Below are positions 1 to 64,000 of a DNA stretch of 64,000 bases, one piece after another (positions within the stretch are counted from its first letter, which is position 1; every line of letters begins with the position of its first letter). The DNA is from a virus, in the IMG/VR virus record IMGVR_UViG_3300009702_000016, positions 62,001-126,000 of that record, one strand, 5' to 3'. Made by a program: the position numbers and the translations under genes. The notes below the pieces were generated by a model. The model did no database searches, had not been told where the DNA came from, and was given only the letters and a program-made list of their open reading frames with translations.

Positions 1-318
<318 letters not shown>

Positions 319-1293
319 ATGCCTGTCCACGTTAGCCACATCTCATTTAAGTCTTACGCAGGGCCGAGAATACGAGGAGACGTACCCTTTGTGCTAGGCC
401 CTACAGCTTCGCACTGGGACAGAGTATTATGGCTTACCGCTAAGGTCGAATCTGGTGGTACGTTTGGCTCTATCGTCATGTACGACGGGACTGCAGTAAC
501 AGCTGGTTTGCACCAGGCTATTGCCGTATATCCGAAAGAGCTGTCCCACGAGGATTATCAGGCCAAGGATGACCAGGGAAGCTTTTGGTCCTTGCTTCGA
601 AGGATAGAGCTTGTTCCTGACTTCCCAGAAGTGAAGAAGTTGTGGGATAAACTTGCTTCCTCAGGATTCTATTTGGGTCGTGATGGCGTTCTTCGCTACC
701 TGAACGACGGTACCGTTAAGGTAGGATCAAGAAATGTGAACTATTCTGCGGGTGACCCCGTTTACGGCTCTCATATTAGAAACACATTCACTCCTATGAA
801 TGGTTCTGTGCCAAAGAGAGGCGCACAGTGGGAGCAATCCAAGCAGTGGGCTCTTGCCTTTCACTCTGTGTTTTCTAATCCAAAGTCGTTTAAGGCGCAG
901 TCTGAGTTTGGAATGGAGCATTTTGAGCATGTAGCGAGGACTCGTCACATAGGAGACGAGAAAATCGTAGATGCTCTCTACGGTGGTTCTTTGCGCTCTC
1001 CTGGATACGAGGGGGATGATTACGATCTGGCCTTAGCTGTATTCTGGTCACACAGCGTGAACGCTCCTGCTATTGCGTATAGGATACTCAAGAGGGCGTA
1101 CAGAGTTGCCCCTCCAGCGGAGGATTCTTCCAAATTCGCCAGAACTCTACTCCATATGCTTGGTAGAAGTAACTTTGGTCGATGGAATTTCAGTGAGAAG
1201 AACGGACGGTGGTCACGAACTAGAAGTTCCGCGAAGAAAGTGTGGGAAAGTGGCCTATTTTCTAGTTCTGGAATTATGCCTAAGGCACTGTAA
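319..1293 (+). CDS. Lysozyme-like / putative murein hydrolase
   Basis: 324 residues starting with ATG directly after the previous stop. Near the N-terminus the segment AKVESGGTFGSIVMYDGT (around residues 41-58) places Glu44 in an E-S-G-G motif of the kind carrying the catalytic Glu in lysozyme and lytic-transglycosylase folds. AGLHQAIAVYP follows, and the rest is helix-rich. There is no signal peptide. A role in cutting peptidoglycan, either as endolysin or as a virion-associated enzyme, is my inference from the motif and from its being a single-domain soluble phage protein. The family is not confidently identified, so a structural protein with a dead lysozyme fold is possible. Confidence 0.5.
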   Translation: MPVHVSHISFKSYAGPRIRGDVPFVLGPTASHWDRVLWLTAKVESGGTFGSIVMYDGTAVTAGLHQAIAVYPKELSHEDYQAKDDQGSFWSLLRRIELVPDFPEVKKLWDKLASSGFYLGRDGVLRYLNDGTVKVGSRNVNYSAGDPVYGSHIRNTFTPMNGSVPKRGAQWEQSKQWALAFHSVFSNPKSFKAQSEFGMEHFEHVARTRHIGDEKIVDALYGGSLRSPGYEGDDYDLALAVFWSHSVNAPAIAYRILKRAYRVAPPAEDSSKFARTLLHMLGRSNFGRWNFSEKNGRWSRTRSSAKKVWESGLFSSSGIMPKAL

Positions 1294-1305
1294 AGGAGAA
1301 GTAAC

Positions 1306-1461
1306 ATGCCTACTCTACGATATGGAGATGTAGTAAACTCATCATTACCTGAGGAAGTTCCTCAGTCGCTAGATGATAGGATTAAGGAGCGTCGGGCTTC
1401 TATGGAAGAGGAATCTCAATCCTCGGACGAACAGACTGATTCTGAAACGCAACAAGACTAA
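1306..1461 (+). CDS. Small acidic hypothetical protein
   Basis: A 51-residue ORF, MPTLRYGDVV... ending ...SETQQD. A good Shine-Dalgarno (AAAGGAGAA at 1292-1300) sits 5 nt before the ATG, which supports translation. The C-terminal half is rich in Glu, Ser, Gln and Asp and is probably disordered. It lies tightly between the lysozyme-like gene and the next ORF. No family is recognised. Confidence 0.6.
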   Translation: MPTLRYGDVVNSSLPEEVPQSLDDRIKERRASMEEESQSSDEQTDSETQQD

Positions 1462-1472
1462 GGTGAAGTAAC

Positions 1473-2189
1473 ATGAACGATAACTATGAGAGCGCATTTG
1501 TATACATTGATAGGATCCTTGACTCTAAGGAGCCCATTTATGTGCGAAACGTCTTCAGTAAGCGAGGAATTGTCGTTGTAACATTGAACGACGGAAACAG
1601 GACACATCGGGAGCCTATCCCCAACACTAAGTATCCTATTTGTCTTTCAAACAAGGCCACCCCTGATATGATCAGGAATTCAAAGTCTCTCAGGCAGCTC
1701 CTTGACAAGGGAGTTTTGGAGTTAGTTCCCCATAAGGTAGCGGAGAAGGAGCTTTCCAACCCGAATGTGAGGCAGGCTTTGGCTGACGCTTACGAAAGGA
1801 TTAGCCCTTCCTCCTCTGGTGTAAAGGCCAACCGAACTCCTACTAACCAAGATAATGAGGACTTTGACGCTCCTTCCGTCGATGACTCCGATGTAGAGCA
1901 TAACGCCTCTCTTTCTAACTCTGATGACGACGTGGGGTTTGAACGTGAGAATGACCCAGAGACAGAAGGTGTGGCCATTCGTGTGGTGACGCTAGTGGAG
2001 TCCTTGCTGAGTCGCGACATGAAGTCACGACAGGTTAAGAGCGAGCTGATGTCTATGGAACTATCTAGTGAGGATCTCTCCTACGTTATCGATAAAACCA
2101 CGGGAATCGTACAGAGGTACGCTAAGGAGCAACTGGCAAGTTCGTCCCTAGGTGCCGATGGCGGCGGATATGTGGAGAACATTTCGTAG
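1473..2189 (+). CDS. Hypothetical protein with acidic linker
   Basis: 238 residues; AGGTGA 8-13 nt before the ATG is a plausible ribosome site. An N-terminal domain (about 1-95) is beta-rich and includes RGIVVVTLNDGN and IPNTKYPICLS. Residues 120-165 are an Asp/Glu/Ser-rich disordered linker, and the last 60 residues look like a helical domain. This layout suggests a two-domain adaptor, but I recognise no family. A perfect hairpin follows the stop, so it probably ends a transcript that includes the lysozyme-like gene. Confidence 0.65.
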   Translation: MNDNYESAFVYIDRILDSKEPIYVRNVFSKRGIVVVTLNDGNRTHREPIPNTKYPICLSNKATPDMIRNSKSLRQLLDKGVLELVPHKVAEKELSNPNVRQALADAYERISPSSSGVKANRTPTNQDNEDFDAPSVDDSDVEHNASLSNSDDDVGFERENDPETEGVAIRVVTLVESLLSRDMKSRQVKSELMSMELSSEDLSYVIDKTTGIVQRYAKEQLASSSLGADGGGYVENIS

Positions 2190-2220
2190 AGTGCCATCCG
2201 CCTCTTAGCTTGAATTAGGG

Positions 2221-2254
2221 CAGCCCGAAATGATGGTGATATCATTTCGGGCTG
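2221..2254 (+). terminator. Perfect 14-bp hairpin, terminator-like
   Basis: CAGCCCGAAATGAT pairs perfectly with ATCATTTCGGGCTG around a GGTGAT loop in the gap between the genes at 1473 and 2276. No strong T-run follows, so factor-independent termination is not certain; it could also block 3' decay of the upstream mRNA. Confidence 0.6.
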
Positions 2255-2275
2255 TTCGACTAAACGGAGAACGCT

Positions 2276-3172
2276 ATGTCTGGTCCTGGTCCTAGATCCG
2301 CTGCGGAGTCGCTGTCTGCGCCTACCCCTTCTGCCACAGCTGACGACCCTTCCTTTGACCCGGAAGCTGCTTCTCCGGGGGCTGAGGCTGCTGCTGTTCT
2401 TGGGGGCAGCTTCAGCGCCATCCGATCTATTGTTCAGAACGAGGATCGTCTTATTCAGGAGCTTCAGCTTCGTTCACACTCCGCTCCCAGCGCTGGTGGA
2501 AAACACACCGAAGATAGCCGTGGGCCTTATCGAAAAGGTACACCTATGGTCATCACTACCGAGGCGTTTGCTTCTCAGGGAAGGTATATCGTATTTTGGT
2601 CTGGTCCCTCTAACACCTCGTGGAAGTTTGAGCTTCGTGCTGCCACTGAGCAGACCAAGTCGGGAACGATTCTTCATTACTGGAGAGACAGGTCTAGGGC
2701 AGCATTTTTTGATGAGCCCTCTGTTACCTTTACCTTCCAGACTGGAAACATTATGCCCGTTAGGTTTCGTGACGTGGCAAACAAGTCGGAGTCCATTTTT
2801 CTTCCACCTGGTTTGCTGGACTACTATGATTTTTTTGACCTACTTAACCAGCCCAAGATCCTCCCTGATGGAAGGCCAAACTTCGTTTTTATAGCGTACC
2901 ACAGCCTTCTTTACCCGGAGATCCTACTTCGAGGGTTCTTCACTCCTTCTGGCCTTTCCATAACGGAGTCTGCAGAAAATCCGGCTGGTTTGTCGTGGTC
3001 ATCCACTTTTAAGGTTCGTTCAACGGAGCCTCCCTTCTGGAGTAGTGCTCAGTTGATAAGTTCTTGGAACTCCGCCTCGGGGGCCACTTCTTCCTCAGTT
3101 CAGGAAGCACAGGCTGTTGCTGACACCTCCGTTGCTGGGGGTCCGGTAACGGGTCAGGGACCTCAAGGATAG
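2276..3172 (+). CDS. Putative virion structural (tail/baseplate-type) protein
   Basis: 298 residues with GGAGA ahead of the ATG. The first 75 and last 45 residues are Ala/Ser/Pro/Gly-rich and likely flexible. The core (about 85-255) is beta-rich with many aromatics, for example GRYIVFWSGPSNTSWKFELR, TFQTGNIMPVRF and PSLLYPEILL-type strands (HSLLYPEILLRGFF), and looks like a compact beta-sandwich as in tail or baseplate subunits. The structural assignment rests on composition and fold impression only. It stands between two hairpin-bounded segments, ahead of the primase. Confidence 0.45.
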   Translation: MSGPGPRSAAESLSAPTPSATADDPSFDPEAASPGAEAAAVLGGSFSAIRSIVQNEDRLIQELQLRSHSAPSAGGKHTEDSRGPYRKGTPMVITTEAFASQGRYIVFWSGPSNTSWKFELRAATEQTKSGTILHYWRDRSRAAFFDEPSVTFTFQTGNIMPVRFRDVANKSESIFLPPGLLDYYDFFDLLNQPKILPDGRPNFVFIAYHSLLYPEILLRGFFTPSGLSITESAENPAGLSWSSTFKVRSTEPPFWSSAQLISSWNSASGATSSSVQEAQAVADTSVAGGPVTGQGPQG

Positions 3173-3188
3173 TCTGTAAAGGAATGTC

Positions 3189-3506
3189 ATGGAAGCAAAA
3201 AGTACAAAAGTCCCCCTAGTATACACCGTAGTAGAGGACTCTAAAGACCACCCAGACGCTGTCAACGTGTCTTACGTTGTCTCGGACATTGTCATTATGA
3301 CTGCTGAGATCCAGCGTGACATTGTGTGCGATCCTGATGGTTCACCTAATCTGATGACCTTGACGCAGTTGATGGTTACTCCTCACGAGCATCTTGTGTG
3401 TCTTGATGAGGTTCTGACTCTCGCTGCCTCAGGTTCCTTGTCAGGGGAACGCTGGGATGCTTTGTTGGCTAGGATATCAGCACTTCTAAGTCCCCCTACT
3501 GCCTAG
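3189..3506 (+). CDS. Hypothetical protein
   Basis: 105 residues with an AAAGGAA ribosome site. The N-terminal half is predicted beta-strands (VPLVYTVVEDS, VNVSYVVSDIVIMTAEIQ) and the C-terminal half is helical. No Cys pairs, membrane segment or known motif. It ends 3 nt before the primase start, so the two are probably co-translated; small proteins placed this way sometimes serve replication, but nothing in the sequence shows that here. Confidence 0.6.
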   Translation: MEAKSTKVPLVYTVVEDSKDHPDAVNVSYVVSDIVIMTAEIQRDIVCDPDGSPNLMTLTQLMVTPHEHLVCLDEVLTLAASGSLSGERWDALLARISALLSPPTA

Positions 3507-3509
3507 CCT

Positions 3510-4502
3510 ATGCGAAGTTTTGGGTCGTCATCTTATCAGGGACGCAGCCGTTATCCTCATCCAGTGGAGGCGGAGTCCTATATTATGGCCGAGCTAGCTC
3601 GTGGAGGCGTGGACTACAGGCAGAAACCTCATGATCTCAAGATAAACTGTCCCGTTCCTCATCCAAAAGGAGCAGATACTGGTTTTCATCTGGAGATACG
3701 TAAGGATGGAACGAGAGCGCACTGTTGGGTGTGCGATTGGTCTGGGTCATGGAATAAGTTGGCTCCCCTGCTTGGGCTATCCCCCTTTGGTACTCCATCA
3801 TACGAGGGAACATACACAAAGAACGTTGCATCTTCCAACGTTTTTGGTTCCCTATCTGAACAGCTCGGCTCTGTGTTTTCCGTATCCGATGGAAAAGGGG
3901 AGCTTCCTCACGAGATAGTCCCTTGGGACCGTGGAGAGTGGCGAGGGTTGTCCTCCTCCTTCTTATCTAGTGTATCATCCTACTACTGGAAGCATAGAAC
4001 AAAGGGTAGGCCTGGTTTTGTTCCGCGCATACTTTGGCCTTATACACAGCTGGGTAATCTGGTTGGGTACGTGGGTCGTAGGTTGGACAAGATTGATGAT
4101 GTAAAGTACTATCGTGCACCCTGGTGCCATGCGAGTAAGGCCTTTTTTCCTTTCGACTACGCTTCCTCTCTTGTAGGGAAGTCTAGCGACTATGTGGTTT
4201 TAGTGGAGGGAGAGGTTGACGCCTTGAACCTATGTCAGGAAGGAATACCTTCTTTATCAATTCTTGGGTCCACTAACTGGAGCACACAGAAGAGAGACTT
4301 ACTTCTTCACCTTGGTATTTCCTCTGTCTTTATTATGATGGATCCCGATGATGCCGGAAAGAAGGCCAAGAGGGTTCTCAAGAGATCACTTTCTCCTTTC
4401 TTTTCTTCTGTTCTCAGCATAAAGCTAGAAGAGGGAACAGATCCTGGAGACCTGTCTAAGGAACAACTAGAATGTCTTCGTCAAGACGTATTTCAGCTTT
4501 AG
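3510..4502 (+). CDS. DnaG-type DNA primase
   Basis: 330 residues. The N-terminal zinc finger has ligands C47/H51 and C72/C75 (NCPVPH ... HCWVCDW), matching the CHC2 class that contacts template DNA in bacterial and T7-type primases. The TOPRIM catalytic core follows: VVLVEGEVDALNL carries the catalytic Glu near 233, and DPDD near 278-281 supplies the metal-binding Asp residues. The expected role is RNA primer synthesis for lagging-strand replication. There is no helicase domain fused at the C-terminus, unlike T7 gp4, so it should work with a separate replicative helicase not seen here. It overlaps the downstream nuclease by 31 nt, which suggests coupling. Confidence 0.88.
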   Translation: MRSFGSSSYQGRSRYPHPVEAESYIMAELARGGVDYRQKPHDLKINCPVPHPKGADTGFHLEIRKDGTRAHCWVCDWSGSWNKLAPLLGLSPFGTPSYEGTYTKNVASSNVFGSLSEQLGSVFSVSDGKGELPHEIVPWDRGEWRGLSSSFLSSVSSYYWKHRTKGRPGFVPRILWPYTQLGNLVGYVGRRLDKIDDVKYYRAPWCHASKAFFPFDYASSLVGKSSDYVVLVEGEVDALNLCQEGIPSLSILGSTNWSTQKRDLLLHLGISSVFIMMDPDDAGKKAKRVLKRSLSPFFSSVLSIKLEEGTDPGDLSKEQLECLRQDVFQL

Positions 4503-5284
4503 AAATAAGGGATCAGGTTAAGGCTGACCTTGTTCAAGCGTTCAAGGGAGAGATCTTATCAGACTACAAGTTTGAGTTTCGAGCAAGTAGTCTTCCCTTC
4601 TGTTCTAGGGCCTTTGTTCTTCACCATCGCTATAAGGATGAGACACCCTCAAAGCCTTTTGGGTATAACTTTGGTTTCTACGTAACCATAGGAACCGCCG
4701 TGCATGAGGTTCTTCAGACCTTTCTTGGTATGGCGGGTATGCTCTACGGGGACTGGGTGTGCTGTGGTGTCACCGAGTACGCTAGGATTGGCTCTAAAAC
4801 ATGCCCCGTATGTGGGAAGCCTCAGAAATACGAGGAGATAGCCCCTTCTTCAGTTTTAGGAATGCATGTTGATGGGATAAGCGTAAAGTACAACGCTGTT
4901 CTTGAGTACAAGACCACTGGGGCTTCTAACCTAGATTCCCTTAAGGCTCCGTACCCTAAGCATCTTGTTCAGGCTTCTTGTTACGTTCATGCTCTTAATG
5001 AGGAGAATGGGTGGGACCTGGATAAGATAGTTTTCATCTATCTGAGCCGGGACAAGCCCAGTGACTACAAGATATTTGTTGCTACTCCTGATCCAAACGT
5101 ATACGACGATTCAGTTAAGCAGTTGCACGCTGCTGAGGAGTCTCTTAGAAAAGGAGTTTTGCCCGAAAGAGAGTGTGCATCCTCGTCAGCCGGGGCATGG
5201 CGTAATTGTCCCTATACAGGGATATGCTTCAAGTCTCCCGAGGACTTTCTACTTCCAGTGGAGTCTTTATGCTTACCCCGCTAG
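4472..5284 (+). CDS. Cas4/RecB-like PD-(D/E)XK nuclease with Fe-S-type cysteines and a zinc-ribbon-like insert
   Basis: 270 residues. The RecB-family core motifs are all present: H78 in GTAVHEVL, D134 in LGMHVDG, E145-Y-K147 in VLEYKTT, and a Q-A-S-C-Y helix. C44 together with C235, C246 and C252 (ERECASS...NCPYTGICF) has the one-plus-three arrangement of the [4Fe-4S] cluster in Cas4 and AddB nucleases. Between the His and Asp motifs is a pair of CC/CPVC knuckles (C97, C98, C111, C114) like a zinc ribbon. It probably degrades or trims DNA ends in recombination or replication. No cas1/cas2 is nearby, so a CRISPR role is not supported. Confidence 0.8.
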   Translation: MSSSRRISALEIRDQVKADLVQAFKGEILSDYKFEFRASSLPFCSRAFVLHHRYKDETPSKPFGYNFGFYVTIGTAVHEVLQTFLGMAGMLYGDWVCCGVTEYARIGSKTCPVCGKPQKYEEIAPSSVLGMHVDGISVKYNAVLEYKTTGASNLDSLKAPYPKHLVQASCYVHALNEENGWDLDKIVFIYLSRDKPSDYKIFVATPDPNVYDDSVKQLHAAEESLRKGVLPERECASSSAGAWRNCPYTGICFKSPEDFLLPVESLCLPR

Positions 5285-5712
5285 ACTTAGTTTCTGAGAT
5301 GCAGTCCCTTCTGTCTTCGGCAGATGGTGATTTTTCATCATCTTTGGCCATACTAGACAAGCTAAAAGAGTCCCTAGAGGTACTAGGGTACAAGCGAACC
5401 GCACCGACTTCGGATTACACTTCGTCCAGGTCAGTTGCTTTGAACTCCATTGCCAAGTCTTTGCTCTCAGAGGTGTCATCCTCTAAGTCGTCTACCTATT
5501 CTGATAAGGCATACGTATTATCCTCTGTGGGTGACATGTATCTTCGTATTGCTCACGCATTTAAGGTCGACACCACGCTGTGGTCGTCTGCTCAGTCTTT
5601 TCTTGTTCCTTTGTTTTATGCGGCAATAGATGAGGAGTCAGTCGATAAAGCCCTGGTTGCCTTGGAGTCTCACATCGTGAAGTACATTGATGCCTTAGCG
5701 GTTTGGCTTTAA
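5269..5712 (+). CDS. Hypothetical helical protein
   Basis: 147 residues from the ATG at 5269, which has GGAG about 8 nt upstream; an in-frame ATG at 5206 would add 21 residues deeper inside the nuclease gene and is less likely. The protein is Ser/Leu-rich and almost entirely predicted helix (LDLVSEMQSLLSS, ALVALESHIVKYIDALAVWL). No motif is recognised. The 16-nt overlap with the nuclease gene suggests coupled translation. It could be an accessory subunit of the replication/recombination set, by position only. Confidence 0.55.
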   Translation: MLTPLDLVSEMQSLLSSADGDFSSSLAILDKLKESLEVLGYKRTAPTSDYTSSRSVALNSIAKSLLSEVSSSKSSTYSDKAYVLSSVGDMYLRIAHAFKVDTTLWSSAQSFLVPLFYAAIDEESVDKALVALESHIVKYIDALAVWL

Positions 5713-5744
5713 GCATTTATTCTGACGTGCTTATTTTTATCATC

Positions 5745-5960
5745 ATGTACTCAATAAAACTAGACAACTACCGAACTGCTGCTGTAAAGTTTAGGGAGAA
5801 TCCATCCGTTAACTTTGCCGGTCTCTTAGATTGCTACCTAGCCCTAACTGAACCTCTTCCACATGTCAGTCCAGAAGAAAAAGAAGAAGAGTTATATTGC
5901 TACAGGTGCAGCTGCGCGGAGACTTCTTCAATGGGTGAGGGAGAGCGAGAACGTTCCTGA
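5745..5960 (+). CDS. Small hypothetical protein, possibly the first half of a frameshifted gene
   Basis: 71 residues from ATG 5745; no clear ribosome site, and TTG 5703 or GTG 5727 are alternative starts. The first 45 residues look natural (YSIKLDNYRTAAVKF, NFAGLLDCYLALTEPL). After about base 5870 the protein turns into an unlikely Cys/Ser/Glu string that is the shadow of the overlapping ORF at 5863. The switch falls at an A-rich run (GAAGAAAAAGAAGAAG). Either two genes overlap by 98 nt, or one protein of about 125 residues is made across a +1 shift or has been split by a sequence error. Confidence 0.4.
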   Translation: MYSIKLDNYRTAAVKFRENPSVNFAGLLDCYLALTEPLPHVSPEEKEEELYCYRCSCAETSSMGEGERERS

Positions 5961-6123
5961 GGGTGACGAAGTTTTTTACGTTGCTCAGTGCTTGGCGTTT
6001 CTGATTCATGATACGTCCGCTGGCTCTCTTTCTAAAGCTTTGACCTTATCTAGAAATAGGTTTGCGATACGAAAGCTTAAGGCGGCCATCTCCCTGCTGA
6101 CTTCTGTTTTCATGCGGAGTTAG
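5863..6123 (+). CDS. Small basic helical hypothetical protein
   Basis: 86 residues starting MSVQKKKKKSYIATG, then helices such as AARRLLQWVRES and FAIRKLKAAISLLTSVF. Codons are natural to the end, so the C-terminal two-thirds is very likely translated. The ATG lacks a clear Shine-Dalgarno and lies inside the preceding ORF, so the true N-terminus may come from that frame. No family is recognised. The basic, amphipathic helices would suit nucleic-acid or protein binding, which is only a guess. Confidence 0.55.
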   Translation: MSVQKKKKKSYIATGAAARRLLQWVRESENVPEGDEVFYVAQCLAFLIHDTSAGSLSKALTLSRNRFAIRKLKAAISLLTSVFMRS

Positions 6124-6125
6124 AG

Positions 6126-6605
6126 ATGTTGTCCCTAAGTCAGCTAGTGTCCAGAACACAGAAGGAGCGATCAAGGTTTGACACCCCTTATCGTGTGGAG
6201 AACCTTGAACTAGAGAAGGACGAGGATTACATCGGGCCTTTCATAAGAGCAACTTCCGTTGTTTCAGGTGGTAGCAAGCCCAGAGTGGCCACGATTCAGT
6301 TCTATTCTCCCTCCCTCTCTTTGTCCTCTAGTGTGAAGGTACACTGTACCTGCATGTACTTCCAAACCCTGTTGTCTCTTTCCCTCTCAAACTCTGACGC
6401 AGCTATAGTCCCCACCTCCAAGAGGGGAATGTCAGACGCTACGCTGTCTAAACAGAAGTCTGGTCTGTGCCCTCACCTGCTCTATGTGTCCTCTGCTTCC
6501 ATTCTTAACTCTACGGAGAGAAGAAGCGCGAAGAAGGGAAAACTAGACGCTAAAACAGAGAGTTTTTCTGATAACGTAAGCTCGAAGTTAAAAGGGTTGA
6601 CTTGA
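6126..6605 (+). CDS. SWIM-type zinc-finger protein
   Basis: 159 residues. C74-T-C76 in VKVHCTCMYF and C115-P-H117 in SGLCPHLLYV form the CxC...CxH pattern of SWIM zinc fingers, with a 38-residue Ser-rich loop between the two halves. SWIM domains bind DNA or partner proteins, for example in MuDR-type transposases, SWI2/SNF2 factors and the Shu recombination complex. The C-terminus is Lys/Ser-rich. It sits directly before the sigma factor and after the nuclease cluster. A second protein with the same motif is at 51611. The motif is clear; the biological role is unknown. Confidence 0.62.
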   Translation: MLSLSQLVSRTQKERSRFDTPYRVENLELEKDEDYIGPFIRATSVVSGGSKPRVATIQFYSPSLSLSSSVKVHCTCMYFQTLLSLSLSNSDAAIVPTSKRGMSDATLSKQKSGLCPHLLYVSSASILNSTERRSAKKGKLDAKTESFSDNVSSKLKGLT

Positions 6606-6606
6606 C

Positions 6607-7830
6607 GTGCTAACGGCTAGGGAAATGATAGAGGAGGTAAACTCCAGCAGTACCCTTACTCAGGAGGAGCTGTTCTCGTTGTTTAGCCGTGCTAGCTTTC
6701 TCATTAATGACTGTGTTCGCCTGCTTGCGGAAGAGAACGACTACATTCAGCTTTGTGTGTTAGGCCTAGGCGCAGAAGTGGCCTCCAATATGGACAGGAA
6801 TAAGGCCATCTACCGTCGTCCTATCGCCTTTGTGGACTCTGTGGCTTCTGACGTCTCTGCTGACACAGAAGGGAGGTCAGACGACTTCCTGTGCTCCTGT
6901 ATGGACTTGCAGTCTATGCTTACCTCTTCTAGGGTAGAGGATCAGATTGATTTGTTGTTGTCTCTTCCTTTGACAAGGATGGTGTACGAGAACTTCATAA
7001 AGGAGTGGAGTAGGATTGTCTCTGGATATATAGAGGAGTGTTTAGCGAGTGCAGAGAGCATCATCAACAACGATGTTAGCTGTTCCTACTCTTCGGACAC
7101 AGTTTGTCTATCTATAGAGAACGGGGCTAGTTTGAATCCGAGGACAGGGTTCGGAATTGCTCGTTATGTTGCCAATAGGTTGCGTGCCCTGAGCAAGATA
7201 TATGACAGGATATTTAATGCATATGCCCGTGTCATATTGAAACAGGCAAAGACGCAGTCTGTCTCCGAAGACCATTCCCTAGATTGCTTCCAGAATGGGT
7301 CTATGGGCCTTTTACGGGCAATATCTTCATACGATAACGTATCAAACGCAAGATTCGCTGGCCATGCGAGATGGTGGATACGTCAATCGATGCTTTACAG
7401 CATAAAGGAGGACTCGAACATCATACGAGTCTCCTCAAATACTTGGCAGCACTACGCTAAGATCGAGTCTCTTCGTCTTAAGCATGAGTCGAAGCATGGC
7501 CCTGCTTCAATCTCTGACCTTTCTGCCTCCTCTGGGTATTCAACAAGTCACATAGACAACATATATAGCATGGTTCGGACGTCACAGGTGAAGTCACTGG
7601 ACCATCCTCTAAGAGATGACGGGTCCTCTACTTTGATGTCCATTATTGAATCAGATGCTGCAAAGAGGTCTAATACAGAGCCAGTCTCAGCAGACTCTGT
7701 AAAGTTCCTTTTGAATCAGCTCTCAACTGATTCTAGGAATCTGGTGTGCTTGTTCTATGGGCTAACTGAGTACGTAGTTCAAGACATACCAGAGGACGTA
7801 GTAGCCTTAGAAAGACTAAGACAGCAATAG
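6607..7830 (+). CDS. RNA polymerase sigma-70-family factor with truncated region 4
   Basis: 407 residues from GTG 6607, with an AAAGGG-type ribosome site about 10 nt upstream; ATG 6625 is an alternative. Region 2 is clear: NGSMGLLRAISSYD near 228-241 and ARFAGHARWWIRQSM at 248-262, matching the core-binding and -10 recognition/melting helices, followed by a region-3-like NIIRVSSNTW from 271. A region-4-like helix begins at about 367 (FLLNQLSTDSRNLV, FYGLTE) but the protein ends some 30 residues later without the usual helix-turn-helix that reads the -35 box. About 210 N-terminal residues have no clear sigma match. It probably redirects host RNA polymerase to phage promoters and may need a partner for upstream contact, as T4 gp55 needs gp33. 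Confidence 0.82.
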   Translation: MLTAREMIEEVNSSSTLTQEELFSLFSRASFLINDCVRLLAEENDYIQLCVLGLGAEVASNMDRNKAIYRRPIAFVDSVASDVSADTEGRSDDFLCSCMDLQSMLTSSRVEDQIDLLLSLPLTRMVYENFIKEWSRIVSGYIEECLASAESIINNDVSCSYSSDTVCLSIENGASLNPRTGFGIARYVANRLRALSKIYDRIFNAYARVILKQAKTQSVSEDHSLDCFQNGSMGLLRAISSYDNVSNARFAGHARWWIRQSMLYSIKEDSNIIRVSSNTWQHYAKIESLRLKHESKHGPASISDLSASSGYSTSHIDNIYSMVRTSQVKSLDHPLRDDGSSTLMSIIESDAAKRSNTEPVSADSVKFLLNQLSTDSRNLVCLFYGLTEYVVQDIPEDVVALERLRQQ

Positions 7831-7885
7831 CCTGTCATTTCATCATAACCCCAGTACAAAGTACAAAGTAACAAGTAGGTATACC
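7831..7885 (+). promoter_or_regulatory. A-rich heptamer-repeat leader of the SSB gene, possible translational operator
   Basis: Three tandem heptamers, GTACAAA GTACAAA GTAACAA (7854-7874), run directly into GTAGGTA and the ATG at 7886. The leader is A-rich and unlikely to fold. In T4, gp32 represses its own mRNA by coating an unstructured leader near the ribosome site. A comparable operator here is an inference from the gene identity and the repeat position. Confidence 0.4.
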
Positions 7886-8869
7886 ATGGCACTGAAAGAA
7901 TTTGGAGACGCAACACCCCGTACACGGGATAAGAACTGGAAAGAAGACATTCCGATGGCAGAGATGCCCAAGTTAGACACTTGGTACATCTTCCGAATCG
8001 TAGGAGGAGTGTTTACTTACGCGCAGCATTGGATCAAGTTCACGAATAAGGCGGGAGAGAATAAGACCTATCCTACCGAGTGCTCCAACTGGAATCGTGA
8101 CACCGAGGACACCAGTAAGAAGGGTGGATGCCCTGCTTGCGAGGCTGGAATCAAAGCAAGTGTGAAGTACATGATCAATGTCATTTCACGAACGGCACAA
8201 GAGCGAGGTGACGATGATCCTATTCGTGCCCTTGAGATTCCCCCTACGGTCATGCGACAGATTATGGATCTCAAGAATCTCAATAAGCATAAGGGCGAGA
8301 CGTACCACGTTACTCACCCTCGCTATGGGATGGATGTTTTCCTTGAGAAGCAGAGGTCACAGAAGAAGGGAGGAACGGAGTGGCAGGTACAAAGAGGCGA
8401 GAAGACAGGACTTACTTCTGAGGAGAAGGAACTTGAGCTTATCGACTTTGAGGAGTTCTGGTTGGAGCCTGACATTGTTAAGTGCAGAGCAGATCTGACT
8501 CGACACGGGTACTTTGAGAACGAGCCTGCAAACAAGGGGCGTTCCGCTTCCTCAACTGTTGATGACGATGACGAGGATGACATTGATTTCTCCTCTCGTA
8601 AGTCCAGGAAGAACAAGAGAAAGCGCACTCAGGAGGATGAGTTTGACGTCGAGGACGACGACGAGGAAGCCCCAGAGCCGCGACGAAGGAAGAAGAAGAA
8701 GCGTCCTGCTCCTCCCCCTGAGGATGACGACGAGTTCGATGATGATGATGATGATGATGAAGACCCTCCTCCTCGTAAGAAGAGGAGGAAGAAGCGTCCT
8801 GCCCCTCCTGTCGATGACGATGACGATGACGAGGACGATGAGTTTGACGATGACGAGTTCGACATCTAG
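7886..8869 (+). CDS. gp32-like single-stranded DNA-binding protein with long alternating charged tail
   Basis: 327 residues. The N-terminal 215 residues resemble T4-gp32-type SSBs: aromatic strands (TWYIFRIVGG, YAQHWIKF) and one potential zinc site formed by H48, C66, C82 and C85 (GGCPACEAG), close to the His-Cys-Cys-Cys site of gp32. It should coat ssDNA during replication and recombination. The last 100 residues alternate basic blocks (RRRKKKKRPAPP, RKKRRKKRPAPP) with Asp/Glu runs up to seven Asp long, ending FDDDEFDI. An acidic tail for recruiting partners is normal in SSBs; the inserted Lys/Arg-Pro blocks are not. A terminator hairpin follows immediately. Confidence 0.78.
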   Translation: MALKEFGDATPRTRDKNWKEDIPMAEMPKLDTWYIFRIVGGVFTYAQHWIKFTNKAGENKTYPTECSNWNRDTEDTSKKGGCPACEAGIKASVKYMINVISRTAQERGDDDPIRALEIPPTVMRQIMDLKNLNKHKGETYHVTHPRYGMDVFLEKQRSQKKGGTEWQVQRGEKTGLTSEEKELELIDFEEFWLEPDIVKCRADLTRHGYFENEPANKGRSASSTVDDDDEDDIDFSSRKSRKNKRKRTQEDEFDVEDDDEEAPEPRRRKKKKRPAPPPEDDDEFDDDDDDDEDPPPRKKRRKKRPAPPVDDDDDDEDDEFDDDEFDI

Positions 8870-8874
8870 GTAAA

Positions 8875-8927
8875 GCGACGAAGCAGGCCAGGGGTGGTTA
8901 TTCCGGCCCTGGCCTGTCGCCTTTATT
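8875..8927 (+). terminator. Strong hairpin terminator after the SSB gene
   Basis: CAGGCCAGGG (8884-8893) pairs perfectly with CCCTGGCCTG (8907-8916). GCGA (8875-8878) and TCGC (8917-8920) extend the stem across a bulge, and CTTTATT follows. This is a good intrinsic terminator, and it would let the SSB be made separately from the next genes. It ends at the ATG of the next ORF. Confidence 0.8.
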
Positions 8928-9254
8928 ATGGAAATACTGACTCACGACCGTTTTTCATCTTTTTCTTCGTCTCACTCTAAGATCGTACTCCTATTGTACG
9001 TTAGAGATAGCGACTTGTCTTCTGCGGCTCTCCGTTCTCTTTCCTCCATGTCCCCTTTTCTACGGGCGGAGGGATTCGAGCCTGTGGCGGTAGACGTGAC
9101 AAACCTTGGGGTTCCTATCTCAGAGGAGTTGTCTTGCGTTCGTGTGCCGCAAGTACGGGTGGTTCTCTCAGGAAATCTAGTTTCCTCATTCCTTGGCTTC
9201 CCAGATTCGGTATCTGCGATGTCCTCTTTTCTAGAAAACTCCCATCATGATTAA
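8928..9254 (+). CDS. Thioredoxin-fold-like hypothetical protein
   Basis: 108 residues. The pattern of an opening strand (KIVLLLYVRDSD), a helix (SSAALRSLSSMSPFL), a second strand (FEPVAVDVTN), a conserved-looking Val-Pro (VRVPQVRVVLSG) and a final helix resembles a thioredoxin fold with its cis-Pro. The CxxC redox motif is absent; the equivalent position reads RDSDLS. If the fold is right it is a binding rather than redox protein. It begins right after the terminator with no obvious ribosome site and overlaps the next ORF by 8 nt. Confidence 0.5.
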   Translation: MEILTHDRFSSFSSSHSKIVLLLYVRDSDLSSAALRSLSSMSPFLRAEGFEPVAVDVTNLGVPISEELSCVRVPQVRVVLSGNLVSSFLGFPDSVSAMSSFLENSHHD

Positions 9255-9597
9255 CAGGTATGTAGGACTAGTTTTGTCCTGGCTTGAAAAGGCTAAGCCA
9301 AAGAGACTTGTCAAGTTCTCGGATCGCTGGGTGGATTCTGACCTCCCCTTCCCTAGGTCTGCTAATACCTTCTTCGCTAACATCAACAAGTCTGAGATTC
9401 AGTTGTTGTTCGGCATCTCGAACTTTGTGACAGAGGATGTCAAGGCATTGTCTATCTTTTCCATAAGTCCGCAGAAGTTGGTAGAGCTTAGGGATTTTTT
9501 GAACACTGTAATCGCCTCCTATAACGAGAGGTTTGGTTCTACCTCCGACGACTCTCCACCTTCCTCTCCCTCTACTCCATCTACTCTCGTTCACTAA
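9247..9597 (+). CDS. Hypothetical protein
   Basis: 116 residues, overlapping the previous gene by 8 nt. The N-terminal helix (YVGLVLSWLEKAKPKR) is amphipathic and basic. The middle contains SANTFFANINKSEIQLLFG and a helical stretch VELRDFLNTVIASYNERFG. The last 18 residues are a Ser/Pro/Thr tail. No known motif. It sits just before the recombinase and is probably co-transcribed with it. Confidence 0.6.
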   Translation: MINRYVGLVLSWLEKAKPKRLVKFSDRWVDSDLPFPRSANTFFANINKSEIQLLFGISNFVTEDVKALSIFSISPQKLVELRDFLNTVIASYNERFGSTSDDSPPSSPSTPSTLVH

Positions 9598-9612
9598 CGA
9601 TTTGGTGACTTC

Positions 9613-10998
9613 ATGGCTCCTAAAAAGAAAGCTGAAAAACTGTTCGTTTCCTCCATCGACGAGCTATCTGCCCTGGCTCTTGAGATTGGAAAGGACCTAG
9701 ATAATCCTCCGGTTAGCCTTGACCGTGGCTCCTATGTGGAAGGCACGATAAGCTTTGGGTCACTCATCTTAGATCTTCTCACGGGAGGTGGACTTCCTCC
9801 TGGAAAGGTGACTGACTTCTACGGACCTGAGGGCAGTGGAAAGTCTACATGCGCAGGACACCTGATTGCAAATGCTATCAGAGCCAAAGTTCCTGTCTTT
9901 TTCTTTGACCACGAGACTGCATCAGATGCGAAGTACTTTAGGGCTCTTGGGGTCAGGCTAAGATTGTCGGACGGTAGACGTAATCCATACTTTCACTACT
10001 ACCAGCCGAACACTGCGGACGACACCTACAAGACGATTGCTAGAATCCTTCGTAAGCTTCCAGATTACACTCCTACTCCTTCGGGTGGCCGTCCTCTTCC
10101 CCAGGTTTTGTTCGTGACAGATTCTGTTGCTTCCATGCTTTCTGGGTCTCTTGAGAACAACGAAGACAATGCACAGGCTGCATTGAGCGCCTCTGCTCAC
10201 TCTCGGTTTTTCCCGATGATCAAGGCGAAGATTGGAAGAAAAAACGTCTCCTACTTCTTCACGAACCAGACTCGGTTGAACCCCCGACAGAGGTTCGGAA
10301 GCCCAGAGTATGAACCAGGAGGCCAGGCGATCAAATTCTATCCTGATTTGAAGGTTAGGATGTCTGCTGTTAAGCAGCCTTTCATGGAGAGAAACCGTTC
10401 CATGAGGTTCATCAACATCAGCACGAAGAAGAACAAGCAGTTTCCTCCTTTTTTGGAGTGTAAGGAGATGCTTGCGGTTGCTTTTGGACGAGGATTCGAG
10501 CGTGGAAGGGACAGCTTAGGTTACCTCACGCTCACTGGACAGATTTCCAGAGTTAAGAAGCAGCGTCTAATCTCTTTAGAGACTGATGAGGACTACGAGT
10601 GGAACAACAATGCTTATTTCACTCCTGATTTGATGCGTGTTCTATGCTCGAACTCGTTTCGTGGTGCTTGTCGTAAGCAGCTGGAGTCTAACGTGGCTTA
10701 CTCTCTGTTCTTTGCCGCTAACGACTGGGATTCCTTGTACACGTTTGATGAGGAGGCAGCTTTCGATGACCTAGACGACGCCGTGTCTCCTGCTACGTCA
10801 GATGCTTTCGATTATGGGGAAGCGGAAGAAGCACCCACAGCTCCAAAGAAGAAGAGGGGAAGGAAGAAGAAGGCTGTAGTCGAGGCTGAGGAGGAAGTGG
10901 AAGAAGCACCCCCAGCCCCAAAGAAGCGGAGAAGGAAGAGGAGGGCTGTAGTCGAGGCCGAGGAGCCTGCGTCTGAGTCAGAGGAGGCTTCGGAATAG
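9613..10998 (+). CDS. RecA/UvsX-family recombinase with a repeated K/R-P and acidic tail
   Basis: 461 residues; GGTGA precedes the ATG. Walker A is GPEGSGKST at 71-79, Walker B is VLFVTDS with D170, and GGQAIKFYPDLKVRM corresponds to the GGNALKFYASVRL segment after loop L2 in RecA. NQTR just before it matches the RecA NQLR. It should form ATP-dependent filaments on ssDNA and promote strand exchange, working with the SSB and the nucleases in this block. The C-terminal 70 residues hold two copies of an APKKxRxxKxxAVVEAEE unit, longer and more basic than the plain acidic tail of bacterial RecA. It is most like phage RecA-type recombinases; the choice between RecA and UvsX naming is open. Confidence 0.88.
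   Translation: MAPKKKAEKLFVSSIDELSALALEIGKDLDNPPVSLDRGSYVEGTISFGSLILDLLTGGGLPPGKVTDFYGPEGSGKSTCAGHLIANAIRAKVPVFFFDHETASDAKYFRALGVRLRLSDGRRNPYFHYYQPNTADDTYKTIARILRKLPDYTPTPSGGRPLPQVLFVTDSVASMLSGSLENNEDNAQAALSASAHSRFFPMIKAKIGRKNVSYFFTNQTRLNPRQRFGSPEYEPGGQAIKFYPDLKVRMSAVKQPFMERNRSMRFINISTKKNKQFPPFLECKEMLAVAFGRGFERGRDSLGYLTLTGQISRVKKQRLISLETDEDYEWNNNAYFTPDLMRVLCSNSFRGACRKQLESNVAYSLFFAANDWDSLYTFDEEAAFDDLDDAVSPATSDAFDYGEAEEAPTAPKKKRGRKKKAVVEAEEEVEEAPPAPKKRRRKRRAVVEAEEPASESEEASE
10825..10965 (+). repeat. Two-copy in-frame repeat in the recombinase tail
   Basis: Copies at 10825-10893 and 10900-10965 encode EEAPxAPKK(K/R)R...AVVEAEE and differ mainly by Lys/Arg exchange and one missing codon. This is a recent-looking internal duplication confined to the low-complexity tail. 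Confidence 0.8.
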
Positions 10999-11000
10999 CC

Positions 11001-11618
11001 ATGCCATCGGACTCCTCACCAGTTACGGATCTGATACGGGACGGTAGGTTGTCGAAGGATCCAGGTGCAGTTGTTGACCCTGTCATCTACGATCCCACAA
11101 CTGGAAAGCCAGTCGAATATGGGAACAGTGACCCTAATGTTATCGGAGCTGATGACAAAGTAGAGTTTCATGTACGCACAGAGTCCGATTACCCAGACCT
11201 CCCCCCTGAGGTGAGAGATGCGGAGATAAAGTACATACTTCCCTTTGCCCAACACATAGCGGACCAGATTGGTATAACTGTTATTGATGAGTTCTCCTAT
11301 GAGAAGATGCTTGATGCTTTGCGGTCTCGCTTCCTCTTTGTCATCATCAATCTTAGGGGGACCCGAATTAGCGACGGGATTGCTTCTTGGATTGGCCTCG
11401 TGATCATGTGCAAGAAGCATCCAGTAGTCACAGTGCAGTTCAAGATGAGGTTGTCTACACGTCAGATAGGAATCTATCGAGTAAAGACGTGGGAAAAAGC
11501 AAGAAAAAGGTATGTTATGCACGGTGACCAGAGTGGTGCGTCGTTTCTATCTAGGGAGGAGGCAACGGCTCTCATATTCAACTACCTTCATACTGAGGGT
11601 GTGGTTCCTGGAATATGA
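11001..11618 (+). CDS. Hypothetical alpha/beta protein
   Basis: 205 residues, starting 2 nt after the recombinase stop region. The first 60 residues are loop-rich (IYDPTTGKPVEYG), followed by EIKYILPFAQHIADQIG, SRFLFVIINLRG, WIGLVIMCKKHPVVTVQF and a basic strand/helix segment (IGIYRVKTWEKARKRY). No catalytic motif is recognised. It overlaps the SbcD-like gene by 4 nt (GAATATGA), so the two are coupled, and it may be an accessory factor for end processing; that is only positional. Confidence 0.6.
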   Translation: MPSDSSPVTDLIRDGRLSKDPGAVVDPVIYDPTTGKPVEYGNSDPNVIGADDKVEFHVRTESDYPDLPPEVRDAEIKYILPFAQHIADQIGITVIDEFSYEKMLDALRSRFLFVIINLRGTRISDGIASWIGLVIMCKKHPVVTVQFKMRLSTRQIGIYRVKTWEKARKRYVMHGDQSGASFLSREEATALIFNYLHTEGVVPGI

Positions 11619-12655
11619 CCACCTTTGTGCACACAGGAGATCTGCACTTTGGGTCGAATAGGTACCTGGGGGACCATCTTTCTCGACAAGAGGAGATGTT
11701 TGACTCCATCTTTGACGTAGCCTATGCCAAAAACATAGAGACGGTAGTTATCGCTGGAGATATCTTCGATGATTCGGAGTCGATGTCACGCTCTGAGATT
11801 GAGATGGTATCCCGTAAGTTTCTGGAGTACGACTCCGCAGGGTTTCGCATCCTAGTCATCCCTGGAAATCATGATCTGGTTGACACTACGGGGCACACCG
11901 CAATTCATTTCTTGTCTCTACTTTCCCAGCATGGCCGGTTCAGAAAATCGGTAGTAACCGAAACTACCTCCTACGTTACTGTGGACGACACTACGTTTTG
12001 TCTTCTTTGCCACCGTAAAGGGTGCTTCCAGGAGGATAGCGTTCAGGCCGCTCTTGACTACCAGGAGGCCTCCCTAACTATGCCAAGCAAGAGCTTTGTC
12101 ATGGTCGCGCATGAGACGATTAGGGGGTCCCAGACAGAGATTAGGTCAAAATACGGAACGTATCGAAAGCTTGATTTCGGAGACAGTATTCCAGAGGTGG
12201 ATCTACCCATAACCTACTGGGCATTGGGGGATATTCATAAGGTACAGGCAGTTTCGGAGAACGCTTTTTATCCGGGATCTCCTATCCAGCTTAAGTTCGG
12301 AGAGGGGTGGCCGAAGGGTGTGCTGGTCGTGGACACCGACAACCCAACAGATCCTGAGTTCGTTCCTATTTCGTCAAACCAGTTAGTAAAAGCTAAGGCA
12401 GGGGATGATATACCCGATGGGGCTTACGTAAAGTTCATTGCTTCCTCTAAGGAGGAGTCTATAAGTTCAAAGTCCCTTCCGAATGTTGTAAAAGTAGAGT
12501 ACCGTTCCAACGTGGAGGAACTATCAGTGGACGCCGAAGACTCGATTAGAGAGAAGTTACTCTCTGGAGTTACCCAGCTGGGTGCTACGGAGGAGGAACT
12601 CTCTTTGGCTGAGGAGGAAATCGATTCTCTTCTACGGGAGCACGCAGATGCTTGA
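11615..12655 (+). CDS. SbcD/Mre11-like nuclease (T4 gp47-like)
   Basis: 346 residues. Calcineurin-type phosphoesterase motifs are in order: D9-x-H11 (HTGDLHFG), GDIFDD with D49, GNHD at 84-87, then MVAHE and ALGDIHK in the second half. This is the manganese-dependent nuclease subunit that with SbcC/Rad50 (T4 gp46) resects DNA ends to feed recombination-dependent replication. Length and motif spacing are normal for the family. No ABC-type SbcC partner is found in the window; the next four genes are too small. It overlaps both neighbours by a few bases. Confidence 0.85.
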   Translation: MTTFVHTGDLHFGSNRYLGDHLSRQEEMFDSIFDVAYAKNIETVVIAGDIFDDSESMSRSEIEMVSRKFLEYDSAGFRILVIPGNHDLVDTTGHTAIHFLSLLSQHGRFRKSVVTETTSYVTVDDTTFCLLCHRKGCFQEDSVQAALDYQEASLTMPSKSFVMVAHETIRGSQTEIRSKYGTYRKLDFGDSIPEVDLPITYWALGDIHKVQAVSENAFYPGSPIQLKFGEGWPKGVLVVDTDNPTDPEFVPISSNQLVKAKAGDDIPDGAYVKFIASSKEESISSKSLPNVVKVEYRSNVEELSVDAEDSIREKLLSGVTQLGATEEELSLAEEEIDSLLREHADA

Positions 12656-12944
12656 GGACCCAGATTTTACTCCTGTTTGGGAGGCGTTGAACTCTGGTCA
12701 TGTTCTTCTTCTGGTTGACACTCATTTTTCCCCCGACCCAAGTAAGGAAGACGCAGGAACATACGATATTGATGTGTTTGAGTCTAGGTTGGAAACGGTG
12801 CACGAGTGGTTTCTTTCCGTAATTTCTGAAGTTATAAGTCATGTTGACTTTCGAATGAAGAATAACGCTATACTGAGTGTGAGACCCCTATTGCCCATTC
12901 CTGGGATCTCCTCTTGTGGAACAAAGGTGATGGTGCTGCGATGA
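12648..12944 (+). CDS. Hypothetical protein
   Basis: 98 residues from ATG 12648, overlapping the end of the nuclease gene by 8 nt. It contains a strand (GHVLLLVDTHFSPD), a central helix (FESRLETVHEWFLSVISEV) and a Pro/Gly-rich C-terminus. No motif is recognised. Its stop overlaps the next start as ATGA, which places it firmly in the operon. Confidence 0.55.
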   Translation: MLEDPDFTPVWEALNSGHVLLLVDTHFSPDPSKEDAGTYDIDVFESRLETVHEWFLSVISEVISHVDFRMKNNAILSVRPLLPIPGISSCGTKVMVLR

Positions 12945-13525
12945 CTGACTCTATTCCTTCTATGCCTGCCGCTTGGCAAACTTTGGCCTTGGAGTACAGG
13001 GAGGCACCTGCGATACAAATAGCACTGACGTCGTCTTCTAAGCCCCGGCTAAAGGCAGATTTATCCCTGATAAGGGAGCTTTCTCATGCCTTTCCTTTTC
13101 TTCGTGAGGAGGACAAAGCAACTATGTCTATTCGGGGACCTTCCGACCTGTCCCGAGCGCTAGGTACTGCCTCAGAGCTTCAGTCACTGAAAGACAGGGC
13201 AGCTGAGATCACGTTGATCTACAGTAACATGCTTTCTCACCTGGAGAGGCTTCGAGATGTGATAAACACTCATGTGCTCCTACAGCCAGAAGTCCTAAAG
13301 ATGAAGAACGCAGGGCAGAGGACCGCAATTGTGTCTCTAGTTTGTCCCGACTTAGATGACAGGCTGTCCAGAGTTAAGAGGGTGTTGTCTGCCGCGTCAA
13401 CTGTCTCCAAGAACATTAACCAAAGCTACAACATCCTTAAGCTTCAGATTGAGGTTGTAAAGGAGATGATGTATGAGGGAGGCCTAACTAACGTTGGTCG
13501 AGTAAAGGACAGGGAAAGGGTATGA
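12941..13525 (+). CDS. Hypothetical helical protein
   Basis: 194 residues from ATG 12941 (ATGA overlap with the preceding stop). Mostly helical with heptad-like stretches (ELQSLKDRAAEITLIYSNML, KRVLSAASTVSKNINQSYN, ILKLQIEVVKEMMY). It could be a short coiled-coil partner of the SbcD-like nuclease, but at 194 residues and with no Walker motifs it is not an SbcC. Another ATGA overlap couples it to the next gene. Confidence 0.6.
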   Translation: MTDSIPSMPAAWQTLALEYREAPAIQIALTSSSKPRLKADLSLIRELSHAFPFLREEDKATMSIRGPSDLSRALGTASELQSLKDRAAEITLIYSNMLSHLERLRDVINTHVLLQPEVLKMKNAGQRTAIVSLVCPDLDDRLSRVKRVLSAASTVSKNINQSYNILKLQIEVVKEMMYEGGLTNVGRVKDRERV

Positions 13526-14145
13526 CGGAAGAGGATCAGCAAGAAGAGCAAGAGGTTGCTGACGATTCGGTTTCATCGATCTCTGAACTCCTAGCAAAGT
13601 CTAGGACCTCAAGGTCCCGTTCCTTTGATTCTAGTTTGGATTCCTCTATCGCTATCCGGTCTCAGATCATGGCCAGGATACAGAAGTTTGAGTATCAGCT
13701 ATCCTTGATACCTGACAAGTCTTATCTTGACGAAAAAGGAAGAGAAGTTCATCCAGTTCCAGAGTTGGTAGAGGAGGGAAGGACTGACCTTAGGCTCTCT
13801 TTCTATTCGGAACTCAACAACTTGTTTACCTCCTTGAGAGAGGAGGGACAGCTAACTACTAGTGCGTACGAAGAGGCTGTGTACCTTCTCATTTTGGATA
13901 GGATGAGAAGGAGCTTCGGTTACTATCAGGCTCTGGCCAGAGCAGATGCTGAGATCAGTAGACGCAACGCCGACATTGGGGATGCCTCTGCTCTCACTCT
14001 TGCGGTATCAGACATTCAAGCTATATTGTCTAAGTTAGATGATATCGATTTCACTAGGAGTTTGTGTGTTAGCCTGGGAATGGACTCTGGTGACACTGAA
14101 GAGATAATTAAGTGTATGATTCATAAGGAGTTCTCCCGAAAGTGA
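13522..14145 (+). CDS. Hypothetical acidic helical protein
   Basis: 207 residues with a disordered Glu/Gln/Ser N-terminus (about 1-45) and then long helices (IRSQIMARIQKFEYQLSLIP, AVYLLILDRMRRSFGYYQAL, ALARADAEISRRNADIGD). No motif is seen. Overlaps of 4 nt on both sides (ATGA and GTGA) make it part of a translationally coupled string of four unknown genes following the nuclease. Confidence 0.6.
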   Translation: MTEEDQQEEQEVADDSVSSISELLAKSRTSRSRSFDSSLDSSIAIRSQIMARIQKFEYQLSLIPDKSYLDEKGREVHPVPELVEEGRTDLRLSFYSELNNLFTSLREEGQLTTSAYEEAVYLLILDRMRRSFGYYQALARADAEISRRNADIGDASALTLAVSDIQAILSKLDDIDFTRSLCVSLGMDSGDTEEIIKCMIHKEFSRK

Positions 14146-14687
14146 CCTCTCCGAAGTTAGTCTACGTGGGTTATCCCTCCCTGTACTCTTCTCCTCCTTC
14201 CTGGGTCAATGACTTGTGCAAGGAAGAGCAGCAAGGGGGAGAGGATTACCCTTATCTGTTTTTTCTGTCTGGTGGAGTTCCTACCCCTCGAATGCTTGGA
14301 CTCTTTGAGGACAAGACTGACATTCCGGTAACGGCTCAGAAAATCAGTTCGAAGGCTGCTTTTGGCCCCTCTAGACTGGTGGATCCGCTACTTTCGATGA
14401 GTTTGGCCGACGTATGGTCTGCTGTGCAAGAGAGCCCAGATAGTCCTGAGTTTAGAATTCTTCTAGACTTGTGGGCTATTTCTAGGTCCTACGCTTACCT
14501 TTTAGATATGAATGTTCCTGGCCGTGGCAGCACTGGAATTGGGTTATCCTACGCAAGTGGTGTGATCCCGGTCATGGGTGTTTGCGATAGCAGCATAGTG
14601 GACCCTTGGTACCAGTACTTCTCTGATGTACTTGTCAAGTCGCCAAGTGTTTCGTCTAGTTTACGGGTTTTTGTTCCTGACTGCTGA
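14142..14687 (+). CDS. Hypothetical protein
   Basis: 181 residues from GTG 14142 (GTGA overlap). It starts with a strand, KLVYVGYPSLYSS, and contains YPYLFFLSGGVPTPRMLGLF and a helical middle (LDLWAISRSYAYLLDM). The strand-loop-helix start and Gly/Pro loops could fit an alpha/beta enzyme, but no family emerges. It closes the DNA-metabolism block; a 37-nt gap then leads into the large tail gene. Confidence 0.55.
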   Translation: MTSPKLVYVGYPSLYSSPPSWVNDLCKEEQQGGEDYPYLFFLSGGVPTPRMLGLFEDKTDIPVTAQKISSKAAFGPSRLVDPLLSMSLADVWSAVQESPDSPEFRILLDLWAISRSYAYLLDMNVPGRGSTGIGLSYASGVIPVMGVCDSSIVDPWYQYFSDVLVKSPSVSSSLRVFVPDC

Positions 14688-14724
14688 GTACAACATTATC
14701 TACATCCACACCAAGAGGTAAGTT

Positions 14725-17700
14725 GTGCCGAGCAGCGGAGACGGAGAAAACAACAACAGAACGGTAACTGGGCCTTCCGCTCAAAACTTACCGGATCCTG
14801 GAACAGATGCTCAGACTTCTACGGTTGTGTCTCCTGGCTTGCCTGGTGACCCTGCCGCTCCGTCTCCTCCTGCCGTTGTTGATAACACCCCTACTGCTTC
14901 TGGAGACACCCCTCGGCGGACACGTACAGCTGCACAGTTAGAGGCTGAGGATGCTATTCGCGATAGCTCCTCTACGGCAGACTCGGAAGTTGCTAGAGTA
15001 GGACAAGCTCCCCACTATTTTGCTGAGCAGATCCACCAGGCATTTTATCACGAGGCTATTGTCTATATTGAGGGAGAGGATGTAAGCCCATTTCTCGTAG
15101 GCTCCATCTCTGTTTCCTACGGATTTGGAAACGACCCAAATAGTTGTGAGTTATCCCTCGATAATGCGGGTCACAGGTTCACTATCACTCCTGAGAACCT
15201 GAAGGGAGAGTTTAGGCGTACCTCCCCAGTTGAGCAGTTTGGTCCCATAGACTATGATGAGACCGTTAAATCGAACATGTACGCCCGAAAGGGCAGCAGT
15301 GCGATCAATCCAGTAGACCCTGATTCGGGTGGAAGGAGATTCCCACTACATTTGTGGGGTTCGATATTTCACAAGTATGACTCAATTCGAGTGTGGATCC
15401 ATAATCCTGCGTCAGAGAACGATGAGTGGATACCTGTTTTCACTGGGTTTATCGTTTCCAAGCCAACGACTGAGGACTACATCAAGGGACTCAGCGTTGT
15501 CAAGGTAAGCTGTAAGGACATCAGGCATTTGATGCAGAGGATGCGTGTTAATAAGAACACGATGTTGACCACGTACCAGACGACTGGAGCAGGAGCAGAC
15601 CCTACCAACCAAAACAGTATATCAAACCTTAACATGTTCCATACTCGTGACTCAAGAACATCTACTGCTCAGTTCTCAGACTCTTCAAATAGAAGCTTTA
15701 GCGAGGGATTCTTTTCGGATGTCGTTCGGGGGTCTAACTTTGAGAATCCTTGGACGTCACTGACTCTTCCAAACCTCATTGCTACCCTTACTTTCCTCCC
15801 AGAGAGAGCGTCGCAGTCCTTGTTGTCCTCAAGGGATACGGCGGTTCAACACGAAAACAGCACGCAGGATCGTCGGGTCCTTGTGGCCGCTGCTCGTGAA
15901 CTTCAACCTCTGCAGGCAAAGGTGGAAGCAAACGGACTGGATTCCTTGAGTGATACAGAGAGAGAACGGTACAACACTACTTCCTCAGTTCTTACTCAGG
16001 CCTCAGCTTCCACGGGAGATATAGCCAAGATCATAAATGGAACGTTTAGGCCCCACGATCAGAGCGAAGACAATGCTGCCGATACGGCAAATGCTACCAC
16101 AGAGGCTTCCGCGACCACAGGGTCTACCACAGGCAGGACGACTAATATCGCAGACCGTTCGGAGGGAATGTCACATGGGTCTGGACGAATCGGTCGTATG
16201 CGTCCGGGTGTTTTCCCCTGGCGCGGATCTTTGTTTGGGGACCCTCCTCGTCCCTACTATCGTGAGCATAGATTCCCTCAGTCTTCTACTACATCGAGTC
16301 ATAATACGGGGTACTATGCTGCAGTAGCTGAGCACATGGAGAAATGGTACAACCTGTGTTTCTTCAGTACTCCCCTTCGTCACGATTCCAGTCTTCTTAG
16401 CCTGGAGTATGTACCATTCTCCTCCACCCCGACTCAAACAGGGGTGTCTGTATCAGATTCGGCTCCTGACTATTCCGCAGAAAACAGGAGATACTGGACA
16501 GAGTCGGAGGTTCGTGCTGCAGGCATGAGAATCACTCGGGAAGGTGCCTGGCACCCTTCAGCGCAGGCGGTCCACTTTTTGTCTCCAGGTACTTCCACCC
16601 CAGCAGAGATGTTGTGGGACCAGAAGGTTATTTCGAGCACGCCGACCTCTCAGAACCCTAACTGGTCCAACCGCTTAGCAATTTTGTCGGAGGCTTGCAA
16701 AACAGCCGACTACCGTTTCTGGGTTAGTGGTGCCGGGGACCTCATATTTGAGTTTGCACAGTACGATTTCTCTCCTAAAGACTATGGTGCGTGGGAGAAT
16801 GTACTTACTTTGGACCATCATCTTAAGAATGAGTCTCTGGATGATGAGGGAGGAGAGATTAAGACAGGAATGTCCGTTACTGGATCTATAACTCAGCATG
16901 CATCCATTGACGAATCAGGAATAACTACCCTTCATCCCATTACTACAGTAGGTGTGTGGAGTCCAAATCTTGCGAGTAGGCTCGGTATTGATATTGCTGT
17001 TCGCTCTTATCCACAAATCAATGACCCAAATCGGTTGGAGCAGATTGCTACATTGGAGTTTCAAAAAGCTCTTGCTGTTGCTGACAAGTATTCGATATCG
17101 TTGGCATTTAGGCCTTGGGTTATTCTAAACCGACCAATCTTCAATAGCTATAGAGCCCGTTACGCTTTAGTAGACGGTGTTCGGTGGACGTATCCGGTCA
17201 CTGCTGGTGAGATGGCGGGCCACACGGCACCTACGATGCAGCTTTCCCTAAACTACACCCGGAGTTTAGATGAAGTAGGGGTTCCTCGGTACATTACGGG
17301 TGGTCCTTCCAACGCCATGTACTTTGCTCGTCCTGCGAATAGTTCGGCATCCCGTAACTACCTTACCTCAACAACAGCTAGACTTAGAACTTTTGCTTCG
17401 GCACTTCACACTATTTCTACAACGGGGGAACTGACACAACAGCAGCGGGACGTTCTTCGTGACCGCTATCGTGCTGTATTCCCAGCAGGCCAGAACGTCT
17501 ACAATGTTGTCTCTTCTCTGCTTCTTACGTCTGGAACACAGCCCCCAGGAGAGGAGGACCCCCGAATCACAGCTCTCCGTAGCATAGAAGCAGACATTGA
17601 GGAGCTTACACAGCACCCCGGAGCCTTTACTGAGCAAGAGACTCTAGCTCGTTTGCAGGACTTGGAGTCAAGGTCTTCTGCCCTTGCTCGTAGCCTGGAG

Positions 17701-19842
17701 GAGGATGAGCCCACCGGGTCTTACTCGGATCAAACCTCTGCGGGTACCATGCCTGTTTTTGGAAGGTCTGGTATCCGATCTACCTTACGTCGAGGTAGCA
17801 GGCCCTCGCAAACATCAGTACAGTCTTCTAGCTCCGATACGACTAATCCTTGCAACTTAGGACCTGAGGACTTGTTTAGCTCTCCTCTTGGACCTGCACA
17901 AGAAAACGTGTTTAGGGGAAGGTCTCGTACCTCCTTGTCTGGTCGTTTTGCTGACACTGAACCCTCTGGTGTTCCCACGTCCGCTTCTGTAGCAGAGTTC
18001 AAAGAAGGATTTCCTCGTTACGCGATAGGGGTGTACGATCTCAGAGTAGAAGGATCAATCCAGCAGTGGCATAGAGGTGTCGACATACAGACTGTTCCTG
18101 GTGCAGATGTTTTCTCCGTAGCGAACGGTGTGGTAATCCATATTAAGTCACAGTTTGCTCCCGTACCCTCCAGGGGTCAGTTCAGTGGTCAGAGAGGGTT
18201 GGACCCTCAGATGGCCATCTACATCATCCACAGATATGGATATGTAACGGTGTACAGGCATCTTGACCCATCTTCTATCTTGGTATCTCCAGGTGAGGTA
18301 GTTGGAAGAAATCAGCCGATTGGAAAAGTTGGCCTTTCTGGCGCTGAGAGGATGTTTAAGCCTACTCATCTTCACTTTGAAACATGTGCTGTGTTCGGCT
18401 CTGATGTGTTCGAAAAGTATGTGTCCACTGCTATAACAGATGACCCATCTAAGCGGTTTCGACTTGTTCGTCAGAGTGAGATAAGAGCACTTGGGGCTTC
18501 GTCCAGAACGGCTGTCGAGGCCCTCACAGTTGGAACTTCTACCGGAGGAAGCACTATCACTGCTCGTGATCGTGGTAGTCTTAGAGTTATGTACAACGCA
18601 GGCTTTACTGTTGGGGCTTTGCGTGACGAGAGTGCTTCCGGCTTAGACCTTGACTTTCTTAGAGCGTCGGATGGTACGTATCGTGTTCGAAGTACCCAGT
18701 TGCTTACTTGGAGTCCCCTTCCTTCTAAGTTCCCTTTTTCTCGTGCAGACTCTCCAAGTAGACCCTACGGTCCCCGTGGGAGCGATAAGGAGTTGATGAG
18801 TCTTAGCGAATACAGGGATCGATTTTCTCTGAAGGGAATACCCGGACTTAACATAGTTGCTCAATCTGGGTCGCAAGAACCTGTTCCCGTTCCTGAGATA
18901 TCGACTTCCGGATCTTCCTCTGCTACTCGTGCAGCGGAGAGACGAAGGGCTAGAGCGATTCGGACTAATGAGAGAATTCAGCAGCATCAGCAAGCACATC
19001 AAGAGGATCTCGACCAGCAAAAGGCACTGTTTTCTGACGCGGTACCGCCTAATGACTGCCCTCCCGGGTCCTTTACTAACTCAGAGCTTGCAGACGACCT
19101 TTCTGAGCCTCCTATCCTGGAGATAAGTCTAAAGGCGTTCTGGGGCAAGTCATTGTACATTCGAGGAAGAAACTTCTACACTGAGGGAGATTACATCACC
19201 CCCTCAAAGAGTAGTGGGTTCTCCACCTTGTATCTCAGCCCTGCCGTGGGACACAGCAGGGAAGACGCCGATAACGTTTTAAGAGAAGGACTGAAGGTAG
19301 GTTGGTGGGTAGGACAGTCCGAGATGGTTCCCGGTACCTATGTTGAAGCCATAAATAGGCGTGTCGCCATTGCGAACCCGAAGGAGCCGTTCGTTATCAA
19401 CTGGGAGAGAGCGCCTGAGTGGTCAGAGGAGAGCGACAGGTTGGCCTTGTACGACTTCTTGCTAGACTTGGCTAAGACCTATCCTGTTGGGATATCTACT
19501 CTTGACCGCTATAGATACAGAAATGAGGCAGCAACTCACCTTTCTGGAAAGGTGGTTTACATGCCAGAGCAATACAGCCTAGGGACTGGCCATACCACAG
19601 GTGATCCTGCAACAGACGCGGCCAACCGGGCTACCTCGCGGGCTGCTCTCGCAGATAAATGGGGAGGACCCTCGTTGGTTATACCTACAGTTGCTGGGTA
19701 TAGAAGAGACGACGCGGAAATGTTTTTGGACTACTTGAAGACCTTCAGTTCACTTAAGGGGTCTCTTGTGTGGGATACCCGCTTCACCCGTACCAAGGCG
19801 AGAAGTTACTCCCTTTGGCCTATAGCAGGAGAGCCAATATGA
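14725..19842 (+). CDS. Giant baseplate hub / tail protein with M23 endopeptidase domain
   Basis: 1705 residues from GTG 14725, which has AGAGGT 6-11 nt upstream. Residues 1-90 are Pro/Thr/Ser-rich. About 100-270 is a beta-rich hub-like domain (VYIEGEDVSPFLVGSISVSY). A Ser/Thr linker lies around 420-480, and further beta domains run to about 1060. Residues 1080-1225 form a complete LytM/M23 metallopeptidase: H1116 and D1120 in WHRGVDIQ, and H1215-L-H1217-F-E in the second motif, with Gly-rich strands between. M23 enzymes cut peptide cross-links in peptidoglycan, so this is likely the virion-borne lysin that opens the wall during injection. The C-terminal 270 residues are a separate domain of unknown role. 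The stop overlaps the next ATG. Confidence 0.82.
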   Translation: MPSSGDGENNNRTVTGPSAQNLPDPGTDAQTSTVVSPGLPGDPAAPSPPAVVDNTPTASGDTPRRTRTAAQLEAEDAIRDSSSTADSEVARVGQAPHYFAEQIHQAFYHEAIVYIEGEDVSPFLVGSISVSYGFGNDPNSCELSLDNAGHRFTITPENLKGEFRRTSPVEQFGPIDYDETVKSNMYARKGSSAINPVDPDSGGRRFPLHLWGSIFHKYDSIRVWIHNPASENDEWIPVFTGFIVSKPTTEDYIKGLSVVKVSCKDIRHLMQRMRVNKNTMLTTYQTTGAGADPTNQNSISNLNMFHTRDSRTSTAQFSDSSNRSFSEGFFSDVVRGSNFENPWTSLTLPNLIATLTFLPERASQSLLSSRDTAVQHENSTQDRRVLVAAARELQPLQAKVEANGLDSLSDTERERYNTTSSVLTQASASTGDIAKIINGTFRPHDQSEDNAADTANATTEASATTGSTTGRTTNIADRSEGMSHGSGRIGRMRPGVFPWRGSLFGDPPRPYYREHRFPQSSTTSSHNTGYYAAVAEHMEKWYNLCFFSTPLRHDSSLLSLEYVPFSSTPTQTGVSVSDSAPDYSAENRRYWTESEVRAAGMRITREGAWHPSAQAVHFLSPGTSTPAEMLWDQKVISSTPTSQNPNWSNRLAILSEACKTADYRFWVSGAGDLIFEFAQYDFSPKDYGAWENVLTLDHHLKNESLDDEGGEIKTGMSVTGSITQHASIDESGITTLHPITTVGVWSPNLASRLGIDIAVRSYPQINDPNRLEQIATLEFQKALAVADKYSISLAFRPWVILNRPIFNSYRARYALVDGVRWTYPVTAGEMAGHTAPTMQLSLNYTRSLDEVGVPRYITGGPSNAMYFARPANSSASRNYLTSTTARLRTFASALHTISTTGELTQQQRDVLRDRYRAVFPAGQNVYNVVSSLLLTSGTQPPGEEDPRITALRSIEADIEELTQHPGAFTEQETLARLQDLESRSSALARSLEEDEPTGSYSDQTSAGTMPVFGRSGIRSTLRRGSRPSQTSVQSSSSDTTNPCNLGPEDLFSSPLGPAQENVFRGRSRTSLSGRFADTEPSGVPTSASVAEFKEGFPRYAIGVYDLRVEGSIQQWHRGVDIQTVPGADVFSVANGVVIHIKSQFAPVPSRGQFSGQRGLDPQMAIYIIHRYGYVTVYRHLDPSSILVSPGEVVGRNQPIGKVGLSGAERMFKPTHLHFETCAVFGSDVFEKYVSTAITDDPSKRFRLVRQSEIRALGASSRTAVEALTVGTSTGGSTITARDRGSLRVMYNAGFTVGALRDESASGLDLDFLRASDGTYRVRSTQLLTWSPLPSKFPFSRADSPSRPYGPRGSDKELMSLSEYRDRFSLKGIPGLNIVAQSGSQEPVPVPEISTSGSSSATRAAERRRARAIRTNERIQQHQQAHQEDLDQQKALFSDAVPPNDCPPGSFTNSELADDLSEPPILEISLKAFWGKSLYIRGRNFYTEGDYITPSKSSGFSTLYLSPAVGHSREDADNVLREGLKVGWWVGQSEMVPGTYVEAINRRVAIANPKEPFVINWERAPEWSEESDRLALYDFLLDLAKTYPVGISTLDRYRYRNEAATHLSGKVVYMPEQYSLGTGHTTGDPATDAANRATSRAALADKWGGPSLVIPTVAGYRRDDAEMFLDYLKTFSSLKGSLVWDTRFTRTKARSYSLWPIAGEPI

Positions 19843-20984
19843 GTACAGTAGGTAGAGCCTATCAGCAGAGAGACATAACTTCCCAAGACGAGTCTCAGTA
19901 CGCCTCTCGGCCCATGGGTGCAGTCGTTGTATCGTCAAATCCTGAACGGGATACTATGACGTATACCTCGGCTACTGGAGGCAGGCAGATGCCTGTTTCC
20001 CACCCGTACCTTGGTCCTAATAGTTGGCTGCGAATTATGCCCGAGCGGAGAACTGGGATAATTCTGGACACGAGGGCAGAGACTGGAGATACTTACACTA
20101 CCGCATACATCACCGAGGATAGTGCTGCTTCACGTATTTCAGCGACTTATGGAGACGACCCAAGGTTTTACTACCGACGTCTCCAGGAGTCTGAGATCGA
20201 TATCACGAGCAAGGGCCTAGCTTCCGCTCATTTCGGAAAGACGGGGACCTTGTCTCTTCGTGGCGGCCCTATGACACAGACCTTTGACGTAGAAAACTTG
20301 GAGGTGGACGCCAATTCCCCTACCTTTGTATACAGAACCTTCGGAAATGCTGTAGGATCCGTATCGAATGAGGTCAGATTTGGACTTTCGAAGAGGTTTT
20401 CCTCCGACTCTGACCCTTCTCCTCGCTGGGTTCAGGTGCAGGATCAAGAGGGTACCTCTATTTTTGCAAAGGAGTACATAAGGAACATCGGAAGTCAGAG
20501 TTCTGCTTCCCCTATGCTCATTGACCATCGGGAGGGGAACGTAATACTGGACGATGGTACGGAAGAGACATCTCCCATCACTGGAAAAACCTTACGAAGC
20601 CATACAAGGTACGGAACAGTGAACTCTGAGGAGGCTTCTTTGGAGGTCGACACTGAGGGAAACATGGCGATGTTTATACCGGATCGGGCTTCTCACGGAT
20701 TGGATCTCACAATAGTGAACTCTGATTTAAGGATTTCGGTAGGAAAGGATGAGCTTCATAGTGTTGAGAGAAACTCCGTGCTTGAATCAGGTAGTAGGAT
20801 GGAGCTTGAGTCCCCAGAAATTGATCTAGGAAGAAACGCAGAGATGCCTGCCGTTAGAGGAACTGACCTTAAGAATTGGGTCAGAAACGCCGTTGTTCAG
20901 ACAGCCATGGGACCCGCTAACTTTTCCGTTGTTACTCAGGAGAACATTGTGGATGCTTTCAGCACTAAGGTTTATGTGGAGTGA
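19839..20984 (+). CDS. Putative baseplate spike/hub-associated structural protein
   Basis: 381 residues from ATG 19839, which overlaps the preceding stop (ATGA) and has GGAG upstream. Mostly beta with repetitive strands in the C-terminal half (GNMAMFIPDR, NSDLRISVGKDELHS, SRMELESPEIDLG), typical of central spike or needle proteins that form trimeric beta-prisms. The segment IDLGRNAEMPAVRGTDLKNW near 345 resembles a recurring phage motif found after spike domains. It should sit at the tail tip together with the M23-bearing hub encoded just upstream. Identification is by pattern and context. Confidence 0.6.
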   Translation: MSTVGRAYQQRDITSQDESQYASRPMGAVVVSSNPERDTMTYTSATGGRQMPVSHPYLGPNSWLRIMPERRTGIILDTRAETGDTYTTAYITEDSAASRISATYGDDPRFYYRRLQESEIDITSKGLASAHFGKTGTLSLRGGPMTQTFDVENLEVDANSPTFVYRTFGNAVGSVSNEVRFGLSKRFSSDSDPSPRWVQVQDQEGTSIFAKEYIRNIGSQSSASPMLIDHREGNVILDDGTEETSPITGKTLRSHTRYGTVNSEEASLEVDTEGNMAMFIPDRASHGLDLTIVNSDLRISVGKDELHSVERNSVLESGSRMELESPEIDLGRNAEMPAVRGTDLKNWVRNAVVQTAMGPANFSVVTQENIVDAFSTKVYVE

Positions 20985-20986
20985 TC

Positions 20987-21460
20987 ATGGCTCTTGTGGT
21001 TAGTTCCTTGATTTCGGATTTGGAGGATTTGTTTTCCGATCCTCCATCGACTTTTGAAGGGTGTGCTACGGCCTGGGCCTCTAGCATGGCAGACTACTCC
21101 GCTCTTTTGACTCCACCCCTCTTGGCGCCTCCTGTCTCGGCTCAAGCTGTTATGGAAGTAGAACTGACTTCCGCATTCGCCTCTGCTGCGGGAGCAGGTA
21201 GAGAGGCAGCAGCAGAAAGCCTGGAGGTTGTCTGGAGGACCTTTGCTGTATCTTTGGGAGCATTGATCGCTCCTCCCTTCTCCTCCTCCCCTGCTCAAGT
21301 TCCCCCTCTAAATGTTGGGTTTCTTGAGTTATTTACCCGTGACTCTAGTGCGGCCACGCATCACAGTTCGGCTGACGACGTAGCAAGAAAGATTCACGCT
21401 TGGATGCTCACTGGGACCTCGACTAATACTTCGTCGGGGGCCACAGTTCCTTGGTCCTAG
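20987..21460 (+). CDS. Hypothetical small virion protein
   Basis: 157 residues from ATG 20987, placed 5 nt after GGAG; the GTG at 20981 is less suitable. An Ala/Ser-rich helical middle (ELTSAFASAAGAGREAAAES) is flanked by Pro-rich loops, and the C-terminal part (DVARKIHAWMLTGT) looks like one more helix. It lies inside the baseplate gene string, so a small structural or assembly role is likely. Confidence 0.6.
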   Translation: MALVVSSLISDLEDLFSDPPSTFEGCATAWASSMADYSALLTPPLLAPPVSAQAVMEVELTSAFASAAGAGREAAAESLEVVWRTFAVSLGALIAPPFSSSPAQVPPLNVGFLELFTRDSSAATHHSSADDVARKIHAWMLTGTSTNTSSGATVPWS

Positions 21461-21487
21461 CTTCTTATCTCTGTGTAGAGGACTCTA

Positions 21488-22174
21488 ATGGCTATTAATA
21501 CCAAACCCAACACTCAGAACTCCCAGAATGTCCAGACTCTGTCAACGACTGTAGAACTGGGATCTACCCAGGCCGTGGCTGAAGGAAACTTTGATCCTTT
21601 AACCTTGCAGCAGGCCATCATTGCTAATGTAAGAGCACGTCAGGATGTTCCTATTCTTGAAACAGGAGCTAACTATTCTGAGGTTGTTCTTGCTTGGAGC
21701 GAGGCGTTTGGGACTGTTCAGAACGCCGTCAACTCCGAGCTTTATGCTAATACTGATGCCTTGGCGAATATCATTAGTGACCTTGGCGGCGCAGGGAGCG
21801 GCTCTGTATCCGCTCCGACTCTTTTGTTTGACATCATTGGCCCCGTTGTGGTTGGGTCTTTGGTATATCAGAACGGAAACAACGCTGTTTCTCTTGTTGA
21901 CTCCACCTCCGCCGCTCTGGGTCCTGCGATAGGCATTGTAGTTGAACTGCCTACAGCTTCCACAGCCCGTGTTCAGGACGTCGGAAGTGTCATCTACGTA
22001 GCAGGATCCTTCCCGTTCCTTCCCCTCGTACCCGACTCTACGTATTATGTAGGAACAGGAGGAGAAATAACATTAGCTCCAAACCCTTCTCCTGGTGGAT
22101 ACATTCAGGAGATTGGGTATTCAAAGACAGATTTAGAGCTTGTATTGAACATACAAGAGCTTACCCTAGTCTAG
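21488..22174 (+). CDS. Virion protein with DUF2190-like beta domain
   Basis: 228 residues with AGAGGA before the ATG. The N-terminal 110 residues are loop/helix. From about 115 the sequence follows the short-strand pattern of DUF2190-like capsid or fibre head domains: GPVVVGSLVYQNGNNAVSLV, GPAIGIVVE, VRVQDVGSVIYV-type strands, DSTYYVGTGGEITLAP and a final YIQEIGYSKTDLELVL. The same fold pattern ends the fibre protein encoded at 45092 (VGIALTGG ... GQAVYLGAAGAL ... IRIGYVGD). It is likely a small adhesin or decoration domain at the tail tip. Confidence 0.55.
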   Translation: MAINTKPNTQNSQNVQTLSTTVELGSTQAVAEGNFDPLTLQQAIIANVRARQDVPILETGANYSEVVLAWSEAFGTVQNAVNSELYANTDALANIISDLGGAGSGSVSAPTLLFDIIGPVVVGSLVYQNGNNAVSLVDSTSAALGPAIGIVVELPTASTARVQDVGSVIYVAGSFPFLPLVPDSTYYVGTGGEITLAPNPSPGGYIQEIGYSKTDLELVLNIQELTLV

Positions 22175-22181
22175 TTCCATA

Positions 22182-24050
22182 ATGTCAATATCAACCTTAC
22201 GCTGTCAGACTGACCCCAGCATTGACTCTGCGCTCGCTTCTTACCAGGATTCGTTAGGCGAGCAGATTATCCAATTTCGTTCTGCTCTGGCTACTCTTAG
22301 TTTGACTGCAGATGCAATGGAGGAAGAGTTCTCTGGCCCTCTACGTAGCGCTCTCGGGGCGGTTCTCGCTTCTGGAGATTCTTCTTTGGATGAGTTTCTT
22401 GATCTGTCCGGTATCCCCCAAGGGGATACCCCGGACGACCTAGAACGTGCTTTTGACGAGCGTTATGGTATCACTATCGTCGATGGTAGGCTAATTTTAG
22501 ACGGGGACGTCGATGTCTCTTCTATAAAGACTCTTGCCCGAATGCTTGGTGGACTGTCTGGGATCTATGACAAGTTTCCGTTTCTAGGTGACCATCCTGT
22601 GGATGATGATTTAGGATCAAGCTCGTTTGTGGAGGCTCCATCCTTCCCGATTCAGCTTTTAGTCGTATTTTCTCGTCATATTTCATCGACAATACCTGAG
22701 ACATTTCCTCCTGTATCATTTACTGATGAGGAAGTACTAGGGGTGGATGTAAGTCTATCCTCTATTCTAGATCTTCCGGGGGTAGTTGAGTCGGAAGTAA
22801 TAACCAACGTGTTCTGGCTTGGTCAATCCTCTCCCGTCGCCTCTGCTCGTCGAAAGATGCGATCCCTAGGACTTCCTGGAAGCTATTTTGTGGATGCTGT
22901 TTCCGGCTCCTCTTCTTCCTCTTTGGTTGTTAATACGATCCCAAACCCACTAGATATACCAAGATTTTCTGCGGCTTTTGGAAGCTCTGCTGATGCCGTT
23001 CTGCAGAGAGTTACTCGTCCATTATCCCTGTTTCCTGATCCTTCCGATGCCGCCGAAGCGATTACCCGCTTCATCCAAAGGTCAACCCCAGGAGGAGCGG
23101 GATCTTCTGGTGTTCAGGACTTCTCCTCTCCCACCTCGGCCTTGATGTCTGTACTTGATATTGGAAAAACGTTCAATATCGACGAGTTCTCAGACTCCCT
23201 AGGGGTTTCGACGGATCCTGACAATCTCCCTGCTACTCAGTTTGCTGAAGGGATAAGTAAGTCCATAAAGACTAACCTTGCGGTGTCGAATGCGATGATG
23301 GCTGAGTTTCAGTCCGCTGTGTCTGGTCCACTCAACTCCATGTTATCCCTACAAAGTGTAGCGAACTCTCTCCTCAATGACCCTTCTGGTCAGGTTATGA
23401 ATTGTGTCCTCGGGGCGGGTTTCTCCCCTTCTTTCGACTACGGGGTTCCTGGCGTTCCCTCCATTGGAGCAGGAACTCCAGGTATACCAGGAGTTACTAC
23501 TGCAAGCGCTTTAGAGTCTGCACTTAGTACTATTGAGAACAAGGTAGACTTTGCTTTGTCATTTTTGGACGGAGTGTCTGGTGTTACTGGGGCCTTGCAG
23601 GGAGTTTCGTGTACTGGATCTTTTCTGTCTGGATCGAACTCCCTGACCCCTTCTCTTCCTAGCTTCATGCCCTGCGCTGCGGAGAGACAGGAAGACCTTG
23701 GCTTCTCTTTGCCTCCTTTTCATGCTGACTCTTTGGGTGTTGCCAAGATCATAACTGATACTCTAACTTCTGTGGCTTCCTCGTTTCGTTTGAATATTAG
23801 GATGATGAAGATGCAGATGGTGTCAATGCGTTCTTCTATTCGGGATACTGTATTTCTACGAGGAAGTAGTGGAAGTACGTCTCTTCCTGGTATTCCTGAT
23901 GTTCCTGGATTGCCAGGTATCCCGGACATCCCTGCCTCTCCTAGCCTTCCTGGCGGTAGCCTTCCTGGGGGCGGCTGTGCTGCTCCTGCAGCGTCGCTTT
24001 TGTCCTCTCTTCTGCGCCAACGCTCCCTTGAGGGCTTTACTCCAACATAG
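22182..24050 (+). CDS. Large virion protein with collagen-like PGxP segments
   Basis: 622 residues. Mainly helical (SLGEQIIQFRSALATLSLTA, KSIKTNLAVSNAMMAEFQSA), with two Pro-Gly-rich segments: GVPGVPSIGAGTPGIPGV near 425-445 and LPGIPDVPGLPGIPDIP near 570-590, followed by a Gly-rich C-terminus. Short PGxP runs of this kind form extended or collagen-like linkers in phage fibres. Position between baseplate hub and wedge genes suggests a tail-tip or baseplate component. No known family is recognised. Confidence 0.6.
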   Translation: MSISTLRCQTDPSIDSALASYQDSLGEQIIQFRSALATLSLTADAMEEEFSGPLRSALGAVLASGDSSLDEFLDLSGIPQGDTPDDLERAFDERYGITIVDGRLILDGDVDVSSIKTLARMLGGLSGIYDKFPFLGDHPVDDDLGSSSFVEAPSFPIQLLVVFSRHISSTIPETFPPVSFTDEEVLGVDVSLSSILDLPGVVESEVITNVFWLGQSSPVASARRKMRSLGLPGSYFVDAVSGSSSSSLVVNTIPNPLDIPRFSAAFGSSADAVLQRVTRPLSLFPDPSDAAEAITRFIQRSTPGGAGSSGVQDFSSPTSALMSVLDIGKTFNIDEFSDSLGVSTDPDNLPATQFAEGISKSIKTNLAVSNAMMAEFQSAVSGPLNSMLSLQSVANSLLNDPSGQVMNCVLGAGFSPSFDYGVPGVPSIGAGTPGIPGVTTASALESALSTIENKVDFALSFLDGVSGVTGALQGVSCTGSFLSGSNSLTPSLPSFMPCAAERQEDLGFSLPPFHADSLGVAKIITDTLTSVASSFRLNIRMMKMQMVSMRSSIRDTVFLRGSSGSTSLPGIPDVPGLPGIPDIPASPSLPGGSLPGGGCAAPAASLLSSLLRQRSLEGFTPT

Positions 24051-24062
24051 GGATTTTGATTT

Positions 24063-24611
24063 ATGCGACGTCTTACTCTAGATGAAGTAACAAAGGTATC
24101 GGATAGGTCTCGTGGGGAATCCAGACCTGAGTTTTTCGATTCCTCTGTTCGCGAGTCTGTTCAGATTTCTGAGGACTTTGAGACTTATCTGATTTTGGCC
24201 ACTTCTCAGGTCAAGGAAGATGTATCAAGCCTATTTCAAGTTGTCATTGATAATGATCCTAACCAGGCAGGATTGCGCTCTACAGTTTTGTCTTCCTTTT
24301 TGGAGAACGATTCCAACAACGAAATAGAGAAGAAGCGGAAGTTTTCCAATCTGACCTCTCTTTATGACTCTGTTCGCTCTGAGTTTGCTTCGTCAATTGA
24401 GGGGTTTGAGGACATACGAGAGACTTCCTTACTCCAAGAGGCACTAACTTCTTCCTTGTCTGGAATCGTTGCAGCTCGTGATCGCCATGAGTTTAACAAC
24501 TCTGTTAACCAGGTATTGAAGAGAAGAGATAGTGCTTCCGGGTTATCTGAGTCTGTGACTGAGGCTCAATCTTGGGTAAGAGTCCTCGCAGAGTACGAGA
24601 GCGATGTCTAG
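24063..24611 (+). CDS. Hypothetical helical protein, baseplate operon
   Basis: 182 residues. Charged and almost wholly helical (FETYLILATSQVKEDVSSLF, SSIEGFEDIRETSLLQEAL). No motif is recognised. It overlaps the gp25-like gene by 8 nt and may be a small baseplate or chaperone protein, on context only. Confidence 0.6.
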   Translation: MRRLTLDEVTKVSDRSRGESRPEFFDSSVRESVQISEDFETYLILATSQVKEDVSSLFQVVIDNDPNQAGLRSTVLSSFLENDSNNEIEKKRKFSNLTSLYDSVRSEFASSIEGFEDIRETSLLQEALTSSLSGIVAARDRHEFNNSVNQVLKRRDSASGLSESVTEAQSWVRVLAEYESDV

Positions 24612-25104
24612 GACAGTTAAAAAGAGAGACGGAGATATTGTATTCAATCTGAGCAACGGGCGTCAACCTCTTATCACGGGAGTCGAGAAGCTGACTCAGG
24701 ATGCCGCTGACGCCTTGATGACGGAATATGATCCCAGTCGCGCCTTTGGTAGTCAGGCAGCAACTCTGGATGCAGTTAATGAGAGGAACTTGTCTGGTTC
24801 CATCGGTACACTAAACCGAGGTCTGATAAAGTCGTTCACCCGAGAGGCTCTGGAGAGGCTTAGTGCCCTTCAGCACTTACGAGGAGATAATGCTGACCCC
24901 TTTGAGACAATCAAAACTATAGGAACCATTAGAGTAATTCAGTTTTCAAAGACCGGCTATATGTCTTTCGTCAATATTGAGCCTGAGGCCGGTCCTGTCG
25001 TCGACACTTCGACTTTCTTGGTTCAGCTTCGTCATCAGTTCCTATCTTCCAGTAAGCCGAACCTTCCAGGGTCGGTGGTTACCGATGACGTTTCTCCCGT
25101 TTAA
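24604..25104 (+). CDS. gp25/W-like baseplate wedge protein (putative)
   Basis: 166 residues. An opening segment GDIVFNLSNGRQPLITGVEK followed by a helix LTQDAADALMTEYDPSRAFG matches the layout of phage gp25/P2 W-type wedge proteins, where a strand-loop precedes helices and a final beta pair (GTIRVIQFSKTGYMSFVNIE). These proteins normally precede the J gene, and here the J homologue starts 3 nt after the stop. It would nucleate sheath attachment or wedge assembly. Confidence 0.6.
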   Translation: MSRTVKKRDGDIVFNLSNGRQPLITGVEKLTQDAADALMTEYDPSRAFGSQAATLDAVNERNLSGSIGTLNRGLIKSFTREALERLSALQHLRGDNADPFETIKTIGTIRVIQFSKTGYMSFVNIEPEAGPVVDTSTFLVQLRHQFLSSSKPNLPGSVVTDDVSPV

Positions 25105-25107
25105 TCT

Positions 25108-26505
25108 ATGGCCCGTACACTAACACAGATAGAACAGACGTTGGCCCGCAGTATTGCACTGCAGGACTCCTCTATAGACACGGTTAAGGGTCCTGTCTTC
25201 GACATATACATTCGACCGCAGGCGACGCAGTCAAGGTTTATCGAGCTTCTCTACGACGATCTAAGCCGAAGGTACAGTCTTGATTATGTCCAGTCCCGGG
25301 ACCCCACGAGCGTTCAGCTTTACGGCGCGAATCACGGACTAAGACGCAGTGGTGGAAAGTCTGCGTCTGGAAACGTAACGTTTTTCACCTACTCTCCACC
25401 TGACTCAGGTTCTACTCTTACGATTCCTGCGGGTACTGTCGTTGCCACCTCGGACTTCAGGATTTCTTTCCGTACGACTCAGGATGCGTTCATCTCGGGT
25501 AGCTCACTTCCTTCGTTCTATAACGCATCGACTAGGAGGTATGAAGTAAGGGTTCCTATCATTGCATTGGGCTCTGGCGACGTCTTTGAGGTTCCCCCTA
25601 CTCGTATCAAAAACATATCGTCAGCTCTTCCGGGGATAGACGGGGTAACTAATACTGAGAGGGTTTCAAACAGTGTAGAGGCCGAGTCCCTGGACCATTT
25701 CGGCACTCGGATCCGTTCCAAGTTCAATGGTCTTGCTCTTGGGTCAGGTGATGGCCTTGCTAGCTTGATACGGCAGTTTGACACAGACAACATAAGCGAC
25801 TTAGCTATGGTGTACAGCACGGACCCATTGTTTAGGCGTCGAACACGAAGGTCTGCTTGGGATGTGTACCTAATTGGAACTCTTCCCGAGACGAGTTCAA
25901 CAGTTTTTGTGGGGAACGGGGTTACACGATCCTTTACGCTTCCCTTGGCTCCCGTACTTGCGGTTTCCTCCGTCAAGGTCGGTTCAGCTTCTGTCGGGTT
26001 CACCCTAGTACCAGACAGCACAGACCAGTTGTCGACATCTTCCAGGGCTGTAGATGTCGTGGAGCTTGCAACTACCCCAGGAGTGAACGAGGTCATTACT
26101 GTCTCTTACTCCTACGATAAGCTAATTCGTGACGTACAAGACTACGTTGATAGTATAGGGGTGCAGCTGTACAGGGCTGATATTCTAGTGAGAAAGGCTA
26201 TTCCAGTTCCTATTAGGTCTCGTGTTCGAGTTCAAGTGTTGAGTTCGTTTGATGCCACAGAGGCAGCCTCGGCCGCCTTTGCTACGGTGTCAGAGTTCTC
26301 TAGCCAGTCCAGCTACGTGTCCCTTCTGTTCGCTGATAAGCTCAGGGAGAACTTATCTTCTGCCGTGGCGGGGGTGTCGAACGTAAGTATTGTGGAGTTC
26401 ACTAGAGATTTGACTGGAACTATTCCTGTTGAGACAGTGGAGTTTGCAGCAAATGAGTACCCAGAGACACCTGACTCTTTGATTACGGTTGATATCGTGC
26501 AATGA
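25108..26505 (+). CDS. Baseplate J-like wedge protein (T4 gp6/P2 J family)
   Basis: 465 residues of normal J length. Hallmarks are the N-terminal helices (SRFIELLYDDLSRRYSLDYV), a beta segment with GSTLTIPAGTVVATSD and SFRTTQDAFI, DGVTNTERVSNSVEAES (the TNxxxxxGGtDxES-type region of the family), a helix pair with RIRSKFNGLALGSGDGL, and a C-terminal domain with VPIRSRVRVQVLSSF. J-type wedges join into the ring that triggers sheath contraction, so the phage very likely has a contractile tail. Its stop overlaps the next start (ATGA). Confidence 0.85.
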   Translation: MARTLTQIEQTLARSIALQDSSIDTVKGPVFDIYIRPQATQSRFIELLYDDLSRRYSLDYVQSRDPTSVQLYGANHGLRRSGGKSASGNVTFFTYSPPDSGSTLTIPAGTVVATSDFRISFRTTQDAFISGSSLPSFYNASTRRYEVRVPIIALGSGDVFEVPPTRIKNISSALPGIDGVTNTERVSNSVEAESLDHFGTRIRSKFNGLALGSGDGLASLIRQFDTDNISDLAMVYSTDPLFRRRTRRSAWDVYLIGTLPETSSTVFVGNGVTRSFTLPLAPVLAVSSVKVGSASVGFTLVPDSTDQLSTSSRAVDVVELATTPGVNEVITVSYSYDKLIRDVQDYVDSIGVQLYRADILVRKAIPVPIRSRVRVQVLSSFDATEAASAAFATVSEFSSQSSYVSLLFADKLRENLSSAVAGVSNVSIVEFTRDLTGTIPVETVEFAANEYPETPDSLITVDIVQ

Positions 26506-26729
26506 CCAACCGTTTAACGACCTTGGACGTTGATTACATCGGTTGTCACGACGGAAACGTACATTATATCGTGTATAATGGTAGGAAGTTTTGTGCTTCT
26601 GACCTTGAGTTTCTCGCGGCACAGGGCCGATGTTCTTTCGTTGACGTTGAGTCCCTAGAAGAAGTTGAGGTCGACTTTAACGACCTATACAATGCTCTAA
26701 GTCCAACCTCGGTGTCCGTACATGGCTAA
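26502..26729 (+). CDS. Small hypothetical protein
   Basis: 75 residues, coupled to the J gene by ATGA. Contains short strands (HYIVYNGRKFCASDLEFL) and an acidic C-terminal third. Two or three Cys residues are scattered without a motif. Overlaps the next ORF by 8 nt. No family is recognised. Confidence 0.55.
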   Translation: MTNRLTTLDVDYIGCHDGNVHYIVYNGRKFCASDLEFLAAQGRCSFVDVESLEEVEVDFNDLYNALSPTSVSVHG

Positions 26730-27015
26730 GACGAATCGAAGATTTCTTGATTTTTCCCTTCCTGAGGAGGACTCTAAGTCCTATCCAGGTCCGGGTTTGG
26801 ACAAGATTCCACCTCAAGACGGCGCAGCCCTTCCTGAGCAAGACCGTTTTAGTAACCCCCATAACGACTTACCTGGTGGGGATAACAAAAGAGGTCCCAG
26901 TCGATTCGTTAAGGATGTTCCATTTGATGAATCAATCGTCGTAGGGAACCCCTCTTCTATCTTTAACTCTGTGGAGGACTATATTCCACGAGACGACCCT
27001 AGGGATATCACATGA
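26722..27015 (+). CDS. Small disordered hypothetical protein
   Basis: 97 residues rich in Pro, Asp and Gly (for example SYPGPGLDKIPPQDGAALPE) with no clear secondary structure. It overlaps the genes on both sides by 4-8 nt, including an ATGA junction with the Dps-like gene. Likely a flexible linker or assembly protein of the baseplate block, inferred from context. Confidence 0.5.
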   Translation: MAKTNRRFLDFSLPEEDSKSYPGPGLDKIPPQDGAALPEQDRFSNPHNDLPGGDNKRGPSRFVKDVPFDESIVVGNPSSIFNSVEDYIPRDDPRDIT

Positions 27016-27530
27016 AAAATAACCTACAGCTTCTTTCTCACCTAGTGTGGGAGCTTCGTTTCCTCTCAATGACCTCTCAGATCGCTCATTGGCGTGTATT
27101 TGGCCCTACCAGTTACAGCGATCACCTACTTTTCGGTCGTATATATGAGAAGCTCAACGATCTTCTCGATCCTATCGCGGAGCACTTGACATCCGTCGCT
27201 CAGTTTGAGGACGAGCGTTATGTTTGTCCTCTCCAGCAGGCTCGCTATGTTCAGCAGCGAACCCAGGAACTATTTCCAGACCTTGAGGAATCCCTACGTG
27301 CTCCTGATACAATGGCTGCCTTTATTTACGAGCATCTGTTGGTTTTGGCGCAGGGTATGCGTGCTTTATCCTCTGAAATGAGGACTTCTGGGTACCTTAC
27401 GTTTGGTTTGGAAGACCTTCTTGCAGGCACTTCTAGTGAGATAGAGCAGCTTATCTTTTTCCTTGAGAGACGAACGATGCTTCTAAAGAAGGATATGGGG
27501 TCGCCTTCCTCGGAGTTGGAGATTGAGTGA
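27012..27530 (+). CDS. Dps/ferritin-like protein with complete ferroxidase ligand set
   Basis: 172 residues. AHWRVFGPTSYSDHLLF and LLDPIAEHL carry H26, H38, D53 and E57. The spacing (12, 15, 4) is identical to the ferroxidase ligands H51, H63, D78 and E82 of E. coli Dps, and AHW...G...HL...LD..AE is the Dps signature. Length and the rest of the helix pattern suit a four-helix ferritin-like bundle. In Dps, these ligands oxidise Fe(II) with peroxide at dimer interfaces of a dodecamer that can bind DNA; there is no Lys-rich Dps tail here. The gene is coupled by ATGA and GTGA to baseplate genes on both sides, so it may be virion-associated or a recruited structural unit. Confidence 0.72.
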   Translation: MKNNLQLLSHLVWELRFLSMTSQIAHWRVFGPTSYSDHLLFGRIYEKLNDLLDPIAEHLTSVAQFEDERYVCPLQQARYVQQRTQELFPDLEESLRAPDTMAAFIYEHLLVLAQGMRALSSEMRTSGYLTFGLEDLLAGTSSEIEQLIFFLERRTMLLKKDMGSPSSELEIE

Positions 27531-29011
27531 CCCTTCGAATCTCTCACGTCTCCGCCGTTTACGAGAGTCTGTACACCGACCTTCTCGACAGCATACCTGC
27601 AGGTAACCAATGGGCGAAGGGTCCTGTAACCCTTCCCCTAACCCCAGACAAGAAGACTCCTTTCATCATCGAAGGGGACGTTGGGGACCACGTTGATGTC
27701 TTTCTTAACAACACCTTGATATCCACGGTTATCCTCACGTCCCCACGTCAGGAGTTTAGCCTACAGCTTGTTGCAGGAAAGAACTTCGTATCAGTTCGTA
27801 CTACCTCTGAGTCCTATCTGGTCTTGGTTGTGGCTGTTCGATACGCTGTCCCTCTTAGGGGATATGCGGAAGACTTGTTCTTCTCCTCCTGGGTAAAGTT
27901 TCAGGATGCCTATCGTCAACTTAATAGTGATCTGTCCCTCCGTGCTGTAGAGCACCAGATTGAGTTCCAGCGTTTTCTTCCTCCCACCCGTGCTTCCCGG
28001 CTATTAGCTGGAAAGATGGCCGTTAGGTCACTCATCAATGAAGGAGGAACGACCAGGGGCGTAGATGACATCGTCACAGCTGCGTCAAACACTACCCCGG
28101 TAGTTGTTCCCACTGAGCTAGACTTGGGGACTTTTGAGCCTGCTGTTCGGCTTCTCTATGGTACTGCTCAGGATGAGGGAGGGTTTGCTTTTCATATTTG
28201 GGTTCCAAGTCTGTGCCTTGGTACTTGGGCTGCTTTCGTCAAGCTGATGGACAATCTTGACCCTTCCATTGCGGAGCTGTCCTCCGTTAGTGATGAGAAG
28301 GTGTCCCTATCTTTCTTGGGAAGGCAAGAGTCTCACCTGTTTGATGAGGAAAGATCTGGTTGCAGCATTACTTCCTTGCTCACTCTAGATTGCCTTCCAA
28401 TTACTGTCTCTGTTGACATGACTGTGTACGCTACAGACGCTTTCTGCGCCTGGACGTACCCCTTTGACGTGGAGACGGAGTTGGCGTTGGGCAGGACCCG
28501 ACTGGACAGTTTGTCGGGGATCCGGTTCTCTTACTCCGTGGGTTCCTTTTCGGTAGACACCACAGGGTCTGAGACAGGGGTTGTTGGTGCCTCCTACATC
28601 GATCTACCTGTTTCCCGGCTAGTTTTTGCTTCTGTTTCGGATTTAGCTTCTGGGTCCTCGATTCTATCATCTGTTCCTCCTGGATCTTCTCGGGTAGTTC
28701 TTCCGGGTGGGCTTCCTGCCGCCCCTGTACTGATCACAGGAGGAGAGTCTCTCCTGCTTTTAGACTCAGGGGATACGTTAGACTCCTGCGAGGATGCAGA
28801 TCCTCTCTGCGATGGATGGTTTGGTCTTCCTATAGAGGGAAGATTTGATGCAGGTGCTTGCTTAGACAGCATGTCGGCAGAGACCTCCTTGTTTGAGGAC
28901 TTGTCCTGCTGCTTCGGTCGCCCTCGTTCTACCTTGGCTGTTGCCTCCTTGTTGGATATTTCCTTATCCTCTCCAATAACTGCATCAGCATCCTTGAGTG
29001 TCGTTCCCTAG
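27527..29011 (+). CDS. Tail/baseplate structural protein (putative)
   Basis: 494 residues from GTG 27527 (GTGA overlap). The N-terminal 110 residues form a beta domain (FIIEGDVGDHVDVFLNNTLI, KNFVSVRTTSESYLVLVVAV). A helical part follows (FSSWVKFQDAYRQLNSDL, VEHQIEFQRFLPPTRASRLL), and the C-terminal half is Ser/Leu-rich beta. It comes where P2-like phages carry tail protein I, between J and the fibres, so a role joining wedge and fibre is plausible. No family match is clear. It is the last gene before the 111-nt intergenic region. Confidence 0.5.
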   Translation: MTLRISHVSAVYESLYTDLLDSIPAGNQWAKGPVTLPLTPDKKTPFIIEGDVGDHVDVFLNNTLISTVILTSPRQEFSLQLVAGKNFVSVRTTSESYLVLVVAVRYAVPLRGYAEDLFFSSWVKFQDAYRQLNSDLSLRAVEHQIEFQRFLPPTRASRLLAGKMAVRSLINEGGTTRGVDDIVTAASNTTPVVVPTELDLGTFEPAVRLLYGTAQDEGGFAFHIWVPSLCLGTWAAFVKLMDNLDPSIAELSSVSDEKVSLSFLGRQESHLFDEERSGCSITSLLTLDCLPITVSVDMTVYATDAFCAWTYPFDVETELALGRTRLDSLSGIRFSYSVGSFSVDTTGSETGVVGASYIDLPVSRLVFASVSDLASGSSILSSVPPGSSRVVLPGGLPAAPVLITGGESLLLLDSGDTLDSCEDADPLCDGWFGLPIEGRFDAGACLDSMSAETSLFEDLSCCFGRPRSTLAVASLLDISLSSPITASASLSVVP

Positions 29012-29122
29012 TTCCGTAAAATAGACACCTGTAAGGACCTAGTTACTTAGGCTCTCGGTTATTTATCTCGTGCCTCTAAAATAGTAGTGCACGTTGTCCT
29101 TATCTAAGCTCAGGTGTAGCCA
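29012..29122 (+). promoter_or_regulatory. Structured intergenic region before the fibre block
   Basis: This is one of only two gaps over 100 nt. ACACCTG-TAAGGAC (29025-29038) can pair with GTCCTTA (29096-29102) and CAGGTGT (29111-29117), giving 14 bp with an 8-nt bulge and closing a loop of about 57 nt. TAAAATAG occurs twice (29017 and 29077) and could serve as -10-like elements, though no matching -35 is visible. It likely carries a promoter or processing/translation control for the fibre genes. Confidence 0.4.
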
Positions 29123-29593
29123 ATGCCAACAATCGAAGCACTCGCACTAGTAACAAACCAAGGCAAGGCCCGGATAGCGGATATGCTAGCTACGGGTAAG
29201 AGCTTTGTGGTGGATACTTTTGTGGTTGGATCGAATGGACACGACCCTATCGACCCAAGTTTTGCCCTCACTCCAGATCCCGCGAGGACAGGCTGTTACT
29301 GCGGGCCGCTTGGTGCTCCTGTAGAGGCAATTACGACCGCTGGGGGTTGCTCCTACGCGGGCACAGTGTCCTCAGTGTCTTTTGCTAGCCCTACTTGCCC
29401 CGTGTACCACGTAGAGATACTTCCTGGGGATGCCACGGGGGCAGTCAGTTCTCTTTGCCTATTGGGCCGAATAGTATACCCCTCAGGGGACCCCGAGATT
29501 GGTACAACTTTTCTTTTTGCTGTGGCCAACTTCCCGTTGAAGTTTAAGGCTGCTAGCGACCGCTTTGTTTACGACGTATTTATCCAACTCTGA
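29123..29593 (+). CDS. Tail-collar/DUF3751-like fibre connector, copy A
   Basis: 156 residues. The start resembles the N-terminal module of phage tail-fibre and collar proteins: ALVTNQGKARIADMLATGKS, then VVDTFVVGSNGHDPID, ending in a hydrophobic strand set (TTFLFAVANFPLKF, FVYDVFIQL). In such proteins this region binds the baseplate. A diverged paralogue is encoded at 40954, where ARSITDGTSF and YAVGTSGYDVSNP match the same points and the end reads TQFMYAVAHQPL. Each copy precedes a fibre gene, so they are probably connectors for two fibre types. Confidence 0.6.
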   Translation: MPTIEALALVTNQGKARIADMLATGKSFVVDTFVVGSNGHDPIDPSFALTPDPARTGCYCGPLGAPVEAITTAGGCSYAGTVSSVSFASPTCPVYHVEILPGDATGAVSSLCLLGRIVYPSGDPEIGTTFLFAVANFPLKFKAASDRFVYDVFIQL

Positions 29594-29610
29594 CTTGACG
29601 TAGGTGCTCT

Positions 29611-32600
29611 GTGGCCATTAAGCCAGTACTACAGTATAGAAACCCGGACAGTACGTCTGATCTCAACTCTTCTCAAGCTAAGATCATTGATCGCGCCATC
29701 TTTGACGGTGGCTCTCTTACTCTTTCGGGAACTTCTCTCCAGGTTACTGTCGATCCCTTCGTTATAGCAGGGTACGATGGGATGGTCGCTGTTTCTGACT
29801 CCTCAGAGACGGTTTCTGTTCCTGCGCTTGGAACTTACTACCTGATTCTACACCTAGAATACAGGACTCTTACTGCCGCCTTAGCTAATCTACAGGTTGT
29901 TCCAGAGACGACGTGGCTCACCAGCGTCAGTAAGAATTTCTTCGTTACGTTTGCTAAGTTCACGATGCCTGGGGCCGTTACTGCAATGACGGACCCCGGG
30001 GTAGTCGTAGACTATTCCATGGGGGACTGGGCAGATAAGCTTGGCAAGACTGGATGGAGGTCTCCTGTGGCTTCCTCTGCTGCTCTTCCGATGGAGGGTA
30101 ACAGGGATGGAGACACCCGTCTTACGTTGGACACCTATACCTCTTACGCTTGGCAATCGGGTCTTGGAGCGTGGACTGTGGTTGGTGGCGCTCTTGGCCT
30201 TGGCGAGGCTGTTGCTCGTGCTCATGAGATGGATGCAGAGGAGCTTCGAGCATTTAACGGGTCGGGGTACGTCGGAAGCCTTAACACAGACTCCTCCGGT
30301 AAGACACATAACGGTACCTATGGTCGTATTCCCTATATCGAGGTAGCGAGTGCGAATCGTATTGACCTAGACGCGATGCACCATGTGGTCAATGGTCATT
30401 TCGTAAAGACTCCTTATACCGCATTGACTCTTTCTGCTCCTCCTGCAGGGGAGAGACACGATCTGATCTACCTCGATGTTTGGCGTGAGACGGTGGCCGT
30501 TCCTTCGGCTGAGACCTACCCAAACGACGCAGCTACGGGAGGTACTTCCTCTTTTTCAACTTTGCGTGACCGTCTAGAGCAGCTTCTTGAGGATTCTCCC
30601 TTCCCTAACTCTGGGTTTTCAAAGATCGAAGCCGTTGACCCAACTACGTTTGTAGTAACTCGATGGGTGATCCGTTCTGTTGCTACAGTTCCTGCTGGGT
30701 CTGTCTCTGATACGACATTGGCTGCTCCGTTCGCTACGAACGTAGATTCCGCCACTTACGGTACGTCCTCTCCTAGCGATGCGAGGGTCTGGACTGCCTC
30801 TTCTGCTACGCCTTTTGACGGCGGCACCCCTGGCACCTCTTGGGCGATTCCTTTGTTGATTGTACGAAGGACCCATCTTGAGACTGGACCCTTCATTACT
30901 GAAACTAGGTCAGATACGAATGACCAGCGATTCATCTTTGACGTTGCTCCCAGGGCAGAGCTTGGTCATGGCCTTACCGAGGTTGTTTCTTCCGTCTCTG
31001 CTTCTCGTAACTCTCTAGCTTCTTACCCTTCTGGATTCATTTCTGGTGCTGATACTCCTCTGTCTGCTCCTGGAGGAGGAGTGATCGGTGTCCCCGAATT
31101 CTCCGTTGTTGTCCACGGTTCAGAGATTAGTGGTGTTGGCGCCTCCGTATCCCTGTCTCTATCCACTATCCCTCCTTTCCCTGTGGCTGGATCCCCAAAC
31201 TTGGACCTCATCGTTATGGAGGTATTTGAGACAGCAAATCCTCCTGCTTTGAGTTTTTTCGCTAGTGCTCCCACGATATCCAGGGTTTCTTCTCTAGGGG
31301 TACATGCAACTCAGTCTTGGGGCAAGTTTATAGCTCATGCGCTAACAACGGTGGATTTGCGCTCTCCTTCTGCTTTTTCTGATGAGGAGCAGGTTATGGT
31401 GGCCGCAGGGTATACGGCTTCAACGACCGACCCAGGTTTGTGGTACAGGTCTTCAATATTGGGAGCCGAAGACCCGAAGTTCGTTTACGCAATCCCTGTA
31501 GCCCTTGTTAACAGGAGAACCTCTGGTGCATGGGACCCAGATAATGCGGTTGGTCGAAATAATGCGGATAGGTCTGCCTTCCCTGGGCTGCCTAACAACC
31601 CCGTTGACCAGCCCTATGACTCAGAGATTCTTGACCTTAGGCATAGAATTTCGAGAACAGAAGATGCTTCTCGTATTTCCTCTGAGAGCTATGATCTACT
31701 CCTGAAGGGGGACTTGCGAACTAAGTTCTCCTCCGATAGAACTACGCTCGGCGGCGCTGCGCTATACGGAACGCAGCTGTTGCAGGTTGATGAGATCGTG
31801 GGTGGGTCAGTTGCCGCAGGGGCAGGCTCATTTCAGATTACACCTGCTCCCGACTATCATAACAGTACGTGGTCCGAAGCAGACGAGGCCCAACTCCTTA
31901 GTTGGACATTTACTAACCCTACTTCTAACCAGACATCATCTTCTGGCATCTTTGCTTGGGCCAACGTAGGAGGAAGTGTTGGGGATCTGACTATAACAGC
32001 CCCTGCGGGGATGCATCTAGACTTCGGACAGGGGACAGGTAACCTTCCTGCGTCTCCTAACGACGCTTTCCTAACGATCTCTATTCCTTCGTCTGGAACG
32101 CTGACAGATCGGGAACTGTATCGGTATAAGATTGTTTCTGGGGGCGTGTCGGAACTTTCCTTCGACGCAGATGGAAACGTAACATCTGTAAAAATATCCA
32201 CAATAGACGTTGATTCAGGATTTTCATTTGGGTCTTTACCAGGTGCTGTTGTAAATTTGCAAGTATGGGCAGTAAAGCCAAGCAGGCTAGCTTCTACTTA
32301 CTCCACTAACTACAGTCTGTTTGCGAAGCCTGATATAGTTCATCGTGCTGAGGTGATCAGCGGTGGCGGCACTCAGAGAGTTAATATCGGTCCCATCCTG
32401 AAGACTGTTAGGGTACCTCTCGCTGGATTGGTTGCCACGGTTACCCAGGCAGACATTAATTCTGCAGCACCTGAGATTGGCTCCCAGCCTTCTATCTCGT
32501 TGTATGGGGCTGCTAGCGTCGCATTAGTGGGTGAACCCCTTCTGGACGGATCCAACGTGACTCGTCTTCGTTACGTTCGGTTAACGGATGGTGGGGGTTC

Positions 32601-34599
32601 TCCAGGGTCAGCAGAGATGGAGCTTGAGTTTACGTCGGTAGGCGCTGCCACTGAAGTCGATGTTCAGGTGATGTGCGACGGCGATATTATCTCTTCTTGG
32701 ATTGAGGTCAATCAGGCAGCAAAGGGAGTTAGTGGCCTGTACTCTTGGCACAACTCTATAGTTACTTCAGCTTCTGCTGCTGCTAACTCGGTTGCTGTTT
32801 CCTTACCTGGGTACATGAGTTCAGTTCCATTTAGTGAGGTTGGAATCTCTCCCTACGGAATCGGGGCTACTGCGGCTCCTGCTAACTTTTTGTCTTCGTC
32901 GTCTTTCCTTCCTGGAGGGTTACACTACCTTTGTGTATACTCGCTTGAGGCCGCATCCTACACCTTGTGGACTTCTCCCTCTGATTTGTCCTCTCTTGTG
33001 CTCGATAATGCTAGCACTTTTGTAGCTAACACTTTCAACACGACGGGGGAGATTCTTGGCCCCTACGCCGCAAGTCAGGGCGTTTACTTTTCTGCTGGTA
33101 ACTCAGGAAACTCTGTCCTTTTGGTTGGAGTCGTTCGTACTCCTTTGACTCCTTCTCAGAACTTGAAGGTGTTCTACACCTACACCCCCTATCAGGGTTT
33201 GTCGGTGGAGACCTCTGCCGCCGATATGACCTCCTATCTTCATGGAACAGTAGAGGAAGTGGGGCCAAGTTTAGTCACAACGAATGGTCCAAACACGCCT
33301 AAAATACATCCGAGAGAGATTAGTGCTCTAGGGTTTTCTTCGGTTCCCTACGTACGTGAAACTTACATTCCTTCCCTCCTTGGATCTTTGCCTGACATTG
33401 GTTTTCCTGGTTCCTCTGGGATTGTGTTTGAGCCTACTAGAGCTTTAACTTCTACTGGGCTTGTCCGGCCTGACTTCGAGGACATTCGTTATCGCTCGAC
33501 TGACCGTCTTTCTTCCTCTTCCATATCTCATCTTCCTTCCTTTAGCTCAGATTTCTCCTCTGCTTCCTATCCTGGGGAGCTTGCCCTCAGGAATACATAC
33601 ATTGACGTTGACGTAGGTTCTCAGCCTAGTTTTAGGCCGATCCCTTTGTCTGCCGCCTTTCCTGACCCGGGGTGGGACTTTAGTGCCTCACTACTCTGGC
33701 AGTCTTCAGCTGTTGCTGGCTCCTATACTCTATCCTTTCCTCTGCCTTTCCCTCATCTTCCTGGTTTCCTTACTAACCTCTGGGTAGAGGCATCCTCTGC
33801 CTCCTTAGACACAATTACTGTGGAGGTGTATAAGAAGGCCCTGGAAGCAAGTTCTTCTCTTGAGTTTAGCGTCAACGTTACCCTGTCTCCCTTTGCCTCC
33901 ACCGTCTACAATATACCAGTTGATAATCTCCAACTTGATGAAGGGGCGGAATATTTTGTTTCTATAACTACCACGGTTACTGCCTCCCCCACGTTTTTTT
34001 CGTCTTTGGCGCTACGAGTATCCCCTCCAGTAACCTCACTATTAGATGTGGAGGGAGCCGAAGGTACAGGGATCATTCATCACCTTGGCGCGTCTCCTTC
34101 ACCCCTTCGTCCAGGTATGGTGATAAGTTCCCCGTTCTCCTCTGGGGACACTTCTTTGCTACTGTCTGCGTATACACAGGAGGGACGCTCCGACTACTCC
34201 AACTCTGTGTTCAGAGGCCGACAGTTTAGGTCTAAGGCTACAGTGAGTGACACGCCTCTGTTTGAGTCTCAGTCCTTCCTCCCTGGTTCCTCCCGCTCGG
34301 GCCGAAATGCAGTGCTTTACAACGGGGACAACGTGGGTTCGTACCTTGGATCCGCGATGCCTCCTTTGGTGTCTGTATCCTCTCCGGTGTTTGGTAACTA
34401 TTCTTCTACCCGGAATAAGTATCGTGGAGCAATCGCTGTGTTAGACTCGTGGATTATTCGTACAGCGGATGAGAGGGCTATTTTGGGGGCATCATCTGGG
34501 ATCGTGTCTTTCTCTGAACGGCACGGTGTCGCCAGGTCTGGAAACACTGTGGATGCTTTTTATCCTGTTGGACGTCCTTTGTTCCGTAAAAAGAAGTAA
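29611..34599 (+). CDS. Very long tail fibre / baseplate wedge-type protein
   Basis: 1662 residues from GTG 29611 with TAGGTG upstream. Almost all beta with Ser/Thr/Gly-rich strands. The first 500 residues contain LQVTVDPFVIAGYDGMVAVS and, around 290, RHDLIYLDVWRETV, patterns found in baseplate-proximal proteins that carry fibres. Helical content is very low after that, with domain-like blocks to the C-terminus (FHHLGAS-type IIHHLGASPSPLRPGM near 1495). It should be a main adhesin or long fibre. It is far longer than typical fibres (500-1200 residues). No enzymatic motif is seen. Confidence 0.7.
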   Translation: MAIKPVLQYRNPDSTSDLNSSQAKIIDRAIFDGGSLTLSGTSLQVTVDPFVIAGYDGMVAVSDSSETVSVPALGTYYLILHLEYRTLTAALANLQVVPETTWLTSVSKNFFVTFAKFTMPGAVTAMTDPGVVVDYSMGDWADKLGKTGWRSPVASSAALPMEGNRDGDTRLTLDTYTSYAWQSGLGAWTVVGGALGLGEAVARAHEMDAEELRAFNGSGYVGSLNTDSSGKTHNGTYGRIPYIEVASANRIDLDAMHHVVNGHFVKTPYTALTLSAPPAGERHDLIYLDVWRETVAVPSAETYPNDAATGGTSSFSTLRDRLEQLLEDSPFPNSGFSKIEAVDPTTFVVTRWVIRSVATVPAGSVSDTTLAAPFATNVDSATYGTSSPSDARVWTASSATPFDGGTPGTSWAIPLLIVRRTHLETGPFITETRSDTNDQRFIFDVAPRAELGHGLTEVVSSVSASRNSLASYPSGFISGADTPLSAPGGGVIGVPEFSVVVHGSEISGVGASVSLSLSTIPPFPVAGSPNLDLIVMEVFETANPPALSFFASAPTISRVSSLGVHATQSWGKFIAHALTTVDLRSPSAFSDEEQVMVAAGYTASTTDPGLWYRSSILGAEDPKFVYAIPVALVNRRTSGAWDPDNAVGRNNADRSAFPGLPNNPVDQPYDSEILDLRHRISRTEDASRISSESYDLLLKGDLRTKFSSDRTTLGGAALYGTQLLQVDEIVGGSVAAGAGSFQITPAPDYHNSTWSEADEAQLLSWTFTNPTSNQTSSSGIFAWANVGGSVGDLTITAPAGMHLDFGQGTGNLPASPNDAFLTISIPSSGTLTDRELYRYKIVSGGVSELSFDADGNVTSVKISTIDVDSGFSFGSLPGAVVNLQVWAVKPSRLASTYSTNYSLFAKPDIVHRAEVISGGGTQRVNIGPILKTVRVPLAGLVATVTQADINSAAPEIGSQPSISLYGAASVALVGEPLLDGSNVTRLRYVRLTDGGGSPGSAEMELEFTSVGAATEVDVQVMCDGDIISSWIEVNQAAKGVSGLYSWHNSIVTSASAAANSVAVSLPGYMSSVPFSEVGISPYGIGATAAPANFLSSSSFLPGGLHYLCVYSLEAASYTLWTSPSDLSSLVLDNASTFVANTFNTTGEILGPYAASQGVYFSAGNSGNSVLLVGVVRTPLTPSQNLKVFYTYTPYQGLSVETSAADMTSYLHGTVEEVGPSLVTTNGPNTPKIHPREISALGFSSVPYVRETYIPSLLGSLPDIGFPGSSGIVFEPTRALTSTGLVRPDFEDIRYRSTDRLSSSSISHLPSFSSDFSSASYPGELALRNTYIDVDVGSQPSFRPIPLSAAFPDPGWDFSASLLWQSSAVAGSYTLSFPLPFPHLPGFLTNLWVEASSASLDTITVEVYKKALEASSSLEFSVNVTLSPFASTVYNIPVDNLQLDEGAEYFVSITTTVTASPTFFSSLALRVSPPVTSLLDVEGAEGTGIIHHLGASPSPLRPGMVISSPFSSGDTSLLLSAYTQEGRSDYSNSVFRGRQFRSKATVSDTPLFESQSFLPGSSRSGRNAVLYNGDNVGSYLGSAMPPLVSVSSPVFGNYSSTRNKYRGAIAVLDSWIIRTADERAILGASSGIVSFSERHGVARSGNTVDAFYPVGRPLFRKKK

Positions 34600-34602
34600 C
34601 CT

Positions 34603-35652
34603 ATGCCTACAAAGATCATCAAAAACCTTAGTGTTTCGGCTCCTAGCGCTTTCTTCCTTCTCCATGAGGTTTTGACTCACTCCCTGGGCTGGACCGATGT
34701 GGACACGAATCCTCCCCTAGCCCTCGTTAGCTCTGGGGTAGATGGGGAAGCGTTAACCTCGCAGCCAGATCGGTTCCGAAGTGGCTCGAACCCATTCACT
34801 GTTGCAGACGTTGGCCGCTGGTTGGTCCTGTCGGACTCCGAGTTCGTTAACAACGGAGTGTACAAGATTGCTGGTGTTCCTTCTGCGGGTGAACTGATTC
34901 TTAGTAGTGGGCTATACGGGGCGTCTTTTGTGGATGCGACAAACATTGGCTTCAGAGTGGTAGACCCCACTTCCCCAATGGTTGGGGACTATTTTGTTGT
35001 GGAGGGGCTGTCCGGGTCATCCACTCTTTGGCAGGCTCGTTTTGTCCTGAGTGCTGTCGATACGATAAGTATTGAAGTCAGTCCAAATGCTGGCTGGGTT
35101 GCCGGGGCGTGGTCAGTGACTGTTCCTCCCACTGTGACGATTGCTGAGTCTGTTGGAAATCCGTCCTGGTACTTCTTGATCGACGACACGCATATTAGGA
35201 TGTGGACTCAGAATGCACTAGGAACAGGAGTAAATGAGATGGCCTATGTGGGTTCAGCTGAGTCCCGTAGACCCACTTCAGACCAACAATTTGTTGTCTC
35301 ACTGGCAGGAACTACGACTTTGGACCCAACCGGAGCGCTAGCTACCATAGGTTCTCTAGACGACTCCGGGACTACCTCTGTTCCTTACTCTGCGATCACT
35401 TACGGGATGGCAGCTGTGCAGAATGCCTTTGTTGCTCTTCCTGCGAGTGCCTATGACCTTCGGAATGACTCTGCTAAAATTCCTGTAGGGACTGACGCTG
35501 CCGGGTTTGTGGAAGACGACCGGGGATATCTTCGGGGCTTGCACTACATTTCTGACCTTATCCCCTATCGTTCATTTGTAGACAATGGAAGGAGCCTCCT
35601 AAGCATTGGAGATGGCCTGGCTGTCGAATGGGACGGAAGTCTTTCGAGGTAA
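34603..35652 (+). CDS. Fibre-associated protein, paralogue 1
   Basis: 349 residues. Beta-rich, with VADVGRWLVLSDSEFVNNGV, VGDYFVVEGLSGSSTLWQAR, a turn WYFLIDDTHIRMWTQNA and a C-terminus near GDGLAVEWDGS. The protein encoded at 39457 follows the same order of landmarks (FVGKYIAIKDG, TGDFLVLQTPISSGPQWQIR, YFYMWTDSTN, GGGIGASWNGK), so the two are diverged paralogues. Likely a receptor-binding tip, fibre chaperone or fibre segment. The Gly/Trp C-terminus is reminiscent of tip domains but is not a recognised lectin. Confidence 0.6.
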   Translation: MPTKIIKNLSVSAPSAFFLLHEVLTHSLGWTDVDTNPPLALVSSGVDGEALTSQPDRFRSGSNPFTVADVGRWLVLSDSEFVNNGVYKIAGVPSAGELILSSGLYGASFVDATNIGFRVVDPTSPMVGDYFVVEGLSGSSTLWQARFVLSAVDTISIEVSPNAGWVAGAWSVTVPPTVTIAESVGNPSWYFLIDDTHIRMWTQNALGTGVNEMAYVGSAESRRPTSDQQFVVSLAGTTTLDPTGALATIGSLDDSGTTSVPYSAITYGMAAVQNAFVALPASAYDLRNDSAKIPVGTDAAGFVEDDRGYLRGLHYISDLIPYRSFVDNGRSLLSIGDGLAVEWDGSLSR

Positions 35653-35656
35653 ATCA

Positions 35657-37783
35657 ATGTCTTTGGTGCATCGTTACAGAAGAATAGCTTATCAGGCACT
35701 CCCTATTTCGGTCGCTACCGACTTGCGCAGGGTCCGTCTCGGTGAGCACGCCGAGGATAACATCAAGCTGAAAGCAATTGATAACGACGTCAAAAACATA
35801 CTTTTGGATGAGGGGTACTCTGAGGATGACATCGATGATATGTCACCGGAGGAAGCAAAATCAATAATTGACACTATCCTCCAAAAGACTCCTTCTGTTC
35901 CTGCCGATGTTAAGAAGGAAATAAAGTCCATCGACAAGCTTGTTGATGCCGAGAATGCTGAGGTAAGTTCGGAACTTTCTTCCCTGGCTGCAGAAAAGGA
36001 AGAGGTCTCCAAGGAGATCTCAGACCTGTACGAGCAGATAGACAAGTTAGGGGATATCACCGAGGAGGAGGAGGACGCGCTCAGCAGCAAGGAGAGAAAG
36101 GAGCGGGATAACCTCCATGCTGCCCTAAGCGCTGGAGCCCAGGAGCTTGCTCGTCTCAAATCTTCTATTGTGTCAAGGATGAAGGCCCTAAATGGGGCTA
36201 AGACGATGCTAAGCCCCGCTGATGACAGCCTTACGCTATCTCTTATCGTCCCAGACGAAGATGAAGACGAAGATGATACCGATGAGGAGTTGTACTCTGA
36301 CCTTACCCCGAAGTTAAGGGATGTTCTGTCTGATAAAGCGGCGCTTCTTCATTCCCTCTCTAAGTGGCGTAGAGAGCTGAACGCTGTTTCCGAGAAGATT
36401 AATCGCGTTCAGTCCAAGAGAGACGGTATTCGTCGTCGCCTGTTGAAGTCCCTCAAGTCCCCTGTGCCTACAAAGGCTACTCGTTTGCTTCGCTCCGAGC
36501 TTCGAAAGCAAGATGACGCGATGTCTTCTTTGCTTGAGGCGCAGGCTACTCTCCTAACCATGCTAACTCGACTGGAGAGGGATTTCCGAGACCTGAAGAT
36601 TCAGGAGAAGGTCATTGCGGATGACTGGGAGGAGCGGGGTCCTGAACTTTATACGCAAGAAGAAAAAGCAGAGCAAGAAGAGCAAAAGAGGAGGGAGAAG
36701 AGGCAAGAAGGAGAAGAGTTGGTGCAGAGGATCAAGAATGTTAAAGAGGACATTCCTTCTGCTAATGTGGCCTTTTTTGATCGTGTGACGAAAGATTACT
36801 ATGAGCCTTTCGTTCACGATGCAATTGCTCCTAACGTTCCTTCTGTTCCAAAGATTGATAGAACGATTGAGAAGATCTTAAACTCTGTTTTCAAGCCTAT
36901 CGGTAAGATGAACGAGTTGGCAGATATGTTCAATAACAATCGCGCCCATCGGTCTTCCATTCGTTTGGTTACAGGTCTCTACTCCATGCTTGTGCGGTCC
37001 CTCCTTGTAGGAATCGGAAAGGAGAACCCCGCAGTTGTAGCTTCTTATGCTGAGGCCGCTTCCGTTTGTGTGGAACTTGAACGGGCGGGACTGATGAAGG
37101 AGGCGGCTTCTCTTCGTGATAGCTTAGGATTCTTGCAGGGTAAGGCAAAGTCAGCATTGGAAGCTGTTCAGAACACTGTGGATAAGACCAAGGATTTTAT
37201 TGATAAGGTTCAGTTTGCTAAGTCAGACACAGGACCACGTCGAGACCCTAATGTCCAGAAGCAGGAGTCGATGAGATTTTATCGACAGCTAAAGGCTACA
37301 GCTGCGAAAGTCCGCTCAAGGATTGCGGAGGCAGAAGCTCTTGTGTCAGCCTACCAAGAGGCAGGAGATGAGCACAACAAGAAGGTTGCTATCTACGCTC
37401 TTACGCAACTTAAGGATCAGTTAATGCAGTTGGAGGAACAGGTTCATGATCTTTCGTCCGAGAAGGCAGACGCCGCACAGAAGGCATATGAGAATGCGGA
37501 GCGCACGCCTAGTATTGTGGACGATGCGATGTCTGTCATGTTGAACGATAAGCCCGACCTAATCTATTTGCTAAAGAAAGGAATTCCAGATTCCCCAAAT
37601 CTTGAGCGAGAGCTTCTCCGGTCGTCGAAGAACATTTTGTCTATCGTACGAAAGCTTGCCAGAATTTCAGGTAAGCCGAAGATTCTGGCTGAGTATCCCT
37701 TTCTTCACCCTGCCATTATTGCTTACATAGCTATGTTCGAGTCCCTTGACGACTCTCTGCACGTTGCTCTTCGGACGAACTAG
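35657..37783 (+). CDS. Long coiled-coil protein
   Basis: 708 residues from ATG 35657 (GAGGT upstream, 4 nt after the previous stop). Almost entirely helical and highly charged; coiled-coil stretches run from about 40 to 380 (EELARLKSSIVSRMKAL-type segments, EEKAEQEEQKRREKRQEGEE) and 540 to 640 (YRQLKATAAKVRSRIAEAEA). Acidic Asp/Glu runs occur near 205-220. It has no membrane segments, so a classical tape measure is not supported. It may be an internal virion protein or a fibre/baseplate scaffold; no family is recognised. Confidence 0.6.
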   Translation: MSLVHRYRRIAYQALPISVATDLRRVRLGEHAEDNIKLKAIDNDVKNILLDEGYSEDDIDDMSPEEAKSIIDTILQKTPSVPADVKKEIKSIDKLVDAENAEVSSELSSLAAEKEEVSKEISDLYEQIDKLGDITEEEEDALSSKERKERDNLHAALSAGAQELARLKSSIVSRMKALNGAKTMLSPADDSLTLSLIVPDEDEDEDDTDEELYSDLTPKLRDVLSDKAALLHSLSKWRRELNAVSEKINRVQSKRDGIRRRLLKSLKSPVPTKATRLLRSELRKQDDAMSSLLEAQATLLTMLTRLERDFRDLKIQEKVIADDWEERGPELYTQEEKAEQEEQKRREKRQEGEELVQRIKNVKEDIPSANVAFFDRVTKDYYEPFVHDAIAPNVPSVPKIDRTIEKILNSVFKPIGKMNELADMFNNNRAHRSSIRLVTGLYSMLVRSLLVGIGKENPAVVASYAEAASVCVELERAGLMKEAASLRDSLGFLQGKAKSALEAVQNTVDKTKDFIDKVQFAKSDTGPRRDPNVQKQESMRFYRQLKATAAKVRSRIAEAEALVSAYQEAGDEHNKKVAIYALTQLKDQLMQLEEQVHDLSSEKADAAQKAYENAERTPSIVDDAMSVMLNDKPDLIYLLKKGIPDSPNLERELLRSSKNILSIVRKLARISGKPKILAEYPFLHPAIIAYIAMFESLDDSLHVALRTN

Positions 37784-37791
37784 AGACGCTC

Positions 37792-38088
37792 ATGCAAAGT
37801 ACTGTCACAGCCTTATTGACTTATGGACCTCTCGGTATCTTTTGTGCCGTTCTATGGCTTGCTTACCAAAAAGAAAAGTCGGAACACGCGGAAGATGTGG
37901 AGAAGCTGAACGCTAAAATCCAGGACAACTTGGAAAGTCACGCGATGGCAATAGACGAGATACGAGTTTCTCAGAACGTACGGGAGAAGGAAGTATCCGA
38001 TATCCTTAAGAACTATGGACAGAGTGTAATTATAGCAGTCGAGCAGACGCAAGAGCTTTCCGAGCGCTTGTGGGGAATACGAAAATGA
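37792..38088 (+). CDS. Single-TM coiled-coil membrane protein (candidate holin or spanin-like)
   Basis: 98 residues. One N-terminal membrane segment (about 8-25, TYGPLGIFCAVLWLAYQ) is followed by a Lys/Glu-rich coiled coil to the end (EDVEKLNAKIQDNLESH, EKEVSDILKNYG). This is the layout of several small phage inner-membrane lysis proteins, either class-III-type holins or i-spanins. Without an endolysin beside it the function is a guess. The stop overlaps the next ATG (ATGA). Confidence 0.55.
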   Translation: MQSTVTALLTYGPLGIFCAVLWLAYQKEKSEHAEDVEKLNAKIQDNLESHAMAIDEIRVSQNVREKEVSDILKNYGQSVIIAVEQTQELSERLWGIRK

Positions 38089-38519
38089 GCGACCCTGAAT
38101 CTCCTTTAGAGGATAGCCTATACTCCTTCTCTGTCGAGAGGGATAACCGTAATTTAGCAACTGAGCAGGTTCGGAAGATAAATACCGTCTTACGTAGAGT
38201 GCGACGGCTGAACAAGGATTCTCAACGAATGCAACGTGTAGACCCCGGTACTTTGTCCTCCGAACCTAAAGTGGAGGTAAAGGCTTCTTCTATTCCTAAC
38301 GTAGTGGAAATCCTGCCCCCTTCTCTTGCTCGGCCCGTCAGGCGCCCATCCAGAGAGGATGATGCCACAGAGGATTTCCTAATCCCGGAGCCTACTGACT
38401 CCTCCTTTGTTGCTTCCGCCTTTAGAAAAGCGTTTGAGGCACTAGAGAAAGAGGAACTTCAGACAAGAAGAAAGAACGGAGAGGGATCCGCTGTTGTTAA
38501 GACTTGGAAGCTCCTGTGA
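38085..38519 (+). CDS. Hypothetical acidic, mostly disordered protein
   Basis: 144 residues from ATG 38085 (ATGA overlap). An N-terminal basic helix (QVRKINTVLRRVRRLNKDS) is followed by a Pro/Asp/Glu/Ser-rich middle and a helical end (FRKAFEALEKEELQTRRKN). It might be a scaffold or a linker binding partner of the membrane coiled-coil protein upstream. No family is recognised. Confidence 0.55.
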   Translation: MSDPESPLEDSLYSFSVERDNRNLATEQVRKINTVLRRVRRLNKDSQRMQRVDPGTLSSEPKVEVKASSIPNVVEILPPSLARPVRRPSREDDATEDFLIPEPTDSSFVASAFRKAFEALEKEELQTRRKNGEGSAVVKTWKLL

Positions 38520-38525
38520 TTCCTA

Positions 38526-39467
38526 ATGACTAGCCCTAAAGAGATAGTTAGCGACCTCCAGAGTAAGCTCGGGGAGTCGTTGTCTTCCGTTATCAAACCT
38601 GGAGGGTCTATAGCGGATCACAACCGAAAAAGAATAATAAAGGCAAATGCCAAATTGCGTAGCTCCCTTATCCCCTATAAGGAAGCACTATCTCTGGTTT
38701 CTCATGTGCGTCCAGAGACGAAAGACGACATTATAAAGGAAATCGCCTATCGAAGGAAGGTACCTCCAAACTACATTGATAAGGCGTACAAGAAGTTTCT
38801 CTGGAAGAATGTTCTTGATCGTATTATTCCATGGTCACGAGCCAAGAACAGGTCAAATGCTGTCATTAAGGAGAAGTCTCAGGGCTCGCTTCTTATATTC
38901 AAGATACTGTTCTCTCTGACGACAAGCGCTGTTTCCCGCCTGTTAGACGACTATCCTTCTGCTGCTGCCAAGGAGGAGGAAGAGCCCAGTTCCAAGTCTG
39001 CCTATGAGGATGATGACCTAGAGAAGAAGGTACATGGGATCGAAAAGGACATCGGTATGCATGGCTCTAAGAGCCCAAAAGAGGCTTCTGTTGAGGATTT
39101 TTCCTCCTATGTCTCAAAACACAAATCCGATCTTTCTAACCCTGCTGACCTGCTAGAGAAGTACAACAAAGTGATTGCGAATACGCTACGCTTTGCTTCC
39201 CCAGAAGCCTTTAGCGTGATCTATCGGTCTTCCCTCCGTGCGAATACGTTGGCTCTGGTCTTGGCTGAAACGGCAGTAGACGCGAAAAAGGAGTCAGATC
39301 CTGTTGTATTTGTGGCGTGCACTGCTATCTATCGAACGCTTCAGGTTTCTGGGTCTATCGTGAAGGAGTCCGTTCCCCTTAATAGGAAGCAGAGGAAGGA
39401 GCTTAAGGAAGAGTTTAAGATGATTGAGGAAAATACCAACTTACTAGAGAAGGCAAATGACAACTAA
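38526..39467 (+). CDS. Hypothetical helical protein
   Basis: 313 residues. Basic N-terminal half (HNRKRIIKANAKLRSSL, NYIDKAYKKFLWKNVLDRI), an acidic linker near 150-175 (AKEEEEPSSKSAYEDDD), and a helical C-terminal domain that ends in Lys/Glu helices (KQRKELKEEFKMIEENTN). No enzyme motif is seen. It overlaps the next gene by 11 nt. Together with 35657 and 38085 it makes a helical, charged group set among beta-rich fibre genes. Confidence 0.55.
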   Translation: MTSPKEIVSDLQSKLGESLSSVIKPGGSIADHNRKRIIKANAKLRSSLIPYKEALSLVSHVRPETKDDIIKEIAYRRKVPPNYIDKAYKKFLWKNVLDRIIPWSRAKNRSNAVIKEKSQGSLLIFKILFSLTTSAVSRLLDDYPSAAAKEEEEPSSKSAYEDDDLEKKVHGIEKDIGMHGSKSPKEASVEDFSSYVSKHKSDLSNPADLLEKYNKVIANTLRFASPEAFSVIYRSSLRANTLALVLAETAVDAKKESDPVVFVACTAIYRTLQVSGSIVKESVPLNRKQRKELKEEFKMIEENTNLLEKANDN

Positions 39468-40575
39468 GCACATGAGCCATGTAGTTACCACGGGTCCTGC
39501 CGTTCAGGCTCAGGTTTTATACCATTGGCTGACTTACGTAAACTCTTTTATCGTGGTAGAGGCGCACGGCGCAAATTGGACCTCTACGGACTTCTCCGGT
39601 TCTACGGGAGCAATCAATAGCTTGACTCCTTTGTCTTTCTATGACGCGAATCCTGTCTTTGACGCCACTTTCGTCGGAAAGTACATCGCAATAAAGGACG
39701 GGACAAATCCTAGGAACAGCACAGTCGCCAAGATTGCTAACTTTGTGTCCGCCACTGAAATCGTGTTAGAGACGGCCTCTCTGTTTGATACGGATTCGTC
39801 TGACCTTTCCTACGTTGTGTTTGATACGGTTGCTTCCCCTATCTCTACCGGTGATTTCCTGGTACTTCAGACCCCGATTTCTTCAGGACCTCAGTGGCAG
39901 ATCCGATGTGAGCTTACTGCTACTCCAGAGCTTAAGTGGACCATGGGATTTCTTGGAGGCTGGAACGTTGGAACAAGTACGTGGGACCTTCCACAGGTCT
40001 CTTCTGACTTTTTCTCCTCCCCTACTACCTACTATACCTATTGTGTAGCCGATGATGCTGCGGGCTACTTCTACATGTGGACAGACTCGACAAATGTCGG
40101 ATCTTTGGCACCTAAGAACGCAATGTGGGCTGGGAATCTCAGTCCTTTTCACTCTCCGGTTGAGCCCGGAGTTCCAAAGGACTTATCTTACTCCGCCATT
40201 TTTGGTAGCACTACTTCTTTGACTACTGCCAACGTGTCCCGGGATACCTCTGTAGCGAATAACTTCTCCGTGGGAGAGACTGTTGGAGCCTCTGGCTTGG
40301 TAATCCCCTTGTACTTTGCACAGAAGGCTTTACTTTCGTCGGGCGTAGATACGATGTCTCACGCTATTACTACTAACCCAAGATCTGGCCAGATTGATGA
40401 CTACGACGCCATCTGTTTCTCTCCTCCTCCTGACTTAGGTTGGCGAGGAAGAGTTCTTGGGGTTCGACTTTTGAACGATAACGTAGCAAACCGTACCCCG
40501 ATCAACTCCAATGATACCTACGTTGTTGGCGGTGGGATCGGCGCTTCGTGGAACGGTAAGGCTCCCAATCCGTGA
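39457..40575 (+). CDS. Fibre-associated protein, paralogue 2
   Basis: 372 residues. Shares its landmark order with the 34603 product: an N-terminal helix/strand, FVGKYIAIKDG, TGDFLVLQTPISSGPQWQIR, the turn AGYFYMWTDSTN, and GGGIGASWNGK at the end. It has extra residues in the N-terminal 100. The gene precedes collar copy B and the beta-propeller fibre, so each fibre module may have its own version. It ends with a GTGA overlap to the next ORF. Confidence 0.6.
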   Translation: MTTKHMSHVVTTGPAVQAQVLYHWLTYVNSFIVVEAHGANWTSTDFSGSTGAINSLTPLSFYDANPVFDATFVGKYIAIKDGTNPRNSTVAKIANFVSATEIVLETASLFDTDSSDLSYVVFDTVASPISTGDFLVLQTPISSGPQWQIRCELTATPELKWTMGFLGGWNVGTSTWDLPQVSSDFFSSPTTYYTYCVADDAAGYFYMWTDSTNVGSLAPKNAMWAGNLSPFHSPVEPGVPKDLSYSAIFGSTTSLTTANVSRDTSVANNFSVGETVGASGLVIPLYFAQKALLSSGVDTMSHAITTNPRSGQIDDYDAICFSPPPDLGWRGRVLGVRLLNDNVANRTPINSNDTYVVGGGIGASWNGKAPNP

Positions 40576-40961
40576 CCGATAAACTACCAGAGTTGCAGTT
40601 TCTTTCTAGTTCTTCTCCTTTTAGGGCGGACCCCTCCTCTTTCTCTGCCCTTTTTTCAGTATTCAATCGAGCAAAGAAGGAGCGCGCACGGCAGTTTACA
40701 GCCGCCTCCAACTCGGTTTCGACCATGGTGGACAATCCTCCTTCCTCTTACCTTGGGGGAAAGCTGGACGACTACTTTCGTGACGTGATCTTGGGCTCAG
40801 TTCCCGAGACGTCATGGTATGATGACGTTTTTTGGTGCTGTTTTCTGTGTTTGGCAGCAGGCACTGACATCGAGGAGTGCTATCTAGGAGGACCCCTGCA
40901 CTGTCTTGTGTACGAGGTTTACGATGACTTCGATCCCAGGGACGTAGCCTCCGATGACTAG
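40572..40961 (+). CDS. Hypothetical protein
   Basis: 129 residues from GTG 40572 (GTGA overlap). A basic helix (NRAKKERARQFTAASNSV) precedes an aromatic, Cys-containing region (WYDDVFWCCFLCLAAGTDIE), and the end is acidic. The four Cys do not form a recognisable metal site. It overlaps collar copy B by 8 nt. Possibly a fibre assembly factor, by position only. Confidence 0.5.
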   Translation: MTDKLPELQFLSSSSPFRADPSSFSALFSVFNRAKKERARQFTAASNSVSTMVDNPPSSYLGGKLDDYFRDVILGSVPETSWYDDVFWCCFLCLAAGTDIEECYLGGPLHCLVYEVYDDFDPRDVASDD

Positions 40962-41517
40962 TTTTTCCTCATCCTTTGGTGCCTCTTCCTCCTATATTGG
41001 GTCTGGAACTGCACTAGACTCCTCGTTTTTCGCGCATTGGCCTCCTGAGGCTGGCTGCATTGGTTTGTCCTTGTCTGGTGTGGGTGGGGGAGTTTCTTCC
41101 ATCAGCGCTGCCGTTACTGACGTCGCTCGTCAGTTCATGGCCAGGTCCATTACAGATGGAACCTCCTTTCAGATCACCCATTATGCAGTAGGAACGTCGG
41201 GGTATGATGTCTCAAATCCGGTATCTGCTCTTCTCGTAGACCCAACTTCTACCTCTTTGATGTCTGAAGTCTACCGGAAGCCTATCGATTTAGTGGAAAC
41301 TGCTACATTGGACGCAACAGCTAAGAGTTTTGTTGCCCGTATCGGTCGAACGGACTTGGCGGCAGGTATAGGTGAGATTGCGCTATTCGCTACGATTCTA
41401 GACAGTCCATTCATATCTGAGATAGGCACGCAGTTTATGTATGCAGTGGCACATCAGCCACTAAACACGAAGACATTGCATCACGTTGTTTCGTATCGGA
41501 TAATTGTGGCGCTGTAA
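40954..41517 (+). CDS. Tail-collar/DUF3751-like fibre connector, copy B
   Basis: 187 residues, including about 40 extra N-terminal residues (Ser/Gly-rich) compared with copy A at 29123. The shared core runs RQFMARSITDGTSFQITHYA, VGTSGYDVSNP, then a helix-poor middle (ATAKSFVARIGRTDLAAGIG) and FMYAVAHQPL plus a last strand. It is followed 13 nt later by the beta-propeller fibre gene, matching the connector-then-fibre order of copy A. Confidence 0.6.
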   Translation: MTSFSSSFGASSSYIGSGTALDSSFFAHWPPEAGCIGLSLSGVGGGVSSISAAVTDVARQFMARSITDGTSFQITHYAVGTSGYDVSNPVSALLVDPTSTSLMSEVYRKPIDLVETATLDATAKSFVARIGRTDLAAGIGEIALFATILDSPFISEIGTQFMYAVAHQPLNTKTLHHVVSYRIIVAL

Positions 41518-41530
41518 CGAGGATAAATTG

Positions 41531-43090
41531 ATGGCCCTGTTCGAAAACTTCAAGAAGCTACTACAGCTAGTGCTGTCTAACTCGCAGACAGTGGGACAGA
41601 ACGCCGTTCTTTCGGATGCCGCCTACTCTCAGGAGTTATCTGACCACATCGAAGCGCTCACCTCTGACCAGAATCTACATCTCAATACAACGAATGTGGA
41701 ATTAGCGTCTGGGCTTCTCGTTTCCGACGCAAACAAGCGAGAGATTCGCTTTGAGCCGAAGGGATCAGGCAAGATTGTCCAGGGTTTCTTAGAGGCTAAC
41801 ATCTCCGACGTTAGGAAGATCTGGCAGCGTTCGGATGACTCCTTAGGCACAGCGACCACAGTTCCTTACGGTACCCTATCAGACGGAAGGCGTTACTACG
41901 TCGCTGATGCGGGATCCGGGGTGCTGTACCTGAACGAATACGGTCAGGTGACAGGCGCCGTTCCCGGATTTGGTGACACTGTGACAGGATATGGTACTCC
42001 TGTCTCCTGCCTAACCTTCGACATCTTAGGAGTGGAGTACGTCGCCGTTCTTGCGGCGGAGCACTACCTGAGAGTCTATCTATCCTCAGACTTTTCCTTG
42101 GTAGCAACCTTTGGTACGCCAAATACCATAGGTTTACCAAACGCCTCACTGTTGGATACGCCTACAGACATGGCTTTTGACGAGGGAACCTCCACCTTGT
42201 ATGTATCCTGCTCAGGTGCTGCGGGTCCCAGCATTCCGGCAGGAGCTACGGGCTCTGGGATCGTGTTTTCTCTTGATCTGTCCTCTCTTCCCGCCATTAC
42301 CTTCGGTTCCTACTTGGCTTTGGACAACGGAGGAGCCCTTACCCAGGGTCAGGTTGTTCTCCCTTCGGGCCTGTTCTTCGACACTTCTGATAATGCGTTG
42401 TGGGTACTAACGGGAGACTCCTCGAATCCTTCTCTTCCCTTTGAGGTTGGTGGACTTAGTGTCACTGGACTCCTAAGTGACGGTTACCTTAAGGGGTACA
42501 TCGAGTTTAGAGGAACTGGGTTTTCTACGGTTGCCGCTTCCAAGATCCATATTGACATTGATAGAAGGCGCTTGTACTTGACGAATAGCCCGAGTGTTGA
42601 AGTGTTCGATCTGGTCACCATGAAGCACTTGTACACCTTTGGTAGGTACGGGAGTGACGAGAGCGCTCTTACTACGTCCGCTGGTGCCTTCTACCCCACC
42701 ACAGGACAGGTGGCCGCCGTTGGTTCTGACATCTTGGCTGTGGATGGCATCACTCTCAACTTTGCTCTGTTCTACGACGCCACAAACAACCGGATTGTTC
42801 GGGTGGGTGAGAGCCTTTACGAGGGGTCAAACGTGGTTTCGTTCTTGGGCGAGACTTTTACTGTTCCTCTCAGCCTTCACGGGTACTTGGTGAAGGGAAC
42901 ATTGTCTTCTGACAGGGTCCAAGTAGAGTATCGAACCTCATCTACTGGAACATGGCAGCTCCTAAGCCAGACCGATAGTGTTCCCTCCTCTACTTACTTC
43001 CAGTTTAGACTGCAGGTTGTGGCCGACCTTTCTGACGTCATTCAGAATCGCTCTATCCAGGAGATTTTGGTTATCGGGGAGCAGGAATAA
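41531..43090 (+). CDS. Beta-propeller (NHL-like) fibre / receptor-binding protein
   Basis: 519 residues from ATG 41531 with GAGGA upstream. The first 100 residues contain a helix and a short beta stem. Residues 100-450 consist of repeated blade-like units, such as GRRYYVADAGSGVLYLNEYG, EYVAVLAAEHYLRVYL, STLYVSCSGAAG, NALWVLTGD and RRLYLTNSPSVEVFDL, each a predicted D-x-x-x-x-L-Y-V-type strand set typical of NHL or YVTN propellers. The last 70 residues form a beta domain. A propeller would present a flat binding face for a host surface ligand. It is joined to the next gene by a 1-nt overlap. Confidence 0.68.
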   Translation: MALFENFKKLLQLVLSNSQTVGQNAVLSDAAYSQELSDHIEALTSDQNLHLNTTNVELASGLLVSDANKREIRFEPKGSGKIVQGFLEANISDVRKIWQRSDDSLGTATTVPYGTLSDGRRYYVADAGSGVLYLNEYGQVTGAVPGFGDTVTGYGTPVSCLTFDILGVEYVAVLAAEHYLRVYLSSDFSLVATFGTPNTIGLPNASLLDTPTDMAFDEGTSTLYVSCSGAAGPSIPAGATGSGIVFSLDLSSLPAITFGSYLALDNGGALTQGQVVLPSGLFFDTSDNALWVLTGDSSNPSLPFEVGGLSVTGLLSDGYLKGYIEFRGTGFSTVAASKIHIDIDRRRLYLTNSPSVEVFDLVTMKHLYTFGRYGSDESALTTSAGAFYPTTGQVAAVGSDILAVDGITLNFALFYDATNNRIVRVGESLYEGSNVVSFLGETFTVPLSLHGYLVKGTLSSDRVQVEYRTSSTGTWQLLSQTDSVPSSTYFQFRLQVVADLSDVIQNRSIQEILVIGEQE

Positions 43091-43350
43091 TGGCTGCTCC
43101 TAGAGGTGCTTCACTCTCTACGATGGTTACAGACACTACAGTCTCCAAGACCGCTGCTGTAGTTCTTGAGACGTTCGATTCCTTATCTGATCCTTGTGCC
43201 TTTCTCCAGGATCAGCTTCTTGACCAGATTCTTTTGGAGCTTGGTGCTCCTTCTGGATCTAGTTTGTCTTGTTCAGTAGACTCCGTATCTATACTGGACA
43301 ATGCTCGTCGGCAATATCGCTGGACAGTGAGCACAACTTGGATGGAGTGA
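43090..43350 (+). CDS. Small hypothetical protein
   Basis: 86 residues; its ATG overlaps the fibre stop (TAATG). Contains VVLETFDSLSDPCAFLQDQL and ends RRQYRWTVSTTWME. It has three Cys but no motif. It may be a small fibre accessory or chaperone, by position only. It is followed 4 nt later by a membrane protein gene. Confidence 0.55.
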   Translation: MAAPRGASLSTMVTDTTVSKTAAVVLETFDSLSDPCAFLQDQLLDQILLELGAPSGSSLSCSVDSVSILDNARRQYRWTVSTTWME

Positions 43351-43354
43351 TCTC

Positions 43355-43747
43355 ATGGAAGACTTCTTTAGTATGATCAGTAGCTATGTTCTACCCCACT
43401 GGCCCTTTCTAACTGTTGGTGTAGTTTTCGCTGTCATCGGTCAATTTACGAGTCGTAAGGTGTTCACTCGTGAACGTGCGTATAGGAAGACTGAAAAGAA
43501 GCTCGTCCAGAGCTTTTGGTGGTGGGGAAGAGAAACTCTTTCGCTCCATCCCCTCGTTATAGGCGCTGTAGTCGGTCTCATGTGGCACAATCCAGAGTCC
43601 GCCTCCCCGGCCTGGCCTTTTGCTGCTTCCGTAGCCTATTTTGCGGGTGCAGGTGCCGCTTCTTTGTTCGCTTGGTCCCTTCTTCGTGGGTACCTTAAGA
43701 AAAAGGGAGTGGATCTTACGCTTCCAGGTGACGAATCTGCTGAGTGA
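43355..43747 (+). CDS. Three-TM membrane protein, candidate holin
   Basis: 130 residues. Hydrophobic segments near 16-32 (FLTVGVVFAVIGQF), 66-80 (PLVIGAVVGLMW) and 88-112 (FAASVAYFAGAGAASLFAWSLL), with a Lys/Arg-rich stretch between the first two and a charged C-terminus. Size, number of segments and the position just before a signal-peptide protein fit a phage holin that would permeabilise the inner membrane. No family match is certain. Confidence 0.5.
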   Translation: MEDFFSMISSYVLPHWPFLTVGVVFAVIGQFTSRKVFTRERAYRKTEKKLVQSFWWWGRETLSLHPLVIGAVVGLMWHNPESASPAWPFAASVAYFAGAGAASLFAWSLLRGYLKKKGVDLTLPGDESAE

Positions 43748-44130
43748 TGCTTCTGCTCTCCAAGAAATTAGCGCGTACGGCTGGCCTTGCTTTAGATCGA
43801 GGCCAGCCTGAGCTGTTTAAGCGAATTCGTCGTGCCGCTATTCTTTTAGCTGAGAATGAGAGAGACGACTACTTCGACACGGATTCTGATCTCAACGATA
43901 CTATCAAGCAAGAGAGATCAGAGGAGCCTCCTCCCGAGGAAATACCAGGTACTGAAGATCCTGATGGGCTTGGAGACGAAGAAGAGGAAGACGAAATAGA
44001 CGAAGAGGAAGCGGAAGATAAGAAAGGGGACTACGGAGCGTTTCCAGTAGGAGCTGTTGGAGTTAAGGAGAGGAGAAGAGGACCCCAGCCTTGGGGAGTA
44101 AGTACGAAACCTAAGTGGTGGAAACCATGA
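43747..44130 (+). CDS. Hypothetical protein with acidic central run
   Basis: 127 residues from ATG 43747 (1-nt overlap); the GTG at 43744 would add one residue. A basic helix at the start (KKLARTAGLALDRG, FKRIRRAAILLAEN) is followed by a Glu/Asp-rich block (DEEEEDEIDEEEAEDKK) and a Gly/Trp/Lys end (PQPWGVSTKPKWWKP). No family is recognised. Its stop overlaps the next ATG (ATGA). Confidence 0.5.
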   Translation: MLLLSKKLARTAGLALDRGQPELFKRIRRAAILLAENERDDYFDTDSDLNDTIKQERSEEPPPEEIPGTEDPDGLGDEEEEDEIDEEEAEDKKGDYGAFPVGAVGVKERRRGPQPWGVSTKPKWWKP

Positions 44131-44546
44131 AGTGCCTTCTTTTCATTCTGTCCCTTCTTTTGGTTTCCTCGACCGCTTATGCACAGGAGGAATCCTCGAA
44201 CTCTACTACCTCGGATACTTCCGTTCCCCAGCTTTCTGTTCCACTTCTTCAAGGGACTCCCGCTCCTTTCTCTGGCCTCTTGATTACAGAAGGTCACGCA
44301 ACTCAGTGTATTGAGGATGCTGCGGCTGTTTCTAGGCTCCGGGTAGAGACGTCCGTGAGAACTCGGCAGTTGTCACTTTCTACACACCTTTATGAGGCAT
44401 TCATAGAGGATCAGCGAGAAAGAATAAGAGGATTGATTCAAACGAGTTGGTGGGATCGTAATGGCAATGTATTTATGCTTGGCGTTGGGCTTGTACTTGG
44501 CGTTGTAGGAAGTGCCTTGCTCGTGGGTTTGGCAAACAACAACTAA
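44127..44546 (+). CDS. Signal-peptide/TM envelope protein, candidate lysis accessory
   Basis: 139 residues from ATG 44127. An N-terminal signal peptide (MKCLLFILSLLLVSSTAYA, likely cleaved after AYA) precedes a periplasm-type part containing TPAPFSGLLI, and a C-terminal membrane segment (about 115-135, VFMLGVGLVLGVVGSALLV). A PAPFxGxL-type motif appears in some phage spanin-like and lysis proteins, which together with the holin candidate just upstream suggests a lysis cassette. The assignment is tentative. Confidence 0.52.
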   Translation: MKCLLFILSLLLVSSTAYAQEESSNSTTSDTSVPQLSVPLLQGTPAPFSGLLITEGHATQCIEDAAAVSRLRVETSVRTRQLSLSTHLYEAFIEDQRERIRGLIQTSWWDRNGNVFMLGVGLVLGVVGSALLVGLANNN

Positions 44547-44563
44547 GATTTCGAGGTAGGTAG

Positions 44564-44776
44564 ATGGCTGTATTTAGGTACATCGGTAACAATGGGCTCT
44601 ATGACCAGGCAGGGACGTTTTCGGTTTCAGCCTCAGACACTGCAGGAGTGACGCAGACGTATTCCTTCGCTCCTAACGTAGACTTCACCGTAGCTACGGA
44701 TGACGCGATCATTGCTGCCCTAGAATACCATATCGACCCGTTTTCCAAAGAACTTGATTTCCTGAGGATTTCGTAA
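44564..44776 (+). CDS. Small virion protein with MAxxRxxG start
   Basis: 70 residues, predicted beta (YSFAPNVDFTVATDDAIIA). The start MAVFRYIGNNG resembles MADFRLIGQNT and MASLRIVGIDP of the two large fibre proteins encoded downstream, which suggests a shared attachment peptide. Its stop overlaps the next ATG by one base. Confidence 0.55.
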   Translation: MAVFRYIGNNGLYDQAGTFSVSASDTAGVTQTYSFAPNVDFTVATDDAIIAALEYHIDPFSKELDFLRIS

Positions 44777-45078
44777 TGACCTACCTTTTGTATCATGGGT
44801 CAAGCTTGGCGCTTAAGATTCCTACGAATGATGGCGGGTCTCCCTCTCCAGCATCTGGCGGGTCGCCTGACGTTCAAAACTTTTTGGTGTGGGATAACAT
44901 TCCAGTTGCCGGTGACATTGTTATCGGGCTAGATGAAGTAGCCTACCCCTATGCGTATAACTACGCGATTTCAAAGACTAAAACAGATGGAACTCCGTTG
45001 TGGACGACCACAGCTGGCCCCGCTACCGCTGCTGCTCCCGCACTTCACACTCCTATCATTTCTTCGGCTACTCTCTAG
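44776..45078 (+). CDS. Small hypothetical protein
   Basis: 100 residues; the ATG overlaps the preceding stop (TAATG). The sequence is beta/loop-rich (TYLLYHGSSLALKIPTND) with Gly/Ser/Pro stretches, and it closes with an Ala/Thr-rich tail. Likely a minor structural component between the envelope protein and the first glycine-rich fibre. No family is known to me. Confidence 0.5.
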   Translation: MTYLLYHGSSLALKIPTNDGGSPSPASGGSPDVQNFLVWDNIPVAGDIVIGLDEVAYPYAYNYAISKTKTDGTPLWTTTAGPATAAAPALHTPIISSATL

Positions 45079-45091
45079 AGGTTAATACACC

Positions 45092-47656
45092 ATGGCAGAC
45101 TTTAGACTAATTGGACAAAACACAGCCAGCTACGGACCTCAGGCCCTAGCTGCTCAGGGTGATACCCTACTTATCAGCGGGATTACTCCTACTACCACCT
45201 TGACTGTTGGTGGCGACTTGCAGGTCAACGGTACCGTAACAACAACGGGGGCTGCTGTTGTTGGAGCAGGTGCTTCCTCTGTTACGGGGGCTATCACCTT
45301 CAATAATGACGTCACCTTTGGTGATGGTACAGGCCCTGACGCGGTTACCTTCGCCAGCGTCTGGGTCGCAGGAACAGGAGTAGATTACTCTAAGGCTTTG
45401 AGCCTGGCTCCGGGTGGAACCGTTTCTGCTACTGGTGCAACCACCACAGGTGTTGACATCCTTATAGCGTCGGGAACTGCGGCTCCCGACGTAACCGCCG
45501 CCAAGGGTTCGTTGCTCTTGAAGAACACGGACGGTACTGCCTGGATTAATACAAATGGTGCTGCTGCATGGTCCCAACTGGCAACGGGTTCAGGTAACAG
45601 CCTGCAGGCTGCTTACACTGTAGGTTCTAGCATTACTACGGACGGCACCAACCTTGTTAGTATTGATGGTTCTGCAGGTGGACCTGCCCTTACTCTTGAC
45701 ATAGGTAACTCTACAGGGGATATCCTTACTGCTCACTCTGGGATATCAAGTACGCCTGTTTTTTCCCTTGGTGGTACGGCTTCTGGGTATTCTCTGGCTC
45801 CTGCGGGCTATGGTCCCTTCAATGTATCTGGTCTGTCCTTGGATATTGCTGCGGGCGCTGCGGGAACCTCGTCAGGAACTGGTGGCGCTCTTTCTTTGTC
45901 CGGTGGTTCTTCCCCCAACTCTGGTATAGGAGGTTCCGTTACGATCACTTCTGGTAGTGGTGTAGGTAACTTTGCTGGTGCCATTGACATCCAGACGGGA
46001 ACAGGAAACTCTTCCGCTATTAGCATTGGTACGACTAACAACGCTACAGTTACCGTGGGATCGGCTTCTAACGCTTCCACCCTCTACCACGCAGAGGTCA
46101 CTAGTTCTCCGGGTAATGCTGTTGTTGCCCTTAATGCGAGCGCTACAGGTGGGTCAAGTACTGCTGTTGGGTCTTATGCCATCGGTGTTGATTCTGGTGA
46201 CCTGTCACACATTGGAGCCATTTCTAATGCCAACTTACAGACAACTCTCATCGCTATTGATAGCACCATTGGTACACTGTCCACCAGCGCCGCTCATACT
46301 TTGCAGAAGGCGTATGACGGGGCAGGTTCGGGAGCAGGTGCCGCGGTAACTCTTGCAAATAGCGCCCCTGTTACTTTCACGCATGCTTCAGGCGCTGGCG
46401 GTGCTTTCTCTATCACTGATGCAGGAACAGGCGGAACTTCCTTCTTACTGAACAACACAGGTGGTTCCAACACGATCCTAGACGTTCAGGACGGTGGAAC
46501 TTCAGTCCTTGCTATCGACAACGCAGGCGCATTCACGGCTACTCCCACCTCGGGGCAGGCAGCCACGATCACTGCCGCTGGTGCGGGTACGATTGATGTA
46601 ACATCCGACACGGGTGCTATTACTGTATCGTCCTCAAGCGCTGCAGCCGCTGGTGCTGTTAGCGTGACTTCGTCCTCAAGTGCGGCAGCCTCTGGTGCTA
46701 TTACTGTATCATCATCAGGTGTCACTTCTTCTGGTAACGTTTTGGTATCCACGGGAACTACTGGTGCCACTGCAACTTCTGGCACGCTTACTCTTAGCTC
46801 CACCGCCTCAGGCAATGGATCCACTTCGGGTGCTGTTTCGATAGCCTCCTCTTCGACTGCGGGTCCTGCAGGTGACGTCAAGCTGTATTCGTCTACTTCT
46901 GGTTTAGGTCAGAGTGGGGGAGATGTATATGTTTACTCGTCAAATAGCAATGGAGGAACTTTGGGTGGTGTTACCCTATCCACGGGAACTCCTTCTCCTG
47001 TAGTTCCCTCTTCTGGTAACATAGAGATACGTTCGAGTGCTGATACGGTTGTAGCGTCCTCAGGCGCCATTACTTCTACTGCCGCAACTGGCATTACCTC
47101 AACTACGTCCCTAGGTAACATTGCTATAACTGCGACTGCTGGCGAGATTACGTTCTCCTCGGCGGGCACTGCTGGACCTACATACAGCCAGACGGGTGAC
47201 CGTTCGTTGTCTGGATTTGATGTGGGCATTACCTCCATTGTTGGTGCCCTTAACGATCTAAAGTCCACAGCTGCTACGGATGCAGCTACGACTACGTTTG
47301 TGATAAAGAATCTCCAAACCATCTCTGCAGGGGATGTGGTGGCATTGGACGGCAGCGGAGCACTTCGTGCCGAAGCCTTAGGCACTATAACTCCTGCTGT
47401 GGTAGGAATTGCCCTCACAGGCGGGTCAGGTAACGGATCAGTTACTACTACTGTGTTGCTCGCTGGTAAGTATACTTACACTGCAGCAATACCTACTGCT
47501 ACTGCTATGGGACAGGCGGTGTACCTGGGCGCGGCGGGTGCGTTGACTACGACTGCTCCTACGGCTTCTGGGGATTACCTAATCCGTATAGGCTACGTCG
47601 GTGACACCCTTAAAAAGGAGCTTGTTATCCGTATGGATTCTGGAACTCTGCTCTGA
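45092..47656 (+). CDS. Glycine-rich solenoid tail fibre 1 with DUF2190-like C-terminus
   Basis: 854 residues with AGAGGT before the ATG. It opens MADFRLIGQNTASYGPQALA, close to the start of the 47808 product (MASLRIVG...QLAAQG). The long middle is Gly/Ser/Thr/Ala-rich with short strand units (GGSVTITSGSG, ISIGTTNNATVTVG, GAITVSSSG) that would stack as a beta-solenoid. The last 110 residues form a DUF2190-like beta domain (ISAGDVVALDGSGAL, VGIALTGG, GQAVYLGAAGAL, IRIGYVGD). It is a probable adhesin fibre. Two strong hairpins follow the stop. Confidence 0.72.
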   Translation: MADFRLIGQNTASYGPQALAAQGDTLLISGITPTTTLTVGGDLQVNGTVTTTGAAVVGAGASSVTGAITFNNDVTFGDGTGPDAVTFASVWVAGTGVDYSKALSLAPGGTVSATGATTTGVDILIASGTAAPDVTAAKGSLLLKNTDGTAWINTNGAAAWSQLATGSGNSLQAAYTVGSSITTDGTNLVSIDGSAGGPALTLDIGNSTGDILTAHSGISSTPVFSLGGTASGYSLAPAGYGPFNVSGLSLDIAAGAAGTSSGTGGALSLSGGSSPNSGIGGSVTITSGSGVGNFAGAIDIQTGTGNSSAISIGTTNNATVTVGSASNASTLYHAEVTSSPGNAVVALNASATGGSSTAVGSYAIGVDSGDLSHIGAISNANLQTTLIAIDSTIGTLSTSAAHTLQKAYDGAGSGAGAAVTLANSAPVTFTHASGAGGAFSITDAGTGGTSFLLNNTGGSNTILDVQDGGTSVLAIDNAGAFTATPTSGQAATITAAGAGTIDVTSDTGAITVSSSSAAAAGAVSVTSSSSAAASGAITVSSSGVTSSGNVLVSTGTTGATATSGTLTLSSTASGNGSTSGAVSIASSSTAGPAGDVKLYSSTSGLGQSGGDVYVYSSNSNGGTLGGVTLSTGTPSPVVPSSGNIEIRSSADTVVASSGAITSTAATGITSTTSLGNIAITATAGEITFSSAGTAGPTYSQTGDRSLSGFDVGITSIVGALNDLKSTAATDAATTTFVIKNLQTISAGDVVALDGSGALRAEALGTITPAVVGIALTGGSGNGSVTTTVLLAGKYTYTAAIPTATAMGQAVYLGAAGALTTTAPTASGDYLIRIGYVGDTLKKELVIRMDSGTLL

Positions 47657-47660
47657 TACC

Positions 47661-47702
47661 GGGCAGGATAATGGGTAATAGATTGCCCGTTATCCTGCTT
47701 TT
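47661..47702 (+). terminator. Intrinsic terminator after fibre 1
   Basis: GCAGGATAA (47663-47671) pairs with TTATCCTGC (47690-47698), with an inner GGG/CCC pair in the 18-nt loop, and is followed by TTTT. The form of a classic rho-independent terminator placed 5 nt after the fibre stop. Confidence 0.85.
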
Positions 47703-47734
47703 AGGGTCACTATATTGCTCGTTGAGCCCTATGA

Positions 47735-47772
47735 AGAACGAAGCCGAGTAATCTTTTGCTCGGTTTTGTTCT
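47735..47772 (+). terminator. Second hairpin in tandem
   Basis: AGAACGAAGCCGAG (47735-47748) pairs over all 14 positions with CTCGGTTTTGTTCT (47759-47772), including two G-U pairs, around a 10-nt loop. It lies in the same 151-nt gap as the first hairpin. A backup terminator or a 5' stabiliser of the next transcript are both possible. Confidence 0.75.
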
Positions 47773-47807
47773 TTGGCCCCTAGACACTTATGTAAAGACC
47801 GTAAGAG

Positions 47808-50171
47808 ATGGCATCACTTAGAATAGTAGGTATTGACCCGGTCACCTCCGGGAGTAACCAGCTGGCCGCCCAAGGCCTAGATACTGTTCTAATTAACGAC
47901 ATCCACGGGTCAACCGCCCTTAACTTGGTATCCACCTCAGGGACGATTGATCTCTTTACGGGTGGAACAGCGGCATCCAATGCTGTTCTATCCCTAGGCA
48001 CAGGATCTGCCACATTCAATCCTAATAGTCAGGCCGCCTTCAACGGCGTCACCATTGAGAGTGGTACAGGAACCATAGGCTTAGAGGTACTCTCTCCCGC
48101 TACCACGAATAAAACTACTTTGGTAGTTAAGCAATTAGGAACTGCCGCCGCTTTGGAGGTGTTTGGTACAGGATTAGCCCTCCTGCAGATGGGCGATAGC
48201 GGGACCTTCCTGTACAACAAGACTGACAGTGACATGGAGTTGTATACGTCAGGGGCAGGCTTACTTACCATAAATAGTGGGGCTACGGGAGGTACTGATC
48301 TTACTGTTGACACCAATAGTGCAGGTCAAGGTTCAGCTATCACTCTTACTGCAGGAGCATCAACTTCAGGTGCCAATAATGGTGGAAACATATTACTTAC
48401 TGGTGGTTTAACTAGTAGTGCTAGCGTTTTAAACCACGGTGGTGAAGTTTCCCTGACGGGGGGTGGTGCTACCAGCGCTACTGGTTCCGCCCAGGGTGGG
48501 ACAGTCCGTGTAACGGGCGGGTCCAGTACTTCTGGTATTGGTGGTGCTGCTGCTGTTAGGGGAGGAAGAGGAAAAGCTGGAGGTGGTTCTGCTTCCTTAG
48601 TTGGAGGAGATAGCACTGACGCTACTACGGCAGGTGGTAGTGTGTCCGTATTAGCGGGTGGTAACTTAGCTAGCCCTATTTCTGACCATTTTGGTTCTAT
48701 AACCCTTGGGAATTCTAATACTAGGGACATCATAATTGGTGGCGTAACTAACGCCGGTATTCCTGGGACGATCACTGTAACAGGGCAGGGTACTACCGGG
48801 GCTAACTCCGGTGGAGCCATATCTGTTGTTGGTGGAACTACTACTGACGTAAACAGTTCTGGTGGCTCTGTGTCTTTGTTGGGAGGAACGGGCGCTAAAC
48901 CTGGAGGTCCTGTTACAGTAACAGGAGGCACCTGTTCTGTAAGTGGTAACTTGGGTGGTGCGGTTTCAATTAACGGAGGAACAAACTCTGTTAGCGCTAT
49001 TTCTGACAACTTCGGTTCTATAACGATTGGAACAGCAACCACCAAGAACATCGATATTGGTGGTGTGAGTAACTCTGGTGTTCCAGGGACCATTACTGTA
49101 ACAGGGCAGAGGACCACAGCGAACACATTTGGTGGGTCTATCCTACTTGTTGGAGGGATTACTGATAGCACCAACAGTGCTCACCACGGCGGTGGTGTAT
49201 CTGTAACTGGGGGCGATTCTAATTCTAGTGCTGGTGGTGGGAAGGCAACCCTTACTGGAGGTCACAGTAAATTAGGATCAGGGGGTAATGCCTCACTTGT
49301 TGGTGGACCCTCTGACGCCTTTACGGCTGGATCAGTAGTTCTTTTCGGGGGGATAACAGCTTCAGCTTCTTACAGCGGTGGAGATGTTATTATTGACGCT
49401 GGGTACTCCTCTGATGACTCCTCTCCTGATCGTCTTGGATCCATTGTTGTTGGTACACAGTTTACTGGTGCTATCACTATAGGAGGATCAACCTCGGTTA
49501 CGAAAAGCGCAAGTGGGGCCGCTCCCAGTGTAACTATTCAGGGGTTTAATCACATGGGAGGCTCAGGTGCAGGTCTCGCCAACGGTGGTAATGTTGTAAT
49601 ATCTGGTGGAACCGGAACAGGTCAAATCCTTAGCGGTACAGGGGGGCCAGGGGGATCTATTCTTATTGATCCTGGAGTTGGTGGAAATATCTCTGCTGAT
49701 GGAATTATCAGTCTGTTCTCACAGAACGGAGATACCCTTTCCATTGGCAATGGGACAGTAGTACCAAAGGTTAACATCAGAGACGGGTACCTGTCCTTCA
49801 CGGATACTACCTCGACTTCTGACTCCAACCCGGCTTCTGGGGCCACCACTATAAAGAACTCCCTGTATGCCAAGAATACCCCTGACTCTTGGCTATTGGC
49901 GTTTAGTAATGTGTTGCAGGATAGTTTTGGGATATTATCTATTGCTAACTTCAGCCTAGGTATACGGGTGACTTTCCAGCATTCTGCCACAGCCTCGTTG
50001 TCACAGAGCTTTTTCTTGACGGGTCATCCTTCAACTCCGTTTTATTTGACAGTTAGTCAATATGCTGTTAATATGGTTACAGTCCGTGGTTGGAATACTT
50101 CAGGAGTCGAAGTTAATCTCACGACTGGATCCCTTGTGTGGCAGTTGCTTAGAATGGCAGAAATCGCATGA
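47808..50171 (+). CDS. Glycine-rich solenoid tail fibre 2
   Basis: 787 residues; the ATG follows AAGAG. The start MASLRIVGIDPVTSGSNQLA parallels fibre 1. Residues 150-620 carry a regular GGx(I/V)x(L/V)xGG pattern repeated roughly every 15-20 residues (GGNILLTGG, GGEVSLTGG, GGSVSLLGG), a likely stacked solenoid or polyglycine sandwich as in some phage adhesins. A 42-residue unit occurs twice and a third time in weaker form. The C-terminal 120 residues are ordinary beta (FTDTTSTSDSNPASGATTIK; SFFLTGHPSTPFYLTV) and could be the tip. Next gene coupled by ATGA. Confidence 0.72.
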   Translation: MASLRIVGIDPVTSGSNQLAAQGLDTVLINDIHGSTALNLVSTSGTIDLFTGGTAASNAVLSLGTGSATFNPNSQAAFNGVTIESGTGTIGLEVLSPATTNKTTLVVKQLGTAAALEVFGTGLALLQMGDSGTFLYNKTDSDMELYTSGAGLLTINSGATGGTDLTVDTNSAGQGSAITLTAGASTSGANNGGNILLTGGLTSSASVLNHGGEVSLTGGGATSATGSAQGGTVRVTGGSSTSGIGGAAAVRGGRGKAGGGSASLVGGDSTDATTAGGSVSVLAGGNLASPISDHFGSITLGNSNTRDIIIGGVTNAGIPGTITVTGQGTTGANSGGAISVVGGTTTDVNSSGGSVSLLGGTGAKPGGPVTVTGGTCSVSGNLGGAVSINGGTNSVSAISDNFGSITIGTATTKNIDIGGVSNSGVPGTITVTGQRTTANTFGGSILLVGGITDSTNSAHHGGGVSVTGGDSNSSAGGGKATLTGGHSKLGSGGNASLVGGPSDAFTAGSVVLFGGITASASYSGGDVIIDAGYSSDDSSPDRLGSIVVGTQFTGAITIGGSTSVTKSASGAAPSVTIQGFNHMGGSGAGLANGGNVVISGGTGTGQILSGTGGPGGSILIDPGVGGNISADGIISLFSQNGDTLSIGNGTVVPKVNIRDGYLSFTDTTSTSDSNPASGATTIKNSLYAKNTPDSWLLAFSNVLQDSFGILSIANFSLGIRVTFQHSATASLSQSFFLTGHPSTPFYLTVSQYAVNMVTVRGWNTSGVEVNLTTGSLVWQLLRMAEIA
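48672..49117 (+). repeat. 125-bp imperfect direct repeat inside fibre 2
   Basis: 48672-48796 and 48993-49117 align without gaps; their 42-residue translations (SxISDxFGSITxG...GGV...PGTITVTGQxTT) share 29 identical positions. A weaker third copy (DRLGSIVVG ... ITIGG) lies around 49427-49490. The period between the first two is 321 bp, or 107 codons. Confidence 0.8.
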
Positions 50172-50563
50172 CTGAGACTTTAGTAACTTCATTCGCGCCT
50201 TCTGGCGTTCATGGTGTAGACCTTTCTTTATCTATCTCTGGTCTTACGCTAACGGTACCTGCAGCTTCTGTGATGTACAAGTCTTCTTCCTATGTCCTTG
50301 CGCTGGATGAGGTACATACAGTAGGTAGTTACGTAGTAGACTGTGTGGTTGCTGGGTATCTAGTTATTGACACAGCAAACTCGAATGACCTTAGGGTTTT
50401 TGTTGATGAGTTTCTGCAGGATGGTATAGATGCTCCCTACGAGTTTGAAAATAGCCCCTACGAGCTAATAACCTGCCTATATCAGTTCACCGTACCTCCA
50501 GGAACTACTGACTTGTCTACGCTAGATTGGTATCGCTGGTCTATTGCACCGGAGCCGAACTGA
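50168..50563 (+). CDS. Small fibre-associated hypothetical protein
   Basis: 131 residues, coupled to fibre 2 by ATGA. Beta-rich with a clear strand ladder (GVDLSLSISGLTLTVPAASV, SYVVDCVVAGYLVIDTA) and an aromatic end (LSTLDWYRWSIAPEP). It may be a fibre chaperone or a small tip protein. It overlaps the next gene by one base. Confidence 0.58.
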   Translation: MTETLVTSFAPSGVHGVDLSLSISGLTLTVPAASVMYKSSSYVLALDEVHTVGSYVVDCVVAGYLVIDTANSNDLRVFVDEFLQDGIDAPYEFENSPYELITCLYQFTVPPGTTDLSTLDWYRWSIAPEPN

Positions 50564-50766
50564 TGTCACAGCCTGCCTTGTCTTCTAAGTTTTTGCCCCT
50601 TTCGGCTAAGGCTCAGAAAGAAAGAGATGTGCGTTCTGCTCTAAAGTCAGCAGAGCTTCTGGCAGCCCCTTTGAGTACGAAGACGTTCGCTCAGCTTACT
50701 GCTGCAGAGAAAGATACGTTGCTTGAGGTTATCGCTTTGCGCCTCGGCCTTGTAAAACCAACCTAG
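50563..50766 (+). CDS. Small helical hypothetical protein
   Basis: 67 residues from ATG 50563 (TGATG overlap). Helical with basic and Ala-rich turns (PLSAKAQKERDVRSALKSAE, FAQLTAAEKDTLLEVIALRL). No family is recognised. A perfect 7-bp hairpin starts at its stop and precedes the highly expressed-looking basic protein. Confidence 0.55.
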   Translation: MSQPALSSKFLPLSAKAQKERDVRSALKSAELLAAPLSTKTFAQLTAAEKDTLLEVIALRLGLVKPT

Positions 50767-50781
50767 GGACATTACCCTAGG
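50762..50781 (+). terminator. Short perfect hairpin, possible terminator or mRNA stabiliser
   Basis: CCTAGGG (50762-50768) pairs with CCCTAGG (50775-50781) around ACATTA, beginning 5 nt before the end of the upstream gene. No T-run follows, so it might instead protect a processed 5' or 3' mRNA end ahead of the next gene. Confidence 0.45.
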
Positions 50782-50824
50782 CCCTAAAGAAAATCCAAAA
50801 TACCTTAGAAGGAGATAGTACCCA

Positions 50825-51265
50825 ATGGCTACTAAGACCGTAGAAGTAGATCGCAAGAGCCTGTCCACGTCCGATGCCAAGGAGCTTCAGGAACTGATGG
50901 CCAGTCTAGACTCCCTGCGTGCTCAGTATGGGCAGCACCAGTTCAACCTTGACTACCTTCGTGCGCAGTACGAGAATGCAGTCCAGCAGACTGCAGAAGA
51001 TGGCGACAACCTGCGTAAGGGCATCCAAGAAGCACAAACAGCTGTTCAGGAACGCAGCCAAGAGTTGTTGACCTCTTATGACATCGACACCTCGGGTGGC
51101 GGCTGGTCCCTGGATACCGCCGTGGGAGCCTTTGTCCAGTACCGTGAAGAGGAAGTCAAGCCGAAGCGTCGTGCACGCAGCGCAAAGCCTCGTAAGTCCC
51201 GGAAGAATGGGAAGGCTACTAAGACTAAGCGCGCTCCTCGGCGTGCCGCGAAGAAGTCGGCGTGA
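50825..51265 (+). CDS. Coiled-coil protein with histone-H1-like basic tail
   Basis: 146 residues with the best ribosome site of the window, AGAAGGAGA (50807-50815), 9 nt before the ATG, so it is probably abundant. Residues 15-85 form a coiled coil (KELQELMASLDSLRAQYG, ENAVQQTAEDGDNLRKG). The last 35 residues are a Lys/Arg/Ala/Pro tail (VKPKRRARSAKPRKSRKNG, then TKRAPRRAAKK) like bacterial H1-type or phage DNA-binding tails. It could coat or condense DNA or bind acidic virion proteins. Its stop overlaps the next GTG (GTGA). Confidence 0.65.
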   Translation: MATKTVEVDRKSLSTSDAKELQELMASLDSLRAQYGQHQFNLDYLRAQYENAVQQTAEDGDNLRKGIQEAQTAVQERSQELLTSYDIDTSGGGWSLDTAVGAFVQYREEEVKPKRRARSAKPRKSRKNGKATKTKRAPRRAAKKSA

Positions 51266-51579
51266 CCTCTGGGGTTCCTTTCGAGGTAGCTCTTTTGGCG
51301 ATGTATGGGATCACCTTCTTTGTGAGGGAGTCCCATATATTTACGCCGATTCGAGCGCGTCTAACCTCGTTCAAATTTTTCTCCGACATGCTGTCCTGTG
51401 TTTACTGCACAGGGTTCCATGCGGGGTGGGTAGTTTTCTTGCTACTTGAGCCTTTCCCTAGCCCTGAGTCATTTTCATTTTCCTTTGTTGGTGACCTTTT
51501 AGTCTATGCATTTGCTGGAATGGCTTTTTCTGGCGTCATGGATGCCTTTGCTGTACGGTTAGAGGGAAACGGTTTCTAA
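51262..51579 (+). CDS. DUF1360-like membrane protein
   Basis: 105 residues from GTG 51262. Two or three hydrophobic segments (VALLAMYGITFFV, GWVVFLLLEPF, LLVYAFAGMAFSGVMDAF) with C46-V-Y-C49 followed by TGFHAGW, matching the small membrane family DUF1360, in which a CxxCtGxW-type motif sits at the start of the second helix. The function of the family is unknown. It is coupled by 4 nt to the basic protein gene upstream. Confidence 0.62.
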   Translation: MTSGVPFEVALLAMYGITFFVRESHIFTPIRARLTSFKFFSDMLSCVYCTGFHAGWVVFLLLEPFPSPESFSFSFVGDLLVYAFAGMAFSGVMDAFAVRLEGNGF

Positions 51580-51610
51580 CCCGTATGCGCCGTTGGTTAT
51601 TTACGCGGGT

Positions 51611-52402
51611 ATGCTACAGCCAAGAACAGCTGCTCAGCTATTTTCTAACGTGTCACCTATTACTGTGAAGTATAGCAGGAATCACGATTGTGGTGTCTCG
51701 CTCAAGCAGGAACCTGGACTTTACATGGCTCCTCCAGATTACCCTGCACTTCATAATCTTGGGCCAGTTTACCGTCAATTTTATGGTGCACAGTGCCATA
51801 ACGTGTCCTATGACGATGGACGGAAGCCGAAGGAAGGGAAGCCTCATCTTGTCATCCTTTGTTGGGCCGGTGAGCCCGTTCCGGGGGTTAGTTCAGACGA
51901 GAGGGAAGATCCTCGTCCATCTTTGAATAGTCCTATTTGGGTGTCCTGCTCCTGTGAGTTTTTCCTCTATACCTGTGAGTGGGCACTAGCTCGTTACGGG
52001 TCTTCCGACATCTTGTACAGCAATGGAAAGGCTGCTCGGATGAGGAACCCCAGAGGGATTCCTGTGGTGTGTAAACACATCTATTTGGCATTGAAGCAGG
52101 GGCTAAGGGACTACACCCCTGTTCCAAGGCAGGAGCAGGAACCGCAGGAACCGCAGGAAGTCCAGCAAGAGGAGCAGGCTCAGCCCCAAGAGCCGATCCA
52201 GGTGCCGCAGGAAGCCCTCCAAGAGGAACAGACAACTCCTCCCGAGGAAGCCGATGTGGGCTCCCCTCCCCCCGTTACTCTGGATAATCTAGATAAGCTG
52301 GAGCTATTTTCATCCTATACTCCTCCGAGAATAGATAGGTATACCTCTAGTTCGATGTTTCTTCGTTCTCTGGCTTTTCCTACATGTCCGTGTGACGATT
52401 AG
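51611..52402 (+). CDS. SWIM-type zinc-finger protein with Gln/Glu/Pro-rich tail
   Basis: 263 residues from ATG 51611; TTG 51593 is possible and adds six residues, and neither has a strong ribosome site. C113-S-C115 (WVSCSCEFFLYT) and C154-K-H156 (PVVCKHIYLAL) make a CxC...CxH SWIM motif with a 38-residue loop, nearly the same spacing as in the 6126 product. The rest of that domain includes EWALARYG and a basic loop. From about 165 a low-complexity stretch of Pro/Gln/Glu repeats (QEPQEVQQEEQAQPQEP) leads to a short C-terminal domain. The stop overlaps the GTG of the next gene. Confidence 0.6.
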   Translation: MLQPRTAAQLFSNVSPITVKYSRNHDCGVSLKQEPGLYMAPPDYPALHNLGPVYRQFYGAQCHNVSYDDGRKPKEGKPHLVILCWAGEPVPGVSSDEREDPRPSLNSPIWVSCSCEFFLYTCEWALARYGSSDILYSNGKAARMRNPRGIPVVCKHIYLALKQGLRDYTPVPRQEQEPQEPQEVQQEEQAQPQEPIQVPQEALQEEQTTPPEEADVGSPPPVTLDNLDKLELFSSYTPPRIDRYTSSSMFLRSLAFPTCPCDD

Positions 52403-54180
52403 TGGGCCGTCTCAGGGAAATATTCAAGATTGCGAACGGAAAGCTTCCTAGTCAGAACTCCGCATACGTAAAGTTGCGAGGTATTGCCTATCCCATCGAT
52501 GTATTCCTTTCTGGGTCTCTTCGGTTCGCTAGAAAGATTGGAAGTCCGCTACCGATTTGGCTTCCTGATAATCAGACTACTCTAGCTTCCGATGCTTCCC
52601 TCAGCAGCGACCAGATCTCTCTTTCGCGTCCTCTGTCTTGGTTCACACTGGGAAGTAAGGTCGTTATTGGCGAGAACTTCTACACGTTTGTTGATGACAT
52701 CTTGGATGAAGGTCTCACGCTGTCCTTGACGGATAAGACTACTTTGTCTTATGCAGCTGGATCTACAGTGGACCTTTATGGCCATCCTTTAGAGATCAAC
52801 GGTACCTTTCCCTATCTGAGCGATCTTCCTCCGCTTCCAGATGAGTTTGTCCACGATCTTGTTCCTCGATCTTCTGTTGTTGCTTTGGCGGATACGAACC
52901 AGGTTCTCTCCGGGGAGCCAACGATTGACGATGTTTTGGCTGTTGCAGGGGATCGTGTTCTTCTTCTGAATCAGGCTGATCCTACAGAGAATGGTATTTG
53001 GGAGGTTTCAGTATTTGGGTGGACCCGACCTTCAGACTTTTCTCCCGGTACTCATGCAAGCAAGGCACACGTCTTCGTCCTCGGGGGAACGGTTTACGCT
53101 GTGTCCTCTTGGGTGTGCACAGCGTCATCGTCCTTGGACACCATCGACACTGACCCTCTTACGTGGTCTAGGTTTTCAAACGTCACAACTTTTGTGGTAC
53201 ACAGCGAGTACTTTATCTACCCAGGAGATGAGATAAATTACGGGTTTTCTGACTACAGGGTGGCTGAGGCATTAGATGTAGGGACTACCACAGATGGTAG
53301 GACCACCTACCAGATTACGATTGATCTGGGGATTCCTGCTACCCTTACTGATGGGGCATCTGACCAGGTGTACTTGAGGGCATACCCTGCTTATGCATCG
53401 ACCCCACGTCCCCTTCCTAAGATCCCAATGACAAACAGTACGATTGGACCCTTCCTGTACGATAGAGTTAGTGGGAGCTTTTTTGAAGATCTGTACGTGG
53501 AAGAAGTGGACGTTGTGAACTTGCACAGCTCTTCCGGGGATATCACATCCCGAACATTAGACGCGGGGAAGAACAGTCTTGTTTATTCCATCCCCCTTTC
53601 TTCTGATTCCTTTCTTTTCTGGGATAAGACTCGTGGAAGCCTAAACTACAGTCGGTCACTACAGACCTTCGTTGCTTTTACGGACACGAAGGGTAAGTTC
53701 CACATGTACTTTGAGTGTGTTCCTAAGATGGCCCACACAGCAGGGTTTGAGGGATGGAGAGTCAAGGTAAAACCTGACAGGGATGTTCATATGGTGGTGG
53801 AGTTGGAGCCTAATCCACTTCCAGACGCTATTCCTCCAGCTACTCGAAGAGGTACGTCCCTCACAGGGGGTCTTGAAACCTACGTAAACATTGATTTCCC
53901 CGAGGGAAGTGACCCCATCTCTAGGATACATGTGTCTTTTGACTCTGAGATCGTATCAGGAGACTATCACGAAGGGACTCGTATTGACATGGGAAGTTGG
54001 GAAACCCGTGGGGTACCGTCTCTCTCCTTCATTTCACATGCTACCATCGCTAAGGTTGTTGGGGGACATGTTTGGGCTTCGGGATCCGCTATGGCTAAGC
54101 CTTATTGGTTACGTCTAGCGTATCTAAAAGTGCAATCAGACTTGTATGCTAGATTTAATGGCGGCCTACTTTCTACTTAA
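52402..54180 (+). CDS. Fibre/baseplate protein with phage 'NGIY' fibre domain
   Basis: 592 residues from GTG 52402 (1-nt overlap). Residues 160-250 contain the module common in phage tail-fibre proteins: VVALADTNQVLSGEPTIDDV, then AGDRVLLLNQADPTENGIWE and a W-x-R-P-x-D-F segment, which in other phages reads GDRVLVK-Q---NGIY-V---W-RA-D. The N-terminal part (AYVKLRGIAYPIDVFL) and C-terminal part (beta, GFEGWRVKVKPDRDVHMVVE) differ and may join baseplate and tip. Function inferred as structural adhesin component. Confidence 0.66.
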   Translation: MGRLREIFKIANGKLPSQNSAYVKLRGIAYPIDVFLSGSLRFARKIGSPLPIWLPDNQTTLASDASLSSDQISLSRPLSWFTLGSKVVIGENFYTFVDDILDEGLTLSLTDKTTLSYAAGSTVDLYGHPLEINGTFPYLSDLPPLPDEFVHDLVPRSSVVALADTNQVLSGEPTIDDVLAVAGDRVLLLNQADPTENGIWEVSVFGWTRPSDFSPGTHASKAHVFVLGGTVYAVSSWVCTASSSLDTIDTDPLTWSRFSNVTTFVVHSEYFIYPGDEINYGFSDYRVAEALDVGTTTDGRTTYQITIDLGIPATLTDGASDQVYLRAYPAYASTPRPLPKIPMTNSTIGPFLYDRVSGSFFEDLYVEEVDVVNLHSSSGDITSRTLDAGKNSLVYSIPLSSDSFLFWDKTRGSLNYSRSLQTFVAFTDTKGKFHMYFECVPKMAHTAGFEGWRVKVKPDRDVHMVVELEPNPLPDAIPPATRRGTSLTGGLETYVNIDFPEGSDPISRIHVSFDSEIVSGDYHEGTRIDMGSWETRGVPSLSFISHATIAKVVGGHVWASGSAMAKPYWLRLAYLKVQSDLYARFNGGLLST

Positions 54181-54192
54181 CTAGGACTACTC

Positions 54193-56460
54193 ATGCGTAG
54201 AATATTACTAGCTGCTCCGGTCTCCATAGACCTGTTGAATTTCGAACGAGAAGCGTTTATCGACGAAATTCTTAATAGGACACGTCTGCTGTTTGCTAGC
54301 TATGATCCCGCTCTTGGTCGGTTCGGTATCGTAGACAAGGATGACCCTAAAACTGCGCTGTCCGGTGACACTTCACGTTCCTTTGTGGTATCCGTGAATG
54401 CGACAGATTCTACCGCCATCGATGTGAGTGGAGGAACTGCTGTTTTTTCAACGGGAGAGGTGCTTGTGCTGGACACCGGGGTGGAGCGTCGTTCCGTTCC
54501 CGGAGGCATCGGTACGACGAGCGTAGTCTACCTAGAGTTCTCGGAATTGGAGACAGCTACCCGCCTAACACGATGGGATACGCCAGCCAACACGATGGTT
54601 GACTTCTTGGCCTCCTCCGCAGACTACATCAAAGTGGATCTGAAGAGTACCTATGACGCGCTAACGATTGCCGAGAAGGACCTTACAATCCCTCTTGCAG
54701 TGGTCTCCGTTCAGGAAGTTGTTACGGGAGTTGGAACAGCTTCGACGCTTGTCGTTGACCATACGACTACTCAGTTGAGTGTGAACCGCCCTTGGTTTAG
54801 CCCTGTGGACATCGAGCACAGAAGCTACCATGGATCGGGGGTTGCCTCTACAAGCAACCCTCATGCGATTTCGTTGAACGACGTATCTGCTTCGAGCACC
54901 CAGACGCTGTTCCAGATCCAGTTAGATCACGGAATGATTGTTTCGAAGGACAAGTCCCTCGCAAAGGTTCCTGGAAAGCTGTGCGTGGAGACCATCCTTG
55001 AGGCCGCGATTACTGAGGATACGACAGGGTCGGTTACAGGCATCGTGGGAGGTTATTGGTTCGCTACTTCTAACTTCCCCACGCTTGTGATTAGGGCTAC
55101 TGATACTTCCACTGGTTTTGACTACGCTCCTCTTCAGATCAAGAGGACAAACAAGGTTTTCCTCCTTCCTAGTGATCAGTACGTTTCAGGAACCGACATT
55201 GAGGTAACGTATCTTACTACAGATGCCGCCGAGCCTTCCACCGCAACGCCCATAACTAGCCTGTCTTTCAAGCAGGTTGGGGATCGAGAGACAGTTATCT
55301 CCGAAGGCTTGGTGGTCAACTCGATCACTGCGGACACCCTGTCCTTTTCGGATGCGGGTCCTGTTCCTCAGCGTTTCATCGTTTACATGAACTCCTCCGG
55401 TGAGTTCAAGCGCTATCCTCAGACTTGTGCTTCCTACGTCAAGCTGTCCTCTATCGGAACAACACCACAGTCTTTCACTCAGGATTTACTGGGTGCCGCT
55501 CCTCTTAAGCTTGCTCTTCAGGGAGCCGTTCCTTCTCCCACACTGACAGTCACTGTTCAGGTTTCTGGATTGGACCAGAATGGGTCCACTATCAGTGAGG
55601 ATGTGACATTTACTGACGCTACTTGGACGGACAATGCGGCAGGTACCTGTACGGAAGAGCCTCAGCAATTCGCTTATACAATCAATACCTTCACTTCGGT
55701 CTTCAACTACATTGTAACGACAAACATAGACTCTGGTCCTGCGGCCTCGCTTGCTATTTACGGTGACATCACTCCTGAGCTAACACCGGAGCTTGCGGAC
55801 ATCCTCCCTGTTGTTGATATTCTGTGGGATGGACTTCAGGTTTGTGAGCTTGAGGATATCCGCCCCATCAACACTCAGATGTCTCTTCCTAGAGTTACGA
55901 AGTATTCCGGGTCTTCCGTGGCTTCTGCGGAGGGAACGTTAGTGTACACGGCAGGTTCCTTGTTCAATCATTGGGTGGAAGACTTTGATCAGCCTAAGTT
56001 CATCACGAACAAATGGTCTGACGATGCAGCAGACACGCTAGCCGGAAGTGTCGCCTTTCCTCCATTTGACACCAAGATGCGAAAGATTTTTGATGGCTTA
56101 GACCTGCGCGATGTCTACGTGAGCAAGCCGATTGCCGTCAGGCCGCACCTCGATGCGCCAGTGGCTCTAAGGTTTATCCCTATCGAGCCTGGTCGCGATT
56201 TTAAGCTGTACGCACGCTACTTTGATGGGACCGCTCTTTGGTCTCCATGGTTGGATTCTGGAAGCATGTTTATGCCTCCCTACAAGGTATCTCTGACTGG
56301 GGCTGTGACTCCTCTCGTGAAGTGGCAGATGGCTGTTTCTGGTCAGTGCAAGGGCATGATTATTGTCTATGTCGTTGACTCCGTTCCTGGGGCCGGTGGT
56401 GGTCTTCCTCCTGAGTTCGCCTGGGACGTTGGTGTCTGGGACGATGGTGCTTTCTCTTGA
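54193..56460 (+). CDS. Large beta-rich fibre/baseplate protein (DUF4815-like layout)
   Basis: 755 residues. The N-terminal helix (INFEREAFIDEILNRTRLLF-like, LLNFEREAFIDEILNRT) is followed by strands typical of baseplate-bound fibre proteins: FVVSVNATDSTAIDVSGGTA, EVLVLDTGVERRSV, and VVYLEFSELETATRLTRWDT. The remaining 500 residues are several beta domains, including PSPTLTVTVQVSGLD and a C-terminal FKLYARYFDGTALWSPW. A related start occurs in the 56473 product. No catalytic motif is seen. Confidence 0.62.
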   Translation: MRRILLAAPVSIDLLNFEREAFIDEILNRTRLLFASYDPALGRFGIVDKDDPKTALSGDTSRSFVVSVNATDSTAIDVSGGTAVFSTGEVLVLDTGVERRSVPGGIGTTSVVYLEFSELETATRLTRWDTPANTMVDFLASSADYIKVDLKSTYDALTIAEKDLTIPLAVVSVQEVVTGVGTASTLVVDHTTTQLSVNRPWFSPVDIEHRSYHGSGVASTSNPHAISLNDVSASSTQTLFQIQLDHGMIVSKDKSLAKVPGKLCVETILEAAITEDTTGSVTGIVGGYWFATSNFPTLVIRATDTSTGFDYAPLQIKRTNKVFLLPSDQYVSGTDIEVTYLTTDAAEPSTATPITSLSFKQVGDRETVISEGLVVNSITADTLSFSDAGPVPQRFIVYMNSSGEFKRYPQTCASYVKLSSIGTTPQSFTQDLLGAAPLKLALQGAVPSPTLTVTVQVSGLDQNGSTISEDVTFTDATWTDNAAGTCTEEPQQFAYTINTFTSVFNYIVTTNIDSGPAASLAIYGDITPELTPELADILPVVDILWDGLQVCELEDIRPINTQMSLPRVTKYSGSSVASAEGTLVYTAGSLFNHWVEDFDQPKFITNKWSDDAADTLAGSVAFPPFDTKMRKIFDGLDLRDVYVSKPIAVRPHLDAPVALRFIPIEPGRDFKLYARYFDGTALWSPWLDSGSMFMPPYKVSLTGAVTPLVKWQMAVSGQCKGMIIVYVVDSVPGAGGGLPPEFAWDVGVWDDGAFS

Positions 56461-56472
56461 TCCCGGTATTCT

Positions 56473-57504
56473 ATGTCTAATCGTATCGTACTTAATAGCA
56501 ATGAGATTGCCACCAACGAGGATGTCCAGAGTGCCCAAGACTGGCTGTCTCGTGACCTTAGTCGTGTTCTAGAGGGACTTACATTTGGTTCGTTAGACCA
56601 TAAGCCTTCATCGGGATTCGAAGGCGGTGCGATTGTATCTGGACTCGAAGTTAGTTTGTCTTCCTCAAACTTGACTGCTGTCATATCTCCCGGTGTTGCT
56701 GTTTTCTTTGATGAGTCAGTCGACACAACGAAAGATAGTCCCTACAAGATAGGGACACTCACAAGCCCTCAGACTGTCACCCTAAAGCCAGCTTCTCCGG
56801 TGTCTCGTTGGGACCTCATAGAGATTTCTCTAGGGGAAGTGACAACCTCTGAGATTAGAAGGGTAAAGGGACCCTCTGGATTCACTGATACATCAGTTCC
56901 TAAGGTAGTCACTAGGTCCATCACGGCCAGAGTCCGCCAAGGTGAAGCTTTTTTTCAGACTTTGCCTGTCATAACCTTGGCTGGATATCTTCCTCTTGCA
57001 GGATTAAAGGTTACCGTTGGGGCATCTACGCTAAGTAATAGCGTACCAATTGATTTCCGTAAGATGGCAAGTAACTTCTCCCCAAGTGCTTCCTATACTG
57101 AGCCGTTTGGTTTGGATGGATTTTCTAGGCCTGTGTCTTTCCGTGTCAAAGAGGACAACTTTACTGTATCCACTTCCAGAAATACAGCTATAATCGGACA
57201 GTATCGGGGACCCGTAGCCTCTTCGTTGTCCATCTCTGCCCTCGGTCTAGCTACGGAGCTTACTGAGTCTCCGCTGGTAACCCTTGACGATTCTTCTCCT
57301 GACAGTTTTCCGGCTTCTTCTTGGCGGTACTTGTACGCCTATCGTCCCTCTTTTTTGTGCGGTTATACTTCCCTGTGTTTCTCTCCGGTACCTCCCAGAG
57401 TTCCTGGCTCTTCTGGCTTTGGTCCAGTTGATAGTATACGTCCTTCGTCTGCTTTTAGTCCCCCTGCTCCGTTCAATCCAGCAGAGTTGATAGGTGTTGG
57501 GTAA
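56473..57504 (+). CDS. Fibre-like structural protein
   Basis: 343 residues. IATNEDVQSAQDWLSRDLSR begins a helix and then GAIVSGLEVSLSSSNLTAVI and ISPGVAVFFDESVD mirror the strand order of the N-terminal part of the 54193 product. After about 190 the sequence is Ser/Pro-rich beta. Probably a fibre or fibre adaptor encoded as a diverged relative of its upstream neighbour. The ATG follows GGTATTCT without a strong ribosome site. Confidence 0.58.
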   Translation: MSNRIVLNSNEIATNEDVQSAQDWLSRDLSRVLEGLTFGSLDHKPSSGFEGGAIVSGLEVSLSSSNLTAVISPGVAVFFDESVDTTKDSPYKIGTLTSPQTVTLKPASPVSRWDLIEISLGEVTTSEIRRVKGPSGFTDTSVPKVVTRSITARVRQGEAFFQTLPVITLAGYLPLAGLKVTVGASTLSNSVPIDFRKMASNFSPSASYTEPFGLDGFSRPVSFRVKEDNFTVSTSRNTAIIGQYRGPVASSLSISALGLATELTESPLVTLDDSSPDSFPASSWRYLYAYRPSFLCGYTSLCFSPVPPRVPGSSGFGPVDSIRPSSAFSPPAPFNPAELIGVG

Positions 57505-57513
57505 GCACTCTAC

Positions 57514-58020
57514 ATGGGGGCCTTTCTCACGTACACGGACTCCGTGTCTTCGACAACTAAAATTCGTCCCTCTGTGAAGTCTGGCGGGTTCACTCGGCAG
57601 ATCTATCTGGCAGAAGCTCCCAGCACTCCTCCCTCCGCTTCTTCCGCTACAGGAGGAGAGATTATTGATCCCAACTCTTCTATTGTGTCCTCCATTCTCG
57701 TAAACCCAAGAGATCTGCTAGTTGGGGCACCACACCCTATGTCAGCTACCATGGTCCGGGTGGATGTTCGTCTTCGCTCCTCTTCCTCCTTTCCGGTGGG
57801 AACGCTCCACACTTTCCGGTTCCGTTTGGTTTATGCCGGTTCATCTGACGAATCTGTTCTTGATATTAGAAGGCTTGATTCCGGCGAGGTTGTTAGCTTC
57901 ATGGTTGACATCCCTCTGCCTGAGACGTCCTACAAATCACTGATAGTAGACACTGACTCCACTGCGGTTTCTGGTAACATTATTACCTTACGCGCCGTTG
58001 GCTTTTTCGAGGCCGTCTGA
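57514..58020 (+). CDS. Small beta-rich virion protein
   Basis: 168 residues. Strand-rich with a Pro/Ser linker near 35-50; the second half (ATMVRVDVRLRSSSSFPVGT, HTFRFRLVYAG, EVVSFMVDIPLPE) looks like an Ig-like or carbohydrate-binding-type sandwich, though no family is identified. Its stop overlaps the next ATG (TGATG). Confidence 0.58.
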   Translation: MGAFLTYTDSVSSTTKIRPSVKSGGFTRQIYLAEAPSTPPSASSATGGEIIDPNSSIVSSILVNPRDLLVGAPHPMSATMVRVDVRLRSSSSFPVGTLHTFRFRLVYAGSSDESVLDIRRLDSGEVVSFMVDIPLPETSYKSLIVDTDSTAVSGNIITLRAVGFFEAV

Positions 58021-58937
58021 TGACACAGACCAGAATTTGGAACTACGGTGACACCTTTACTTCGTTCAGGGGAAGCTCTGCTTTGGGTGAGCTTCATTCC
58101 CCGGGTGTCTTCTCTGGTTATGACTTGTCTGTCACTGACGTAGACAAAGTTGAGGTGAGCACGGGCTTTCTGCTACTCCCTAGTGGAATCTTGGTAGGGG
58201 AAGACGTTGCTCTAGAGTTCATCATAAACCCTCTTCCTGCGGCTGCGACGACCTACACACTGACAGTGCGCCACACTGATTCAGATGTGATTGGAGGCCA
58301 GGCAGCCGTTTATGCAATGGAAGTAGGTGAGCTTGCTCCCGCTGATATCTCTGACGGAATACCCATCGCTTACATCCATCACCCTGGCGGAGCGGTGGCC
58401 TTAGATGCCTCACAGATCGTCCCTGTTCGAAAGGTATTGGACTCCGCATCTGACGCTGTTTCTATTGATCCTACTTCCTTCCTGGCACCTTTCTCGTCAG
58501 CATGGGTTGTCGACACGCTTGGGACAGACACTTCCGTTACAAGTAGTTACGACGGTGCCGCCACTGTGTACTCCAGCGTCTCGACAGGAGGTGCTTCTCC
58601 TCTTGTCCCTCCCTTTTTTGAGACGTCCGTAATGGTAATCCCCATCGAAGCAAAGGCGTTTCGTCCGAGGTCTTTCTCCGTTCGTTCTCGCATTGCTACC
58701 ATCAACTCTAGCCTTGTGGTTTCTGCCATGGATACGGATGGAAATCCTGTTTCTTTGTCTTCCTCTACAATTAGTGGCCCTTCTGCTGTGTTTTCGGCCT
58801 CTACAGTTACTGTTGACTCCTCTTCGGGGGTATTTACTGAGGGAGATTTGTACACTCTTGTTCTAGAGTTTAGAACCCCTCAGTCTGAATCCATCGACAT
58901 TCAGTCTTTCACGGTCATCTATGACCCACTTCCTTAG
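58020..58937 (+). CDS. Fibre-like structural protein
   Basis: 305 residues. YDLSVTDVDKVEVSTGFLLL and PSGILVGEDVALEFIINPLP, then TYTLTVRHTDSDVIGG and DGIPIAYIHHPGGA, follow the strand layout of baseplate-proximal fibre proteins seen in 54193 and 29611. The C-terminal 150 residues are a beta-sandwich-like domain (SFSVRSRIATINSSLVVSAM). It is the last gene of the fibre block. No enzymatic motif is visible. Confidence 0.58.
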   Translation: MTQTRIWNYGDTFTSFRGSSALGELHSPGVFSGYDLSVTDVDKVEVSTGFLLLPSGILVGEDVALEFIINPLPAAATTYTLTVRHTDSDVIGGQAAVYAMEVGELAPADISDGIPIAYIHHPGGAVALDASQIVPVRKVLDSASDAVSIDPTSFLAPFSSAWVVDTLGTDTSVTSSYDGAATVYSSVSTGGASPLVPPFFETSVMVIPIEAKAFRPRSFSVRSRIATINSSLVVSAMDTDGNPVSLSSSTISGPSAVFSASTVTVDSSSGVFTEGDLYTLVLEFRTPQSESIDIQSFTVIYDPLP

Positions 58938-58946
58938 AGATTTTCC

Positions 58947-59432
58947 ATGATCAGTATTCTTAAGTTTTTCGAAAACAGCAACTACAAAGGAGGCAGCGGT
59001 AGTGAGAACGAAAACAAGGTAATCAGCCGTACTCTGCTAAAGATTGCTGTTGTATCTCGTCATCACAGCCAGAAGCACCCAGAGAAGACGCCGAAGCACG
59101 GAGAGCTTTGGAAGTGTCGTATTGTTAAGGAGATTTCGTCCGGGCAAAACCGTGGATGCTTCATTGTAGAGCCCATTGAAAAGATTGACGACCAATCCAT
59201 CGTTCATCTGATCCCTGGATGGTATGATACCAAGGTTGTCAACGGTAGGATGGTTATTGTTCCTAGGAAGCAAGGTGTAAACTGGATTCTTCCTCTGACT
59301 CACAAAAGAATGTTATCTGAAGAGCATAAGGCCTATTGTGTTCTTGTTTTGTTGGATGAGTTGCCTATGGCAGATGTTCCTTCCAACATCCCAATGCCAA
59401 AGACCGAAGCAGACGCTAACGAAGACGTGTAG
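58947..59432 (+). CDS. Hypothetical basic protein
   Basis: 161 residues. Basic N-terminal third (SRTLLKIAVVSRHHSQKHPE) followed by strands (ELWKCRIVKEISSGQNRGCF, VNGRMVIVPRKQGVNWILPL) that could form a small barrel. The C-terminus is acidic and disordered. It marks the return from the fibre block to non-structural genes. No family is recognised; a nucleic-acid-binding barrel is only a guess. Confidence 0.58.
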   Translation: MISILKFFENSNYKGGSGSENENKVISRTLLKIAVVSRHHSQKHPEKTPKHGELWKCRIVKEISSGQNRGCFIVEPIEKIDDQSIVHLIPGWYDTKVVNGRMVIVPRKQGVNWILPLTHKRMLSEEHKAYCVLVLLDELPMADVPSNIPMPKTEADANEDV

Positions 59433-59443
59433 AAGGAGATATG

Positions 59444-59860
59444 ATGGAAAAGACTGCCAGTGACAAACAAATTTCAGAGGAGGCAATGGCTAAGCTTCGG
59501 CTTAAGCTTGAGGAGTTCACTCCTTCTCTGCTGTCGTTGTTCAAGAGCCCTGAGATTGTATCCAGGCTTGAGGACTATGTGAAGCTGTTGGTTGCTGCCA
59601 TCAAGGAACCTAATCTTATGCACGCACGAATGGCACTTGGTCAGATGCTGTCAACAGCGGACAAGAACAAGGAAGCTGCAAAGGACCCTGCTAAGATATC
59701 AGAACAGATCAGGCTTCTTGTAAACCCAATGTTCGAGGCTGTAGTTAGCGCTGTTGGACGGAAGATGGTAGCGTCGGCTTCCCTACGTAGGCGCCTTGCT
59801 CGTGTCAGGTCTTCAGTTAGAAAACTAGCAGGCCTTAGAGATCTTGTTGGGGCTTTGTAG
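59444..59860 (+). CDS. Hypothetical helical protein
   Basis: 138 residues. AAGGAG at 59433-59438 lies 5 nt before ATG 59444 and only 2 nt before ATG 59441, so 59444 is favoured. All helix (EEAMAKLRLKLEEFTPSLLS, ISEQIRLLVNPMFEAVVSAV) with a basic C-terminal helix (SLRRRLARVRSSVRKLAGLR). The ribosome site is strong and expression is likely high. No family is recognised. Confidence 0.6.
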   Translation: MEKTASDKQISEEAMAKLRLKLEEFTPSLLSLFKSPEIVSRLEDYVKLLVAAIKEPNLMHARMALGQMLSTADKNKEAAKDPAKISEQIRLLVNPMFEAVVSAVGRKMVASASLRRRLARVRSSVRKLAGLRDLVGAL

Positions 59861-60135
59861 TGTACAAGTACGGAATCATTAAGTATGAGAATGCTTCCCC
59901 TGGGTCTCCCGTTCGATACGTAGAAGGGTCCATCGGAAAGCCTGGTGTGATCCTTGAGGCTCGGGGACCTCACGAAGTGAACGCTGTCCTTGTCCGTGTT
60001 AAGGGAACGATGGGCTACGTGGAGTACAAGCCCCCTTCTCCACTTTCTCCTTCCTCCTCCCAGACTAGTGGAAGTGCTTCTTCCATCCACATTCGATCTG
60101 ACATTTCTGCGAAGGCGGGCCTTACTATTTTATGA
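59860..60135 (+). CDS. Small hypothetical protein
   Basis: 91 residues from GTG 59860, overlapping the previous stop by one base. The first 60 residues are strands (YKYGIIKYENASPGSPVRYV, VNAVLVRVKGTMGYVEYKPP) and the end is Ser/Pro-rich. It overlaps the next gene by 4 nt (ATGA). No motif is seen. Confidence 0.55.
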   Translation: MYKYGIIKYENASPGSPVRYVEGSIGKPGVILEARGPHEVNAVLVRVKGTMGYVEYKPPSPLSPSSSQTSGSASSIHIRSDISAKAGLTIL

Positions 60136-60758
60136 ATCATGAGGATATGACGGAGCTTGCGGAGTCTCTCAACAGGAAGCTTAAGCTCGTTGGGTTGGAG
60201 CACACTTACGCTCGTGTCAAGCCTTTGTCCTCTGGGGAGTATGAGGTGAGGGTTGTCGTACACCCCGACGAAGAGAGTTACCTTCCTGACCTTCCTTCTT
60301 CTGTGGTTACCTCACCCTGGGTAGAAACTTCTAACAGTAACTCTCCTTATCTTAAGATTACACCGAGAACCCCACTACCAAAAACAGATGATTTTGGTTT
60401 CTACCCAAGCTGGAGCCGTCGTAACACAGACGGTCCTGCGCTTTCCCCTGACGTGAACCCTGCAGCCTCTGGCCTTCGTAGAATTCCTGAACTTCAGGAC
60501 CTAGTTAGAGTATCCTCTATGAATAACGACCTAAAATCTCGTATATCTCATGTCATCAACTCGCTAACTGCCGCATCCAGGCTGCAAAAGGTGGCTTTGG
60601 CAGGAAGCGGGTACGCGAAGGAGTCGGAGCATCTGATATCCGAGCTTCTGGAGCAGTTTGTGTCCGATGGGTATACCGGGAGGCACAAAATCGTCAGGTT
60701 GGTCAAGGCTCTAAAGAAGGCTATGCAGAGTGATGGCTATTCCTTCATGGGAGATTGA
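60132..60758 (+). CDS. Hypothetical two-domain protein
   Basis: 208 residues, ATGA-coupled. An N-terminal helix-strand domain (MTELAESLNRKLKLVGLEHT, GEYEVRVVVHPDEESYLP) is followed by a Pro/Ser/Asn linker (70-125) and a helical C-terminal domain (SRLQKVALAGSGYAKESEHL, HKIVRLVKALKKAM). The C-terminal helix pair resembles a recurring helix-G-helix module in several charged proteins of this window (for example AGLMKEAASLRDSL in the 35657 product). Confidence 0.55.
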   Translation: MNHEDMTELAESLNRKLKLVGLEHTYARVKPLSSGEYEVRVVVHPDEESYLPDLPSSVVTSPWVETSNSNSPYLKITPRTPLPKTDDFGFYPSWSRRNTDGPALSPDVNPAASGLRRIPELQDLVRVSSMNNDLKSRISHVINSLTAASRLQKVALAGSGYAKESEHLISELLEQFVSDGYTGRHKIVRLVKALKKAMQSDGYSFMGD

Positions 60759-60761
60759 TAA

Positions 60762-61112
60762 ATGTTGGAGAATCGTCCACAGACTTCTATACCGGGTCTC
60801 ATCATCGCATGGCGTATTGATAAGTATCTTGCAGAACTAAAGGAGAATGAGAAGGAGAAGACGGCTTTTGTTGGTGTCGATTTTAGTTCCATTTCTGAGA
60901 GCGACGTTACTGCGAAAGACATCTATAGAGCACAGTACGAGTGGGGACCTACCGCTTTGACTCGCCTGGTTACTGATCGGCGTGTTGCTTTGTGCACACT
61001 ACTTAGGAAACTTGTGAAATCTTTGACTCCTGAGCTGGAGTCCTATCGGATGTACGAATATTGGGGTGACGTTATTTCGTCACCTACGATTGTGTACATT
61101 GATTACCCTTGA
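60762..61112 (+). CDS. Hypothetical protein
   Basis: 116 residues, starting 3 nt after the previous stop. Helix-rich (LIIAWRIDKYLAELKENEKE, ALTRLVTDRRVALCTLLRKL) with a strand at the end (SSPTIVYIDYP). No metal or nucleotide motif is seen. It lies 15 nt before the helicase and may be co-expressed with it. Confidence 0.58.
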   Translation: MLENRPQTSIPGLIIAWRIDKYLAELKENEKEKTAFVGVDFSSISESDVTAKDIYRAQYEWGPTALTRLVTDRRVALCTLLRKLVKSLTPELESYRMYEYWGDVISSPTIVYIDYP

Positions 61113-61127
61113 GCGTAGGGACTTGGG

Positions 61128-64000
61128 ATGTCTAATCCAATACTAAACTACTTTGACGCGAGTCGCCTGTACTTTACTTCCTACGGAAATGCTGTCTACC
61201 TTCCAAAGGTTGACAAGAAGCTTAAGTACAACCCAGAGGACAACAACTACCATGTGACAATCCCTGCACATAGGCTCGATGAAGAAGGGAATGTGTATGA
61301 CACGGAAAGACTGAATGACAAAGATGGAAATCCACTTGGTGACGTAATTCCGGCTTCTACTAAGACTTTTCCGGCTGTAAATCGGATAGGCTATGAGAAC
61401 TCTGGGATTGTAAGGTATTTCGACGCTAAGAGTAAGCTCCGAGTTACATCACTTCCAGGTCTTACTCCTGTGACTAAGAGTCCTCCTCTTTTGGCTGTAA
61501 CCTTGGGGTCTAAGATCCCGGTAGAATCAGTAATCTATGATCAGAATGGTAGGGTAACGGACGAAGAGTGGGACCCTTCTGAGTTGTCTGAGGAGTACTA
61601 TGTAGACCCCGAGGACACCACGAAGGCGAGCAGGTCTCGTCGTCGAGAGATTGCCAAGATATGTGTAACTAACACTGACGATAAAGGAATACCCCTATTC
61701 CTGTACCACACGAACACTGCTTTTCGTAAGTACGTGAATGGGGAGATTGCTCGTTTGTTTAAGCTACTGTCTTCTAGCTCTCTCCCTGTGCTATCGCCCT
61801 CAGACGGTCCCCGTAGACCCTCACAGCTGGGATCCTATCTGGGAAGTCTGCTCGTGGCGGCCTTTCACTCTAAGGACCACCCAGAGTTCCTAGAAGCACG
61901 AAGAGACGCAGTCAGGAAGGGAAGGGTGGACGCTAGCACTGCCCCCTCCGTACCTCATCTTGATGAGGATACTCGTTTTCTGTCCCATCAGGTGTACGCT
62001 GCAGCGTTTCTGAAGGACAAGAAGGTCGCTCTTATGGATGCAGACCCGGGTGCTGGAAAGACCCTGATGATGCTTGCGGACATGCTTCACAAGATGACTA
62101 CGGGAGAGGTTAGGCGCCCTTGTATCGTGATGCCAAACCCCCTCCTTGGGCCGCAGAAGAGGGAGTTGGAGTCGTGGACGAACAACACTGTTAACTTCAT
62201 CGTCCTAAACACTGCCACAGTTTCCAGAATGGACCCCAACGCTAAAGAGGGTACTCGGGGAACTAATAAGACCGTACGTAAGAAAGGTAACCATGAAGCG
62301 GGTCTTGTTGAGGCAATTAAGCTAGTAAACTCAGCCCCTCGCAACACTATAATCCTGACCAGCTATGCCTGGCTTCGAGGCTACCCAAAGGGTATTGATG
62401 TTCCCCCTTTCCCCAGGCCGAACATACTAATCGATGATATGGGAGTTGACATGCTCTCCCTGGATGAGTCTCACTTCGTTCGTTACAACTCTAAGGGCGA
62501 AATTTCAATGAGGGCACAGGCCGTCATGCAGATGGCTCCAATGGTGGAGTATAAACGTTGTTACTCTGGAAGCATCGCGCCCAATACACCGGAGGACGTA
62601 TTCCTTCAGTCAGCCTTCTTGGACCCTTCTATTTTCGGATCTATTGATAACTTCAGAGGACGGTACGGAAGCTTCTTCAACGACAGGTCTCATAAGGTCG
62701 AAGTCTGGAAGACTGGGGCCATAAAGATGATCAGAGAGGAGCTTGGTAAGACAGTAGGCCTGTCTATCCGTCGTTCTGCCTGGTTGGATGAGCTTCCTGA
62801 GCTTGTCACTCACCATCATTTTGTTGCGCTTGATAACTTCCAGGAGCGAGTGTACGAGCACATATTGGACTGGTCTGACTCCGACTCCATCCTGTCGAAG
62901 TTGAAGGCTGACCCAAGAACAGTTGCTCAGGGATTGGTTGCTACACTTAGGCGTTTTGTGGATGACCATCCTGAGTTTTCTGACTCTGAAGTCATGCGCG
63001 TGATACGGGAAAACAACATTCCCGATACGTTTACCGTGTACGACAAGATGGGAGATGTTCGTTACAATGCAGAGCATCTACAGATGGTGGAACTCATTCG
63101 TGGCGCCTCAGATTTCGACCAGCTTATCGACCTTGCCTATGCCTATCAGGCTGAGCAAGAAACTGCCTATGATAACAAGATTAATGACGGCACACTTGAG
63201 CCCGTAGACTCTCCTGCCATTTTGGCTAAATACCAGGCGTTTGAGATCTTCCTAGGCGCCCCCTCTGAGGATCCCATGGGGTCTCAGATGCTAACTGGAA
63301 CGAGCCGGATCAGTCCCAAAGTTTCAGCAATTGATGCCATACTTGACTCACACTTTTCTGACCCGGACTCTGGAAAGGTCCTGATATTTTCCAACACCAA
63401 GGTTGTAGCCCACCATATTCATAACCATATAAAGAGGTCCTCAGAGGCTCTCTATTATGAGGCGGCGGAGCAGCAGGCGTTAGATAGGTTCAAGGCGGAC
63501 CCCAAGATTAAGATTATGGTTGCTGTGGTAAACTCCCTTACAGAGGGACATAACCTGCAGATGGCAAACCGGATTATTCATGCGGATTTGCCTTGGATGC
63601 CTGGTTCTTACGACCAGTCTGTGGCTCGTGCTTATCGTCTTCCTCCTAGAGGCGGCGGAGTCAGTTACCCCGTTGTCCATGTTGACATATTGTTAACGAA
63701 TAGGACGTTTGAGGTTACCAAACACGCCAGGCTCGTAAGCAAGATGATGATGACAAAGATGCTCACATCTAGCTTTGACTCTACGACTAACTTGCCTCTT
63801 GTGTCTATGCATCCAAGGGAGATTGCCCGCTTAAACGAAGAGTCGAAGACTATTGAGTATCGCAGGGTGTTCGACGACATTAGGGACATCGACCGTCAAG
63901 AGGCGAAAATAGCTGCTCTCAAGTTCAAGACAGAGCCGAAGTCTCTGACCACAGGAAAGTTACTTCCAGGAAGCGAGCACATTGTAGTTCCGTACACTGA
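61128..64000 (+). CDS. SNF2-type DEAD/H helicase, 5' part (open at window end)
   Basis: Over 957 codons are open from ATG 61128 to the window edge with no stop, so the 3' end is missing. Helicase motifs are in order: Walker A DADPGAGKT at 304-312, the DExH box D446-E-S-H449 in LSLDESHFVR, YSGSIAPNTPEDVF (motif III-like), FSNTKVVAHHI, and NSLTEGHNLQMANRII with QSVARAYR at 830-837 (motifs V and VI). This order is that of SNF2/RapA-like superfamily 2 translocases, which remodel or move along duplex DNA. The 300 residues before Walker A are a separate N-terminal domain with no recognised fold. It may act in replication, recombination or phage transcription. Confidence 0.85.
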   Translation, partial: MSNPILNYFDASRLYFTSYGNAVYLPKVDKKLKYNPEDNNYHVTIPAHRLDEEGNVYDTERLNDKDGNPLGDVIPASTKTFPAVNRIGYENSGIVRYFDAKSKLRVTSLPGLTPVTKSPPLLAVTLGSKIPVESVIYDQNGRVTDEEWDPSELSEEYYVDPEDTTKASRSRRREIAKICVTNTDDKGIPLFLYHTNTAFRKYVNGEIARLFKLLSSSSLPVLSPSDGPRRPSQLGSYLGSLLVAAFHSKDHPEFLEARRDAVRKGRVDASTAPSVPHLDEDTRFLSHQVYAAAFLKDKKVALMDADPGAGKTLMMLADMLHKMTTGEVRRPCIVMPNPLLGPQKRELESWTNNTVNFIVLNTATVSRMDPNAKEGTRGTNKTVRKKGNHEAGLVEAIKLVNSAPRNTIILTSYAWLRGYPKGIDVPPFPRPNILIDDMGVDMLSLDESHFVRYNSKGEISMRAQAVMQMAPMVEYKRCYSGSIAPNTPEDVFLQSAFLDPSIFGSIDNFRGRYGSFFNDRSHKVEVWKTGAIKMIREELGKTVGLSIRRSAWLDELPELVTHHHFVALDNFQERVYEHILDWSDSDSILSKLKADPRTVAQGLVATLRRFVDDHPEFSDSEVMRVIRENNIPDTFTVYDKMGDVRYNAEHLQMVELIRGASDFDQLIDLAYAYQAEQETAYDNKINDGTLEPVDSPAILAKYQAFEIFLGAPSEDPMGSQMLTGTSRISPKVSAIDAILDSHFSDPDSGKVLIFSNTKVVAHHIHNHIKRSSEALYYEAAEQQALDRFKADPKIKIMVAVVNSLTEGHNLQMANRIIHADLPWMPGSYDQSVARAYRLPPRGGGVSYPVVHVDILLTNRTFEVTKHARLVSKMMMTKMLTSSFDSTTNLPLVSMHPREIARLNEESKTIEYRRVFDDIRDIDRQEAKIAALKFKTEPKSLTTGKLLPGSEHIVVPYT

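Follow-up and report, generated by a model that had tools for sequence, protein, structure and literature searches.

A Dps-family mini-ferritin gene with a fixed place in the baseplate operon of a lineage of large uncultured tailed phages

Genes for DPS proteins have been reported in the Gratiaviridae and in 36 other gut phage genomes, and phage-encoded DPS and catalase enzymes have been proposed to help infected hosts withstand oxidants (PMC8008677). The Dps genes of Lactobacillus phages are located in a region close to genes for DNA metabolism, replication and repair (PMC6669764). Nucleotide-metabolism and replication genes surround the gene in Salmonella phage 7-11 and Aeromonas phage LAh_8. 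In Synechococcus phage S-SRM01 its neighbors are hypothetical proteins and a porin. The locus described here differs from all of these. Phage Dps genes have so far been described as auxiliary genes that aid the oxidant tolerance of the host. No Dps gene was described in a baseplate operon in the literature searched, which left out most subscription journals. YerA41 was discarded as a further phage case, as the paper concerns the dps gene of the host and not a phage gene.

The stretch of DNA analysed here (the window, 64,000 nucleotides) belongs to a virus record of 164,031 bases. A first-pass annotation had proposed that it encodes a Dps-like ferroxidase inside the baseplate operon, with H26, H38, D53 and E57 at spacings of 12, 15 and 4. 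We confirmed the ORF, which encodes a Dps-family mini-ferritin (Table 1). The four residues are present at these spacings in the translated 172-aa protein, and the AHW and LLD-x-x-AE contexts noted with them are borne out, the second reading LLDPIAE. The gene is indeed locked between its neighbors by overlaps, with the stop codon of the upstream 97-aa ORF (27015) within ATGA and the GTG start of the downstream 494-aa ORF (27527) within GTGA. Its position inside the baseplate operon also holds, given the matches of the neighboring genes and the conservation of the slot in seven contigs.

Table 1 Features of the Dps locus (positions in the window)
Feature	Position	Strand	Evidence
gp25-like baseplate protein, 166 aa	24604-25104	+	PHROG 2669 baseplate protein, E 0.004, weak
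Baseplate_J / gp6-like wedge protein, 465 aa	25108-26505	+	PF04865 E 8e-10; PHROG 6 E 3e-20
75-aa ORF	26502-26729	+	no Pfam or PHROG family match
97-aa ORF, ATGA overlap with Dps start	26722-27015	+	no assigned function
Dps-family mini-ferritin, 172 aa, with predicted core ferroxidase ligands H26, H38, D53, E57, and with W27	27012-27530	+	PDB/PHROG matches, fold prediction, conservation
H26 and W27 codons (AHW motif)	27087-27092	+	derived from the ORF start at 27012; no change in 24 sequences
H38 codon	27123-27125	+	alignment
G42 codon (4 residues past H38; auxiliary acid position lost in slot clade)	27135-27137	+	alignment
D53-E57 codons (DPIAE)	27168-27182	+	alignment
494-aa protein, GTGA overlap, directly 3' of Dps gene	27527-29011	+	54-60% identical in six other contigs
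Tail-collar-fibre-like protein, 156 aa	29123-29593	+	PF12571 E 0.0026, below Pfam cut-off

The Baseplate_J / gp6-like gene is syntenic in 7/7 contigs of the lineage described below, and the gp25-like gene in six (the window and L003-L007). A loose first-pass search of the window's own record with the PF04865 profile gave no candidate; the hmmscan of the protein itself matches. The 97-aa ORF has detectable relatives in L004-L007, and short ORFs occupy the equivalent place in L003 and L037. The 494-aa protein had no Pfam or PHROG match, and from gene order we infer that it is the positional counterpart of gpI/gp7. After the tail-collar-like gene comes a 1662-aa ORF with the same orientation.

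Three other genes of the window were noted. The tail gene block is immediately preceded by a gene for a UvsX-like recombinase (9613-10998; PHROG 97, E 2e-48). The 1705-aa protein encoded at 14725-19842 contains an endolysin / metallo-endopeptidase-like stretch at about residues 1110-1227 (PHROG 6700, 7767) with an HLH motif, and could be a tail lysozyme or a tape-measure-like protein. A 187-aa ORF at 40954-41517 matches the region of the tail-collar-like protein in related contigs with 25-30% identity and is possibly a second, diverged copy of that gene.

The homology to Dps is upheld by three comparisons. The ten best matches in a single-sequence search of PDB chains were Dps, with D. radiodurans Dps2 at the top (E 3e-5). 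A profile built from 23 relatives also gave Dps chains as its best PDB matches (E 4e-11 to 1e-6), and those hits that carry a different name are chimeras built on Dps or Dps entries with an older designation. The third match is to PHROG 3636 (E 4e-9). The window protein scored 21 bits against DUF5856 (PF19174), below the curated cut-off of 34.6; of the 23 family members, DUF5856 is matched by 18 and Ferritin (PF00210) by 6 at E 0.01. PHROG 3636 / 858 and DUF5856 are among the closest known relatives. Weak matches to Mycobacterium "tail assembly chaperone" proteins (E 0.6-0.8) and to BioA, DGCcoil and Gag_p19 were dismissed as chance.

AlphaFold2 with a 23-sequence alignment predicted the monomer with pLDDT 90 and pTM 0.84; the first structure prediction, from three sequences only, had given 79 and 0.75. 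The 50 best PDB matches of both models are all Dps. The predicted fold is that of Dps; a non-ferritin fold, which would have contradicted the first-pass annotation, was not obtained. The predicted helices (2-28, 34-70, 73-94, 98-125 and 131-163) make up a four-helix bundle plus a helix between B and C. The B-C segment is modeled as a single helix of 22 residues, which is longer than the B-C helix of usual Dps. As the TM-scores normalized by query length are moderate (0.54-0.70 for the 50 best matches of the 23-sequence model), the modeled bundle is Dps-like yet not identical to Dps.

Queried alone against the viral contigs, the window Dps protein gave no match. Scanning the viral contigs with a three-sequence alignment yielded 28 loci, one of which is the L003 contig again, and the H, W, H, D and E residues are kept in every relative ORF read. 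Nine residues are invariant across 24 sequences: H26, W27, G31, D37, H38, L40, Y45, D53 and E57. The probability that the four ligands fall by chance among nine invariant of about 161 positions is ~5e-6; because the collecting patterns contained H26 or H38, the fair and independent test consists of D53 and E57 (~3e-3 by chance for these two alone) together with the ligands of L037, which was found through its neighbors. That homologs keep all four ligand residues proved true in every homolog read, L037 included. The same alignment patterns detected no close homolog and no prophage copy in bacterial genome contigs, and no named phage of the slot lineage was found in the phage collection.

The gene order gp25-like, J, short ORF, Dps, 494-aa and tail-collar-like is shared by the window and L003, L004, L005, L006 and L007. 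To avoid circularity, the slot was searched with the 494-aa and J proteins and not with Dps. These searches returned the same five contigs and L037/L044 (423,825 bases), whose slot holds a 165-aa ORF (MSQPNLMRLSHLVWELRFFSMASQVAHWRVFGPTAYSDHELYKRVYEKLNDLLDELAERL...) with all four ligands present. The Dps gene lies between the gpJ baseplate gene and the 494-aa gene in 7/7 lineage contigs (up to 424 kb), which represent six independent cases, as L005 and L006 hardly differ in this region and are counted once. The slot Dps proteins are 41-60% identical to the window protein with the ligands intact, and they form a monophyletic clade (support 100/100) on a long stem of 2.44 changes per column. Each of the eight records searched has one Dps copy. 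The lineage is one of large uncultured tailed phages with a Dps gene always in the baseplate slot. In L004, three ORFs (228, 341 and 398 aa; 10181-13101) separate the 494-aa gene from the tail-collar-like gene; this insert is absent at the equivalent place in the window, L003, L005, L006 and L007.

In L. innocua Dps, one monomer contributes Glu55, Asp58, Glu59 and Glu62 to the iron site and the adjoining monomer His31 (PMC8389677). Because two subunits share the site, a monomer model with its ligands facing apart would not speak against a Dps site, contrary to what the first-pass annotation assumed. The residue four positions past H38 is Gly, Lys or Arg in 7/7 slot members and Glu in most remote relatives, so that the auxiliary acid after the second histidine is missing from the slot clade. 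D. radiodurans Dps2 has Gln at this position, and the acid is hence neither universal in Dps nor defining. At the position of L. innocua Dps Glu59, 6/7 slot members have Pro. Judged from the alignment, the predicted core site is kept and its surroundings are changed in the slot clade. With the acid after H38 lost and Pro in most members at the Glu59 equivalent, the steps involving the second iron or nucleation may differ. The slot proteins have 0-1 K/R in the first 12 residues and a pI of 4.9-6.3, and lack a basic DNA-binding tail. Several true Dps proteins are also without a basic tail, which is variable in the family and not defining. DNA binding of the E. coli Dps kind appears unlikely, because the N-terminal tail is not basic and the protein is acidic. 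The Dps proteins of L004 and L007 have proline-rich C-terminal tails.

We propose, at about even confidence, that the gene encodes a Dps-type ferroxidase that is made with the tail and would clear free iron and peroxide during virion assembly. The proposal builds on the homology, the predicted fold, the ligands, the slot with its clade support and single copy per record, and the codon overlaps with baseplate genes. The published suggestion that phage DPS and catalase enzymes make infected hosts more tolerant of oxidants (PMC8008677) also favors it. The four-helix mini-ferritin would probably assemble into a cage, with sites predicted between two subunits, H26/H38 from one and D53/E57 from the other. 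Fe(II) would be oxidized there, most likely with hydrogen peroxide. Translational coupling to the baseplate genes suggests that Dps would be expressed late, together with the tail. Removal of iron and peroxide could then spare phage DNA and proteins from Fenton chemistry. The loss of the acid past H38 and of the L. innocua Glu59 equivalent in the slot clade may speak against this reading. A role only in the infected cell would not need the strict place among the baseplate genes, and the Dps genes of some other phages stand among nucleotide-metabolism genes.

Relatives outside the slot lineage show what other genes accompany a Dps-like domain. A phage GroEL gene is located within 0.1-0.9 kb of the Dps-like gene in L019 (9096-10673), L015 (8951-11014) and L011 (9281-10828); the L011 chaperonin, a 515-aa ORF, was identified by eye, and L011 is the same phage as L002. 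The Dps-like gene adjoins the terminase large subunit gene in L012 and L028. A Dps-like domain is fused to InPase (PF18823) in L009 (38-1696, 552 aa) and L020 (5178-9326, 1382 aa), two proteins that are unlike, and it lies within a protein of ~1020 aa in L017/L018. The best structural matches in BFVD, where names are automatic, include phage proteins labeled prohead protease, along with several long proteins that contain a Dps segment. In the outside phages in which gpJ was detected (G007, G008, G013, G014, G021 and G022), it is far from the Dps gene. The part of these neighborhoods that was typed suggests a repeated tie of the Dps domain to late and assembly genes.

It is possible, though less likely, that Dps is a working ferroxidase in the virion itself, bound to the baseplate, carried with it or injected, which would act on iron or oxidants during infection or stabilize the particle. 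The fixed baseplate slot in seven contigs and the translational coupling are consistent with this, as are the relatives near terminase (L012, L028) or phage GroEL (L011/L002, L015, L019), the InPase fusions (L009, L020) and the structural matches to proteins named prohead protease. However, an operon position indicates co-expression and not packaging, the BFVD names are automatic, and some remote relatives adjoin genes without a known virion role. The more specific form, an active mini-ferritin built into or carried by the baseplate so that the virion would deal with iron or peroxide on contact with the host surface or during DNA entry, we likewise regard as possible but less likely.

An adaptation of the ferritin fold to a structural or assembly role in the baseplate, with a metal site that only steadies the dimer interface, is unlikely. 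The strict place between wedge genes, the missing acid past H38, the missing L. innocua Glu59 equivalent and the long stem branch would all fit such a role. Yet no relative read has lost any of the four core ligands or the tryptophan, which goes beyond what a scaffold needs, and the same four ligands are kept in relatives outside baseplate operons; this conservation makes a purely structural reuse less likely. Contractile baseplates are not known to need a ferritin-like part.

We consider it very improbable that Dps supplies iron to a tail protein such as an iron-tipped spike. In some phage spike tips iron is bound by HxH motifs, and the Ferrojan Horse idea ties phage tails to iron, but the scanned baseplate and fibre proteins contain no HxH except for one in the 1705-aa protein. 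That motif, the HLH in its endolysin/M23-like part, was rejected as a spike iron motif, since it fits a zinc peptidase instead. A chance resemblance to Dps, or a functionless host gene picked up by accident, is scarcely credible: phages do acquire host genes, but the PDB statistics and the predicted fold argue against chance, the gene persists in seven contigs at the identities given above with its ligands intact, and the patterns used found no close homolog in bacterial genome contigs.

The intact core ligands and the fixed slot suggest that the control of iron and oxidants is linked either to the building of the tail or to the virion itself. Here Dps belongs to the tail operon throughout a lineage of large uncultured phages; its predicted core metal site is retained and the periphery has diverged. 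The debate on whether phage tails are linked to iron gains a concrete example in this locus, and the question of whether some virions carry a ferroxidase becomes directly testable.

Among characterized proteins, P. aeruginosa PA0962, D. radiodurans Dps2 and L. innocua Dps are the best sequence and structure matches of the window protein. They have in common with it the four-helix ferritin-like fold, the H-x11-H-x14-D-x3-E pattern and the W after the first H. The window protein differs from them in having no basic N-terminal DNA-binding tail (pI 4.9) and no auxiliary acid after H38, and in being encoded among baseplate genes. The proteins of Gratiaviridae, of other gut phages, of the Lactobacillus phages and of 7-11, LAh_8 and S-SRM01 are, like that of the window, tailed-phage Dps homologs, and in the tree the window clade is a branch separate from the other phage Dps. 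Phage Dps was already known; what is new here is a fixed slot in the baseplate operon across a lineage.
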